DNA of 64,000 nucleotides from Ditylenchus dipsaci (taxonomy: Eukaryota; Nematoda; Chromadorea; Rhabditida; Anguinidae), in contig SADC01000020.1 in assembly GCA_004194705.1 (NCBI GenBank), positions 186,001-250,000 on the forward strand. Reading direction: 5' to 3'. Position numbers and translations under genes: made by a program. Below, in pieces: positions 1-64,000 of this stretch. The notes under the pieces were generated by a model. It was not told the DNA's origin, searched no databases, and saw only the letters and a list, made by a program, of their open reading frames with translations. Each line of letters starts with the position of its first letter. The first letter of the stretch is position 1.

Positions 1-247
1 GGTACACAATATAGGATAGGAGGGATAAAACCTGGAGATGAGTCATCACGAAAATTGGTCTTTTTGAGGGCATTGCACTTATGTTTGGAGGTCCGATTTT
101 GTGATATTCGTGCTCAGCAGGCTCTAAAATTCTTATAGGAACCTTATAGGAACCGTTCGAAAATTCCCTTGTTGAGTAAAAACAATTGCCACATATTTTT
201 CGACCAAAAACAACGTGGGCGCCCTAGGGTTCAAAACTAATGTTTAG

Positions 248-2642
248 AAGAAAATTTCACTTTTTGTGATACTAATAAGGATAAGTGCGTGACGTTGAAG
301 GATGTAATGGTGGACATGTGTCCACACACTTGTGGCTTGTGTGATCTTACTGGAGTGCCTAGATGCAAGTCAGTTTAATTTAATTTACAACAAATAAGGG
401 CATAAGATGCTTTTCGCTTTGAATGATTTTTTACACTTTAAGTAAGGTGACTAACATTTGTTGAAAAAAATGCTTTAGGGTTATTTGAAGAAATCTAACG
501 TTTTGAACGGCTTCCAAAAACTTTGGGTCAGCTGGGCTATAGCCCCCACCCGTCGGGATTTTTTTCAGTCTTTTTTTAGTTTTTTTAGCCTTATTTAGCT
601 TTTTTCACTTATTTAGACCCCCGCCCCCACCGTCAGGATTTTTTTAGCCTTATTCAGCCTTTTCGCCTATGTAGTCAACCCAATTATCTGGTTACAGAGA
701 CAACAACAAAATATGCCCGGATTTGAAAGACAGTTGCAATGATGCCAACCCTATCACTAAAGCTGCTACTCGCCAACTATGCCCTGAGACTTGTGGAGAT
801 TGCTCTGGCACTGGTGCTACAACTGACCCTGTTCCTAGAAGTCTGACATTGTAAATTTAGCCAAAATCAATCGAAAAATTTCAATTTCAGCTGCCGATTG
901 CAAGGATGTAGCAACTAACTGTGATACTCAGAAAGATTTATGTGAGAACACGGTAAATAATAAAAGTTATTTTAGGACTTTTTCGGTTGAAGGACCTCCT
1001 TCGAAAACCCAACTTTCTATCGGCTAAAGTAAAGAACACACTCCTTAAATAACACACGTTTCAACAACAAAAAATTGTGCAGACACCTGAAAATTTGCCG
1101 ATGTTTGAAGATTTGAAAAACAAATTACAAAAGAGCTTTTTTAGAGTTTCTATCGTTTTTAGAGCTAATAATAGTCCTCAAGGGTTTAAGTTTATAATAT
1201 TTGCGTTTTTTGTGGATATATTTCTAGTGCTCACAAAAATTGACTGGCCAACCGAATTCTGTTAAACGAACATTGCCGTCGCCGACAACGAGAATTTCAA
1301 ATGTTTGAATGCGCGCGGGACACTTTTTTTACTCCAATAATTTTTGGCACAATGTTTTCGAATGTGTTATTGCTTTAGATATGAATTTACTTTTTATTCC
1401 GAAAATATTCTGGATGCATAAAAAACCTTGCATACTAGAGTTTCTACCGGGTGGCCCAAATTTTTGCCGGGATTTGTTTTGCTCATATCTTTTTTACTTG
1501 ACTATATTTCGACGAGATCTTTTTTATTTTGAAGACAACACTGAAGGCATTTAGTTAACAGTGGACATGCATAATATCGTTCATCAAAACAACAACAAAG
1601 ATAACAACGAACTTGAAGAATAAAAAACAACTAATTTATTGGGTTGATTCAGATTTATCCTGCATTTTTCTAAAGAAAAATTTAAAATTAATTTTTATGC
1701 TTACTCTTGCTAATGTAATATACCATTTGAAAGCTCTTTCTTTAGGCTTTTTAACAAGCTCTCATTTGCTAATGATAGATAAAAAAGGCTACAAGTGCTC
1801 GAAAAAAATGAATGAACAAATGAAAAAATTAGTGGGTACATTCAGTTGTGCGTCTGCTTTCTTTCCGGCAAAAATTTTGGCCACCCTGTATATGCGGTAG
1901 GTCCCAGTCAACAAAACTATGTTCAACATCTTGCTTTTCAATCAGAAGTTGCCCATATTTTGTCCCTTTCCATCCCCTAACAGCCCTTTTTCCCTTAAAA
2001 ATTGCCTAAAAACGATACTTTTAATTAACTCTTAAACTTAATTTTTCATACACCAGAACCCAAAAATAATGTCTTTTTTGAGCTTCGGAGATTATACTCA
2101 GTCGATAAAGGGTGTTTGGGAACACTTTTAGAACATTGATTGGGGAGAAAACATTGATTGGGGAGATAACTGCGAAAAATCATGGCGAACTGACCGCTTT
2201 GAAAAGCATGGCAAACTGATCGTGGCGAACTGACCGTACACCCTTTTTTAATGATGTAATTATAACTTTATTAAAAAATAATTCTGAATATTTTCGGAAT
2301 AAAAAAGTGTCCCGCGCGCACTCAAACATTTGAAATTCTTGTTGTCGGTGACGGCAATGGTCCTTTAACAATCGAAAATCCAATCCAATTTAGTTTTACA
2401 AGGCTCTTATGAAAACAGACTGCCAACTAAGTTGTGGATGGTGCATTCCTACTAACTACGTTTGCAAGGATATGAACTCGGATGAGTGAGTTAAATTAGA
2501 AATAGAAAGTGTGTAAATAACTCAATTAATATTTTGTTTTAGTTGCGCTAAATGGGATGCCGATGGCTTTTGCAACAACACGGCCTACTCCAGAAAAATG
2601 AGACTGGACCAGTGTGGCAAATATTGCAAAATGTGCACTTAG
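248..2642 (+). CDS. Multi-ShKT-domain secreted protein, copy A (3' part of gene)
   Basis: Cysteine-rich protein built of ShKT modules, a small six-cysteine fold common in secreted nematode proteins; some family members are toxins or potassium-channel blockers, but nothing here shows such activity. Exons by eye: 248-368, 698-840 (or ending near 812), 891-952, 2394-2485 and 2543-2642, TAG stop at 2640-2642. Exon 1 carries CPHTCGLC, exon 2 CPETCGDC; exons 3-4 join to a module with an FYKALMKTDCQLSC core; the last ends CGKYCKMC. All exons stay in one frame when joined; phases match copy B at every shared junction. Introns are about 329, 50, 1441 and 57 bp. The first module lacks its first cysteine, so the gene starts left of the window. 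The donor after 840 (GTCTGA) is weak. Precise role unknown. Confidence 0.8.
1266..2364. mobile_element. TTAA-flanked inverted-repeat element in intron 3 of ShKT copy A
   Basis: TTAA at 1262-1265 and 2365-2368 brackets about 1.1 kb whose ends are inverted copies of each other: 1270-1330 and 2310-2362 share CATTGCCGTCG..GACAAC, TTCAAATGTTTGA and GCGCGCGGGACAC. TTAA target duplication is the signature of piggyBac-type elements. No transposase frame remains. Its right end lies about 25 bases before the splice acceptor of the next exon. Confidence 0.6.
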
Positions 2643-2684
2643 ATGTTATTTATGCAGCAACTTTACATACTTTAAATATCGCTT

Positions 2685-2690
2685 ATTAAA
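2685..2690 (+). promoter_or_regulatory. Probable poly(A) signal ATTAAA of ShKT copy A
   Basis: ATTAAA lies 43 bases after the TAG stop in an AT-rich 3' region; it is the commonest single-base variant of AATAAA. Confidence 0.4.
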
Positions 2691-2904
2691 GTTTTTAAAG
2701 CAACATCAATATCTTGGCCCTAGTCTTTCATCTAGTCGTTTTTTGCCTTTTTGTAGTTTTTAGGCTTGGGCAAGGGCTGGCTAAATATATTTTTAACTTT
2801 TGTTTAAGTCCACCCTAATATACGCTGGCCAAATCTAGCCTAATCTTTGAAAAATCAATAGAACGCCAAGGCGAAGAAACGACCTGATTATAGACTAAAG
2901 CTTA

Positions 2905-3162
2905 TACCGTATATTCTCTATTAATCCCCCATGGGTGATTATTTTTCAACCCCTAAAAAATCGGAAAAATTTGAGATCGATTTCAAGATTTTTGGGCAAT
3001 CGACCAAGATCTGTAAAGTGCAATCAGGAGAGCTCGTGCTAATTAAGAAAACGTAAAAAACAGATTTGTGAAATGTTTGCTCTAGACTGAGATATGAGGT
3101 CCGTATGGTGGGGGATTAATAGAGAGTGGGGGTAATAGAGAATTAATAGAGAATATACGGTA
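2905..3162. mobile_element. MITE of the TACCGTATT family
   Basis: Begins TACCGTATATTCTCTATTAA and ends with its reverse complement (AGAGAATATACGGTA). Interior shares the AAAAAATCGGAAAAATTTGAG and TTAAGAAAACG blocks found in other copies. TA at the ends suggests a Tc1/mariner-type target duplication. No coding capacity. Confidence 0.75.
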
Positions 3163-4430
3163 GCTTCTATCGATTTGTAATGTAGTGAAAAAAACTGAAT
3201 CAGAATTTTTTCACATCAGAAGCTAGGTATTTTTTCTTTCAGCCATTTTTCTTAATTTTGTAAATTTTTTGTTTAAAAGACTTGGAAATTGAAAGACTGA
3301 ACTGCCTGGTATGGGTCCCGCAGTGAGACCCTAGCTCAAAACCATTTTAAATGATGTTTTTTCGACGTAACAAGGGCTGAGTCGTTCAGAAAACACATAA
3401 AAATTTCTGAAAAAAAAGTTGACCCAAATTTGACTTTTTGCTTTGGGTGACCAAGGTAGACTCGGTACGTGACGTTTTGATTCCGCGGACATTTTGATGC
3501 CGGACAATTTGATGCCGCCCATCTTGATGCCGGACAATTCGATGCCGCATCAAATTGATGCTATTCATAAGAATACAACTCTTTTCTTTTTCTTTGTCCC
3601 TTTTCTCGATTTCTTCCGATATGTCGGAATCTTTCAGCCTGTTTCCAGCGCGAATGCGATGTTTCATGAATGGAAGTTAAATAAAATTATTCTTTTGCAA
3701 TTAGAATCTTGTCCTGAGCATATTTTATAATATCATACCAGCGATTGACGAATACCATTTTGTTGACGAATATTTTTTTAGTACCGTAAAGCCATCTTTT
3801 CTGCAATCTAAGTGCTTTGTTACTTTGTAAAGCAGTTTTGTAACGCGAAAAATAAATAAAAACTTTTGAAGGCTCAAACAAGCTGCGAAGACAGCGGCGG
3901 TGACTAAAAAATGGAGGGAAAAAATGGAGAGTAGCGGCATTGCTCGTACATACATGTTTCAGACTGTCCTTTCTTTCAATTGAATGCCCTTTCTCGCTTT
4001 TGTCGTGACGAGACAGAAACGGTTTGAATTCAACTATTACTGGCACTATACTGGAATTATGTTTCCATAGGAAACTCTGTAATTGTCCTGGAGGGCGGGA
4101 ATTAAGGTATTCAGGTATTCAAGGTATTCAACAATTCTCACTCATGAAATCTTGTGAATTTTTAAACTATGGGGTCTAAATTGACGTAAAAATCTTTAAA
4201 TAAACCACGAACATGAGCCCTTCAAAAATTCAAATTCAAAAATTAAAATACTCATTTCCCATATGAATGCAGACAAAGCTTTCTCTTGTTATTCCAAAAC
4301 AAACAAACTTGCTTTATTTTTTATAGTAACACATTTAAAAGGTTGGATTTTAAAAATTGTTTGAAATAAAAATTTTCTTTGTTAAAAAATTTTAAAAGCC
4401 TTGCTGAAAATAGACTTTTTGTTCAACTTT
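3163..4430. other. Intergenic region between the two ShKT genes, no gene recognised
   Basis: AT-rich. Holds a short direct repeat of TTGATGCCGGACA-like units (3492-3560) and a 119-codon open frame on the - strand (3687-4046) with no recognisable domain, no signal peptide and no supporting splice or promoter context. I see nothing else. Confidence 0.5.
3492..3560. repeat. Short tandem repeat, ATnTTGATGCCGGAC units
   Basis: About five imperfect copies of a 12-17 base unit containing TTGATGCCG, alternating with CGATGCCGCA. Confidence 0.6.
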
Positions 4431-4440
4431 TATATGAGTA

Positions 4441-4448
4441 TATAAAAA
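4441..4448 (+). promoter_or_regulatory. TATA box of ShKT copy B
   Basis: TATAAAAA 46 bases before the ATG at 4487, suitable spacing for a TATA promoter with a very short 5' leader. Confidence 0.5.
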
Positions 4449-4486
4449 GAAGTAATTAAGTACAACTTCACAAAGTGAGTCGAGAA

Positions 4487-7400
4487 ATGTTACTGACTAA
4501 TGTGCCTTCTTCTTTTGTTTTTTTTGTTCTCCTCATTACATCGTTAAATTATGTAGTAAAGGCTGTTTAAAAGCTGAATATTGTTATGACACAGTAGCTA
4601 ATAAAGGGGATAATGATAACACAGGCTGTGTAGATGACAGTGAATTTGATCCTAATGGAAACATATGTTCAAACACCTTTCCAAGCACTGATTTGGTGTT
4701 AAAAGCAAACGCACATGGACGTGATAAAATTCCATTATTCTGTGTAAAACCAGGTAAATTGTGTTTAAAGTATGGCACAACTAAAATGTTTTAACTGTTT
4801 GAGTATTTATTCAAGCGTATTTTGACATTTTCTGATTTTCGGTTAATCTCCTTTGGTCTACAAGCTTGAAAGTGCTATTTTTCCAAAGGTAGGGTCACAT
4901 TTCATATCGCGACATTACATTTCGAGATATTTCATTCATTTTCTCTTTTTTTTCAGATATTTCAAATAAAGTTTTTACCATCTGGGCCAACATTTCCGGT
5001 ACTCACCATCTTTTTACCCTTACCTTTTACCCTTACCTCTACCCTTACCTCTACCCGTACTCACCATAATTTTTACCCTTACCTTTACCTCTAACTTTTA
5101 CCCTTACCTTTTACCCTTACCTCTACCTGTACTCACCATACTTAGAGGTAAAGGTAGAGGTAGAGGTAAGGGTAAAAAAACAACAGGGGGACCAAGGCAT
5201 ATTTTTACCATGGGTGGTAGCAGGGTAAAAATTTTACCCTCATCTCGATTTTTAAATTTTTGTCTCGCAACGTATTTCTAGAGTAATTGTGTGTCGCTGA
5301 ACACGATTTTGATGTTCATTTTTCATTGTTGTGTGCTCTTTGTTGAGATTTGCTCGTTTTATTAATCTTGCACTGCTTCTCGTATTTTGCCCAACATTTG
5401 CCGCTTGCGAGGAGTATCCGATGAGAACGATGAAGACATGCTAGACGAACAACCACCGGAGGAGGTCAATGCGGATGACAGAATTAGTACTGGATCAAAT
5501 ATGAGAAATTCTATTGTTAATCGTTACTTTACGCGCTAAATAGTGTTGTCTGTTGTTGCGGATTGGAATAAATCATATGCAGTTGATTGTGCTTTCGAGG
5601 ATAAAGTTGAAGGTAGAGGTAAGGGTAAAAGGTAGAGGTAAAGATGGTGAGTACCGGCCCAGATAGTAAAATTTTTTTCGAAATGTCCAGAAAGAGTCAG
5701 AGAAAACAAATAAAATATCGCGTAATGAAAGGTCGCTATATTAAATGTGACCCTAGCTTCGCCAAAAGTTAATATTTATTAATGAATTTTTTCAAGCACT
5801 TGCCAAAGAATCTCTCAAATGTGCTCAAACCTGTTATAAATGCTGTCTTCGCGACGACCGTAATTGCGAAAATCCAGGTTTATATTTTCTGTTAAAAAGC
5901 TGCGATTTCAGTCCCGCGTAACACTAGTCACATACCTAATATATTCTAATGCTTTTAACCCGCTTGATAGAGAACGGAGTTATTAGAAGCTAGCCTTTAT
6001 TTGATGTTACTGTATTGTCTATAATAGCTAGCTTCGTCGACGTCTTACTTATCCGAGTGCTCTCATCCCAATATTTTGCTGCAAGTCCAAGATTCTTTCT
6101 CCTGAAAAATCGTTAAAAGGTTTTTCTGACGATTAGAAGCAGAACAAGTTCACGAATCAAGCTAAAAAATAGCAGTCATTTTGAAGTTTTTATATGACTT
6201 GTATACGAGACGGTTTCAATAAAAGTTTAAAGGACCATCGCCGTTAATGACAATGAGATTTTGAATTCGCGTGGGACAGCTGAAAATGCTGAAAATATTT
6301 TTTGAAGTATTTTTTTGCATCAAAATTTTTAATTTTATGTATTATACGAGGCTAATCGAGTCAAGGCCATAAAAGCTTGTAGCTAAGTGGAAGTCGGCTA
6401 AGTCATCCGATCTGGCATTGACAAGCCACCTTGTGCTCGACTAGTGGATAGTTCATAATTTTGAACAATTTTTATGGTAAAAAAAAGTAATTCGGAAAAT
6501 ATTTTCGAAATAAAAGAGCTGTCCGCCGCGAATTCAAGAACTCGAAAACGTCATTGTCATCAACTGCGATGGTCTTTTAAAGGCCATGGTTTTTGCGCGC
6601 AGCGGCACACACAAAATTTCAATTGGCAGGGGACACTTCTCTTTCGTCTATCAGTGTACTCTTTTGAGTCATTCGACATTACTCCAAAGAGTAGAGTGCC
6701 AGACTGAAGAGAAGTGTCCCCCGCCAATTCAAATTTTGCACATGCCATTGCGTGAAAAAACCATGGTTGTTTAAGTAATTTTATTTTCGTCCCAGATTCA
6801 AGCAAAAATTTTCCTTGTGAAGCGAAAAAAAACGATTGCAAGTCACCTATTGCTGCCTTGAGAACCATAATGGAGCAAAAATGTCCGAAAACTTGTGGTA
6901 CTTGTGATAAGTACAGAAACCCAGATGGATCAGCGCTTATTCCTTGCTTGTTTGTTATTTAGAGTATAAAAAATAGAGCTTACTAACAGAAAATATTTTA
7001 GAGACACTAAGGAAGACTGCAAAGACCCCGACTTTGCGAAATTGTGCACTGTGGCTGAATTCAAAGATAGGATGGAGAGAATTTGCCCTAAGACTTGTAA
7101 CGCTTGTGACAAGCTAAAGCCCGCTATCCCTGCAATAACTGGTGGTACAACAACTGGAAAAATCCCTATTGGTATTTTTAAATAATTTTTGGACCTTCTT
7201 CGGTTGGTGGGGGGGAGGTGTGTCATCTTTTTATATAATGATTTACTTGAATATGGTGATTACATTGACCACCATCACCTTAATCAGCACGATTTTTATA
7301 ATTACTTACAAGTATTATCAAAGTTGCTATGATTATCATAATCAACATATGAAAATTCTAAATTTTTTAAAAAATATATATGTCGAAAAAATTGGTGGCC

Positions 7401-8875
7401 CCCAAACCGAATAAGGTCCAACTTTTTAATTAGAAAGACTTTTAAAATATAGCCAGAAAATTTTTTAGATTTTTTTTCGATTTCAAAAATATCGTCAATA
7501 GATAACAGGTTTTTGTGGATTCTAATTTTTAACAGCATTAACTCATAGATGTAGTTTATAAAAGAGCGGTCGTGAAAATACATTGCTACTATAATTCTTT
7601 AATTGTTTGTGATCCAAAATTTTTCAGTTTGTGTTTTTCGAGATCTTTTTTTTCTTGTTTAAAAAGTAGGTAACACAACGGTTTATTTACAAATGCAACG
7701 AATTCTCTTACGAAGTCATCAATAATCTTAAAAAAGCACTACCCTACCAAAGTTTGTCTAACAGACATTTTCGTATTCTTGGGCTAACCGCAAAAACGAA
7801 GTAGATCGATTTGGAGTATGGGCTCAATCCCAATACTCACCCCCTAGTCAGTTTGCCTTAGTTTCCAAAGCTGATTTTTTTTGAACAAAAGTCAATAAAG
7901 TTTTGTCGAAACCAGTAAAAATAAATAAAAAAGCTTTTAAAAAACTTTATAAAAAATCAGCTAGGAGGGCCAAGGCAAACTGGCCACGGGGTGTGTTGTG
8001 TGTTCGGGTGAGGGATGTATACTACGATTTGGTTATTTTGCGAAAAATTTCTGAAACATGCAAAAAACTGATGAATGATTGCTTGTAAACGTTGTCTCTG
8101 ATCCATCCTAGTTTAAAGGCGTATCGGGAAACAAGAATGAAAAGGCTTCGAATCAACAAACTCACAAACTAAAGTTTCTTGTTGATTTTTTTAGGTTGGC
8201 GAAATTTCCGGATATTTTGGCGAAACTTTGTAATACCGTATTCTCTCTAATAAACTCCCTACCCCTCAATTCAAAATTGTGTTTGCGGCATTGCGTTTTT
8301 CACCCACTTTTTTAAACTTCTCCCAGGCAAGCTATACCTCATTTTGTAGCTCATCTAAGTGGCTACAAATGTAGGCATAACTTGCCTGAGAAAAGTTTTC
8401 AAAAAGTAGGTCAAAAACGCAATGCCACAAACACGATTTTTAACGCAGGGGTAGGTCCGTCTATTATAGAGAATACGATATGTATCCTTTATCCAAAAAA
8501 TGAAAATTTTGCAGATGCAAATTGCAAAGACACCAGTGATAACTGTGCAACAAATATTTTACTTTGTGACAACCAAGTAAGCCTTTGTTGTGAAAAATAG
8601 AATTTTGAATGTAAGTCGATTTTAGTTTTACAAAAGTTTGATGACTACAGAATGTACAAAGACTTGTGCTGGTTGCAGGCTGCCTAACACTGTATGTCAA
8701 GACATAAGCAAGGCTGAGTTAGTTAATTTACAAAATATTTTGGCGAAAAATGTCGAAAAAATTATGTTTGTGTTGCAGTTGTGACCGATGGAATGCCAAC
8801 GGGTTTTGCAATAGCTTAGACTATCCACTAGGAATGAAGTTCCAGAACTGCCCAGTCACTTGTGGATTGTGTTAA
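4487..8875 (+). CDS. Multi-ShKT-domain secreted protein, copy B (frameshift in exon 1)
   Basis: Complete paralogue of copy A. Exons: 4487-4753, 5797-5877, 6796-6910, 7002-7171, 8515-8576, 8626-8717, 8779-8875 (TAA 8873-8875). Exon 1 starts with a strong signal peptide (MLLTNVPSSFVFFVLLITSL), then a Cys-rich stretch; exon 2 has KCAQTCYKCC; exons 3 and 4 hold ShKT modules ending CPKTCGTC and CPKTCNAC; exons 5-6 form another (core FYKSLMTTECTKTC); the last ends CPVTCGLC. Splice phases (1,1,2,1,0,2) keep one frame, and the 92-base penultimate exon matches copy A in size and sequence. Oddity: the signal-peptide frame and the Cys-rich frame of exon 1 differ by one base near 4550-4561, so the gene has a one-base lesion there, a sequencing indel, or a missed start. 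Family known; exact role unknown. Confidence 0.8.
5009..5180. repeat. Telomere-like TTACCC/TTACCT degenerate array
   Basis: Repeated TTACCCTTACCT and TTACCTCTACCC units, interrupted by TACTCACCAT, then the inverse GGTAGAGGTAAGGGTAAAA near 5148-5178 and again at 5613-5640. It sits inside the inverted-repeat element, so it is transposon sequence and not a chromosome end. Confidence 0.65.
5396..5539 (+). pseudogene. Relic of a PIF/Harbinger-type transposase C-terminus
   Basis: A 47-codon open stretch ends in MRNSIVNRYF then TAA; just upstream in frame is RILPNICRLRG. HARBI1-type nucleases end with an ILHNIC-like motif, an acidic low-complexity region (here DENDEDMLDEQPPEE) and an R..IV..YF motif, in that order. 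The His of LHN is Pro here and nothing upstream is conserved, so only a dead fragment remains. Family assignment from memory of motif order only. Confidence 0.4.
6231..6576. mobile_element. TTAA-flanked MITE in intron 2 of ShKT copy B
   Basis: TTAA at 6227-6230 and 6577-6580. Left end AGGACCATCGCCGTTAATGA, right end the inverse (CATTGTCATCAACTGCGATG). Same family as the elements at 1266 and 32992 (shared TTCGCGnGGGAC block). Confidence 0.75.
6581..6770. mobile_element. TTAA-flanked hairpin MITE adjoining the previous one
   Basis: Shares TTAA 6577-6580 with its left neighbour and ends at TTAA 6771-6774. Near-palindrome: AGGCCATGGTTTTTGCGCGC at left and GCGTGAAAAAACCATGGTTG at right, with GGGGACACTTCTCT and AGAGAAGTGTCCC inside. 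Same family as 51107-51302. Its end is only 21 bases before the acceptor AG of exon 3. Confidence 0.75.
8234..8480. mobile_element. TACCGTATT-family MITE in intron 4 of ShKT copy B
   Basis: TACCGTATTCTCTCTAATAA at left, TATTATAGAGAATACGATA at right; inner arms share GTTTGCGGCATTGCGTTTTT and its inverse. Ends 34 bases before exon 5. Confidence 0.7.
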
Positions 8876-11008
8876 AAACATAGACTTTTTATAAGAAAAA
8901 AAAGTTTATTGCACTAGTGGATTTTTTAAAAATAATTTGTTTTTCTATAAACTTGAGAAATACAATCGAGTCTCTATATAGTTATCAGAACCGAATTTCG
9001 CCGTGTTCCAAGCAAAAATTAGCTGAGATTTTGAAAATTCGTAAAGTATGCTAGTACTGTAACAGTGTTACTTGATGTTGAACAATAGCATTTTTTCATT
9101 ACCCCAAATAATATCTGCCTTTTTTGTCAAGTAATCACAGCTATTCAAAAAAAAATCATTTTTTCACAATTCGATAAGATAAGCTTAGCTGTTCTGAAAT
9201 TAATACAATTTCCATCACATATTTACTATGAAAATCAGTATGCTGCCCACAGAAATACTCTTTGAGTGGTAAAATTCCTTCCATTTTCTTCGATTCCGCC
9301 CCTTCTGTGCACTTCTCGTAGGATGCACACAGCTATTTTGGCCTCCACTTCTGAGGTCTTAAATCACGTTGTCACTCTCCTGCTTTCAATCTATGATTTT
9401 TTAGGCCGACAGATTACTAGGCTTCGCTATTTCGGACATAAATGCTGGACTGCCTAAGGTAGGCGTATTCTTCAAGTTGAACAGCACTGTTGGGTCTGAA
9501 AAAATTTTCATCGACGCTGTGGTAGTTTTCATATTATTGTTTTTATCTTGCTTAATTATTGAATTCAATTAAGGATCGTATTTCGCATGCGTTCTTTTTT
9601 GCTGATACCGTGGATATTTGCAGAGATATAAGATTTATGGATTCTAGAAATCGTGTTCGAACAGCCATCCAACTGTACAATAATAAGCAATTGAAATATC
9701 TATATCAACCTAGACAAATATCAATCTAGGTCAGCGTCTGCTTAATGACCAGAAATGTATATTTATTTTCCGTTGCTATACCTTGTTGACCATTTTTGCT
9801 AATAAAGTTGTCATGTCTGATTCTGTATCTCTGTTTTTTTCATGTGTCTACCTTAATGTGAGACTATTTTCCAACTTGTTCAAAATATTGGTTTATCTTG
9901 TCTATTTGGAGTGTTCAAAAAAAAATCCACTTGAATGCGAAAAATATTACTGACATTTAAAATGGGCAACAACTTTTTTGCACTTATTGGGTTGATGCAT
10001 AACTATTAATCGTTTTTAAATCGCTTACTTTTTGAAAAACAAATATTGAAAGTTGACAATACCAAATTTTCTGTAAGAATGGCCAACATTCAAGTTTTTC
10101 CAAATTTTTTAAATTTTGGCCATTTTTTCAGAAAATCTATTTTTCCCAAAAAGCCATATATCAACACTCAAGTAAAGTGAATTTTGTATCTCTTGAGCTG
10201 CGCTACATGATGGTGGAAAGATGTTACCGTAACGTTCGAAATTCAATAAAACATTTGACCAGTAAAAATGACCAAAATGCTGGTCAACTTCTCAAATGAC
10301 CTGACAAGTGTTTGGAGACAAATGGTGAATCATCCGAAATAATCAAGAGAATCGCAGGGCTACACAATGGTGTTATTACTTAGTGAAAAAGTTCAGAAAG
10401 TTAAGGTAAACAAGACCAAAAAAAATTGATACAAAAAATAAATAAATCTACAAGGTTAATCAAAATTACTACAGCATTTTTCACACTCGTTTGAATTAGT
10501 GCTTTTTTGCTTAGGCTTGAGATAAAATAATTGATGTCTGAAACCTCAAAAATTTTTTTGGGATGGGGGGTAGCGGTTTGACTGGTGCGCGGAAGCCCTG
10601 ACAAATTTTTCTATTGATGCTGCTGTAATTTTGGTAAACCATGTAGTAGAAAAAAGTATAAGCCTTTTGAAAGGTCAGTGACATTCTTTGTCTTTTTGAA
10701 AATGATGGCTGAATCAGTGAAAATATATTGGAATCAGTAGAGTTCATAGCTCTTAAAATTCCTGGCATAATATTTATACACTCAACGTCCAAGATGGGTG
10801 ATTATTATGGCTCGTTAACAAACTTAAATGTAATTTTAAATGTTTTGGTATCGTCAAGATCCCTTACATTTACACTTACATTAAAGGGCCATTAAGCTTG
10901 ATGAGCACAGAAATTTGTGATATTCGGTTTCGCGCGGGACCAACCTTATTTGGTCAATAATGTTTTCGAATATTTTTTCTTGTGAACATTTTCAGTTAAA
11001 ACTTTATT
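8876..11008. other. Intergenic, no gene recognised
   Basis: AT-rich sequence with only short uninformative frames. A one-sided copy of the CGCGCGGGAC repeat family lies at about 10880-10980 after TTAA. I see nothing coding. Confidence 0.5.
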
Positions 11009-11234
11009 CACCGTATTTCATCTAATATAAGCATCGGGCTTCTATTTTTCGGGCCCCTAAAAATCTGAAAATTTGGAATGCGATCTCCAGATTTTTGGCT
11101 GCTCAACCAAAATATAAAAAAAGGAATAGATAGAACTCGTGGGAGTTAAGAAAATGTATCAAACAAATTTTTTTTGCCCTGATGCCCAGACCTTCAAAGT
11201 TAAGAGAGGGCTTGTATTAGAAGAAATATCGTAT
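11009..11234. mobile_element. TACCGTATT-family MITE
   Basis: CACCGTATTTCATCTAATAT at left and the inverse TTGTATTAGAAGAAATATCG at right; interior has the family block GGGAGTTAAGAAAA. Confidence 0.6.
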
Positions 11235-11274
11235 TAGTGAATCAAGAGCACAATCTTTCAACAAGGAGCTGTAG

Positions 11275-11307
11275 AGCAGTGGGAGTTACTTAGTAACTCC
11301 CACTGCT
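11275..11307. repeat. Perfect 33-base palindrome
   Basis: Two 16-base arms (AGCAGTGGGAGTTACT and its exact reverse complement) around a single T. Could fold as a cruciform or RNA hairpin; it is not followed by a T-run. Confidence 0.8.
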
Positions 11308-12151
11308 TAACTACTTAAACTACTTAAACACTACTTAACTCGTCCAATATGCAACGTCAGGGTCGACTGGTTCATTATTTGAAAAAAATAAATAAATTCA
11401 AATAAAAAAAATTCGAAAACATTATTGACCAAATCACTTTAGTCTCGCTCGGATTCGAATTTTACATATTGCTTTGCTTATCAAGTTGCATAACCTTTTG
11501 AAGAACCGCCGCCGTAAATGACAATGACAATTTCGAGTTTTTGAAATCGCGGGGGACCGCCGAAAATGCGGAAAATAGTTTTCTAATTAATCTTTCATTT
11601 CCATGCAAAATTTAAGAGCGATTATTTCTAACTTTGAACCTGGAGCCGTACCGAGAGTCCGACGCGTTTAAAAGCCCAGATGATGGACTTTTTGATAAGG
11701 TATTACATGCGCCGGTGATGATCGCAAAGTTAGAATAACAGTGTTAATAATGAAAAGAAAGCCTTTTCAAAACTCGACTTTTTCTCATAAAAATCGATTT
11801 TTATCAATTTTTTTTGACTGATTAAACTTAATTTTATGGTATCAGGTTGCCCTACTCATAAGCTTTCAAAGGGAATATAGATTTTCCTGTGAATGAAGTA
11901 GAGAGATGCCAATAATGATATTTAAAGTTAGCTAGTCGTCCTAACTCTCTTCATATTTCGACGTGAAATTTTTTTCTACAAAGCAAACCTGAAATTCTGA
12001 CAGCAGATTTGTGATCATCGTGCTCGATTGGCTTGTGAAACTGCTCTTAAACGTAACTCTTAAACTACTGTCATATTTTGAATTCTTCTCAAGACGATAA
12101 ATATTTTTCTTTTTATTCGTAGATTTTTGGTCTTGAGAGGATTTCGAGCTA

Positions 12152-12589
12152 CAGTCGACTCTCGATTTAAGGACATCCCCAAAAGTTCGTTCCCCAGCTG
12201 GGTCCAACACTTTTTTCAGCTCGATTTTCGAAGCTTTTTTAAAATTCTGTTTTGACAGCCTGGTTGTAAATATCGCAAGGATGCCGATTTTGCCGATCGT
12301 TTTTCAAAATCCAGGAACTTTTTTTTCTAAAAAAGCAAAACCTCGATTTAAGGACAGGCTTTTTCTAAAATCTCTGTCCAATCTCTGTCCTTAAATCGAG
12401 GGTTTGCTTTTTAGAAGAAAAAGTTTTTGGATTTTGAAAAACGATCGGCAAAATCGACACCGTTGCGATATTTGCGACCAGACTTTCAAAACAGAATTTT
12501 AGAAAAGCTTCGAAAATCGAGCTAAAAAAAGTGTCGGGCCCAGCTGGGGAACGAACTTTTGGGGGTGTCCTTAAATCGAGAGTCGACTG
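12152..12589. mobile_element. pogo/Tigger-like MITE
   Basis: CAGTCGACTCTCGATTTAAG at left, the inverse at right, flanked by TA (12150-12151, 12590-12591). Almost the whole 438 bp is palindromic (CCCCAAAAGTTCGTTCCCCA and its inverse). TA duplication and CAGT termini fit the pogo/Tigger group. Confidence 0.8.
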
Positions 12590-12689
12590 TATAATAATTC
12601 GAAAGAAGAATTCGAAATATTGAAATAAAAGACGACTTTTTCAACACTAATAAAATTCTCCCATTCTCAGTAGTTTTTATTAGTGCATT

Positions 12690-13290
12690 TACCGTATTCT
12701 CTTTAATAGAACCACACTCTCTAATAGAACCACACCCCTTAACATTTTAACCACAGAGAATGCTGCAGAAAAAAATCGTTCAAAATTGCAGTTTTTTACT
12801 AAGGCCAAAGTGCGTTTTCTTGTTTTTTTCTATAGTGTTCTTGATTAGTTTTGTTGTGCACAGTGTTGGCACCGGCATCTCACGGCACCGCACGGGTGCT
12901 GTGAGCTGGTGCCGGTGCTCAAATTCTTGGAGTTCGTGCCGTGAGCCGGTGCCGGATTTTTAGAGGTCGGTGCCGTAAATCGGTGCCGCTGCCGAAATTC
13001 TAAAAAGAATAAAAATTACATCGGCGCCAAAAATTTCGGTCGGTGCCGTGAGCTGGTGCCAGTGACAAAATTTTCGGAGTCAGTGCCAGGGTCGTGAGCT
13101 GATGCCTGATGGATTCACAACACTGGTGGTAAATAAAGAACTTATGCGTGTATGCAATGCTTGGATATCTTGAGAGGGTTAAAAAATAGAACTACACGCT
13201 CTATGAGAACCACACTCTCTAATAGAATAACACCCACAAGAGAGGTTGAAAAATAGAACCACATGTGGTTCTATTAGAGAGAATACGGTA
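12690..13290. mobile_element. TACCGTATT-family element with a GC-rich insertion
   Basis: TACCGTATTCTCTTTAATAG at left, the inverse CTATTAGAGAGAATACGGTA at right, with repeated CTCTAATAGAACCACAC units near both ends. An insertion at 12861-13125 starts CAGTGTTGG, ends CAACACTG and is filled with GGTGCCGGTGC-type repeats; no clear target duplication is visible for it. Confidence 0.65.
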
Positions 13291-13599
13291 TAAACTTTAG
13301 CAAATGTATTTTATTAGGAAAGATCGAAATCAAAATCTTGTAAACCAAAGTAATATTTTCATGGTGTGACAAATCGATAAATTTATCGATAATCGATAAA
13401 ATGGCCTTTGGCGTTATGTCATAGCAAAAATCGATAAAAAATCGATAAAATTTTTTTATCGATTTCGATAAAATTGAATTTCTTTCAAACAACAGGGGGG
13501 ACCAAGGCATTTTTTGAGTTTTTTTTCGAAAGTTTTTAGATTGTGTCCGAACCATCCCAATACAGCCCAAATGCCCTCAATTCGCCCTAGAGACGCCCC

Positions 13600-14330
13600 A
13601 AACCAAACCCAAACCTCAAAAATGAAATTCCCAAAAATAAGAAATAAACCATTTTCTCCGGTTTTAAATTTTGCAGGGAATTGGGTTTGTTAGAAACAAA
13701 GTTGCGATTTCACCCACCCAAAAACAAATTCCTGGGGTAGTTACCACCTGGCCAGGTGGATGTCCCCTGGATGACCAAAAGAATTAAAAATTCGTCAAAT
13801 TTAAAAACAAACCCTTTTATCATAGGCAAACTTGTAGGAGTAATTCTGTTTGTTAGAATCAAAATTGCGATTTTACCCACCCCAACACAAATTCCTGGGG
13901 TAGTGCCACCGGGTGAGGTGGATGTCCTCCTGGATGGCCTAAAAAATCAAAATTTCTTAAATTTCTTTGTTAGGACCAAAATTTACATTTCACGATGCGG
14001 ATCGAAAAACACTTTGTATGTATCCTTCGGGTATCTACGTGGCTGCCCGAAAATAAAAAACTTACACAAAATCAAAACAAACTACTTTTCCTGTCCTGAA
14101 ATTGCGTAACGAAACTGGTTTGTTAAGGCCAAAATTGCGATTTTACTCATCCAGTGGCCGAAACCAGGGTGGGTCCTACCTGGTCCTACCTCGTGTAAAC
14201 CCACCTGGATGACCGAAAGGAACAAAAGTTCGTCACATACGAAAATTATCTCTTTACCGTAGTCAAACTTGTGCAGGAAATCCGGTTTGACAGTACCAAA
14301 AGTGCAATATTGGTCAATGTAGCGCTAACA
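13600..14330. repeat. Diverged tandem repeat inside the RPS18-carrying element
   Basis: Three or so copies of a 165-270 bp unit with GTTTGTTAGAAnCAAA, TTGCGATTTnACCCACCC, ATTCCTGGGGTAG and CAGGTGGATGTCC. A related unit occurs near 45280-45480. Confidence 0.6.
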
Positions 14331-14470
14331 AACCCAATTTGCTACGCAATCGGAGTACCTATCAAACACCACAATCCGAACAACAAATTTATTTTTGGAC
14401 CCTACAACAGGTGACTAAGCGATACAACAATTTAACGAGCGAAATATATTGGAAAATCACTTATGTTTTC

Positions 14471-15115
14471 TCAACAGCCCTTTTTCTTGGAAACTCCAAC
14501 AGTGCGACCTTGCGACCAGTAGTCTTGGTGTGCTGTCCACGAACGCGAAGCCTCGGTGCAGACGAATCTTCTTCATGCGCTCAAAGTCATCACGGTTCTT
14601 GCTTTCCAGATTGGTAGACAGGACCTGTAAAAGGAACGAAGTAGAGGTGGCTCGAAATCGATATTTAACCGGAACCGGAATTTAACTTTTACTAAAACCA
14701 GAACGGGATCCGGAATTTAAGTTTTGTAAAAACCGGAACCGGAATTTAAGTTTTCTCGAAAACCGGAACCAGAATTACATATTTTTTCGCGACCGGGACC
14801 AGAATCCGGTAAAGGGCCAGTATTCCGGTAAACCGGAACTATAATTACGGGCAAAATCTAGTATGAAGGTATAATGTGATGTATCCAAATAAAGTAAATG
14901 TGACCAACCTGCGAGTTCTTGCCATCCTTGATGTCTTTCTGTCGATTGAAAAACCAGTCGGGAATCTTGAACGACGAAATAGACGAAATAAACGACGAAA
15001 AAATTGAGAACTAACCTTGATAGCAGTGAGCACGTAGGGCAATTTACGATTTCCAGATGTTTGTATTCATCACACGATGGATGTGCTGAAACTTCTCTGG
15101 CATAACGAGCGACAT
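14471..15115 (-). pseudogene. RPS18: Ribosomal protein S18 (uS13) gene fragment, transposon-borne
   Basis: RPS18 (uS13) is a small-subunit protein at the head, near the P-site tRNA. Three blocks match in order: 15115-15016 (start ATG, PEKFQHIHRVMNTNI ... TAIK, then donor GTTAGT), 14965-14909 ([19 protein letters not shown], donor GTTGGT) and 14624-14471 (LSTNLESKNRDDFERMKKIR ... RGQHTKTTGR, stop at 14471-14473). Lesions: two bases missing after MNTNI (about 15053-15056); the whole GVGRRYAHVV...NPRQ exon is absent, leaving a 50-base intron; about 19 bases lost after LHRG, between copies of CTTCGC; one base lost before the GRTVGVSKKK end. Introns remain, so this is not a retrocopy. It lies inside the 13360-15388 element. 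Not functional as read. Confidence 0.85.
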
Positions 15116-15396
15116 TTCGATAGCTGAAAATAGAAGAGGGTGAATCGCAAAGTAAGGCAGTTGTTCCGGAAAAGACAGAGACACAAATATGACACTTAGT
15201 TGTCGGTCAAACTTACGACCAGACACCAAAGAGCATAATAACTCTAAGCCCAAAAAATCGATAAAAATCGATAAAATTTCGATAAAAAATCGATAAAAAT
15301 TTTATCGATTTTTATCGATTTTTTGAATAATTCTTGTTTGAATCGATTTTATCGATTATCGATAAATTTATCGATTTGTCACACCATGAATATTTT

Positions 15397-15963
15397 TCAG
15401 AGATCAAGCCGTAGCGAGCTAAGCATAAAATCATAAATAGAAAAATACATACAACAAAATGTTTGCATTTATACACGCTCGACATATTGTTTTGATTGAA
15501 ATACTTTTCGACCCACAAAAGTCTTTTTTCCTGCGCCAAATCTTAAAAACAACTATTTTTCGTTGTTTTTTAAATCGTAAAAACAATTGTTTTTGTTCAA
15601 CATGTAGCTTTGCGTCTCTAGTTTCTAACGAGTTGTCTACTGATTACTTTTAGTTTGGAAATATTTGATAAATACTCGTTTTTGTGAAACAACTTCGAAC
15701 AATAAGTTTTTTGATAGATATGATCGTTCCTCAAAGTCTTCCAAATAAAAAGTGGTCAATTAATAGCTGATTAGGAACTAGAAATGCAGCGCTACATGTT
15801 GAACAGTAGAAATTGTTCAAGATCTGTAAAACGCCGAGAAATACTCATTTTTTAAATTCGCTGCAGGAAAAGAGTAAATTTGGTGCAGGAAAAGAGACTT
15901 TTGTGGGTCGAAAAAAATAACAACCTATTATTTTGATCACAAAAATGAATACTTATAAATAAT
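15397..15963. other. No gene recognised
   Basis: AT-rich spacer between the RPS18-carrying element and the 3' end of the lectin-like gene; only short open frames. Confidence 0.4.
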
Positions 15964-17636
15964 TCACTTTTGTTTATAATAACACCCGTGACTGATTGAA
16001 CAGTAAACAATTTCGCTGCAATTGAACACCTGCCACGTGTAATTACCCTTTCTTAAGTTCCATACAAAAGCGCAGCTGTTAGCAGGAGCATCCTCGGCGT
16101 CTTTTGGATTAATCCAATTAGTGTAATCCAGCGGAGTCTCATCTAACCAATTCCAATTTTTCTCAAGCTTTTGAATGCCCAATATTATTTGTGAGACACC
16201 TAATTCCTGAGCTGAAATGTTAACAAAGATAACCGTATACAGTTGAACCTGGCTATAGTGCACTCCCTAGATACTTGGCCAAGTGCGCACTAAAGCGAGA
16301 GCACATTTTATTGAAAACTACTCAGTGCAAAACTAACAAACTCCTATCTAGGTGAGCACTTTAACGGGAGCGCACTATATGGAGGGTGCACTATAGCCAG
16401 GTTCAACTGTAATGCATTCAAAGACTGAGATCTGAGACTTTCCAGTAAGTATGAAGCTTACTGGAGAGTACTTATTGGTTCGGGCGGGTTCTTTTACCCA
16501 TTTAAGAATAGTGTTTAGACGTCTTTTAAGGGACTTTTTTATGATAAAAAGGGTTCTTTTCGGTTATCCGGGGAACATTACTTCTTCAATTCATTAACCA
16601 TTCTTTCAAAGACCAATATGAAAGACAAATATTCCTTTGAAAAGCTTCTTGTATCGATTGTTCACTTACCGTAAATCCTCTAATAGAGCCCCTGGGGGGT
16701 TTATTTTTCAATCCCTGAAAAATCTTGAAATTGCCAATCAAAAATGGTGCTAACTCTGAAACTCTAGTCAAATATCGAGGGGGGGCTCTATTAGAGGATT
16801 TACGGTATATGAACCTAAAACGTCGATTTGATTATTTATTGTTATGTTAGGAGTATCGAAATGAAAAAAATCGGAGTTTACAAAATGTTTCCGCATAACG
16901 GAAAAGAACCCTAAAAACAATAGAAAAGTCATTTTCTATTGTTTTTCTACATAAAAACAGATTTATCAAAAAAAAAAAATTGACCAGAATGTGACTTATC
17001 TCTGACTCTCAATCCCCCTGCGCCCGCAGAAGGGATATTTGCCTTGCCGACTATGCTTCTTTAAAAGAAAACGACTAAAGGGTGCTTCCTTTATAGTGAA
17101 ACATCGCCATAGTGACAGCTCAAGGCCGTTCCCAAAGGTTTTCACTACTGCGGGCGTTCACTGTAAACGTTTAAAAAAACTTTTTTAGAGCTGTTCAGGT
17201 TATATCGATGCTCGGAGTGCTCCCTTGACAAAAAATTTAATTGATGTCTGTATTTTTTGCACCGCCTTGTACATTTATTGCATCATTTTGTTTAAAAACC
17301 TTTTTTTCGTATCTAACTAGCCTTTTTGTCTAATAAAGTTAGTATTACAAACTGAAGTACGAAATTTTTCGCTAAAATTACTTACAGAAAATTTGCTCAA
17401 TATCATCCGAGCCATGAACAGAAAGAGCATCACGTCGATCGCCACAAAAATCCGGATCGAAATAAGCCCCAAAATGAGGACTTTCAATCTGAAAACTTAT
17501 TTAAAAATAGCGTTTTGTTTGCATCAATATTCACAAACTGACCACTCAATAGTGACACAATGTTAAAACTTACGTAAAAGTGTTTCACGCCGGAGACGCA
17601 GAAGACACACAAAATGATAGCTCTAAGTGAATACAT
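15964..17636 (-). CDS. Secreted C-type lectin-like protein, three exons
   Basis: Single C-type lectin-like domain, an extracellular fold often used in nematode defence and recognition. Exons (- strand): 17636-17574, signal peptide MYSLRAIILCVFCVSG; 17488-17386, with CGDRRDALSVHGSDDIEQIF like the C..LV.IHS.EEN region; 16211-15964, with ILGIQKLEKNWNWLD, YTNW, SCAFVW and W..F.CSEIVYC, stop 15964-15966. Phases 0 and 1 join cleanly and donors GTAAGT and acceptors TTTCAG are strong. Predicted length about 137 residues. The calcium-binding EPN/WND motif is not evident, so sugar binding is doubtful. The frame stays open upstream to 17855 with hydrophobic residues; I chose the Met that gives a clean signal peptide. 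Intron 2 (1.17 kb) carries two MITEs. Confidence 0.75.
16240..16409. mobile_element. pogo-like MITE in the lectin gene intron
   Basis: CAGTTGAACCTGGCTATAGT at left and its inverse at right, flanked by TA on both sides; 170 bp. Confidence 0.8.
16667..16807. mobile_element. Short TACCGTATT-family MITE
   Basis: TACCGTAAATCCTCTAATAG at left, the exact inverse at right; 141 bp. Core still has the TTTTTCAATCCCTGAAAAAT block. Confidence 0.75.
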
Positions 17637-18112
17637 ATAGGGTCGAATCATGTTGGCAGTCAGTAGGAAAAGCTTAGCTAAACTAAAAATTTCACTACGA
17701 TCAACACTTAAAGGCAAAGGTCGTAGCTTAAAACAATAAAAAGTGATCATAACGAAAATAAGAGCAGAGGCAAATAAATCAATGGTAGACAAAAATATGA
17801 ATAAAACTTTGCAAGCGAAACATTTTAAAGGGTTGAAGGATATATACTTGTTCATTGCACTTTAAAGGTTGGGCCATTTTAAATAAGACTAATTGAAATT
17901 GGTTTCGTTCCAATTAGGCCAAATCAATTGGGCCAATTTGAACTGGGCCACTATCAGGTGTGGGCAAAGATCAGATCTATCTAGATCAGATCAGTTCAGA
18001 TCAGATCGATCTAAACCAGGGTACATAACTCAAAATTTTGAAGAAAAAAAAGTACAATTGGCAAAAAAAGTACAATTTGGTCATTTTTCGTCAAAAAGTG
18101 CCATTTTTTCAG

Positions 18113-19268
18113 GCTAGGGGAGATTTGCCAAAAACGAAATTTGCCAAAACGAAATTTGCCAAAACGAAATTTGCCAAACGAAATTCGCCAAAACGAAATT
18201 TGCCAAAACGAAATTCGCCAAAACGAAATTTGCCAAAACGAAATTCGCCAAAACGAGATTTGCCAAAACGAGATTTGCCAAAACGAAATTTGCCAAAACG
18301 AAATTTGCCAAAACGAAATTCGCCAAAACGAGATTTGCCAAAACGAGATTTGCCAAAACGAAATTTGCCAAAACGAAATTTGCCAAAACGAAATTTGCCA
18401 AAACGAATTTTGCCAAAACGAAATTTGCCAAAACGAAATTTGCCAAAACGAAATTCGCCAAAACGAAATTTGCCAAAACGAAATTTGCCAAAACGAAATT
18501 CGCCAAAACGAAATTTGCCAAAACGAAATTTGCCAAAACGAAATTCGCCAAAACGAAATTTGCCAAAACGAAATTTGCCAAAACGAAATTTGCCAAAACG
18601 AAATTCGCCAAAACGAATTTTGCCAAAACGAAATTTGCCAAAACGAAATTCGCCAAACGAAATTTGCCAAAACGAAATTTGCCAAAACGAAATTTGCCAA
18701 AACGAAATTTGCCAAAACGAAATTTGCCAAAACGAAATTCGCCAAAACGAAATTTGCCAAAACGAAATTTGCCAAAACGAAATTTGCCAAAACGAAATTT
18801 GCCAAAACGAAATTTGCCAAAACGAAATTTGCCAAAACGAAATTTGCCAAAACGAAATTCGCCAAACGAAATTTGCCAAAACGAAATTTGCCAAAACGAA
18901 TTTGCCAAAACGAATTTGCCAAAACGAAATTCGCCAAAACGAAATTTGCCAAAACGAAATTTGCCAAAACGAAATTGCCAAAACGAATTTGCCAAAACGA
19001 AAATTTGCCAAAGACAAACAGGGGGACCAAGGCAGTTTTTTACGTTTTTTTTTCGAAATTTTTGGTAAAATAAAGTTTTGTTGTCCACTTAACTGAATCT
19101 TAACTGAAGTTGGAAATTTAAATTAACCGTGCAAGCACCTAGTCATTTTTTCAGATGACCAACGTAAACGTAAAAAAACTGCCTTGGTCCCCCTGTTCGT
19201 CTTTGGCAAATTTCGTTTTGGCAAAACGTACATTTGGCAAATTTCGTTTTGGCAAATCTCCCCTAGCC
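18113..19268. mobile_element. Nested GCTAGGGG element with internal 15-bp minisatellite
   Basis: Starts GCTAGGGGAGATTTGCC, ends GGCAAATCTCCCCTAGCC, with TTTTTCAG on both sides (18105-18112, 19269-19276), an 8-bp target duplication. Left part is the 15-bp array; the right end has about four copies in the opposite direction. Between them lie CAGGGGGACCAAGGC, a unique core (19064-19165) and the inverse of the GGGGGACC block. A second copy is at 24393-25640. Confidence 0.8.
18133..19010. repeat. 15-bp minisatellite, about 58 copies
   Basis: Unit AAAACGAAATTTGCC with variants GAGATTT, AAATTC and GAATTT. Because the unit is a multiple of three and almost stop-free, all strands show long open frames here (repeats such as FAKTK, CQNEI or FWQIS); these are not genes. 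Confidence 0.95.
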
Positions 19269-19612
19269 TTTTTCAGTGCTTACTGATTATTGAGCACCAA
19301 AAAAGATTTTGACTAAAAACTTTAAAAATAAAAAAGATTTTGGATCCCAAAAAAGTACAAACCTTTTTAAAAAGTACAGTTACGTTCCCTGATCTAAACT
19401 GATGTGACAAATGTTATTCTCAAAATAGCCAAAAGTTTGCGGGAATTTAAATTTTCTAGTCTGAAACGATCAATTTTATTGATTGTTTTTTCGAGTTTGT
19501 CTGCACAGGGTAGGGCGAAAAAAAATTTAAAAAAATCGCCCCTGTGGTTCAAAAGAATAAGCACATAAGGGTGACCAACGCAAAATCTGGAATTTTCGAT
19601 GTCCTTATTTCG

Positions 19613-20395
19613 GGTACATGACAGTTCTGTCCCGGACATTTCTGTCCCGACACTTCTGTCCCATTTTCAAATTTACTTATAATTTGCATATTATCCGAAA
19701 TTTAAGTTTAAAAAGCTGCATAAACATAAAGAATAATCACCGAGGATTTTTTTATTGTGAGTATAACAATGTTACAATAAGAAACTAGAAAAGCGCCGCT
19801 GCATTCGCGGCATCTCCACTCACTGAATCCGGACTTTAAGGTGCATAAAAGCTTTCCTTACTACCATTGCCTAAATAATACTATCTAGGTATCACTGAAT
19901 AAGTACCACTATCTGAGTACAATCACCTGGGTACCCTCGCTCGAATACTCCTTCTAGTTCTCCCTTCTAGTTTCCCCTTCTAGTACCTCCTCCTAAGGAC
20001 CACTCCTTGCGTTCTACCACCTCGTTACTCCATCTTGAGTACCTCTCATGGATATTCTTCCACGGGTACACCCAACTGGGTGCCCTTTCCTAAATATCAC
20101 CACGCAGTTACCTCATTTTGGACGCGAGCACCTAGGTAGCCCTTCCTTGCTGCTCCTCCTGCATGCCACCACCTTAATAGCTCCATCTGGTAACACTAGA
20201 TGCTTCCCTTTTCTATGTGCTTCACTCCCGCTACTTCTCAATAGGTATTATTGGTTGATTATTCCTTAGAATGGAATTAGAATTTCAAACTTAAATTTCA
20301 GATAATATACAAATTATAAGTAAATTGGAAAATGGGACAGAAGTGTCGGGGCAGAAATGTCCGGGACAGAAATGTCGGAACAGAAGTGACCGGTT
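19613..20395. mobile_element. Inverted-repeat element with CTGTCCCGGACA ends
   Basis: Left end GTTCTGTCCCGGACATTTCT, right end the inverse. Interior 19880-20190 is a loose tandem of GTACCACTACCTGAGTA-like units. Its right part (20215-20380) recurs at 21334-21500. Confidence 0.6.
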
Positions 20396-20869
20396 CCCCC
20401 TTATTTCTTTTTCATAAGAAAGCTTTTGAAATCAAATCAACCACGCTGAGCATGAATCTGGTCTCCAAATTGCCATATGTCCACTAAAAACTGAGCTTTT
20501 CTGAGAATTTTTATTATTATCAAAAAACTCAGATTTCTTAGCCACTTCTTTACTTCTTTACATCATAAATTCCCGTTGGCAGCCCATTTTTTGCACTTTC
20601 TGACGTGAAATGGACAGCGCTTTCCGGTAAAAGCAAAAAAATTAAGAGCTTTTTTTCGTTGTAAATTCTAAATTTTAGTGTCCCAAAGAGAGACGAATTA
20701 GTGATTTTAGTAATATTGCTAGGTTCTTGGTGAATTGTACTCATCATTTTTCACATCAATTCAATTTTTTTAGTTCCTGTGTTTTGGCATTAGAAATATG
20801 ATTTATTTTTTCATTAAGAAAGTATTTTTTTAGAAAAGAAAAGTAGATAGCCTAGCTCTTGCCAGGCAG

Positions 20870-21095
20870 TGAAAGTGTTCAGAATGGTCGATATACTGTG
20901 AAAGTGCCTTTTGGGTGAAATCTCATTGTTGGATTTCGAATTTTTGCTCGATACAAGAAAGATTTGAATGCGATTTGAAAAATTCACTTATGACAGTTCG
21001 AACCTTCGTTGTCTCGAGCAGAATTTGAAATCCAACAGTGAGTTTTTATCCAAAGAACACTTTCACAAGTAAATCGACCATGCTGAGCACGAATA
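20870..21095. mobile_element. Palindromic element, AGCATGGTCGATTTACT family
   Basis: GTGTTCAGAATGGTCGATAT at left pairs with GTAAATCGACCATGCTGAGC at right; inner arms TGTTGGATTTCGAATTT and its near inverse. Related single ends occur at 48359 and 49650. Confidence 0.5.
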
Positions 21096-21333
21096 CGCAA
21101 AAAACCTGTCAAAAGAACTGAAAACAAGAAGTTTTGTGGAAATTATCGCATCGACTTCTGGCAACTTTTTACTAAAAAGCTGTTTTTCCTATAAGAAAGC
21201 CATTTTTTCAGAGAATTTATTTACACTAGTCTTGTTCAGCTGATTGTGCTGAACAGGAATATGAAACTAAAAATTTGCTTTTGGACAGGAAAAGTTGACT
21301 GATTCATTTTTGAGCAAATTAAGGATTTGGCAA

Positions 21334-21500
21334 ATGTGCTTCACTCCCGCTACTTCTCAATAGGTATTATTGGTTGATTATTCCTTAGAATGGAATTAGA
21401 ATTTCAAACTTAAATTTCAGATAATATACAAATTATAAGTAAATTGGAAAATGGGACAGAAGTGTCGGGGCAGAAATGTCCGGACAGAAATGTCCGGAAC
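21334..21500. repeat. Direct duplication of 20215-20380
   Basis: ATGTGCTTCACTCCCGCTAC onward is near identical to the right end of the 19613-20395 element, giving a detached copy about 1.1 kb away. Confidence 0.8.
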
Positions 21501-21751
21501 AGCATGGTTCTTAAAAAAATTTTTATACAACCAGAAAACTTTAACCGTTTTGATCTCTTCACGAAATTTGCTACAAGATAGGTAAAAAATAGGAAAAAAA
21601 ATCGGCATGGCCAGATCATGGTTCATTCTTACAGATTATGTCTTATGAGCAATATAAGCAAAAATAAATAAAATATATATATACCGTATTCACTCTATTT
21701 ATCGCCCACCCTCTAATAAACGACCACCCTCTGATAAACGCCCACCCTTAA

Positions 21752-23708
21752 AGGGGCATGCCCGTGCCCGACACGGTGAAATTTGAATTTCCAAAAGGCG
21801 GGGACCATTTTAATGCGTGAGACCAAAAAAATTCAAATTCAAATTTTCATTTCTATTGTATTTGCTGCTGCATATCAGACGTATGCTCCCTAATTTCATG
21901 CAAATTTTTCCTATCTGTGCTCTCTGGATAAGCATTTTTAAATTTGCTGATCAATTTACCGTATTTATTGAAGTGTGTAGCTGAATGAGGGGGCCTAAAT
22001 GAGTTGAATTGTCAAATTGTTGTATGTGTTGACACTGTCAACGCATGAAATCGCCTAAGGATACAAGAAAACGATTTTGGAAGCAATCGAAATAGCATAT
22101 GAAACATTTTTAGGCTTTTGAATTTGATTACGAAATATTTTGATGAGCTAAGGCATTGCTTTATTAGAAAAACTGATAAGCTAAAAATTATTCAGTAGGT
22201 AGCCCTTCGCGCAAATGATGTCCGAATAATTCGGGACCTAAATCTTGAAAATCCCTATTCTACTTAGGATTTCGTGCAAAGTCGTGAAAAATTGCGGATC
22301 GCACATGAGCAGGCACTTCCATTGAACCGGTACTATGAAAAGTTTTGTTTGCTGGCTGAGAAGAAATTTAACAAAGCGTACTCCCTATAAAATGACCCTC
22401 GACAAAGCGTTGAAATTATGTTGTTAGTTATCAAGATTCGTTTCTCAAAAAGTCGTTTCTCAATGTGTCCAGCAAGATTCTTCACAGTCATATTACTGAA
22501 ATATTTCCGTTTCACAAGCCTAGTATAATGTTTATTCGACTGGACGTCGAAAAACCTAGTCCACTAACAGGAAAAGTTGACTGATTCATTTTTGAATACT
22601 CTCGCATAGGCTATAACTAAAAATAGGTGAAACACACAAGGACAAGAAAAATTAAAGAAAGAGTGCTATTTATTTTCCAGTAATGAAACAAACTTCAGGC
22701 TGATTGGGCTTATTTATTTTCAATTCTGGACCTAAACTTCATCACGACGTCTTCTTTTAATAATTAGGAAAATTTAAAGGGCTTTGATAATATCTAGCAA
22801 CCACGATATTCGACACAGAGTATTTATTTCAACAACAACATAATCCGCAGAAGCTAACGGGTTAACAGAGAAAACATGTTCAATAAAGGCGCTGAGCTGG
22901 TCCATAGTAGACTTGATGTTCAGAGCACGCACATTCTGCCAATTCTTTTTCAACAAGGAAACGAGAAAGTTGATACCCAGGGAAATGTTGGCCACCAGCT
23001 CCTCCTGAGTCATCTCGACGTGGCCAATAGCCACTGACAAGCAGAGCACCTGTGAACTCAGGATATTGTAAACCAAGGAAAAAGCGCAACAACAATTATA
23101 AGCCCACCTTCTTCATCTGAAACTTGACTGTAGCACGAATTTCGTCAATCTTGGAGCTTAGAGTCTCATTGTGGGTGACCACCGAAGGGAACATTCCAGC
23201 CTTGTTGAGCCCAGGACCGAGAATACGTGGAATTTGCTTGATCAAAGACTCTGAGGCAACCATGGAAAAAAGCAACCTTTTGAGGGTCGTAGTTCTTCAA
23301 AGCTATTTGAAGCTCGATGGTCTCACGTAACTTGCGCTTCTTTTCGACAGATAGCTTCAGCACTTCAGCCACACATTTATTAAGCGTATCGCGAGAGATT
23401 TTGCTTCCACTGATTGCTTCTTTTGGTTCGGACTTTTTTCAACCTAAGATTTTTTAAGTTAATTAATTTGCTGACACACCAACAGAGATAACAACAAAAC
23501 TCATGACATAATCGGCGATTCCAAAATGCTTATCCAGAAAACACAGACAGGAAAAATTGCATGAAAATTAGGGAGCATACGTCTGATATGCAGCAGCAAA
23601 TACAATAGAAATGAAAATTTGAATTTGAATTTTTTTGGTCTCGCGCATTAAAGTGGTCCCCACCTTTTGGAAATTCAAATTTCACCGTGTCGGGCACGGG
23701 CATGCCCT
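21752..23708. mobile_element. piggyBac-like TTAA element carrying an RPL10A gene fragment
   Basis: TTAA at 21748-21751 and 23709-23712. Ends read inwards AGGGGCATGCCCGTGCCCGA and AGGGCATGCCCGTGCCCGAC, and the inverted repeats run on for about 185 bases (to near 21935 and 23525). No transposase. The 1.6-kb centre contains an RPL10A-derived block (22880-23405) and about 900 bases I do not recognise (21936-22879). Confidence 0.85.
22880..23405 (-). pseudogene. RPL10A: Ribosomal protein L10a (uL1) gene fragment, transposon-borne
   Basis: uL1 forms the large-subunit L1 stalk. Block 23405-23108 holds [16 protein letters not shown], jumps to [19 protein letters not shown] and ends FQMKK; a 58-base intron (GTGGGC...TTCACAG, 23050-23107) follows; block 23049-22880 holds [11 protein letters not shown] and [16 protein letters not shown]. 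Lesions: about 65 codons missing between NYDPQK and the ESLIKQ region, replaced by 16 bases (23261-23276) that also shift frame; no start ATG, with an in-frame stop just upstream; one base lost after STM, so the PAQRLY ending at 22880 is in another frame. The intron shows it came from genomic DNA, not a processed transcript. Pseudogene inside a transposon; assembly error for the missing centre cannot be excluded. Confidence 0.85.
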
Positions 23709-24344
23709 TTAAGGGCCTATATCTCAGTTTAAAAAAATTATTTTGCAAATCGGTTTTTTGCGTTTTCTTACTTACCACGAGTTTACCTGATTCCACATTT
23801 TAACTTTTGGTTGAGCACCCGAAAATCTCAAAATCGAAATATTCTTTCCCGATTTTTTAAGGGTTGAAAAATAAACGCCCATGGGCGATTAAAAAGTGTG
23901 AATACGGTATAAGCAATCATTAACCAACCAATGATCAACAACTATTAGGCCAGGGCTCTCATTTGGGTTGATTTATCAAAAAATTTTTGATTTTAGACAA
24001 CAATAGCTCTTAAAAATCTTAATTTTTGTAAAAGATTTGTCTAACTTTCGAAAAATTGAGCTGGAAGCCATGCATTAGGCAATCGTAGAAAAAAAGTGGG
24101 AAAAAGATCAGGTTAACTTGAAAAATCGGCTAAACTTCGTTATACCACATCCTACCAAAAGTTGATTTTGACCACTTATTCGTGCTTTTCAGAACGTAAT
24201 TAGTCGAAAAAACATGTTTTTGGGATTGTTAAGTATTTTTTCGAGAAAAAAATTTTTGACCGAAAATTGACGTTTTGCCTTGGGGGACCAAGCTAAACCA
24301 TCATAAAAAGGTACCCAGACACCCCAAAAGATGGGATTTGAACA

Positions 24345-25759
24345 TACCGTATTTCCTCTAATATAAGCCCATGCTCTAATAGAAGCCCACCCGGCTAGGG
24401 GAGATTTGCCAAAAACGAAATTTGCCAAAACGAAATTTGCCAAAACGAAATTTGCCAAACGAAATTTGCCAAAACGAAATTTGCCAAAACGAGATTTGCC
24501 AAAACGAAATTTGCCAAAACGAGATTTGCCAAAACGAAATTTGCCAAAACGAAATTTGCCAAAACGAGATTTGCCAAAACGAAATTTGCCAAAACGAAAT
24601 TCGCCAAAACGAAATTTGCCAAAACGAGATTTGCCAAAACGAAATTTGCCAAAACGAAATTTGCCAAAACGAAATTTGCCAAAACGAGATTTGCCAAAAG
24701 ACAAACAGGGGGACCAAGGCAGTTTTTTTACGTTTTTTTTTCGAAATTTTTAGATTGTGTCCAAACCACCCCAGACCGACCAAAACCACCCCAAACCACT
24801 CAAAACACCAAAACCTCCTAAAAATGTTAGTTCTTTCTAACTACTGCTTTGGGTGGCGGTAAATTGATCCAAAAATTTTTGACCCAAGTGGACGATCACT
24901 TGGTTTAGTTAATACGTGAATTACCCAGTAAACCTGAGGTTGTATTATAGAAAAGATTAAAAATGATATGACTTACAGGAACCCAGTTTTGGAGTAGTTT
25001 CGTATCTAGTAAGGTCTCCAGGTGTATGGAGGTGGTAGTACCAAGAAATTGGTATCCAGGTGGTTATACCAAGGCAGTGACGGGGTATCGGTACTCAGGT
25101 GGAAGTGCTTAGGGAATGGTACTTGGGGGCTGGTAGAATGCGTTTTCTGGGTAGTGGTATCTTGATTGTAGTACTCAGTTGGCAGTACCCGAGTTGCATA
25201 TTAGACCATTAAAACCAAGTGGTCGTTCACTTGGATCAAAAATTTTTACGTTTTTCATGTTCCAAAACTTGTTTTCTGGACTAATTCGGACAAGCTGAAG
25301 ATGGTTTGACAGTGGTAAAATAAAGTTTTGTTGTCCACTTAACTGAATCTTAACTGAAGTTGGAAATTTAAATTAACCGTGCAAGCAGCTAGTCATTTTT
25401 TCAGATGACCAACGTAAACGTAAAAAAACTGCCTTGGTCCCCCTGTTCGTCTTTTGGCAAATTTCGTTTTGGCAAATCTCGTTTTGGCAAATTTCGTTTT
25501 GGCAAATTTCGTTTTGGCAAATTTCGTTTTGGCAAATTTCGTTTTGGGAAATTTCGTTTTGGGAAATCTCGTTTTTGGCAAATTTCGTTTTGGCAAAACG
25601 TACATTTGGCAAATTTCGTTTTTGGCAAATCTCCCTAGCCGCCACCCCTTATTTTTTGACTAAGGTTTCGGAGTTAAGGTCATTTTTGATTGACAATTTC
25701 GAGATTTTTGGGAGGTTGAAAATAGAAGCCCATGGGCTTCTATTAGAGGAAATACGGTA
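24345..25759. mobile_element. TACCGTATT-family element, middle layer of the stack
   Basis: TACCGTATTTCCTCTAATAT at left; TATTAGAGGAAATACGGTA at right. Carries the GGCTAGGGG element. Confidence 0.8.
24393..25640. mobile_element. Second copy of the GGCTAGGGG minisatellite element, itself interrupted
   Basis: GGCTAGGGGAGATTTGCC at left, GGCAAATCTCCCTAGCC at right; flanks GCCCACCC and GCCACCCC are an imperfect 8-bp duplication. Forward array of about 20 units (24406-24705), reverse array of about 12 (25452-25630). The core found at 19064-19165 recurs at 25317-25420, but about 560 bases (24755-25316), including a one-sided AACCAAGTGGTCG family end, are inserted before it. Confidence 0.8.
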
Positions 25760-25769
25760 GTTTTGTTGA

Positions 25770-25965
25770 CTGGGGCCTATCGCGTAAAAAACTCTGGTAT
25801 GCATACATTTTTATGCATCCAGAGTCACTTACGAGTGATTTGCGTCTGAGGTATGTGGGTGTGCGCATCTCAACCCAAGCAACCAAGCCCCTGCGCTCCC
25901 GAAGGGGTCGCAGTGGGCTTGGTTGGTTAGAGATGCGCGCACTCACTTACCTTAGACATAATTCC
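25770..25965. repeat. Dispersed repeat with GC-rich hairpin, copy 1
   Basis: ACTCTGGTATGCAT, CATCCAGAGTCACT, GTGGGTGTGCGCATCTCAAC and a CAAGCCCCTGCGC hairpin; recurs in the opposite direction at about 53385-53560. Confidence 0.7.
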
Positions 25966-26249
25966 GAGCAAGACTCTTGATTAAAAATGCATTGAAGACT
26001 CTTTTTGCCTAGCTGCAGTGACCAAAACGGGGTGAAATGACCTTTTATAAGATGGTTTACCTTGGTCCCCAAGGCAAAAAGTCAATTTTGGGCAAAAAGT
26101 TTTTTCTCCAAAATTTCCTTCCCAATCCCAAAAACATGTTTTTTCGAATAATTACGTTCTGAAAAGCACGAATAAGTGGTCAAAATCAACTTTTGTAGGA
26201 TGTGGTATAACGAATTCCAGCCGAAAAATCTGAAAGAAATTTTAAAAAA

Positions 26250-26325
26250 CACCTGCCAGTCAGAGGGACTCGAACCCTCTGACTGGGGATGGTAGGCGCT
26301 GAAACCCATCCAACTGCGTCATCCC
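26250..26325 (-). ncRNA. tRNA-like sequence, probably a tRNA-derived SINE head
   Basis: On the - strand there is an A-box-like GACGCAGTTGGATGGG and a perfect B-box GGGTTCGAGTCCC inside a 10-bp stem (CAGTCAGAGGG/CCCTCTGACTG), with TTTTTT shortly after. The 5' and 3' ends do not pair as an acceptor stem, so I do not call a functional tRNA. Confidence 0.4.
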
Positions 26326-26443
26326 GACACACTTGATGAGAGACTAAAGCTGCTTATATACCCGATATTCTATCACAAAGGTAAACAGGCACTTATTGGC
26401 GCCTTTATCGTGTTTGTACCTACTAATAGTTGTGAACTTAGTT

Positions 26444-26600
26444 AGACCGCCGCCGGCGGCACCCCTCGGTTACCTTCGGCGGCCCCCGGCGGTGCCCGCC
26501 GGTCATTGTTTTTCGAGATGATTGTGCCGCTCTCATCTCAAAATCTATGACCACCGGGGGGCCGCCAAAGGTAACCGAAGGGGTGCCGCGGCGGCGGTCC
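26444..26600. mobile_element. GC-rich palindromic MITE
   Basis: GACCGCCGCCGGCGGCACCC at left and its near inverse at right, with CGGTTACCTTCGGCGG arms around an AT-richer loop. Sharp GC contrast with the surroundings. Confidence 0.7.
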
Positions 26601-27860
26601 AACTATGGTTGTGAATCATTTCAAGGATTCCAGGGATACTGACCATCAATTGGTCTTGAACACGAAAATCTGTCCAAAATCTAGGCTCAAATTCACCATC
26701 TCCAACTTAGAGGGACTTATAAACTTGAGGTGCTCTTGAGGGGAGACCACTTGCAATACTTGACCAACCACTAGCACAGCGTGTCAATACCTTATATGCT
26801 GTCAACTACACACTGGCGTGGTGTTTTTGAATTTTTTCTGCTAATTATTCGAATTTTTAACGCTCCTTTATGATTTTTTTTCTTTTCGAAACTTTTTGGT
26901 TCTTTACATAAAAGATGATTCGTAAAGATTTACAAAATCAAAAATCAAATTTTTGTCTTGGAGAAACAATTCATCGCCAACTTTTGATTGTAAACTGTAT
27001 TTATAGTGCAAATTTTCCATGCTCAACTGTTTAAAAAACCATACTTGTTCATGACAATGGGAATTTGGCGAATTCAAATGCGCGCGGGTCACCTTTTTTA
27101 CTCCAAAAATACTTTTTGAATATGTATTGTTGTTGTATAATAATAAAAAACGAAACTTTATATAAGTAACCTAGTTGGCTCAGGGTATAGTAGCGCGGTT
27201 TAGGTTGAAAGCTGTTAAGGAGATAGTCTCGACACAAAAAAATCCTAGTTTTTTGTTTTTAAATGTGGTATAGAGCCATATTTTGTGGACAGCTCGGTGT
27301 TTTGATGTCAGAAAAACTTGTTCATAATTAAAGTTGAATTAGCGTCATAAATATCAGCATTTCTGAATTCTTTCAAAAAATTTCCTGAATATCGAAATTC
27401 AATAGATAACTGAAAAACAACTCGATGTTTTTTCCTTTTCCAATTCAATTTCCAGGCATTTTGGAAGGAATTTCAAAATTCTGATATTTATGATGCTGAT
27501 TCAACTTTTAATTTTGCACAGGTTTGTTCGACATTGCAACACCAATTTGTCAACAACATATAGCTAAAAAACATTTTGAAAATAAAACACGCAGTTCGAC
27601 ACCTTAAATTAGAGTAACGCTGAAATTTGCAAAAAGTTAAAACAATTGAAGATTTCTTTTTTAGGAAAAATGGGAAAAACCATTTATTTGAGCTGTTGTT
27701 TAGCAGCTGCACGCGTTGGTCGAAGCACGCATGCATGGGTAGCATAGTCTATTTTAGACACGTGTACACTTTAGATGTGCACATATAAAAATAAAGACGT
27801 CAATAGAGTACATGAATGGCTTTGAATGTCTGGCCGATCAGAAAAACAACAAATTTTGCA

Positions 27861-27866
27861 TATAAA
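27861..27866 (+). promoter_or_regulatory. TATA box of the 27957 gene
   Basis: TATAAA 91 bases before the ATG. Confidence 0.35.
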
Positions 27867-27956
27867 CTCAAGAAGACCTCGACAAAACATTATCACTTGC
27901 AAATTTTTCTTATTGTGCATACTTGCTGTTTATTTGAGTAATATTCCAACTCAACC

Positions 27957-28277
27957 ATGCGTTTCATTATATTTCTTGTTATATTCACAATTCTATTCAT
28001 GAGTTCAAACAACCCATTTGGAAGCGCTGATCCTCATGCACATGTACAAAATGGTAGAAGTGGCAGGCATACTAAAACATCTAGGGGACACCGCAAACCG
28101 CATTCTAGTGGAAAAGTGATGAAAAACAAAGATTTCTCTGGCTTTGTCATAGATCCAAAAGATATATTTGAGCAATACAATTATGAGTGCAACGGAATAG
28201 CAAAAAGAAACAATTTTTTGTTGGGAAGTTTTTTCAATAATTGTAAAATTCAACAAAAGAATTCAACTACTGAATAA
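27957..28277 (+). CDS. Small secreted protein, unknown family, single exon
   Basis: 106 residues starting with a clear signal peptide (MRFIIFLVIFTILFMSS). The mature part opens with a His/Lys/Arg/Ser-rich segment (about residues 26-56, including GRHTKTSRGHRKPHSSGK), then a more ordered region with FSGFVIDPKD and two cysteines (YECNG, NNCK) that could form one disulfide. No match to a family I know. A TATA box and a purine context before the ATG favour a real gene; no canonical poly(A) signal was seen right after the stop. Flanked by repeats; no paralogue in the window. Confidence 0.55.
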   Translation: MRFIIFLVIFTILFMSSNNPFGSADPHAHVQNGRSGRHTKTSRGHRKPHSSGKVMKNKDFSGFVIDPKDIFEQYNYECNGIAKRNNFLLGSFFNNCKIQQKNSTTE

Positions 28278-28504
28278 TTTAGCAGATTTATTTTTCAAAC
28301 TCGCTCATACAGGATGTCAAAACAAATATTATTTAAAAATATTATTTTCGGGACACCTTGCACATTGCCTCGTACAGAGCCATTTAAAAAACACCTTAAA
28401 GGTGCTTTTTGAGATTTGAGCAAATTTTCTGCGAAAAATTCAAAAATTCTTCATATTCAAATAGAAAAATGATTCTCTCTTAAAATAGCTTCAAGTTTTC
28501 ACAA

Positions 28505-29135
28505 AAAAACTTATTCTTGTCACTTAAAAGACTGATTGTCGTCATCAAAATGCTTTTTCTTCAAATCAGGTAAACCTTTTTTTGCAGCTGATTTGGTCTT
28601 GTAGCTGATTTACGTCATTTTGCAGCAGATTTGGATGATCCACAGAAGAGACTAAGCACTTTCAATTTTTTTAATTTGTCCAAAAATGGTTCTATACTTT
28701 GTCTGCGGCAATTTTACCATATTTTAAGCATTTTTACAAAAAATTAGCTTGGACCAAGGTAGCCGAAAATTTTTGGGCACCTTGAATGTGACCTTGGTCC
28801 CGCAAGGCAATTTTTTTGCAAAAAAAAAAATTCACGCAAAAATGCTCAAACATGGTAAAAAGACTGTAGAAAAAGTATTAAACCATTTTTGGAAAAAATT
28901 TAAAAAAAATTGATGGATTGGTCCCATCTGAGGATCAGCCAAATCAGCTTCACAAAGACGGAAATCGGCTGCAAAAAAAAGATTTGCCCCTTCAAATCCA
29001 TCCAAAAAATTTCTGTTCAAAGCAAAAATAACTTTTTGTCTTGAAGCGAAATTTTTTGGATGAAGAAAAAGCTTTTCGCTGAAAAATGTTTTTCAGTGAC
29101 AGTAATTGGTCTTTCAGTCACAAAAATAAGTTTTG
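28505..29135. mobile_element. Foldback element centred on an ACCAAGGT motif
   Basis: Left half (TTGCAGCTGATTTGG, TTTGTCCAAAAATGG, ACCATATTTTAAGCATTTTT) is the inverse of the right half; the centre reads GGACCAAGGT...ACCTTGGTCC. No coding capacity. Confidence 0.6.
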
Positions 29136-29314
29136 CTGCGTGGAATTCTTTAGTAGAAAACTGCGCATAAAAATTTAAAATGCGCCTTTTGAACTTTTGA
29201 AAAATTTCGGCTGGTGAAATGTCTGTCTGTTGAAAAAAATTCTGTTGAATTATTATCCTGCTTTTAAAATTAGAATGGTGAATTATACGGGTTTTAAACT
29301 ATTTATTGTTTAAT

Positions 29315-29525
29315 TACCGTATTAACTCTAATAGGCTGACATGTAGGGTCATACTTCAATCAACCAAAAATCTGAAAATTTTTAGATCAATTTTGAGATT
29401 TTAGGGTGAAAATTCAAAATATAAAAAGCTGGATCGATAAGACTCGTAGGGGTTAAGAAAACTATAAAAACAGCTGTGCAAAACAGGAATATAAATACTG
29501 TCGCCCTATTAGAGTAAATACGGTA
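29315..29525. mobile_element. TACCGTATT-family MITE
   Basis: TACCGTATTAACTCTAATAG at left, CTATTAGAGTAAATACGGTA at right; interior family blocks (AAAAATCTGAAAATTTTTAG, GTTAAGAAAAC). Confidence 0.75.
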
Positions 29526-30020
29526 TATTTTCATATAACATGGTTGTTGAATTCTCTTCTGTTAAATTATCCTGCATTCTTCTGAATAAACAACCCATTT
29601 ATTTTTCGCCTTAAACTTGCATGATTTCATTACGTTACACAATAAATTTATGTTACTTTAACCAGCTTGTGCACCGATTGACAAAACATGTTAAAAATTC
29701 GGATGACTGGTTGAAAAAGGTCAAAATATTGTTTCAAGAATGAACCTCAACAATTTTAATTAAACTTAAACAAACCCAAGTATTAATACGTATTTCCTCT
29801 AATAGCTGCCCAGGGCTCTTATTTTCAATCTATAATTTCGTTTGCCTGTGATCATTTCGCGGTTTTTAAGGATTTCTTTTCAAAAACCAAAATACATTGT
29901 AGAAAAGCATTTGATGTCTCAGCCAATCATTTCTTCTTATAAGTCTTTAATAACAAAATACAAAGTTGAAACTACAATTTTGTCAAAATTAAAATCTAAA
30001 AAAGGTCGTCGGACTAAAGC

Positions 30021-30283
30021 TACCGTATTTCTTTTAATTATGGCTCATGGGTTAAAAACTTCAACAGCTTAAAAATTCAGATTTGGGATCTTAAAATTTT
30101 GTCACTTTTTCAAGCAATTTTTCAATTCTAACAATTTTCTAACATAGGTATCATGGTATCAGAGTATAAAACCTAATTCCAGATCTTTAATGTGCATTCT
30201 CTGAAACACAGAGGAAGCGGGTGAGCTGTAATTGAAGCATGGGCTAAAATTAGAGAGGAGGCATAATTGGAGGAAATACGCTA
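30021..30283. mobile_element. TACCGTATT-family MITE (with a loose half-copy at 29786-29850)
   Basis: TACCGTATTTCTTTTAATTA at left and the inverse TAATTGGAGGAAATACGCTA at right. Confidence 0.65.
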
Positions 30284-30521
30284 GTTTGTTTTATAACACG
30301 GATACTTCGCACTATCACCTTTTGGTTTCGGGGTTATATTAATGGAGTTTTGACTGTACCTAGAAATCGTCTTTTTGTTGCACAAATTTATGGCGGGAAC
30401 TTTTGCTACCAGGTTTTATTTAACCAGTGTTTTCATAAAACTTTCGACTAAAATCCCATAAAAATAATAGTAGTTAGATTTTTCGATGGGCTCTCGATTC
30501 TTAAGTATTCTCTGGTAGGGT

Positions 30522-31667
30522 TACCGTATTTCCTCTAATAGAAGTCCCCCTCCTATTATAAGCCCCCTTCTAATATAAGCGCTCCCCCCTCCTAGGGGTA
30601 TCCTAAAAATATAAGCCCCCTCTTTTATATAAACCCAAAGCCAATTTTTTTATTCGATAAATAGCTATTGTTAATAGTGAAAAAAGGTGCAAAGAATGCC
30701 TTTATGTATTGATAAGCACATCTTTCAAAGTGGACCGCTGGAATACTTGTGAATGAGTGAATCTTAAAGCAAAAGAGCATCGATCCAAGAATCATTTTAG
30801 CGGGTACTTTGTTGGTTTATGCAGTAATCATCAGCAGAAAATCAAGAATAAACGATAAATAGTGACGTAGGTTTACGTTTAAGGGACAAGAAAATAAATT
30901 GGGAGCATAGGTCAGATAAAAAAGGGATAACGGCATTTCGCAGCGAATTTTTCGTCTTTTTTTTAGATTTTTGGACCTTTTTTTTTTGTAAATAAATACA
31001 CACCATCGTATAGCACTGCGATTACAATTTATAATAAGGTTTGTCAAATGGACCGAAAAGGTAAAATATAAACAAAATTATATCATAATTTTACTTTTAT
31101 GTACCACATTTTGCAAAGCTATTACTCTAAACGAGGGTAGACAGGCGCCTTACAAGCGCCCAACTTTTATCGGAAAACATCCTCTTTAGTGAGATTTCAA
31201 TTATTAATTTTTATCCTAAAATGTCTCCTTGAATACCAAGCTTTACCTTTCCTCTTGCGTACGTTCCCAGGCCACTACTACCTCTCAGCATCACTTTATT
31301 CAAATCAAGATAATATGCTGCGAATTTCCGATACGCCAAAAAAATGCAGGAAAAATGCCTCCAAGAGAAACTTGGTGGAGGGGTAAACTGGTGAACGGGT
31401 AAACGGTGTTTATAGAAAAACAGTGGTTTTGATGTTAAAACGCTGCTTTATTATTGTTATGTGAAAAATTAGAAGTGATCGGAGGTTGACGTAAGAACAT
31501 TATGACCCAGAATTTTTTCCGCGTCTTCGGCGCGGCGAGTTCAAAAAAATAAAGACCCTCCCCCTCACTCTAATACAAGCCCCCCCCCCTCTAATATAAG
31601 CCTCCCCCCCCCCTAGAGGGCATCCATAAAATAGAAGCCCCGGGCTTCTATTAGAGGAAATACGGTA
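30522..31667. mobile_element. Long TACCGTATT-family element
   Basis: TACCGTATTTCCTCTAATAG at left and CTATTAGAGGAAATACGGTA at right; inward of each end are C-rich ATAAGCCCCC runs. The roughly 800-base middle has no recognised gene. Confidence 0.75.
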
Positions 31668-32186
31668 TGTAATTCTTGCATTGAGTTAATATGAAGCACG
31701 CTTGCCAGGTGAGTTGCATAAACCTATGAAAACAACATTAAATTCATTATGAGTTTTACAATAAAAATTAAAGGCAGAAAGTTCTAAATTTGCTACTTTT
31801 TTAATAATCTTTCTTGAACTTTACTACAGTCGGCGCTCGTTACAGCATCCCCCAAAAATTCGTTATCGCTCAGGATCCGACGCTTTTTTAGCTCAATTTT
31901 TAAAGGGTTTTCCAAGTTCTGTTTTCACAGTCTGGTCCGAAATAACCAGTCTGAAAACTTTTCTGAGAAAGACGACAATTTTGCAATTTAGATTAGCAGT
32001 GCTGTATCAAGCGTCTATTGGAAGAAATGTAAATTTTTCATTGTGAAACTCATTATGGAATTTTATATTATTTTTTTAATATATATAGAGCCCACTGACG
32101 ACCCGTTGGTCAAATCAATGCAAACGCAAGAATCAATTAGCAGACCATTAGTTTGGTAGCAAGTGATTTTGCGCAAAAACTTAGGT

Positions 32187-32424
32187 TACCGTATTTTCTC
32201 TATTAATTACCCCGGGGTAATTATTGTTCAACCCATGAAAAATCGGAAAAAAATTATTTTAATTTTGAGATTTTGGATGCTCAACCAAAATCTAAAAAAT
32301 GGAATTAACTGAGTTCGTGGTGATTAAGAAAACGCAAAAAAAAATATTTTCAAAATAATTTTTTGAGCTGAGATACAGGGTGCCTATGGGGGTAATTAAT
32401 AGAGAGGGATAATTATTAAGGTAT
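32187..32424. mobile_element. TACCGTATT-family MITE
   Basis: TACCGTATTTTCTCTATTAA at left; GTAATTAATAGAGAGGGATA at right, with a decayed extreme right end. Confidence 0.65.
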
Positions 32425-32991
32425 ATATAAAAAAGTTGGCTGAAAAAACTCGATTTTGGGGAGCTTCACCCATCCGCGAAAGTCCATGACAAAACTTTCC
32501 AAAAATGGGCACTTGCTGAATTACATGGTGCATGGGTGCAATTCCCCTGTAGTATAAGCCAAATTTTTTAGCTGGAATATATGAAATTATGTAATCCTCC
32601 TTATCCTATAATAATTATTGCTTTTTACCTTGATATTTTTTATACGTCTGTGCTTAAGTTCATGATTGGCGGACTCCGACACTTTTTCCTAATTTTTCTA
32701 GTTAGGTTGTTCAAGTCCATCTTAAAGTAAAGTGGTTCGTCCTGCATTTTACAGCAAGCCGAAAAAAACAATTAAAACACCAAGGTAAAATTTCAATACT
32801 TTTTTAAGTGATACATTATACAGTTCTACGTGACAGTCAAGACTGGATATAAGGTCACCCCAAAAAGTTCGTTCTCCCCTAGGCTCCGACACTTTGTTAC
32901 TTCCATTTTTAAAAGATTTTGCCAGTTATATTTTTGCAGTCTGATCCCAAATATCCCAAAGATTTCTTATTTCTGTCTCAAATTTACTTAA

Positions 32992-33372
32992 AGGGCCCTG
33001 TCTCTTCCTTATCATGGTAATTTCAAAAGTTGAATGCGCGCGGGACCACATGAATTTTTTCCATAATGTTTTTGAATTGTTTTTTTTTGCATTTTGAATT
33101 ATAAACGTTATGTTCTATTCGATATGATGTCAACTCATGACAGTGACAGTTGAGGAGCAGTGCAAGTCGGATGAGTTGTCCGATCTGACATAGTCAAGCA
33201 ACATTGTGCTCGACTAGTGAATGGTTCTTAGTTTTGAACAAATTTTCAAATTTATTTTCTAAACAATGAGCGCGAATAAAAAAACAATTCGAAAACATTA
33301 TTGACAAAATCTATGTGGTCCCGCGCGCATTCAAACCTTTGAAATCGCCATGATAAGGAAGAGACAGGGTCC
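32992..33372. mobile_element. TTAA-flanked MITE
   Basis: TTAA at 32988-32991 and 33373-33376. AGGGCCCTGTCTCTTCCTTA at left and the inverse at right; GAATGCGCGCGGGACCACAT arms. Cleanest member of the family at 1266 and 6231. Confidence 0.8.
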
Positions 33373-34044
33373 TTAAAGGGGTGGGCTAAATTTTGCGAAA
33401 AATCTATTTGAGCGAATCCAGTCCGATGGACTTAATGGCTTAAAATTCCACCCTGAAACATAGTAAACCAGTCTAAAGCAGTGTTTGGAATGCTCAAAGT
33501 TTGAGCTTCAAACCAGTGTTTACGGTGCTTCAGGGTAGTCTGAGGAGGTTAACGATGTTTCAGGGTGGAATTCTAAGCAATAGGACTGGATCCGCTCAAT
33601 CGATTTTCGGCGAAAAGTTTACTCCACGCCCTTAAGTGAATCCACAAAAACCAATATTCTGGCCTCTCGACAACTCTGGAGTGCGTCCAAAGTCATTTGG
33701 TCTTTGCCCACCTTGAATTTCTTACAGAAATGACCAAATCACATGAAAAGTTGTTGATTTCGTGATGAGAATCAAATTTGGGACAGAAATAAGAAAATCT
33801 GGAACAATAAAAAGTACTTTGAGACAGAAAGAAGTAAGTTTGCGACATTTGAAATTTGGGACAAAAAGGTAGATAATTTGGGACGAAAAAAGTTTAACCA
33901 CTTTGAGACTTATTTCTAAAATTTCACGTCGAAATATTATTTTTTGGCAGCAAAAGACCAATAAGCACTAGATAAAATAGTATATTCTTGCTAAAATACG
34001 CTAGAAATGTACTTCCTTTTTAGCAAATGTACTTCTAATAAAAA

Positions 34045-34330
34045 TGGGCGCTAGTAGCGATTCGAAAATCTATAGAACAAATGGGCGCTAGTAGCAAATA
34101 CCCTACCAAGAATCGGACCTTTTAAAATTGCTGTAACTACTTCTTGGAACAACAAGTTTAGGCTTAGCCCTTAGGCTTGAGGGTAGGCCAGCGTACGGAA
34201 GTTGTGACTAATAAAGAGTTTGCGCACATTTTCCGGGGTCTAGGACATAAATTTGGGTACTTTTTACTAAAGTAAAAAAATTGAAAATCGTTGGGGGGGG
34301 GGGGGTGGTGGTTGATATTCGCTACTAGGG
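34045..34330. repeat. Dispersed repeat, GGCCAGCGTACGGAAGTTGT family (four copies)
   Basis: Contains GCGCTAGTAGC, AACAACAAGTTTAGGCTTAG, GGCCAGCGTACGGAAGTTGT and a poly-G run. Other copies: about 43370-43545 (reverse), 57810-58070 and 59935-60420. Ends are ragged; no coding capacity. Confidence 0.75.
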
Positions 34331-34745
34331 TCAAATTTTGAAATCAAAGTTATGTTTCAAGGGCTTGCATTTTTATAACTTTTTACTATTCTGTGAGCTG
34401 TGTTGTAAGTTGTCCTAGAAACAAAATATTTCTTTCTTGAAAGACAACAAATTCTCATGTTTGAAAAATACTTTAAATCACTTTGCTCCACACACTCACA
34501 TACAGTTTAGAGAGAAAAGACAAACATTAATCCTCAGTTACAATGTAAAAAAAGTAGTAGAATATTAGTGCCTGGGATAGAGCTGTCGCTCAATGTGTTA
34601 CGGTCAAATAAGGCTGTTGTTACAAGAAATTGCTCTAGGATAAGAAAAAAGAAGGGAAAGAAAAATAATAATAAATAGCAAGTTCAATCCAACTCCAACC
34701 ATTATAAAATGAATTTTATATAATTTTTTAACAATAATAGTTTTG

Positions 34746-37700
34746 TCAAATCCTGGTCATATAATAGTAATTTAATGAGGGTCGTTGGAACAACATCCAC
34801 TTGGTGTTCGGTGGATTGGAGGGTATGGATGAAGCGGGAAACATGGAAGATCTTTTAAGTGGTGGTGGCTGGATTAACCTCCTGGTACCGCCAATTCCTC
34901 CCGACCCACTTCCTCCGCCGCTAGTGAAACCGGCATTGTCCTGAAAATGGAGTTATTCAATAAGGGAATATGGATGACGAATTTCAAAATAAATTTCGCG
35001 TTGGATCTTGCATTTTGGACTCTTGAGGCTCAAATTTACCTAGCATAACACTTTTATTTATTTTTGTTGTTGTCTTCTTGTGGGGCAAAATATGTCAGGA
35101 AACACAACTTCTGAATTTTGAAGCGCCTTTTGTCTGATAAAGTATATACAGGGTGTGTCAAGAGATATGCCCCATTTTGAATGGGTTCAACTTTTTCTCC
35201 AGACCGAATTCCGAGTTTCTGTAAATGCAGAAAGACTCAGTCTGATCTAACATTTTTTTGGTACATAACGTCAAAAACACGATTTTCGTTGGTCCCTTAG
35301 TGGTTTGGGCCTGACGCATCCAGAGGCCACCAACAGACCAGGACCTAAACCATAGAGGGGAGCAAGCGGAAATCGTGTTTTTGAAGTTATATACCAAAAA
35401 AATTGTTTCACCGAGCTAAGTCTTTCTGCGTTTACGAAAATTTGGAATTCAATCTGGAAAAAAGTTATGGCCATTCAAAAATGGGCAAATTTCTTGACAC
35501 ACCCTGTAGAATAAAAAAATCGAAATCCAACCTGTGATCCCTGTTTCCCCTGTGAATTTCGGCCACTTTCAAATGGACATAACTTTTTTTTTCTTCATGA
35601 AAAATGCCAGTAAGGTGAAGGGAGATTGTTTTTAATACTTATTAGCAAAGGACTTCCAGTTATTGCGCACAAAATATATACCGTATATTCTATTGTATTC
35701 ACCCACGGGTTATTATTTTCAACCCTCAAATTTAATCATTTTTTAACCCATAAAAGGTTAGAAAATTTTTAGGTCGATTTCGGTCGATTTTTCGGTGCTC
35801 AACAAAATTTAAAAAGTGTAATTATTTGAGATCATGGTGATTAAGAAAACGCAAAAAACAGATTTGCGAAATGTAAACTCTAGGCTGAGATATAGGGTCC
35901 TTGGGGTGGGTAACTATTAAAGAGTGGGTAATTAGTAGAGAATATACGGTATCTTGAGACGTCTAGAATATGTTTAGAATAAAAAAGCGATTGATTAAGT
36001 ACTCTAGTTCTTTGCAGCCCATATTAAAACTGTTTTATCTGTTATAATTATTTATCCTTAATATTTTCGAGCAGTGAGTTCTGTGGGTTCCTCGTTCAAC
36101 GTATTTACTTTTACGACTTGTAACAATTTCTATTAACAAAATCACAACCAGAGCCCGTATTCAGGGCGCAAATCGACAGAAAATAAGATAGATTTTCGGG
36201 CCGATTTCGGAACCGATAATCGGACCGATTTTGGGACAACTGTTCCATTTTGAACCGATTTTAAATTTGCTGTTTCTAGTGGGAATCAGTGTTCTCAATA
36301 GTCAGAGGCAGAATGGAAAGTCAGAATGAAATTTAAAAATTCTGACAGTCAGAAAGCGCGGGAAATTTTTCTGACTGTCAGAAATGAGAGTCAGAAAAAA
36401 AATCGATCAGATCACGCTGTTTTTTCCCTGTCTGATCGTCATTTCTGAGAGTCAGAAAGAGTCTGACAGTCAGAATAATTTCCCGCGCTTTCTGACTGTC
36501 AGAATTTTTGAATTTCATTCTGACTTTCCATTCTGCCTCTGACTATTGAGAACACTGGTGGGAATCGAACTTTCGAGCCTCAACTTATTGCTAGAAGCTT
36601 TAGCCACTCGGCTATTGGTGCACTATCAGGTCTTCAAGCATTTTGAGCCTATACCGTATTTCCTCTAATTAGAGCCCATGCTCCATTAAGCGACCGTGTT
36701 CTAATAAGTGCCATGCTGAAGGAAGGTCGAAAAATAAGCGCCCATGCTCTAATAAGCGCCCATGCTTCAATAAGCTCCCGTCCTACTCCATTTTGGTCAA
36801 TTTATTTTTGGCTTAACACTCTATTTGGGTTTGCTCTTTTGTTTTTTGGACTTAAGGTGTTTTTATATAATAAACGTTGAACAAAAAAGGTCTATTTTTG
36901 GTGCCAATTGTCGTTATAGTTTTTTCTCAGCGCTGTCAGCTCCGATAGGTTGAAATATAAGCGCATATGCTGTAATCATACCTGCACGGGCGCCGGCGCC
37001 GGCTAAAAAATCTTAACAGTCGGGCGCCGGCGCCACTTCAGCTGCGGCGCCGACGCCGGCGCCTGAATGTTGAGATTTCAGCTGTCTTGACAATGTTTTA
37101 GTAAACAGCTATGTTGACAGCCGGCAGAAAAGCTCCACTGGCCCAGTACTTTTAAAAAGCAAAACAATGCTTGTTTATAACCGCAACATGATAAATTTTT
37201 AATTTCTCATAATTGTTGCTATTCCTAATACAAAAAATTCCTATTTAAAAACATAAATGTTAGATTAGTCTTTGTTACATTCTATTATTTTATTTTCAAA
37301 AATGGCTTGATGCCGGCGCCTGGCGCCGTATTTCCTTTTTTAGGCGTCGGCGCCGGCGCGGCGCCGACGCCCGGCGCCGAATTAATTGTGGCGCCGGCGC
37401 CGGCGCCCGGCGCCGATTTTTAGTAGACCCGGCGCCTGGGTCGGCGCCCGGCGCCGGTTTTTCTCAGCGTGCAGGTATGGCTGTAATATGCGCCCATGTT
37501 CTAACAAGCGCCCATGCTGGAGGGAGGTCGAAAAATAAGCGCCCATGGGCTCTTTTTAGAGGAAATACGATATGCTAGATTTGGGTGTCATATCATATTC
37601 GCGTTTAGGTGTACAGAATTCCATGCTTACCGTATTTCTTCTAATACACCGACACCCTCTAATAAACCGACACCTTCTAATGAACCGACACCCTAGAAGA

Positions 37701-39496
37701 AGGTTGAAAAATAAACCGACACCTTCCAATTAACCGACACCCTGAATTTTTTTTTCAAAAACTTTTAGTTTATGACGACAAATTTTTCGTAGCTCATTGA
37801 TCCAGTATTTCGTTAATGATTGTTTTTTGTTGATGTGTTCGTTGAATGGTTCCTAATTTATTTATTTATTTCAGTAAATCTATTGATCAAATTCAAGAAA
37901 ACTATGAAAGCGAAGAATCCATAGAGAAGACAACCAACGAACTATTTCCAGAAAGCGCAAGGCCTACTCAACCGAATAAAAGTTCACAGTAATTAAGCAC
38001 GCAAAGCAAATCTCAAATAAATTCGGTAGCAAAAAATTCAACATCAGTCGATTGACGGTCAATTGACGGTGCTGTAAAAAAAATCGATTAAAAATCGATT
38101 GACGGTGCTGGTCTTTGGCCGCGAAGCGGCCAAAGACCAGCACACTCCACATTGCAATGGATTGGGGTGAAAAAAGATCTATTAGAATCTATTTGGAGCA
38201 TCTTTTCAATTTATAAATTTACCTCAGAGGAATTAGCCATAAATAAATTTACCTACCGCTTATTTACTTATCGAAAAGGGACAGAATTTATGTTTCAAAA
38301 CCCACACATTTAAGTCCGTCCTAACATTGGCTGGCTCACCCTGTACCTAAGGTTACGCCTAAGTATAAAAAAATAAATTGTTTTGATAAAATATAAGACA
38401 TTTAAAAAAATTGCTGTAGCGAGTCGTTGTAGCGAGTTGAATGTGTAGCGAGTCGTTGTAGCGAGTCGCATGTGTAGCGAGTCGTTGTAGCGAGTCATTT
38501 GTTGTAGCGAGTTGTTGCTATACCCGTGCCGAAGAGGACGGAGAATAATTTGCGGTCTGTTCTTTGGTTTATTGGTCACATGTTTAATTTATTTGTATGA
38601 ACTTCAGAGAATGAACTTCAAATATAATCCCAATTCGTTTGAAACATTTGTTAATTGTTTGTTGGGGTTACTAATAAAAAAAAATTGACATGCTTCTGCT
38701 CAAAAAAATTTCGATGAGGTCGATAAATAAACCGACAACCTCTAATAAACCGACACCTTCTAATAAACCGACACCCTAGAGAAAGGTTGAAAAATAAACC
38801 GACATGTCGGTATATTAGAAGAAATACGGTAATTCAATGCATTCAATTTATAACCAACAAAACAGACAAAACATAAGCGAATCAAAACATATACTTGTTC
38901 AATTGATCGACAATTTTTTTATTCTTTCGGCAGTCCATGTCCATCTCTTCCAAAAGTAATCTCCTCCACAAAAGCCGGTAAAACAAGCTGCATAAGAAAT
39001 AATAAAACAAGTGGCACAAAAGACGGTAGAGAAATTGGTACAACAAACGATAAAACAATCGGCAAAACAAGCGGTACAAAAAATCTGTTACAAAATCGGT
39101 ACGAAATCGGTACAAAAATCGGTTCCAAAATCGGACCGATTTTTTACTTTTTTGCGCCCTGAATACGGGCTCAGGGGGCTGAGGGGGACTGGTCAAAAAC
39201 GAAAGTCCTCAATAAATCGCCTTGGTTCCCATAGGCGATTTTCACGACAAGTCTGCCCTAGCCGACCTTTGTAGGAATATTGTAAGAATGAAAAGTTTGG
39301 GCTCAAAAGCTTCTCCTTGGCAATCGGATTTTTATCGCACTGAAAATATACTCACCTCATCATCTGCAAAATTGACAGCATTGTATTGATTGGGAGCTCC
39401 ACCAGGGGCAAAATTTGTGCTCTTTAGATCAAACTCAAAGCTCTGGCAGAGGTTGAGAAGTGTCAAGGCCAAGGCTAACACAGTGATTTGTTGCAT
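34746..39496 (-). CDS. Small secreted Gly/Pro-rich protein, two exons, unknown family
   Basis: Exon 1 (39496-39356): MQQITVLALALTLLNLCQSF, a good signal peptide, then an acidic/Asn stretch ending NFADDE; donor GTGAGT. Exon 2 (34940-34746): acceptor CATTTTCAG, then DNAGFTSGGGSGSGGIGG, a Pro-rich basic middle (RRLIQPPPLKRSS) and a tail ending YYYMTRI, stop at 34746-34748. Both junctions are phase 0 and the frame is open throughout, giving 111 residues. A TATA box lies about 90 bases upstream of the ATG. The 4.4-kb intron is almost entirely nested MITEs. No family recognised; a matrix, cuticle or peptide-precursor role is only a guess. Confidence 0.6.
35149..35506. mobile_element. TA-flanked MITE with CAGGGTGTGTCAAG ends
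   Basis: CAGGGTGTGTCAAGAGATAT at left, CTTGACACACCCTG at right, TA on both sides; long imperfect arms (GGTCCCTTAGTGGTTTGGGC near the centre). Tc1/mariner-like by target site. Confidence 0.75.
35679..35951. mobile_element. TACCGTATT-family MITE
   Basis: TACCGTATATTCTATTGTAT at left and AGTAGAGAATATACGGTA at right. Confidence 0.75.
36287..36557. mobile_element. hAT-type MITE with perfect 8-bp duplication
   Basis: CAGTGTTCTCAATAGTCAGA at left, exact inverse at right, close to the canonical hAT end CAGTGTTTCTCAA. Target duplication GTGGGAAT at 36279-36286 and 36558-36565. The 271-bp body is nearly a complete palindrome (TTCTGACTGTCAGAAA arms). Confidence 0.9.
36566..36640 (-). ncRNA. tRNA-like relic beside the hAT MITE
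   Basis: On the - strand TAGCCGAGTGGCTAAAGC resembles a tRNA-Ser/Leu A box and AGTTCGATTCCCAC a B box, at tRNA spacing. The stems are poor and the 3' side was broken by the MITE, so this looks like a decayed tRNA-derived SINE or tRNA pseudogene. Confidence 0.35.
36652..37571. mobile_element. TACCGTATT-family element split by a GGCGCC-rich MITE
   Basis: TACCGTATTTCCTCTAATTA at left and AGAGGAAATACGATA at right, with many CCCATGCTCTAATAAGCG subterminal repeats on both sides of the insertion. Confidence 0.75.
36977..37479. mobile_element. GC-rich hAT-like MITE with perfect 8-bp duplication
   Basis: Ends CATACCTGCACG and CGTGCAGGTATG; duplication GCTGTAAT at 36969-36976 and 37480-37487. Both halves consist of GGCGCCGGCGCC-type repeats around an AT-rich middle. 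Confidence 0.85.
37875..37992 (+). pseudogene. Possible captured 3' terminal exon, unknown gene
   Basis: After a good acceptor (TTATTTATTTCAG) a 38-codon open stretch rich in Glu, Ser, Asn and Gln (IDQIQENYESEESIEKTTNE) ends at TAA. Composition is coding-like and unlike its transposon surroundings. It lies inside the 37628-38831 element. No homologue recognised and no upstream exon seen. Confidence 0.3.
38105..38143. repeat. Perfect hairpin, 18-bp arms
   Basis: GTGCTGGTCTTTGGCCGC, loop GAA, exact reverse complement. Much more GC-rich than the surroundings. Confidence 0.85.
38415..38522. repeat. GTAGCGAGTCGTT minisatellite
   Basis: About seven copies of TGTAGCGAGTCGT/TGTAGCGAGTTGA-like units of 13-16 bases. 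Confidence 0.85.
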
Positions 39497-39584
39497 AACT
39501 GAAGTGGTGGTAGTAGGTGATAACTATAGCAAATATTTTTTCCCAAATGTGTCTAAAATTGGACTTATTACAAATCAGTAGCAG

Positions 39585-39590
39585 TTTATA
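39585..39590 (-). promoter_or_regulatory. TATA box of the two-exon secreted protein gene
   Basis: TATAAA on the - strand, about 90 bases upstream of the ATG at 39496. Confidence 0.35.
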
Positions 39591-39909
39591 TTCTTTTCAA
39601 TAACCACAATTAACATGCGAAAAGGTAGCCGCAAAGTACAAATTCATAAAAATGCTATCAAGCGTTTTAATCGGCCAGACAACACATACAATTAGACCAA
39701 TTAGCAGCCGGAAAGGATAATCAGCTAAGCCATTGTTGAATACACGGAATATATATTTTTTTGCATGAAATATGCATTTATGTCTTAAATTAAGGCTTTA
39801 ATCAAGTTAATTTATTAATGGTTTAATGCACGCAACCCATCAGAAGAGGTTGACCTATAAAATTTTGTCTTTCCGGTACCAAGTTCAATAGTCCGGTTGG
39901 ATTCCAGGT

Positions 39910-40341
39910 ACAAATACAATCCAAACTCTCACTATCGCTAATCCAAAGGTTCGTTCCCGCCTAGGTTCGGCACTTTTTACCTCGATTTTTTAAAGTTTTC
40001 TTTTTTTCTGTTTTGACAGTCTGGCTGCGAATTTCGTCAGGATTCCGATTTTGCCAGTCGTTTTAGCGAAAGAAAAATTTTTTGAACTTAAAAAGTCAAA
40101 AAAACTCCCATTAACGTAATGCTTTTTGTAAAATTTCGTCCCGTTAATGGAGTTTTTGCTTTTTTAAGGCCAAAAAATTTTCTTTCACTAAAATGATTGG
40201 CAAAATCGAAATGCTGATGATATTTGCAGCCAGACTGTCAAAACAAATAAAAGAAAATTCTTTAAAAATCGAGGTGAAAAAGTGTCGCACCTTAGGCGGG
40301 AGCGAACTTTTGGGGGCTATGTTAAGTGGGAGTTTTGACTG
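39910..40341. mobile_element. Decayed pogo-like MITE
   Basis: Right end GGGAGTTTTGACTG followed by TA; inner arms GTTCGTTCCCGCCTAGG at left and GGCGGGAGCGAACTTTTGGG at right. The left terminus has diverged. Confidence 0.65.
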
Positions 40342-40869
40342 TACCAACTTCGGAAATTATCTTTTGGAATAGAATAACTAGATAATGATTCCGACAGATG
40401 CAGTGATGCTATTTCCATACAGCCATTGAAGAAAAAAGAGAACAGTACAAAAAGTGTTCTTCCAAAAAAGAAGGCCAGTTTCAAAAGATCTTTTCAACTA
40501 ATCCATTTATGAAAAAACAATTAGAAGAGATAGAGGGTTGTTTCATCTAAATCATCAATTTTTTTGCTTCTTAAAAAGTCTATTTTAGAAAACTATTAAA
40601 AGCACAAGTATAATTTTTAAATATTTTCAATAGGTATAAAAATAATAAAAGCTAGATGTTATAAAAAGCGTATTTAATTTTGAAAAACATCCAATTAACG
40701 TAGGCGTAATATTTACGAAGGTTTCTCAGGCTTAAAAATGTGCTAATGACAGATCTCTGTCTCCAGCAATGACTGCCGGTGTCTTGTTTACTAACGAGAA
40801 TTTTTGTGCAGCCTATCAGAATCTTTAAAAAACTATATGCGTTACAGATCTGGGTGGAACTCGCCATGT

Positions 40870-42880
40870 GAAAATGGATATGGATTTTTTCTGGTGCAAA
40901 AAGATTTTTTTTGTTGCAAAAAAAATTTGGCGCAAAAAAGCTCTTTTTCGGTGCAAATCGAATTTTTTTTGGTGCAAAAAGATTTTATTTTGGTGCAAAT
41001 CGCCGTGGTGCAAATTGAATTTTTTTCGGTGCAAATAATTTTCTTTTTGGTGCAAATAAAATTGTTTTTGGTGCAAATCGTATTCTTTCTGGATGATATT
41101 TTTTTGCCCGTATAATACTCTTTTTCGCCCATCGCATATTTTTTTCTGCCTGTAGATTTTAAAATTTTGCGGAAATTCAAATTTTATGGTCAGAAAACGA
41201 CTTGGTTTGCTCAGAATCCCACCCTGAAATGGCCAAGTTGGTTTTTTGAAAGTTTATTGAAGGGGGAGCAAACTTATTGCGAAAATTCGATTGCGCGCAT
41301 CAGAATCCCTTTTTGATTGGCTCAATCTCTTAGAATCTGAATTCTACCATTCAAAACGACCTATATTATTGAGTGAGGGTGCCTAAATACTAGTTGGTAG
41401 TAGTTTTGAAGGGTGAGGTATACTTCATATACGCATTGCTTAAGTCACAGGTTTGACTACCACTGTCTGCACACCTTTTTTCTCCTTTTATTTGCAAGTT
41501 TGTGTCAAAATGATCCTCACACCCTTGACTATCCAGCAAGATCATCAGAGCAAGCTTTCACACTGCTGAAGTTTGTATTCAGGCTGAAGTAGGCTCGATT
41601 TCCGAAAATCGACGGTTTTCAGGGTTTTATTCAATTAGTTACATTGAAATTTTCTGACTTTTTTTTTTTCACAAGTTACACTTTTTATACACCGAAATGT
41701 GGTCAAGAATATAGGCTTTCATTTGAGCTATCAAACAGAAAGAAGTAAGCATGAAGTTGAAGCTAAAATTCAAAAAAATATCCAACGATTTCCAATTCCA
41801 TGCACTTTCCAATTCCATTTCATCCCACCCAGGCTGTCACCAAAATTTTCGATATTGTTCTGGAACTGACGTTTTTTGCAATTTTTATTTAGATAATCAT
41901 TAACAACCTTTAACTCAAAATGTAGCCCTGCTTCTTGGCGTCATTTTCAGTATATCACTGTAAATGATCATGTAAATTAAAACTGCGAAAAAACCTCAGT
42001 GCCAAAATAATACCGAAATCCTACTCCTCAAAAGTATTCTATCCTTCTTTGGTCAAACCTTCGCTAGCTACCTTGTTTTTCTGTGGTGATTTTGGTTTGT
42101 TAAAATTTTTATCTGATTCACCATTAAATTCTAACTCTAGAAAGTCACTAAACGCGGAGGTGAATAAATAAATAAAATTCGTGTAGGTTCACGCTATACA
42201 AATTTAATACGCATCATTGTGGGTGGTTTTCTTTCATTCTGATGGTCATTCGCTTCAATTCGCAAAATTGAGGCAGTTTCTGACCGCAAAGCAGTGCTGT
42301 TAATGATTGCAATCTATTTCTCGACAGTTTTTGACTCTAGAAGTCAGTGAACTAAATTAATAATAATAAGATGTGCGCCTAGCGGAATGAACACTGTCAA
42401 TTTAGGGCGATGCGTATATAAAATGTAACCCCTTCCCCATCGAGTGCTTCTAAATGCTAGAATTCAGATTCTAAGAGATTGAGCCAATCAAAAAGGGATT
42501 CTGATGCGCGCAATCGAATTTTCGCAATAAGTTTACTCCCCTTCAATAAACTTTCAAAAAACCAACTTGGCCATTTCAGGGTGGGATTCTGAGCAAACCA
42601 AGTTCTTTTCTGAGCATAAAATTTGAATTTCCGAAAATTTTAAAAATCTACAGGCAGAAAAAAATATGCGATGGGCGAAAAAGAGTATTATACGTGCAAA
42701 AATATATTATCCAGAAAGAATACGATTTGCACCAAAAAGAATTCAATTTGCACCACGGCGATTTGCACCAAAATAAAATCTTTTCGCACCAAAAAAGATT
42801 CAATTTGCACCAAAAAAAATCTTTTTGCATCAAAAGTAAATTTTTTTGCACCAGAAAAAATCATATCCTGTGAAAATTGA
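40870..42880. mobile_element. Foldback element with GGTGCAAA minisatellite arms
   Basis: Arms of about 480 bases: left 40870-41350, right 42460-42880 inverted. The outer part of each arm is a tandem of GGTGCAAATnGnATTnTTTT units; the inner part shares CCACCCTGAAATGGCCAAGT and TCTCTTAGAATCTGAATTCT. About 1.1 kb between the arms has no recognised gene. Confidence 0.75.
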
Positions 42881-43694
42881 CGCAGCTCATTCATCTTAAC
42901 ATTCGGTAAGCGCCAATAGCCGAAAAGTTGCACAAGGCGTACATGTGCTTGTTTAGGGGTCCCCCACCTCCTGATTCATGAGATTTGTCATTTTTGGGAT
43001 TCTAAGTCTTATTTTTTTAGAATTAAGTCAAAACCTTAGCAGGAAAAGACAAATAAGCATTGGATAAAATAGCAAATTTTGGGAAATTTTCTAAAATGTC
43101 GTTATTTTAAGAAAGTGTCATTATTTTAAATAAAATATCTGGGAGCAATGCACAGGAATGACTTTTATTTAGGCGGGCCAAGATCATGTTTAACCACTTT
43201 TTCACACGTTTTTGTCTGTGAAACATGCAGAAAACGTATTTTCAGGTCCCGAAAGAGCATTTTGGAAAACAACTTTCGACCAAATTTTGAAATTATGGAC
43301 CCTAGTAGCGAAAACCCCCTCCTAAAAATTTTCCTTCTAGAACCTAAGTAAAAAGTTCCCCAATTCATGTCTCTGACCCAGAAAAAAATGCGTAATATAG
43401 TTATTAGTCACAACTTCCGTACGCTGGCCCACCCCCAAGCCTAACTGCTAAGCCTAAACTTGTTGTTTGCAAGGGTAGTTACAGCAATTTTTATAAAAAA
43501 AATGTTTAGGCGGGTATTTGCTAGTAGCGCCAAATTATGATTTCAGGGACTAAGGTAAAACATCTCATGTAAGAGTATTTCTTACCATTTGGTCCCTGGA
43601 AGTGCACAACAAGGCCTTTATATGCATTTTAATTATGAGTCTTGCCCAGGAAAGTGAAGTGAAATATCTAAAAAAAATCTGGTGGTTTCAGATA

Positions 43695-44214
43695 CAGTCG
43701 ACTCCTCCGTTAACATAATGGCAAAAAGTTTGTTCCCGATGGGTCTGACACTTTTTTTAACCCAATCTTCAAAGTCTTTTGCCTTTTATTTTTCGACAGT
43801 CTGGTTCCAAATACAGTCATCTCTCGATAATCCGTCACTCGCTAGTCCGTCATTCTTGATTATCCGTTACCCACGGCCGGTCCAAGGGGTGACGGATTAT
43901 CGAGAGTTGACTGTATTGCAAGAAATCAGATTTTGCCGATCGTTTTTGCAAAAGAAAAAATTCTGGAATTTAAAGGGCAGACTCTCTCGTAACGATATTT
44001 TCACAAAAACGTTATGTTAATGAGACAGTCTGCCCTTTAAATTCCATAATTTTTTTTCTTTTGCAAAAACGATTGGCAAAATTGGAATGCTTGCGATATT
44101 TGGGACCAGAATGTCGAATAAGGAAAAGTAAAATACTTTAAAAATTGAGTTAAAAAACGACAGACCCGAGGCGAAAACGAACTTTTTGCCATTATGTTAA
44201 CAGGAGAGTCGACT
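43695..44214. mobile_element. pogo-like MITE interrupted by a second one
   Basis: CAGTCGACTCCTCCGTTAAC at left, GTTAACAGGAGAGTCGACTT at right; inner arms share ATAATGGCAAAAAGTT. Confidence 0.75.
43814..43913. mobile_element. 100-bp pogo/Tigger MITE nested in the previous element
   Basis: CAGTCATCTCTCGATAATCC at left, GGATTATCGAGAGTTGACTG at right, TA on both sides. Ends match the CAGT..A.CTCGATAATCCG pattern of pogo/Tigger elements. Confidence 0.85.
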
Positions 44215-44971
44215 TCAGTAAAATGCATCATGCACTCTAACTAGAGCAATTAAAAATTGCCTTTCCAAAAAATTTTTATATAACCCACGCTGCAAGTCTC
44301 AAACTTGCAAAATAAAAAATCTGCACAAAAACTAAAAGTTAGCAAAACGCAATGGCATAAATGCCACTCCCTTCAAATCTTTGATGCAGAAACAGGAGTA
44401 GTAAATTGTTTTGTGCCAGATACCCCAAAATAACAACAACAGCAAATAGCCGACAATTATTGCCTTTGCTCTGCAGATTTGCCCACCCATTTCCGACCAA
44501 AATTCAAGGCTCGCAAGAGCCAATATAGATTGTCAAAAGGCCTTTAAATTTACATAGTTCTGCTACACAAGCGTAAAGTTAAAATCCTTATAGCAAATTT
44601 ACAAATAGATATGAATGGAGGCAAAAAAATGATAAGAGCGCCTTCTACAGTGTAGCCAGGCAGCACCATAAATGATGGTGGTAATGAAAAATAATCAAAT
44701 TAAAATTGAATCAAAACTGTTTGATGGATTACAGACTCTCATTTTTTCTGTTCTAATCTCAACTCCAAAATTCACGCTAGAAATACCAATTGAAACCCAT
44801 TAAAAATGCTTTAGCTGCTTCATATTTTCATAAAAACCTTCTGAGACACTTGATTAGCTACAGATGGCACACTATTATTTAGCTAAATTCAGGCAAAGCT
44901 TGTTTTGCAGCAAATACAAACGAGTATTTCTCGGTGTTTTTTGTCGTAAATTTTTTATTTTTACATCAGCA

Positions 44972-45160
44972 TGCAGCCCGAAATTTTTAATTTCTAATAA
45001 GCCATCAACTGACTCGATGTAGTTATGAGAACTTTGAGAAATACCTGTTTTATGCAACAACTCTTGTTTCTTAAAAACAGATATTTCTCAAACTTTTCAT
45101 TACTACATCGAGTCAGTTGATACTTCATTAGAAACTAGAGATTCCATGCTGTATGTAGCT
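44972..45160. repeat. Long hairpin, about 85-bp arms
   Basis: CATCAACTGACTCGATGTAG and TTTGAGAAATACCTGTTTT at left pair with inverses at right; short loop at about 45058-45075. Confidence 0.7.
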
Positions 45161-45578
45161 ACATAATTGTTCTTTGACAGAACTATCTCACAAAAAACTT
45201 TCCTGTGAAAAATGGGTTGTATCATTTATGTTTCCTTATTCTATTACGTTACTTTCATACGTCCACCAAGTGTATTATTCAGCCCCTGTAGTCCTGGTCA
45301 GGTGGATTACACCTGGATAGCTCGAAAAATAATATTTAATCAAACCAAAAAACGAATTATGCTATCATATGTAAAATCGTGTCAGAAATTTGGTTTGTTA
45401 AGACCAAAATCCCGATTTTACAGACCCAACCCCAAAACCCGGAAAATATACTCTGGTAGGTGGTCGGGTAAGTGGTTATCGGGCGGCACAGAATTGATCC
45501 ACACACGAATTGATCCACACTTTTCAAATTCACGCATTTAAAAGAAGGAGGAATTTAAATTTTTAGTCTAAACCAACC

Positions 45579-45894
45579 AAACCACGTGGTCGTTCACTCG
45601 GAGCAAAAAAAATTTCACTTTTTCATGTTCCAAAACCTGTTTTCTGGACTAATTAGAGCATGCTGAAGATGGTTTGATAATGGTGAAATGCCTTTTTTTG
45701 CTATTTTGAGTTTTGGTAAAAATCGAGTTTTGGTGAAATCAATTATTTCCAATACTCGAAAAATACCATACAAAACGGCATTTTATCACTATCAAAACAT
45801 GTTCACCATGCCCGAATCAATCCAGAAAACAGGTTTTGGAACCTGAAAAAGTAAAAAGAAAAAATTTGCTCCGAGTGGACGACCACTTGGTTTT
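45579..45894. mobile_element. AACCAAGTGGTCG-family palindromic element, copy 1
   Basis: Left ACCACGTGGTCGTTCACTCG..., right inverse GAGTGGACGACCACTTGGTT; arms share CCTGTTTTCTGGACTAATTAG. Confidence 0.75.
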
Positions 45895-46047
45895 GTTGTA
45901 CCCAAGTAGTCGTACCCAGGTTGGGAAAGTCAGGTAGTGTAGTGGTACCGGGGTAGTAAAACTTTTGCTTGTAAAGAACTTTTAAATTGTATTTAATGTC
46001 TTTTTATGATCCAACCCCAGTTCTGCTGGGTAATCCATGCACAACCT

Positions 46048-46361
46048 AAACCAAGTGGTCGTCCGCTTGGATCGAAATTTTTTCACGTTTTCGGGTTCCA
46101 AAACTTGTTTTCTGCACTAAATCAAGCATTCTAAAGATGGTTTGATAGTAGTGAAATCACTTTTTATCGAGAAATTTTTGAGTTATCGTAAATTCTTGAT
46201 TTTGATAAATCAAGAGTTCACAAAAACTCAAAAATTTCTCTATAAAACGTGATTTCACTGCTGTCAAACCATCTTCAGCATCCCGAATTAGTCCAGAAAA
46301 CAGGTTTTAAAACCCAAAAAACGTAAAAAATTTTTGATCCAAGTGGAGGACCACTTGGTTT
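46048..46361. mobile_element. AACCAAGTGGTCG-family palindromic element, copy 2
   Basis: AAACCAAGTGGTCGTCCGCT at left, inverse at right; arms share GATGGTTTGATAGTAGTGAAAT. The flank 46365-46580 matches 24910-25210 in the opposite direction, so the pair belongs to a larger repeat. Confidence 0.75.
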
Positions 46362-46599
46362 TAATGGTCTAATATACAACTTGGGTACTGCCAGCTGAGT
46401 ACTACCATCAAGATACCACTACCTAAAAAATACAATCTGCTAACACCCAAGTACCACTACTTGAGTCACCGATACTTAGTCACAGCCTTGGTGTAACTAC
46501 CTGAATACCACTTTGTTGATACTACCGTCTCCATACACCTGAACCTTACCGGATACGAAACTACCCCAGAACTGCGGCTTCTGTAAGTCAAGTTACTTT

Positions 46600-47200
46600 T
46601 TAGAATTTTCGAACCGTGTTCAGGACACAATTTTAGCTGAATCCGAAATTTCGGAATCTAGAGGTGGATCCATTTAAGGGAGGTGCCAGGAGGTTCACCT
46701 ACCCAATCTGAGGCTCAATGGTCTCAAGAAACTAGTTTATGACTGTTATACAAGGAAAAAATGTCTGCTAGGAACATTGAGTTTATATGATAGTGTACGA
46801 CCAGTTAGATGGCCATTCATAGATGGTTCTCGTAACGGCTAATTATGATGGCCTACATCGGTGGTCGACAGAATTAGTTATTTTATTAACCACTTTGTTT
46901 AGTGCGGAAAGTATTGTTTCTAGAAACATTTAAATACCAAATAATTATTTTCGAAACAAATATTGCCAAGACCAATTAATTCTCATTTGAATTTATTGTT
47001 AGATGACTTATTGTCTAGTTCTATTATTTGCCAGATAGTTTTTGTCCAGTTGTCGGTGTGCCATTTTTAAAAGTAGTTCACCAGAACAAGAAAGGCAGTC
47101 TGTGAAAATACGAAGAGGAAGAAAACTAGCAGTGATATAATGAAATATGAGCCAAAAAATTTGGTCAAAATAACAATATCAAAAGTCTTAGTAAAGAGGA
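46600..47200. other. No gene or repeat recognised
   Basis: Comparatively unique AT-rich sequence without convincing exons. Confidence 0.4.
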
Positions 47201-47282
47201 CTAGAAGGCACGCTGCGCCGATGGCGCATCAGCCCCACCTCTTTCAGCTAATTTAAATTTGTTTTTTGAGGTTACTATAACA

Positions 47283-48240
47283 CTATATCCCCGGGTAGTC
47301 ACCACATTCTTCGATGGTCTTCTAGAGTCCCCTGTCATATCTCCGTTCTAATCCCCAGGGGAATCCATCGACCTATTTTTTTATGTTAGACAAACTTTGC
47401 TTCGGTTTTCAAGCAAAAACTATAGTCTGTGAATTCCCCTGGGATTAGAATGGAGATATGACAGGAGACTCTAGGAGACTACTGGGGGATATCCAAGTAT
47501 TGAGGCTACTATCCTACTATATCCCCAAGTAGTCATCACATCCCTCGGTGGTCTTCTAGAGTCCCCTGACATATCCTCTTTCTAATCGCCAGGGGAATCC
47601 CTCGACCTATTTTTTTATGTTAGACAAACTTTGCTTCGGTTTTCAAGCAAAAACTATAGTCTGTGAATTCCCCTGGGATTAGAATGGAGATATGACAGGA
47701 GACTCTAGGAGACTACTGGGGATATCCAAGTATTGAGGCTACTATCCCACTATATCCCGGGTAGTCACCAGGAGTTCCCTGGCATATCTCCAGGTGATAA
47801 CCAGAATATATGCAAGTATTGGGGCTACTATCCCGCTATATCTTCCGGTAGTCTCCGGGAGTCCTCTGACATATCTCCGTACTAATCCCCGGGGAATCCC
47901 TCGACCTACTTCTTTAGGTAAGACAAATTTTTGCTTCGGTTTTAAAGCAAAGAGTATAGTCTAGGAATTCCCCTGGGGATTAGAATGGTGATATGACAGG
48001 AGACTCCAGGAGACTACTGGGGGATATCCAAGTATTGAGGCTACTATTCCACTATATCCCGGGTAGTCACCAGGAGTCACCTGGCATATATCCAGGTGAT
48101 AACCAGGGGATATCCAAGGATTGAGGCAACTATTCCGCTATATCTTCTGGTGGTCTCCAGGAGTCTCCTGGTGTATCTCCAGGTGAAAACCAGAATATAT
48201 CTATGCTCCGAAACTACTATCCCACTATATCTTCTGGTAT
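47283..48240. repeat. Tandem array of about 235-bp units, each partly palindromic
   Basis: Three to four units start near CACTATATCCCCGGGTAGTC and end near TATCCAAGTATTGAGGCTAC. Inside each, CTAATCCCCAGGGGAATCC pairs with GAATTCCCCTGGGATTAG and TCATATCTCC with GGAGATATGA. Confidence 0.8.
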
Positions 48241-48358
48241 TCCCTCCGCGGATATGTGAATATCCTCGAGGGATCCTTAAGGGACAGCAACGCATTTGTT
48301 GAAAAACATTAAAGAAAAAATTTTTCATATGCCAACCTGTGATTCTTACACCTTATTC

Positions 48359-48810
48359 GTACTCAGCATGGTCGATTTACTATGAAAACTACTCTTGAAC
48401 CTATACTCTCAGTCAAATTTTTGAATTCCTCTCGAGACAAAATTTGAATTTTTTTGAAATCGAATATTTTCCGAATTTTTGGTTTTGAGTACCCAACTCA
48501 AAACCGGGAGATCCCATGTTCCGGGTCTCATATCCGCCCAAATTTTAGCTCATTCGACGCGCAAGGAAATGGCGCACAACAAATTTTATGTTAACACGAA
48601 TTTTTTTTCGCACCAAAAAATTTTTTCCTTGATGAGAAATTTTCCGAAAAATTTTTTTGACCAGAAAAATTTTTTTCGCCTATCCGACCCCCGATTTTTA
48701 TTAGCGCAATCGCGAGCCTTCACCCGGTTTCCTAATCAAGGACACCAACTTCGAAAATTAAAGTTTTCAAAAAGTGACCTAAAAGTGGACCGTTTCGAAC
48801 AAGACAAAGC
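48359..48810. repeat. About 450-bp dispersed direct repeat, copy 1
   Basis: From AGCATGGTCGATTTACT to CAGCGCTATAGTA. Includes TTCGACGCGCAAGGA, TTGATGAGAAATTTTCCGAA and GCGCAATCGCGAGCCT. Copy 2 is at 49650-50110. Confidence 0.8.
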
Positions 48811-49134
48811 AGCGCTATAGTATATGTAGACTAGAAGGCACGCTGCGCCGATGGCGCATCAGCCCCCACCTGTGTACTGCCCGAGAATCATCACATAGGT
48901 ATCACTTATCCAGTACTGGCCTGTAACCAATACCAGAGTAGCGGCTCAGCCGCTACTCAGCTATGGGGTTGAGTGTTTTGGCCCTATTTGGGCGTTTTGG
49001 CCTTTTTCGGTTATTTTAGGCCAATTTGGGAGTTTAGGCCCTTTTCGGTCATTGTGGCTCAATTTGAGCGTTTTAGCCCCTTTCCGGTCATTTCGCCCAA
49101 TTTGGACGTTCTGCATCTTCTCTGTATCTGCTTC

Positions 49135-49590
49135 TCTTTATTAAAAAAAGATACAGAGAAGATACAGAAAAGATGCATCTTATCTGTATCTCTAACTTCT
49201 CTGTATCTTTCTGTATCTCTTATTGCGGTGATCGTGAAAAAAAAATAAAAATGATACAGAGAAGTTAGAGATACAGAGAAGATACATCTTCTCTGTATCT
49301 TCTCTGTAACTTCTCTGTATCTTTTTTTTTGGGCAGGATGATAGATACAGAGAAGATACAGATCCTCTGTTTACAAGTGGTGAGGATACCTTAGAAGCAA
49401 GATTTATTAAAAAACACAAATGGTGCACGCTGGTGCCGCTTCGCGGCACTTCGTTTGCGCCGAACATTCCATGAGAACATTCATGCGTCGACTACAGAGA
49501 AGATACACTGAAGATAGTTTATGTCTGTATCTTCTCTGTATCCTTACTTTCATCATTCAAAAAAGATACAGAGAAGATACAGATACTCTG
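49135..49590. repeat. AGATACAGAGA minisatellite arrays in both directions
   Basis: Blocks of GATACAGAGAA and TTCTCTGTATC units alternate, with two short interruptions; strongly self-complementary. Confidence 0.85.
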
Positions 49591-49649
49591 TGTCTGTGTA
49601 TCATTCTGCGAAATTCTTTTAAACACTGAACCAAAAATCTAACACCGAT

Positions 49650-50110
49650 TCGTGTTCAGCATGGTCGATTTACTATAAAAACTTTTCTTAAACCAGATAC
49701 TTTGAGTCAAATATTTAAATTCCTCGCGAGACAAATTTTGAATTTTTTTGAAATCAAATATTTCCCGAATTTTCAGTTTTGACCACCTCCACCAAAGTGG
49801 GCACGCCCCTCTGAGGAATTTTCGTATCGGCCCAAACTTTTTTTTATTCGACGCGCAAGGAGTTGGCGCACAAAAACACCCTTTGTGACACAAACTTTTT
49901 TCTGGACCAAAAAAATTTTTTCCTTGATGAGAAATTTTCCGAAAACTTTTTTTGACCAGAATTTTTTTTTCGCCTAACCAACCTCCGATTTTTATTAGCG
50001 CAATCGCGAGCCTCCATGCGGTTTCCTAAGTGAGGACACTAACTTCGAAAATTAAAGTTTTCAAAAAGTGACCTAAAAAGTGAGTGTTTCAGACAAGAAA
50101 GCAGCGCTAT
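49650..50110. repeat. About 450-bp dispersed direct repeat, copy 2
   Basis: Near identical order of blocks to 48359-48810, 1.3 kb downstream, the arrays between them. Confidence 0.8.
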
Positions 50111-51100
50111 AGTAGTTATGGATTATTGTGGATATGGAAAAGAAAAAGAAATATTTAAAATATTTTGTAATTTAATTTTTTATAACTCATTTTAACTCAT
50201 TTAAAAAAAGCGTGATCTTTTTTCATATGTTGTTAATGAAAATGTTGTGATTTTCTTCTTAGACTGCCCTCTCTATTAGACGACACCTTCCTAATAAGGA
50301 TGGTTGAAAAATAGACGGCCCGGGTTTTCTAATAGGAAATTTACAGTAGTCCCCATGTTAACCATCTCGGCCATCATCAAAACAGCAGAAAAGACCAGTT
50401 AGCTACTCCTAGGCTAACAAAATTAAAAAAAACGGAGAAATAAAAAAGAAGAAAATTCATAATTTAATCGAACACAAAGCTTTTACTGAACAGAATATAT
50501 ATGCCACTCGCCAACTTTTTTAAGTATTCAGGAAGTGGGTGTGGGCTTTTTCTTTCTCTTATAGTCGAATTTCCTAAGTTGGCCACACCTCCTTGCCCTG
50601 CTTAGTGGCTCTAGCTTATCCTAATGGTCAGCCTATTGTTCCAATACTTTTAGCACCAATAAGTTATTAGCTAGATGCATATGAATAGGTCCACCCACGT
50701 AATATTGCCTCTTTTAGCCCACTTCATTGCCTCTTTGCCTACCTCATATTATTTTGTGCAGCAAAAGCAGTGACAGCAAAAGCCAACATTTGACGACCCA
50801 ATCGGGAATACATTTTTAAGGCACTAAATTTGTCACTTAACTTTAAAATGTCGTTGGACGATATACATTTAGCACTCAGTTCAACAAGCAGAAAAAGCAG
50901 AAATTGGTAATTTCATGATGGATTCGTGTGACTTAGATTCTTGTATTCAAGTATACGTACACTAAAAATAAAGTTTTGAGCTTTATTATCAGTGTTTTAT
51001 GATAATGATAATGAAACCCAGCAAAGACTTTTATTTAGCTTCTAAATATGCACGGTAATCTACACAGCATGGCAATTACAAAACATCTGCAAGGATAAAT
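50111..51100. other. No gene recognised
   Basis: A short MITE-like piece at about 50275-50348 (CTCTATTAGACGACACC ... GGTTTTCTAATAGGAAAT) and a possible but unsupported mini-exon at 50849 (ATG, 20 codons, then GTAATT). Nothing firm. Confidence 0.4.
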
Positions 51101-51106
51101 CGTTAA

Positions 51107-51302
51107 AGGACCATGGTTTTTGCGCGCAGTGGCATGTGCAAAATTTGAATTGGCGGGGACACTTCTCTTTCTTCTATCAGTGTACTCTTTCGAGTCATTC
51201 AAAACAACTCCAAAGAGTACACTGATAGACGAAAGAGAAGTGCCCCCCCCCCCCGCCAATTGAAATTTTGCACATGCCACTGCGCGCAAAAACCATGGTC
51301 TT
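51107..51302. mobile_element. TTAA-flanked hairpin MITE
   Basis: TTAA at 51103-51106 and 51303-51306. AGGACCATGGTTTTTGCGCG at left and the near-exact inverse at right; arms carry GGGGACACTTCTCTTTC and a CCCCCCCCCCCC run. Confidence 0.85.
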
Positions 51303-51478
51303 TTAAATGGGGTCGGTGAAAAATCTACAGACCAGACATTCGGGACCTCTGGTCTTTATCTCAATATTTGTTTCATTGCATTATCTCAACATCCACAGTA
51401 TCCGCCGATTCTGATAGTTAGATTTTGGGAAGGTTTGGAGTGCTCCAAACAAATAATTATTTGACGTAGATGGAGAAA

Positions 51479-51727
51479 TACCGTATTTTCTCTAATAAAC
51501 TCCCATGGCGGATTATTTTTCAACCTCTGAAAAATCGGAAAAGTTTGAAGTCGATTTCGAGACTTTTGGGTACTCAACCGAAATCTGAAAAGTTAAATGG
51601 GGAGAGCTCGTGCTAATTAAGAAAACGTAAAAAACTGATTTGTGAAATGTTTGCTCTAGACTGAGATATGAGGTGCGTAGGGTGGAGGTTTATTAGATAG
51701 TGAGACATTAATAGAGAAAATATGGTA
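51479..51727. mobile_element. TACCGTATT-family MITE
   Basis: TACCGTATTTTCTCTAATAA at left, AATAGAGAAAATATGGTA at right; interior family blocks. Confidence 0.75.
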
Positions 51728-52508
51728 GCTTGTGTTTTTAAAGTAGATTATAAAACTCAAGCCTAAGATTAAATTTTTCTGATTTTTGAGAGATTAAAAA
51801 ATAAATAGGCGGCCCTTCTTAACATATATACATTGAATAAAATTTTTAAGGCATTTTAGGGACATTAGTTTTATCGTTGTAACAGCAAGTCACCACACCC
51901 AACTTAATTTTTGCAGAGTCAACTAAACTAAAATAGTGCTGCCCTAAAATTAAAAAATAATTTGAGCTGAAATTAGCAAAAAGTAGTTTAATATTTTGGA
52001 AATGAACGAAAATTTAAAAAAGTTTCAAGAATTCCCTAAAGACCACCGAAGATAATATACAAGAGAGTTTTTTAGCCCCCTTCCGTAGCAAATGACCCTT
52101 TGTTTAAGGCTACCCTCTCGACATTCGCCTGCTCAAGGAAATAGGTTTGGAGTGCTCCAAACAAATTATTAGTTGACGTAGACGGAAATGTTGGGTGACG
52201 CTTTTAAAAAATAGCTTCTGTTTTAAAAGTACGAAAATCCGTTGCTGACCTAATACTTTTTTAGCGGGCAATAACAAAACAACAAGTTAAATTTTCTGTC
52301 ACAAAAGGAAGAACGATAATGATGTCATTGAACTGCACTAGATCTCTGCCAGGAAAAACTTTAAATTTAAGAATTTGTACAAAATGATTGGGCTGCAACA
52401 ATATGTCTTTTTGACCCAAGGTCCTGAAGCTTCAGGAAGCACAAATAAAAGAAATAAAAGACGAATGTCCGCCCCAATGACGCATACACTCAGCTGTAGG
52501 ACTAAGGT

Positions 52509-52752
52509 GCCGTATTTTCTCTATCAGCCCTACCAACGGAAGGGGGGACATTGTGATTTTTTTTAACCTTCCAAAAATCCGGAAATCGTCAATCAAAAAT
52601 GGTCTAGACTCTAAAATCCTCGTCAAAAATTGGAAGAAGAGGATTGTTGGAGAGTGGGGTAAGAAGTTCGTTCCTGCCTACAGTCCGCACATCACTCTTG
52701 TTGGCTTATATTTTTTTCATAAAGTAGGTGAAAATGGGTTTTGAGAAAATAC
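52509..52752. mobile_element. Diverged TACCGTATT-family MITE
   Basis: GCCGTATTTTCTCTATCAG at left and TTTTGAGAAAATACC at right; core TTTTTTTTAACCTTCCAAAAATC. Confidence 0.5.
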
Positions 52753-52781
52753 CGGCCCTATCCCTCAATGGGGGGGGATTC

Positions 52782-52965
52782 GCCTTGGTCCCCCTGTTTT
52801 TTATGAGTTTTTAGGCTTTAGGCAAGGGTTGGTCAGCGTATATGAGGACGGACTCAAACGTATTTCAGGTTCATGATTAAGTTCGTTCTAACATACGCTG
52901 GCCTACTTTTGCATGAGCCTCAGCCTAAAAACTCACAAAAAACAACAACAGGAGGGACCAAGGCA
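52782..52965. mobile_element. GCCTTGGTCCCCCTG palindromic element
   Basis: GCCTTGGTCCCCCTGTTTTT at left, its inverse GGAGGGACCAAGGC at right; arms GTTTTTAGGC and GTCAGCGTAT/ATACGCTGGC. Confidence 0.7.
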
Positions 52966-53041
52966 AAACCCTCTTCCCCCACTGGGCGATAGGGCCAAAA
53001 TACCGATGGTCATCTCCAGTTGCAACAACATGTGGCTCAAT

Positions 53042-53983
53042 TGCAGTTTAGGCATCCTTAACCACTTTAGGCATTCATAGAAAGTTTAGGCATCCAATGA
53101 ATACTTTAGGCATCCTAAAAAAATTCGACTTTTTTAGAAGCAGTCGAAAACCATTTTAAAGCAATTATTTTGTTGTAAAAAAACTTAAAAAAACAAATTC
53201 TATGGAACTTTGGGCTGTAATGGGATGGGAAGGAAATAATAAAAAGCCAATTATTTAAACTACTCTCTGCCTAGTTTTCGACTGTTTTACCATGTTTTTC
53301 AACTTGGACCGTGGCAAAAATCAACTTTATATACATTTTATGATCAAGAGTACTTCTCGGAATCATGTTTAAGGTAAGTGAGTGCGCGCATTTCTAACTC
53401 TCAAGCCCCCTGCGCCCCGAAGGGGGCGCAGGGGGCTTGGGGCTTGGAGTTAAGATGCGCACATCCACATACCTTAGACACAAATCACTCGAAAGTGACT
53501 CTGGATGCATGAAAAACATGCATACCAGAGTTATTTATGCGGTAAACCCCAGTATTCAAAACTATGTTCAAAATCTTCAATTTTTGCTAATTGGCCCCTT
53601 ATATAAGTGGCCCCTGTTTTGTCCCTTCCCCTCCCAATACAACCTTTCGTCCCTTTCTGAATTACTTTTATAGTCTCTTTATGGCAAAAATATTACTTAA
53701 AATGGTTTTTAGATACTTCAAAAAAGCATTATTTTCAGGGCTACAAACCAGAAGGTTCTTAAGCATGCAGGTATAAGCAAGTACCTTTTTTAGATGGGGG
53801 AGGGTCGTATGGTAACTGTTGGAGTACAAACAAGTAGCGCAAAATTTTCTTGTATGCTCAATACATGTTGTCATCAAATATATTTAAGGATGCCTAAAGT
53901 GGTTAAGGATGCCTAAAATATTTAAGGATGCCTAAACTTTTTAAGGATGCCTAAAGTGGTTAAGGATGCCTAAACTGCAATTG
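53042..53983. mobile_element. Foldback element with TTAGGCATCC minisatellite arms
   Basis: Left arm: four TTTAGGCATCC units ending near 53115; right arm: five GGATGCCTAAA units from 53885; TTGCAGTTTAGGCATCCTTA marks each end. Interior includes the second copy of the 25770 repeat. Confidence 0.75.
53402..53439. repeat. Perfect GC-rich hairpin, 17-bp arms
   Basis: CAAGCCCCCTGCGCCCC, loop GAAG, exact reverse complement. Confidence 0.85.
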
Positions 53984-54511
53984 TACCCAACATGTTTCTT
54001 CGACCCAACCCCTGAACCTTCGGAAGCACAAAATTGACATTGACTGCACCCCTAACACATAATTCTATAATTTTAACAACCAATAAGAATTGTAAAAAAA
54101 GATGATGGCCCGCACGAATGCATCTCTTTTTTTTCATTATTGGTTAACAGAAAAACATTCGAAAATTCGGCAATGGAAAGTTGTGAAATAGAATGAGGAA
54201 GTCGCCTAATTGCTGCATCTTAAATTTATATTTTATTGCTTTTTCTGCGATTTTGTGGAATAATTGCTTACAGAATAACTAAAAATTAAAGATTGCAAAA
54301 GCAGACTATTCATTTTCAAATTCATTTGAAGTGCACTTTTTGGCGTACTTTTTCAAGTAAATACAGGATCTGCGTCAAATTATAAAAATGGTAGATTACT
54401 GAAATTGTTTGCACAATTTAACGTGGAAACATCTTAAAGGGAAAACTCTTTCATGAGCGGAAGATTTTGACAATCGCGTTCAAATAGCAGAAGAAACAAA
54501 CGGAGCACTTT

Positions 54512-54935
54512 ACCCCTTCGCCCCCACTCGATTAACCCCTACACCCGCAATCATAGGGGGGATCAAAGCATATTTTTTGATATGGTGTTGAATGAAAGAG
54601 CAAACGGGTACATTTTCAATCTATCCATTCGTTGGTCTTAGCATACGCCCTGTTTTCAGCCTGGTTCGGTTCCGATGTGGTAAAAGAATTCGGCCTGGTG
54701 GAAGAAAGTGCTACGGTGAAGAAGTCCTTTTGGTGAATTCATTCATGTCCGGAACGAATTTGCCAATAATCGTCATTCTCAAATTTATCTTCTTGTGGTT
54801 AGCGTTTCTTTGAAACATGACAATGGTTATTATTCAATTCTTGTAGGCTGTCAGGAATGGAACAACAGAAGGGGTGTAGGGGTTAATCGAGTGGGGGTGT
54901 AGGAATTAATCGAGTGGGGGGCGAAGGGGTAAATT
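54512..54935. mobile_element. Inverted-repeat element with TTTACCCCTTCGCCCCC ends
   Basis: TTTACCCCTTCGCCCCCACT at left and GGGCGAAGGGGTAAA at right; CTCGATTAACCCCTACACCC subterminal, doubled on the right. The middle (54585-54815) is less AT-rich and has two overlapping open frames. Confidence 0.65.
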
Positions 54936-55470
54936 TAGCCAAACAAACTCCCTTTTTTACTTCTTTGAGGCTATTTTTTTCATTTCCGACGTTTTTAAGT
55001 GTTTGTTTACAATTTTTTCAGTAAAAGCAATAGCAAAGTCAAGAAACTGATCCGAAAAGCAACTAGCATTACTTTTATTGTTAAAATTAACTTTTTAATA
55101 CCAATTCCACTCTTTTTGTAAAAAGTTCTTTTTTGCCGGTTTTTTACTTTTGTGATCTTTTTCTCAAGTGAAAACATCATTTTGTAGACCTACTATTATA
55201 CTTATACTTATACTTTCTGACGAACCATTATAAAAAAGGTCGTAGTACATGGCAAAAAAATTTTTACTAGAAGGGCGAATTGGGTACGAAAAAGTTAGTT
55301 TGCTTTTTGAATCAGCTCCTTCACTTTCCTGTTTTTTTTCTACTAAAAATGAGTAAAAAAACTTGAAAACATTGGAAATAGATAACGGCTTCAAACAAGT
55401 CGAAAAAAAAGGAGTTTGTTCCTACTGTGTTTTGAACTCGACTGTCAAAATATTTCGCCCATAAAAAATC

Positions 55471-55686
55471 GGCGTGCCTATAAAATATAAATTAGAGAAC
55501 TGCTCAATGAACTATTTGATAAAAAAGACATTTGCTCAAATAAGGGTTTGCTCAAATAACCGATGTAATTCAGTATTAAATCACTGAATTACATCGGTTA
55601 TTTGAGCAAACCCTTATTTGAGCAAATGTCTTTTTTATCAAATAGTGCATTGAGAATTTCTCTAATTTATCTTTTATAGGCACGCC
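55471..55686. mobile_element. Near-perfect palindromic MITE with 8-bp duplication
   Basis: GGCGTGCCTATAAAATATAA at left, inverse at right; arms of about 104 bases differ at a few positions. Target duplication AAAAAATC at 55463-55470 and 55687-55694. Confidence 0.9.
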
Positions 55687-56029
55687 AAAAAATCCCCCTC
55701 TCCTTCAGCGAGACTTTATAGAGTGTGTATTTTATAAGTTTGTGGGTGAACAACTTATTAAATTTTTCATACTTCGTAAGGCCGTGGACATGCATGAAGA
55801 CTCTCTCACTACAAGGCAAAAAATAAAAAACGGCGAGTCGAAAATCAGTACAAATCGAATAAGTTGCTGGAAGAGTTCGCTATAACGAGAGTTGCGTGTC
55901 GTCAGGTCTAGCCCCAGTGCGGCTTGCTTTGGATTTAAATCGTTTTCGAATAGATAGCTTAACTGGGTTTCAAAAATAAAAGACAAATGTCTGCCACAAT
56001 GACGTCTACACTCCACCGTAGAATTAACG

Positions 56030-56196
56030 TACCGTATTTTTTCTATTAATCCCCCGAGGGCGAGGGTTGGAGTTTTATTCAAATTTTGAAAAATTCGAAA
56101 ATCGGCGAACAAAAATAGACTTAACTTTAAAATCCTTGTAAAAAAATGAAAGGAGGATTATTGGAGAGCGGCGGAGTGATTATTAGTGAAAATACG
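56030..56196. mobile_element. Diverged TACCGTATT-family MITE
   Basis: TACCGTATTTTTTCTATTAA at left; TATTAGTGAAAATACGA at right. Confidence 0.6.
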
Positions 56197-56199
56197 ACA

Positions 56200-57200
56200 A
56201 GTAGTTAGAAGTTGGCACATCTTTTCACCCTCGTGTTGACTCAAGTTTCACTGCCAACTATGAACAATAAATTCATAAGAAATCTGCAGACATGTGTTGT
56301 TTGTTGTTCAGGGCTGAAAATATGAACCATCTATTCCGGATTTCTGACCAAGCAGAAATGCTGTTTAAACTAGGGCTATAAAATGGTTAAGCGCACGACT
56401 CTAATTGACTGCTATTGGGGTATCAAACAAATCGATTGAGTGAAAAGGATCCCCGCCTCGTTATTGCACGATACCACAGCATTTCACAGCATAAATAGCT
56501 CAGATCAAAATAGTTGGTAGGTTGCACTACAAGTTACCCATGCACTTACGCAAAAAAATATTCGCCCAAAAACCATACCGTGTCAAAAGCATATTTTGTA
56601 TCATTTTCTCCTTAAATATTTCAGTATATGACCCTGCACAACATCCAAATATGCTAGGAGCAATAAATAATTAAGCAATTTAACAGCTTGGTGCCTTTCT
56701 ATTATTCACTGGTTAACATAAATAACTTGCATACAGCTGAAAAAGTAAGCCGTTTGATGTGACATGGTGGTATCAACAAAACAATTTGTGCTATTTTCAT
56801 GGGTTGCATTTTATTTTGCGTCTTCTCAATGCCACATTTTGAGAAAATTGATGCAACCAATGCCCACAAATGGCTATTCTTGAAGCTATACAATGAAGAA
56901 AAACAGCTGCAAATATATAAAGAAGAACTGTTAAAAATATAACTAAAATTTGAGGTGTTATTTTGTTATTGTGTCGTGTTTTTATAATTTTTATTGCAGC
57001 TGAATTGTGGTCTTTGCTACTCAGCCATTCTGCTGCCATCGTCAACATTGAGACATGATAACATAAATTAATTAATCAATATGCTTGAGGCATTCGGAGA
57101 AAGTCAACAAATAATTTTTGTTCATAAATCATATATCTTTACACAGAAAATAGTTGAAAATATTTTTCAAACTACCTACAAAGATGAAATGCGATTTTTC
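56200..57200. other. No gene recognised
   Basis: AT-rich; only short frames without exon signals. Confidence 0.4.
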
Positions 57201-57212
57201 AAAAAAAATATA

Positions 57213-57633
57213 CAGTCGAACCTGGATAAACGGACACCCCCAAAAGTTCGTTCCCCAGCTGGGTCCGACACTTTTTTAGACCTCTTTTTGAATGTTTTGT
57301 CAATTCTGTTTTGACAGTCTGGTCGCAAATATTACAAGGATGCCGATTTTAACGACCGTTTTCAGAATCCAAAAACTTTTTTCTCTAAAAAAGCAAAACC
57401 TAGATAAACGGATACCTATTTCTGAAAAAGGGTGACCAGTTACCGAGGTTTGCTTTCTCAGAGGGAACAATTTTTTTGATTTTGGAAAAAATCAGTAAAA
57501 TCGGCATCTCTACGATATTTGCGACCAGATTGTCAAAACAAAATCGACAAAAAAATTCAAAAAGAGGTCTAAAAAGTGTCGGACCCAGCTTGGGAACGAA
57601 CTTTTGGGATGTCCGTTTATCCAGCTTTGACTG
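57213..57633. mobile_element. pogo/Tigger-like MITE
   Basis: CAGTCGAACCTGGATAAACG at left, CGTTTATCCAGCTTTGACTG-type inverse at right, TA flanks. Inner arms CAAAAGTTCGTTCCCCAGCT as in the 12152 element. Confidence 0.8.
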
Positions 57634-57809
57634 TACACAGAAAACTTTACTTGCAGAACAAATTCAATAAAAAGACACTGATTAGAATGAGGTTGAAAAA
57701 AATTGATGGTAAAGTTAACAACTCGACCGTGAGAATTCGATTTCGATTTTTATGACTAATTTAAAAAATTTTACCCATAACTTATAGATAAATCTACGTT
57801 TTTTATAAA

Positions 57810-58070
57810 AGTTTCACCGGCGCTAGTATAGAATACCCCCCCCCTAAAATCTGACCCTCCCAAAATCGTTGTAACTACCCTTGGAACAACAAGTTTAGGC
57901 TTAGCCCTTAGGCTCGGGGGTACCCAGCGTACGGAAGTTTTGACTAATAACTGTTTTACGCACTTTTTCTGGGTCTGGGACATATATTTGGGCGATTTTT
58001 ACTGAAGTTTGAAAAGGAAAAAAATTTTTGGGGGGCGGGGGGGGGTGGTATTCTATACTAGGGTCGTTTT
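57810..58070. repeat. Copy of the GGCCAGCGTACGGAAGT dispersed repeat
   Basis: CGGCGCTAGTATAGAATACC, AACAACAAGTTTAGGCTTAG, CCCAGCGTACGGAAGTTTTG and a poly-G run. Confidence 0.7.
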
Positions 58071-58079
58071 ACCAATCTA

Positions 58080-59375
58080 AAACTTTTTAATTTCGTGATC
58101 AGTGAAACATTTATTTGCTGATTTTCCGCATCCTTTTATTTTCGTAACGGTTGGTTCACAATAGTAGGAGATTGAGTAAGGATGTTCACAAGGAGAGGCA
58201 AGAAGCTGGGCGACGGAGAAATAAATAAAGAGAATAAAATTACTCGATGGTTTCAAAAATAAAAGTTACTGTATTAATTTCACTTGTAAAAACCCCATCA
58301 AGAAATTTTACCATTTCTAAACTTTTCTCCTGCATAGCCCCCAACTTCTCCTTTCTTAGTCTTTTACGCGTTAAAATATAAATCTCGGTCATTAAAAATA
58401 TGTAACAACGTATCAATGACTTCGCACTACCCACTTCGACTTTGCAGCTCTATTGTGACCAAGGCATTACAACCTGTTTTTAATCGCCTGTTCACATTCT
58501 AAAAAAATTCATACGCTACTGGAATATACACGGTCGCTAATAGAATTTACCCTCCCAATAATTTTTTGAAGGTACCTAAAATCACCATTTTTCAAAAACA
58601 AATTGTACAAAAGCCGTTGTTAGTACTGGATAGGCCCTAAGCCTACGGGCCTAAGCCTAAATTATTGGATTATTACAGTAGCGGCAAATTTTGGATAAAA
58701 TATATTTTTGGCGAAATATTGTCCACTAAAATATTAATGTAGAATTATTTTATCTGGCATACTTATTGTTGTAAAATTACCTTACTTTTACTTAAAAAGA
58801 CTATTTTTCTACTTTTAGTCCCATTTGCCAACTGTGTGACTCAGCCCTGTCATTGCAATATTTACTTTTATATTAACAAAATCAATTTGTTTGTTATCTT
58901 ACAGCTCGTTGCGAGCAGGCAGGGACCCCAAATCAATGGGTTGCCGAAAGAGAGAATTTTTTGGGATTAAAACACCAACTCTGCCTCTCATAACCAGCGA
59001 GAACTAGATTTATTCGCATGTTAATGGAAAGAATATTACAGAAGGACCTTGTTTTTTTGGTATGTTGCATAACTCTAACAACTCCTAAAAAATTTATAGT
59101 TTTTTGGTGATGGATAGTCATTTTTGTACGAAAATCGGCTTTTTGCCCATGTTGTATTCAGCTAAAAGCATTGGCTTGTTGACTCCTTTTTACAACAAAC
59201 AGGAGTCACTGTTATATTTATTTATAGATCTGAAATTTTAAACTGGGTTTCGAAAAATTTAATTAAACTAGAATTTTTTCAAATTTGCATTACGAGTAAT
59301 TTCGGTACTTTCTACTAGAAAAGCGTTTTTGTTTTAACTTTAAAATAAGAAATTATAGCAAAAGGTCGTCCAAAG
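58080..59375. other. No gene recognised upstream of the 59376 start
   Basis: AT-rich. No canonical TATA box at promoter distance from 59376; nothing else supported. Confidence 0.4.
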
Positions 59376-62300
59376 ATGAAATTTCGGCGAAAACTCTTTG
59401 AAATGGATGAAAGAGAGCTACACGCTGTGCTAACTACCCTAATTCCTGACAGGGAATTTCAGAATGTGTCCAAGAGTGATATGCAAGAAGAAATTGTTCA
59501 CTGGTGAGTTTATAGGCTTTTTTACTGGGTTACATAAGTGATAATGAAAATTAGAAAAATTTTATTTAGTGAGAAAACTTAGTGGTAAACAGCGGTACCG
59601 TGGGGGTAAACGAAGAAGAAGCGTCCATTTTATAATCAGCCGTTATTTTTGTTCAGCCGTAGGTGAAACTTGGGATTAAATATCCCATAAAAACTGAAAA
59701 ACTTGTTCTTTTCTTGCGTTACTTATTTTTTTGGCAGCAGCATGTTGATCTGCGTTCATTTTTGCAAAACATAACACGGAAAGGTGAAAGCATGAATTTT
59801 ATCAGAACAATAATTTAATTCATAATTTTATTTTTTGTACTAAATTTCGTAAGGATGTTGTAATAAATGATACTTCATTAAAAACTATAGTCGTAGGGCT
59901 ACATGATGGTGTTATCACACTATAAAAAAATTGGCGCTAGTAGCAAATACCCTACCAAGAATCGGACCTTTTAAAATTGCTGTAACTACCCTTGCAAACA
60001 ACAAGTTTAAGCTTAGCCCTTAGGCTTGGGGGTAGGCCAGCGTACGGAAGTTGTGACTAATAAAGAGTTTGCGCATATTTTCCGGGGTCTGGGACATAAA
60101 TTTGGGTACTTTTTACTAAAGTAAAAAAAGTGAAAATCGTTGGGGGTGGAAGTTAAATGAATACAAAAGTTAGATTAAAAACGCAAAACACCCTATTTTT
60201 ACCCGAAAAAATGCCACTTGTTTGCTTTAAACGGTCTCTAGTTGTGAAAATTTGTGAAAAAAAACTCGGTTTAAAAAAATTCTGGCTCTCTTTTCTGTTG
60301 ATGCTGTCATCCTTCGCTTTGGCCTTAGGTATCTTCTCTGTTTTGTTCCTTCTTTTTCAGCCCTCGGTTTAAAAAAAATTTGAAACGGGACAATTTGGAA
60401 CGGGGGGTATTCGCTACTAGCGTCAAAAAATTAATAAAAATTTAGGCTCTGTAAGTGTTCGAGCTCAACCGGAAAAAACTGTCTTGGTCCCCTTTTTAAC
60501 TTTTTGCAACTTTAAAGCGTTTTTATGTAGTTAGCATAGACTTAAATTTAAGTCTAACCTAACATACGCCAGCTTACAATGCACTTACGCATGAGAGACA
60601 AAAATTACTATTGCGGGAAGAAACGCATAAGTCCAATGCACACATGCTTTAAGATCACAAAAAATTAACAGGTGGGAAAAAGAAAGTTTTTTCGGGGTAG
60701 GCGCGAACACATATGGAGCCAAAATTTAATTGAATTTAATTGCTGAAAAAAAGCGTCCGACCCTAGGCGGAAAATAACTTTTTTTGCTAAACAAGTTTGG
60801 CTCAATGCCGAACATATTTACTGCCCAAATTGAACTTTACAAAATCCAAAAGAGGTTAATCAGTGACGCAGGCTTGCTCTTTCAACCCCATTCAACCATA
60901 AAAATAGGTGTAAATATTTTTCTTAGCTAATTAAGCCGGTTTGAAATTCTTTTCATGATATTTATCATCATGTGAAATAGAGGGAATTTTTCTTTGATGA
61001 TTTAGCCAGCAATGCCGAATGGCGAAAAAAGGATTCCTTATTTAGGCAAATGTCAAATAAAAAAGTTTTAGAAATGCAGTGAAAATGGCTGTTGAAAATC
61101 GAAAATATACATTTTCGACGCAAAACAACAATAATATAAAGAAGCTTTTTGATAAAAAGTTATGTGTTGAAAGAGTTGTGAAAAGAGAATAATAGAAATA
61201 GTTCCATCTTTTGCTTCCAAATGCTTTCTATTTTACTTTTTTGAGTCTGAGTGGGATGCTGTTTTGAAGATTTTGGAGACTTCTTCCCACGAAATTCCCA
61301 TATTTGAAATTCTAAAAATATTTTTATTTATTTATTTTTTTGATTAGCTGTTTTGTTTGTTTGAAAAGTAGTTTAGACTTTTACTAATGGCAGCAGTCAT
61401 ACATCACCATGAAAAAATGTAAAGGGGGAGGGACTTCTACGGCTACTTTTTGACATCGTCTGCTAATTCAATTCATATACATTTTTTTCACATACCGTAT
61501 TACCTCTAATAAGCGCCCATGCTCTAATAAGCGCCCCCCCCCCCTCAACTTTGAGGACCTATATCTCAGCCCAGAGTAAAATTTTTGCGACGCTGTTTTG
61601 TGCGTTTTCTTAACTCCCACGAGCTCTACTGATTCCTCTTTTTTGATTCTGAATTTCCACCGAAAAATCTCGAGATCGACCTCAAAATTTTCCGATTTTC
61701 GTGCATACGAAAAATAACTCCTACGGGGGAGCTATTAGAGGAAATACGGTATTTTGTTTCCTTATCTCAGATGTTTTTACACCGTTTCGTAGCTGAGATT
61801 TTCTTCTTTCGATTGAGTAGTCAAACACCTTAATAAAAAAAAAGTTTTGAGAAAATCACAACAAACTCACATTAAAAATCTTGGTTTTTTACCTAAGTGT
61901 CTTTAGTAGAGTTCCACCTTATATTTGGTGTGATTTTCTCGAAAATTATTTTTATTTAGGATGTTTGACCACTCAATCGATGAAGAAGAATCTCAGCTAC
62001 AAAACGGTCTAATAACATCTGAGATAAGAAAGCAAAATATGTAAAAAAGTGTGTGTGAAGTGAAGTAGCTGTCGGTGTCAAAACTAGCCGTAGAAGTGAT
62101 ATAGGATATTAATTATTCACGGTAGGTTCATTGAGACTTTAAAAGAAAAGAAGCAAAAAAATAGATTAGAATTTTACTTTTTTAATTTTAACTACAGGTG
62201 ACTTGCGCACGTCCAAAATAATCGCAGAATAAATTTGATCAAAGAGCAAATTGGGATGATCAACATTGTAGCAATATTTTCGTAGCAATAAATTTGTAAA

Positions 62301-62871
62301 AAACCACCAAAATATATGGGTTGCCGAAAAAGCAAGCAGCCGGAGCATATTTATTAAAAAATTTATAAGAGATGTTGTTGGGTGTCAGAATTCGAATTTG
62401 AATTAGGAATTCAAATTAAGAATTTTAGCCGCTGTTCCATTGTACCCCCTCCCCCCCCAAAAGCTATTCCAGTGTACCCCCCCCCCAAAAAAACCAACTT
62501 TTTATATGCACTCAAAAACCATTTTTATGTAATAATTTCGCCATAAAAGGACCAGAAAAGCCATTTAAATAGGGTTCAAGGCTTTTTGGGGGGGGGGGTA
62601 CAATGGAATAGTGCCGAATTTTAAAAGTTAAGACTGGCTCTTAATAACGTGTAATCCTGTGTCCTTATTTCCAGGCTTTTGTCCAGAGGCATGAGTGTGC
62701 GCCACAACTTTTTGCTCTATGAAGATGAGGAAGGAGAGGAGGACACTAAAGCTGAACACTCCACTACCAAAGAACCAGAAAAGGTAGAGCCCAAACCTAA
62801 ACAACTCTGGTTGTTGAACAAGCACAGTGATAAATGTGACTGTTGTGTCAGGAGCATAGTAGAACCCTCAG
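59376..62871 (+). CDS. Unrecognised intracellular protein, first two exons
   Basis: Exon 1 (59376-59503): ATG, then 42 codons (FEMDERELHAVLTTLIPDRE ... QEEIVHW), basic N-terminus, likely helical, loosely like a SAP-type helix pair; donor TG|GTGAGT. Exon 2 (62675-62871): acceptor TTTCCAG, codon completed as Trp, then LLSRGMSVRHNFLLYEDEEG, an acidic and Lys/Pro-rich linker and a Cys cluster KCDCCVRS; donor GTTAGT, phase 1. Splice phases agree (2 then 1). No signal peptide. The next exon is not certain: the SF3B4 block at 63496 has the matching phase but belongs to another protein family. The 3.2-kb intron contains several elements. Function unknown. Confidence 0.55.
59935..60420. repeat. Copy of the GGCCAGCGTACGGAAGTTGT dispersed repeat
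   Basis: Opens GCGCTAGTAGCAAATACCCT, near identical to 34085-34330, and closes with GGTATTCGCTACTAGCG about 400 bases later; an unrelated stretch lies between. Confidence 0.75.
61233..61311 (-). CDS. Possible isolated terminal exon, unknown
   Basis: After a TATTTTTAG acceptor on the - strand, 25 coding-like codons (GISWEEVSKIFKTASHSDSK) end at TAA. No companion exon found, so it may be chance. Confidence 0.2.
61432..62098. mobile_element. Inverted-repeat element containing a TACCGTATT MITE
   Basis: CTTCTACGGCTACTTTTTGAC at left and GTCAAAACTAGCCGTAGAAG at right; TTGTTTCCTTATCTCAGATG pairs with its inverse near 62010-62035. A TACCGTATT-family MITE occupies 61493-61751. Confidence 0.7.
61493..61751. 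mobile_element. TACCGTATT-family MITE
   Basis: TACCGTATTACCTCTAATAA at left, GCTATTAGAGGAAATACGGTA-type end at right, with the CCTATATCTCAGCCC block. Confidence 0.8.
62428..62612. mobile_element. C/G-run MITE with TTCCATTGTACCCC ends
   Basis: TTCCATTGTACCCCCTCCCC at left, GGGGGTACAATGGAA at right; a second internal TTCCAGTGTACCCC on the left. Confidence 0.7.
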
Positions 62872-63111
62872 GTTAGTGAATCGATAATTTTTCAAAACTT
62901 TTTCACCCATTCGAGCATTTAATTAAGCATTTCAAAGACACACAAAGTCGCTAATTTTTTGAGATTTTTTCAAATATCATCAGGTAGCCCTGCGATAGTA
63001 GTTTCTATCGACAAATAACACGCCTCCATTTAAATTTTTTATTTTCGACTTTTGCCCTTTTAAAAAAAATTAGTATAAAATTTCCCACGGTTTTTTTCCT
63101 GACTCAGGATG

Positions 63112-63173
63112 AACACCGGCATAGGGGCGTTTCCGTTATGGCGTGCCAAATGGCACAAAGTAACGGAAACGTC
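63112..63173. repeat. Imperfect hairpin CGTTTCCGTTA...TAACGGAAACG
   Basis: Outer arms GCGTTTCCGTTA and TAACGGAAACGTC; inner GTGCCAAATGGCAC is itself palindromic. Confidence 0.7.
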
Positions 63174-63355
63174 TTAATTTTTTTTTATTTTTTGCAATGT
63201 TTGTTCATTTTTGATTTCTTTTTCTCTTTCGTGTTCTTCAACTCAAAGTCGTATAGGTCCTTCTCGTATACCTCAGGTCGTATATGTCCATCTCGTGTAG
63301 GTTTCAACTCGTACCATTCGCGCAAGAGTTCAAATCCACATAAAGCTCAATGTAC

Positions 63356-63445
63356 CAACAAAGTCAAGTGGTCATCCACTTGGTTCAATTTTTTAAATGT
63401 TTTTTAGTTTCCGAAACTTGTTTTCTGTACTAATTCGATGATTCT
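63356..63445. repeat. Diverged end of the AACCAAGTGGTCG transposon family
   Basis: AAGTGGTCATCCACTTGGTT followed by CGAAACTTGTTTTCTGTACT matches the terminal region of the elements at 45579 and 46048 in order and spacing. It lies 50 bases before the SF3B4 block; the opposite end would be outside the window. Confidence 0.5.
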
Positions 63446-63495
63446 TACAGGGCTTCTAATTTCCATTTGTTATGCATCTTTACACGTCTTTTCAG

Positions 63496-64000
63496 CTATC
63501 AATGGACAGTATCTTTGCAATCGACCTATCACTTGTTCCTATGCTTTCAAAATGGATACCAAGAGCGAAAAACATGGTACCGCTGCCGAAAAACTGTTGG
63601 CTGCTCAGAATCGTCTCTTCCTGAATGATCGACCTCATCAAGTCTTTTCTGATATTCCTCGATTGAGGTAGAAATGTTATTTAAACTTTTGCTTCCTGCA
63701 CTGTTTATCCAATCGCTAATTTTAAGACTAATGCCTATGGCACCTCCAATGACTCCGATGATTAAAATTGGTGGATTTAGTAAGATGCCACCTTCTCCGA
63801 CACAAGGAATGCAGCAGGGGATGCCAGGTATGCAGGCTATGCAGCAGGGATGCAAGGTATGCCGAGAATGCATGGTGGTCATCAAACGCTTTTGATGCAA
63901 ATGTAGATGCCGGGATAGCGAATGGCTCCATCGCCTATGCGACCACCTCAAGGTGTATTTGGAATGTTTCCACCGCTTCCTCCGACAACTGCTCCTCCTC
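63496..64000 (+). CDS. SF3B4: Splicing factor 3B subunit 4 (SAP49), 3' part, runs off the edge
   Basis: SF3B4 is a two-RRM subunit of U2 snRNP SF3b that contacts pre-mRNA near the branch site. Exon 63496-63667 (acceptor CGTCTTTTCAG) encodes the end of RRM2, [17 protein letters not shown], and the conserved tail [20 protein letters not shown] then PHQVF. Two short introns follow (63668-63726, 63857-63918); exon 63727-63856 is Met/Pro/Gln/Gly-rich ([15 protein letters not shown]) and exon 63919 onward Pro-rich ([19 protein letters not shown]), like the family's C-terminus. Frame is open when both introns are removed. RRM1 and most of RRM2 are not in the 4 kb upstream. Either a true gene with distant 5' exons or a captured fragment; the adjoining transposon-like end favours the latter weakly. 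Confidence 0.75.

Follow-up and report, generated by a model that had tools for sequence, protein, structure and literature searches.

We analysed a 64,000-nucleotide stretch of the Ditylenchus dipsaci genome (the window; C20:186001-250000 in the 227-Mb assembly), in which an inverted-repeat element encloses a broken copy of the RPL10A gene (Table 1). The element is directly bordered by TTAA on both sides. Its inverted arms, about 190 bp long, form a 198-nt alignment with 91% complementarity, and a comparison of the two ends over 185 nt gives 95.7% identity, in agreement with the TTAA flanks and the inverted ends of about 185 bases described in the original prediction. The termini read 5'-AG...CT-3', the left end starting with AGGGG and the right end with AGGGC. 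The element has inserted into, and thereby split, a TACCGTATT MITE. When the flanks were joined and used as a query, 39 of the 40 matches scored among 4281 first-look candidates spanned the junction, the sole exception being the window itself. The letters of the empty site were compared at two loci, L101 and L102; both have a single TTAA, the latter reading CCACCC-TTAA-GGGCC. An Rfam scan of the window returned no match at the gathering threshold.

Table 1. Features of the element and its insertion site, in positions of the window.
Feature	Position	Strand	Remark
Whole element, non-autonomous, Kolobok-like, internally deleted	21752..23708	no strand	1,957 bp
Left TTAA target site copy	21748..21751	no strand	adjoins element
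Right TTAA target site copy	23709..23712	no strand	adjoins element
Left terminal inverted repeat, begins AGGGGCATGCCC	21752..21941	+	
Right terminal inverted repeat, begins AGGGCATGCCC	23519..23708	-	arm start approximate
Left part of disrupted TACCGTATT MITE, TTAA included	21682..21751	no strand	joined-flank search and alignment
Right part of TACCGTATT MITE	23713..23909	no strand	joined-flank search and alignment
RPL10A exon 1, start codon lost (ATC)	23277..23414	-	start codon position 23414
Intron 1 remnant and deletion junction, host codons 47-111 gone	23259..23276	-	junction identical in C479, undeleted in C1228
3' part of RPL10A exon 3	23108..23258	-	start approximate
Retained GT...AG intron of the RPL10A piece	23050..23107	-	
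RPL10A last exon, 1-nt loss shifting final codons	22880..23049	-	
AATAAA, probable poly(A) signal of captured gene	22823..22828	-	homologous stretch in host gene a

The window contains 21 occurrences of TACCGTATT or its complement between 8234 and 61743, one of them within the element itself at 21957. Immediately left of the element lies a 150-bp direct repeat (20215-20364 and 21334-21483), the two copies being 100% identical and 1,119 bases apart. Arrays of the 15-base unit ATTTGCCAAAACGAA occupy 18123-19012 (about 60 copies), 24404-24699 (about 20) and 25452-25630 (about 12); the last is inverted relative to the second, and both of these lie within the TACCGTATT...AATACGGTA interval at 24345-25759.

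The gene content agrees with what had been read from the letters: a uL1 fragment with one spliceable intron, some 65 missing codons (exactly 65 relative to the host gene) and a shifted frame, here caused by the loss of a single nucleotide that alters the reading of the last codons. Two of the three pieces of the window RPL10A submitted to Pfam matched Ribosomal_L1. Without a start codon, with 65 codons gone and with a shifted end, the window RPL10A is a dead passenger gene.

Full-length RPL10A is present elsewhere in the genome, as two genes lying about 452 kb apart on C1256 (374404-378291 and 827359-830807). Gene b is intact, and the intact host protein is 100% identical to a Ditylenchus dipsaci UniRef entry. 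Gene a is open apart from one nucleotide missing close to its end, a change that replaces the last residues and is either real or an assembly error; no inverted repeat of the family was found around it in the 3.9 kb inspected. The undeleted layout of the RPL10A element is found in the 2.3-kb copy C1228, which consists of inverted repeat, whole RPL10A, filler and inverted repeat. Its match to gene a extends over 977 nt, with 85.6% identity, and takes in the introns and both UTRs. One intron shared by gene a and the element is absent from gene b, and a GC...AG intron is likewise common to gene a and the element. Since the cargo matches the host gene through introns and UTRs, it was captured from genomic DNA; the donor was thus gene a itself or a closely related gene.

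The element belongs to a large family. A 20-base stretch of its end occurs 277 times in the assembly, the reversed control not at all, and a search with the element DNA gave at least 113 matches (a lower bound, with 40 scored among 295 first-look candidates). Chance similarity is excluded by these end counts together with a full-length, 96% identical sister on another contig, C479. We examined eleven RPL10A-carrying copies (C20, i.e., the window copy, C479, C1228, C1198, C146, C887, C1236, C1133, C828, C69, and C1275), leaving out C64, which is older, incomplete and matches at 78%, as well as C1333 and C163, which match without the gene exons. Both ends are present in nine of them; in C1236 and C1275 the contig stops before the element does. 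C146 and C1236 have their outer flank in common and therefore represent one insertion, duplicated or assembled twice.

The 65-codon deletion is confined to the window copy and C479 and is absent from the other nine copies. Both lack about 290 bp of the gene and about 75 bp of filler with identical junction letters, and they are sisters at 100% bootstrap with different flanks. The recurrence of this junction next to other flanks means that the deletion is real and that the shortened element has transposed again. The idea of a captured RPL10A fragment holds in that part of a host gene was captured, with an intron, by a TTAA-specific transposon. The capture of a fragment as such is not supported, because the relatives retain the whole gene with all exons, introns, UTRs and the poly(A) signal, and the middle was lost later in the window copy and C479. 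An intact RPL10A frame exists in none of the eleven copies: one and the same pair of stop codons is common to C146, C1198, C1228 and C1236, and other copies have frameshifts, some of them possibly assembly errors.

The same ends enclose three further host genes, SNRPD2, PSMB3 and RPL34. SNRPD2 was recognised by reading in L063, L068, L069 and L072, with a Pfam LSM domain in L068; PSMB3 exons lie in L070, L071, L085, L091, L095 and L096, with a Pfam Proteasome domain in L091; and RPL34 is found in L084, L087 and L093, with Pfam Ribosomal_L34e in L084 and L093. C996 and C314 were considered as PSMB3 donors and rejected, being partial copies of about 97% identity without an outer end. For a wider sample, we chose 20 of the 44 exact 33-base ends, hand-picked rather than random and omitting known ends, and took roughly 1 kb inward from each. 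Six were of the PSMB3 type (L083 by its filler, as its PSMB3 exons lie just past the fetched stretch) and four carried RPL34 (L098 by reading only; it is missing from the RPL34 protein-search matches). L100 repeats the short MITE locus of L004, and no gene content was assigned in the 1 kb or so from L081, L082, L086, L089, L090, L092 and L099. The remaining two, L094 and L097, share a stretch that is possibly a fifth captured gene; in L094 it resembles TCP-1/cpn60 weakly (E 0.0033), below the Pfam cut-off, and it was not counted. Genome-wide, protein queries matched 45 times for RPL10A (E up to 1) and, at E up to 0.001, 67 times each for PSMB3 and SNRPD2 and 99 times for RPL34; these are exon matches that include the host genes, with family ends checked for part of them.

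TTAA duplication is common to piggyBac and Kolobok transposons, and piggyBac termini are of the 5'-YY type. In a survey of 33 ends from 19 copies or part-copies, TTAA adjoined 32, one end being without it, and all 33 began with RR, as AG or GG. According to the part of the source available, 5'-RR...YY-3' termini are what separates Kolobok from piggyBac (PMC9587614). AGGRR, given as the end motif of Kolobok T2-MITEs in the accessible text of PMC6004289, starts 22 of the 33 ends, the others being AGGGC (nine) or GGGG (two); the left end of the window copy fits this motif and the right end does not. Like T2-MITEs, as far as these two sources describe them, the Ditylenchus members are short, lack a transposase, duplicate TTAA and have RR...YY termini, but they carry host genes, which the available text does not mention for T2-MITEs (PMC6004289, PMC9587614). 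In the portion of PMC11118728 at hand, records of Kolobok-T2 are confined to the B. xylophilus lineage and those of Kolobok-H to A. besseyi, with neither recorded from Ditylenchus. No transposase with the family ends was found, and inspection by eye of L063 and L068-L072, which are complete elements, likewise showed none. A profile search for THAP (PF05485) gave no match, its controls being equally silent, and one with PF20700 gave two weak hits unconnected to family ends. Judged by its termini and TTAA, the element appears to fit Kolobok and not piggyBac, and is a putative member of the former.

With a probability of about 0.8, we assign the element to a TTAA-specific, Kolobok-like inverted-repeat family with host genes as cargo (Pack-TIR), as a non-autonomous copy that has suffered an internal deletion. 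Within this multi-gene carrier family, the window fragment is a member that has decayed and become shorter. Against the Kolobok assignment count the transposase searches that gave none with the family ends, the 11 ends that deviate from AGGRR, the one end lacking TTAA and the absence of Ditylenchus from the Kolobok records in PMC11118728. During repair or replication, template switching or gap filling would have placed a copy of host gene DNA between the ends, and a transposase made elsewhere would recognise the ends and carry the element with its cargo to other TTAA sites; one such loaded copy would then have lost its stretch of gene and filler before transposing again to give rise to the window copy and C479. 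The original prediction had instead assumed a piggyBac-type insertion, on the strength of the TTAA duplication. Capture of the fragment by a piggyBac-type MITE would explain this duplication equally, as it is common to both superfamilies, but not the RR...YY termini at every surveyed end; we regard it as improbable, and the piggyBac label is probably wrong. An assembly artefact behind the RPL10A gap is far less plausible still: many copies do differ by single-base indels that may in part be assembly errors, but the junction is the same, letter for letter, on a second contig with other flanks. Least credible of all is the arrival of the gene piece by retroposition of an mRNA, in favour of which we found no point and which is refuted by the introns; like the sequence upstream of the 5' acceptor, these are homologous to host gene a.

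Within the elements, the cargo ATG lies 214–217 bp from the TTAA for SNRPD2, 252–260 bp for PSMB3, 299 bp for RPL10A (C1228) and 451–454 bp for RPL34. A pyrimidine-AG acceptor is located 8–31 nt upstream of the ATG in all four cargo types, at a position matched in host gene a, and each cargo begins a short way upstream of this acceptor; among randomly drawn ATGs, however, about 20% also have such a motif within 50 nt. Trans-splicing is present in Ditylenchus. With an acceptor just 5' of each cargo ATG, it is conceivable that transcription from the inverted repeat and trans-splicing could yield mRNA from a promoterless cargo.

The comparison with host genes carries a signature of strong constraint on the cargo exons. 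Between C1228 and gene a, divergence amounts to 25.9% for introns, 22.9% for UTRs and 8.5% for exons, dN/dS against gene a is 0.036–0.129 in all eleven RPL10A copies, and 23 of the 25 sites at which most copies depart from both host genes are synonymous. The PSMB3 gene of L091 is open across the 204 codons fetched, with three introns starting with GT and ending with AG; substitution stops are absent from the nine PSMB3 copies, several of them partial. The protein encoded by L091 shares 67.8% identity with that of the D. dipsaci host and 68.3% with that of D. destructor, compared with 82.0% between these two, and in a tree it stands beside them (support 94/88) on a long branch of 0.43 versus 0.15 and 0.09. 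For SNRPD2, identity between cargo and host protein is 67.8%, compared with 90.7% between the two host proteins. From these sequence comparisons, the lineages of the cargo seem to be old and to have been under constraint, whether while on the elements or within host paralogues that have since been lost or are missing from the assembly.

The divergence among the copies bears on these two readings. Between RPL10A copies, exons diverge about as much as introns and filler (for instance 5.5, 4.7 and 6.5%, respectively, for C887 versus C1228). Of the nine PSMB3 copies, only L091 could be aligned over its whole length with no indel. The dN/dS values of 0.24–0.83 between RPL10A copies with dS above 0.04 are no proof of selection, because the exons diverge nearly like introns and filler, and those of 0.12–1.13 among PSMB3 copies say little, because the copies differ by few bases. 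We lean towards constraint that predates capture, exerted in host paralogues now lost or unassembled, with a recent capture and a cargo that never worked on the element; the divergence of the exons between RPL10A copies, nearly as fast as that of introns and filler, and the lack of any intact RPL10A frame argue for it. It is likelier than constraint on the elements, but it presupposes that the donor has gone missing in each of three cases, RPL10A, PSMB3 and SNRPD2, and the few matches fetched for the three included no such donor. The family might instead be a mobile carrier of working housekeeping genes, in which cargo genes for the ribosome, spliceosome and proteasome would have been kept open by selection while on the elements, for longer than the age of the present copies, and inverted-repeat transcription with spliced-leader trans-splicing would provide a normal mRNA without a promoter of its own; we find this doubtful. 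If it were true, divergent paralogues of core complexes would belong to the transposons themselves.

In a fungus, a transposon has reportedly amplified a housekeeping gene. In animals, a survey of 100 genomes recorded, in its available text, 370 Pack-TIR cases, four of them multicopy, with hAT and TcMariner accounting for 87.2%; gene capture by inverted-repeat transposons thus appears there as rare and mostly single-copy, and the words Kolobok, piggyBac and nematode are absent from its main text (PMC8277862). As in those Pack-TIRs, so far as this text describes them, non-transposon DNA lies between inverted repeats (RPL10A, SNRPD2, PSMB3 and RPL34), the parent gene resides outside such an element (gene a on C1256 for RPL10A), and insertions have separate flanks, as some multicopy cases do, with the exception of the flank common to C146 and C1236; unlike them, the Ditylenchus family comprises four cargo genes, each in many copies (PMC8277862). 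Ssk-FB4, which the same portion of the survey reports from fly populations beside the four multicopy cases, is similarly a nearly complete Drosophila host gene with introns that moved several times in a non-autonomous inverted-repeat element, but it involves one gene, four copies and 9–10-bp duplications instead of TTAA and several genes (PMC8277862). Turmoil-1 of C. elegans, in the part of its description accessible, is also a nematode inverted-repeat transposon with coding sequence from two host genes, but there fragments lie inside the inverted repeats, whereas here whole genes lie between them (PMC2572040). The literature covered, with most subscription papers outside its scope, held no title or opening of an abstract on gene capture by Kolobok or on the family in Ditylenchus.

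A TTAA-specific family with four multicopy housekeeping genes would be a natural system for studying the mechanism of capture, and would allow one to ask why these genes were taken and whether a moving cargo stays under selection. The counts of RPL34, SNRPD2, PSMB3 and RPL10A genes in the D. dipsaci genome may be inflated by transposons.

Several minor observations concern the wider family. A second group of ends (L001, L002, L003, L005, L007 and L008) has only about the first 40 bp in common with this family, GACACGGAGAAAAGGCGGGGACC..., a similarity that may point to a common transposase. Within 1 kb of one family end at L090, inside or outside the element, lies a hAT dimerisation domain (E 2.6e-6). 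On C853, left parts of an SNRPD2-type element recur at 14034, 19008 and 23623, with a tandem-array-like spacing of about 5.0 and 4.6 kb.
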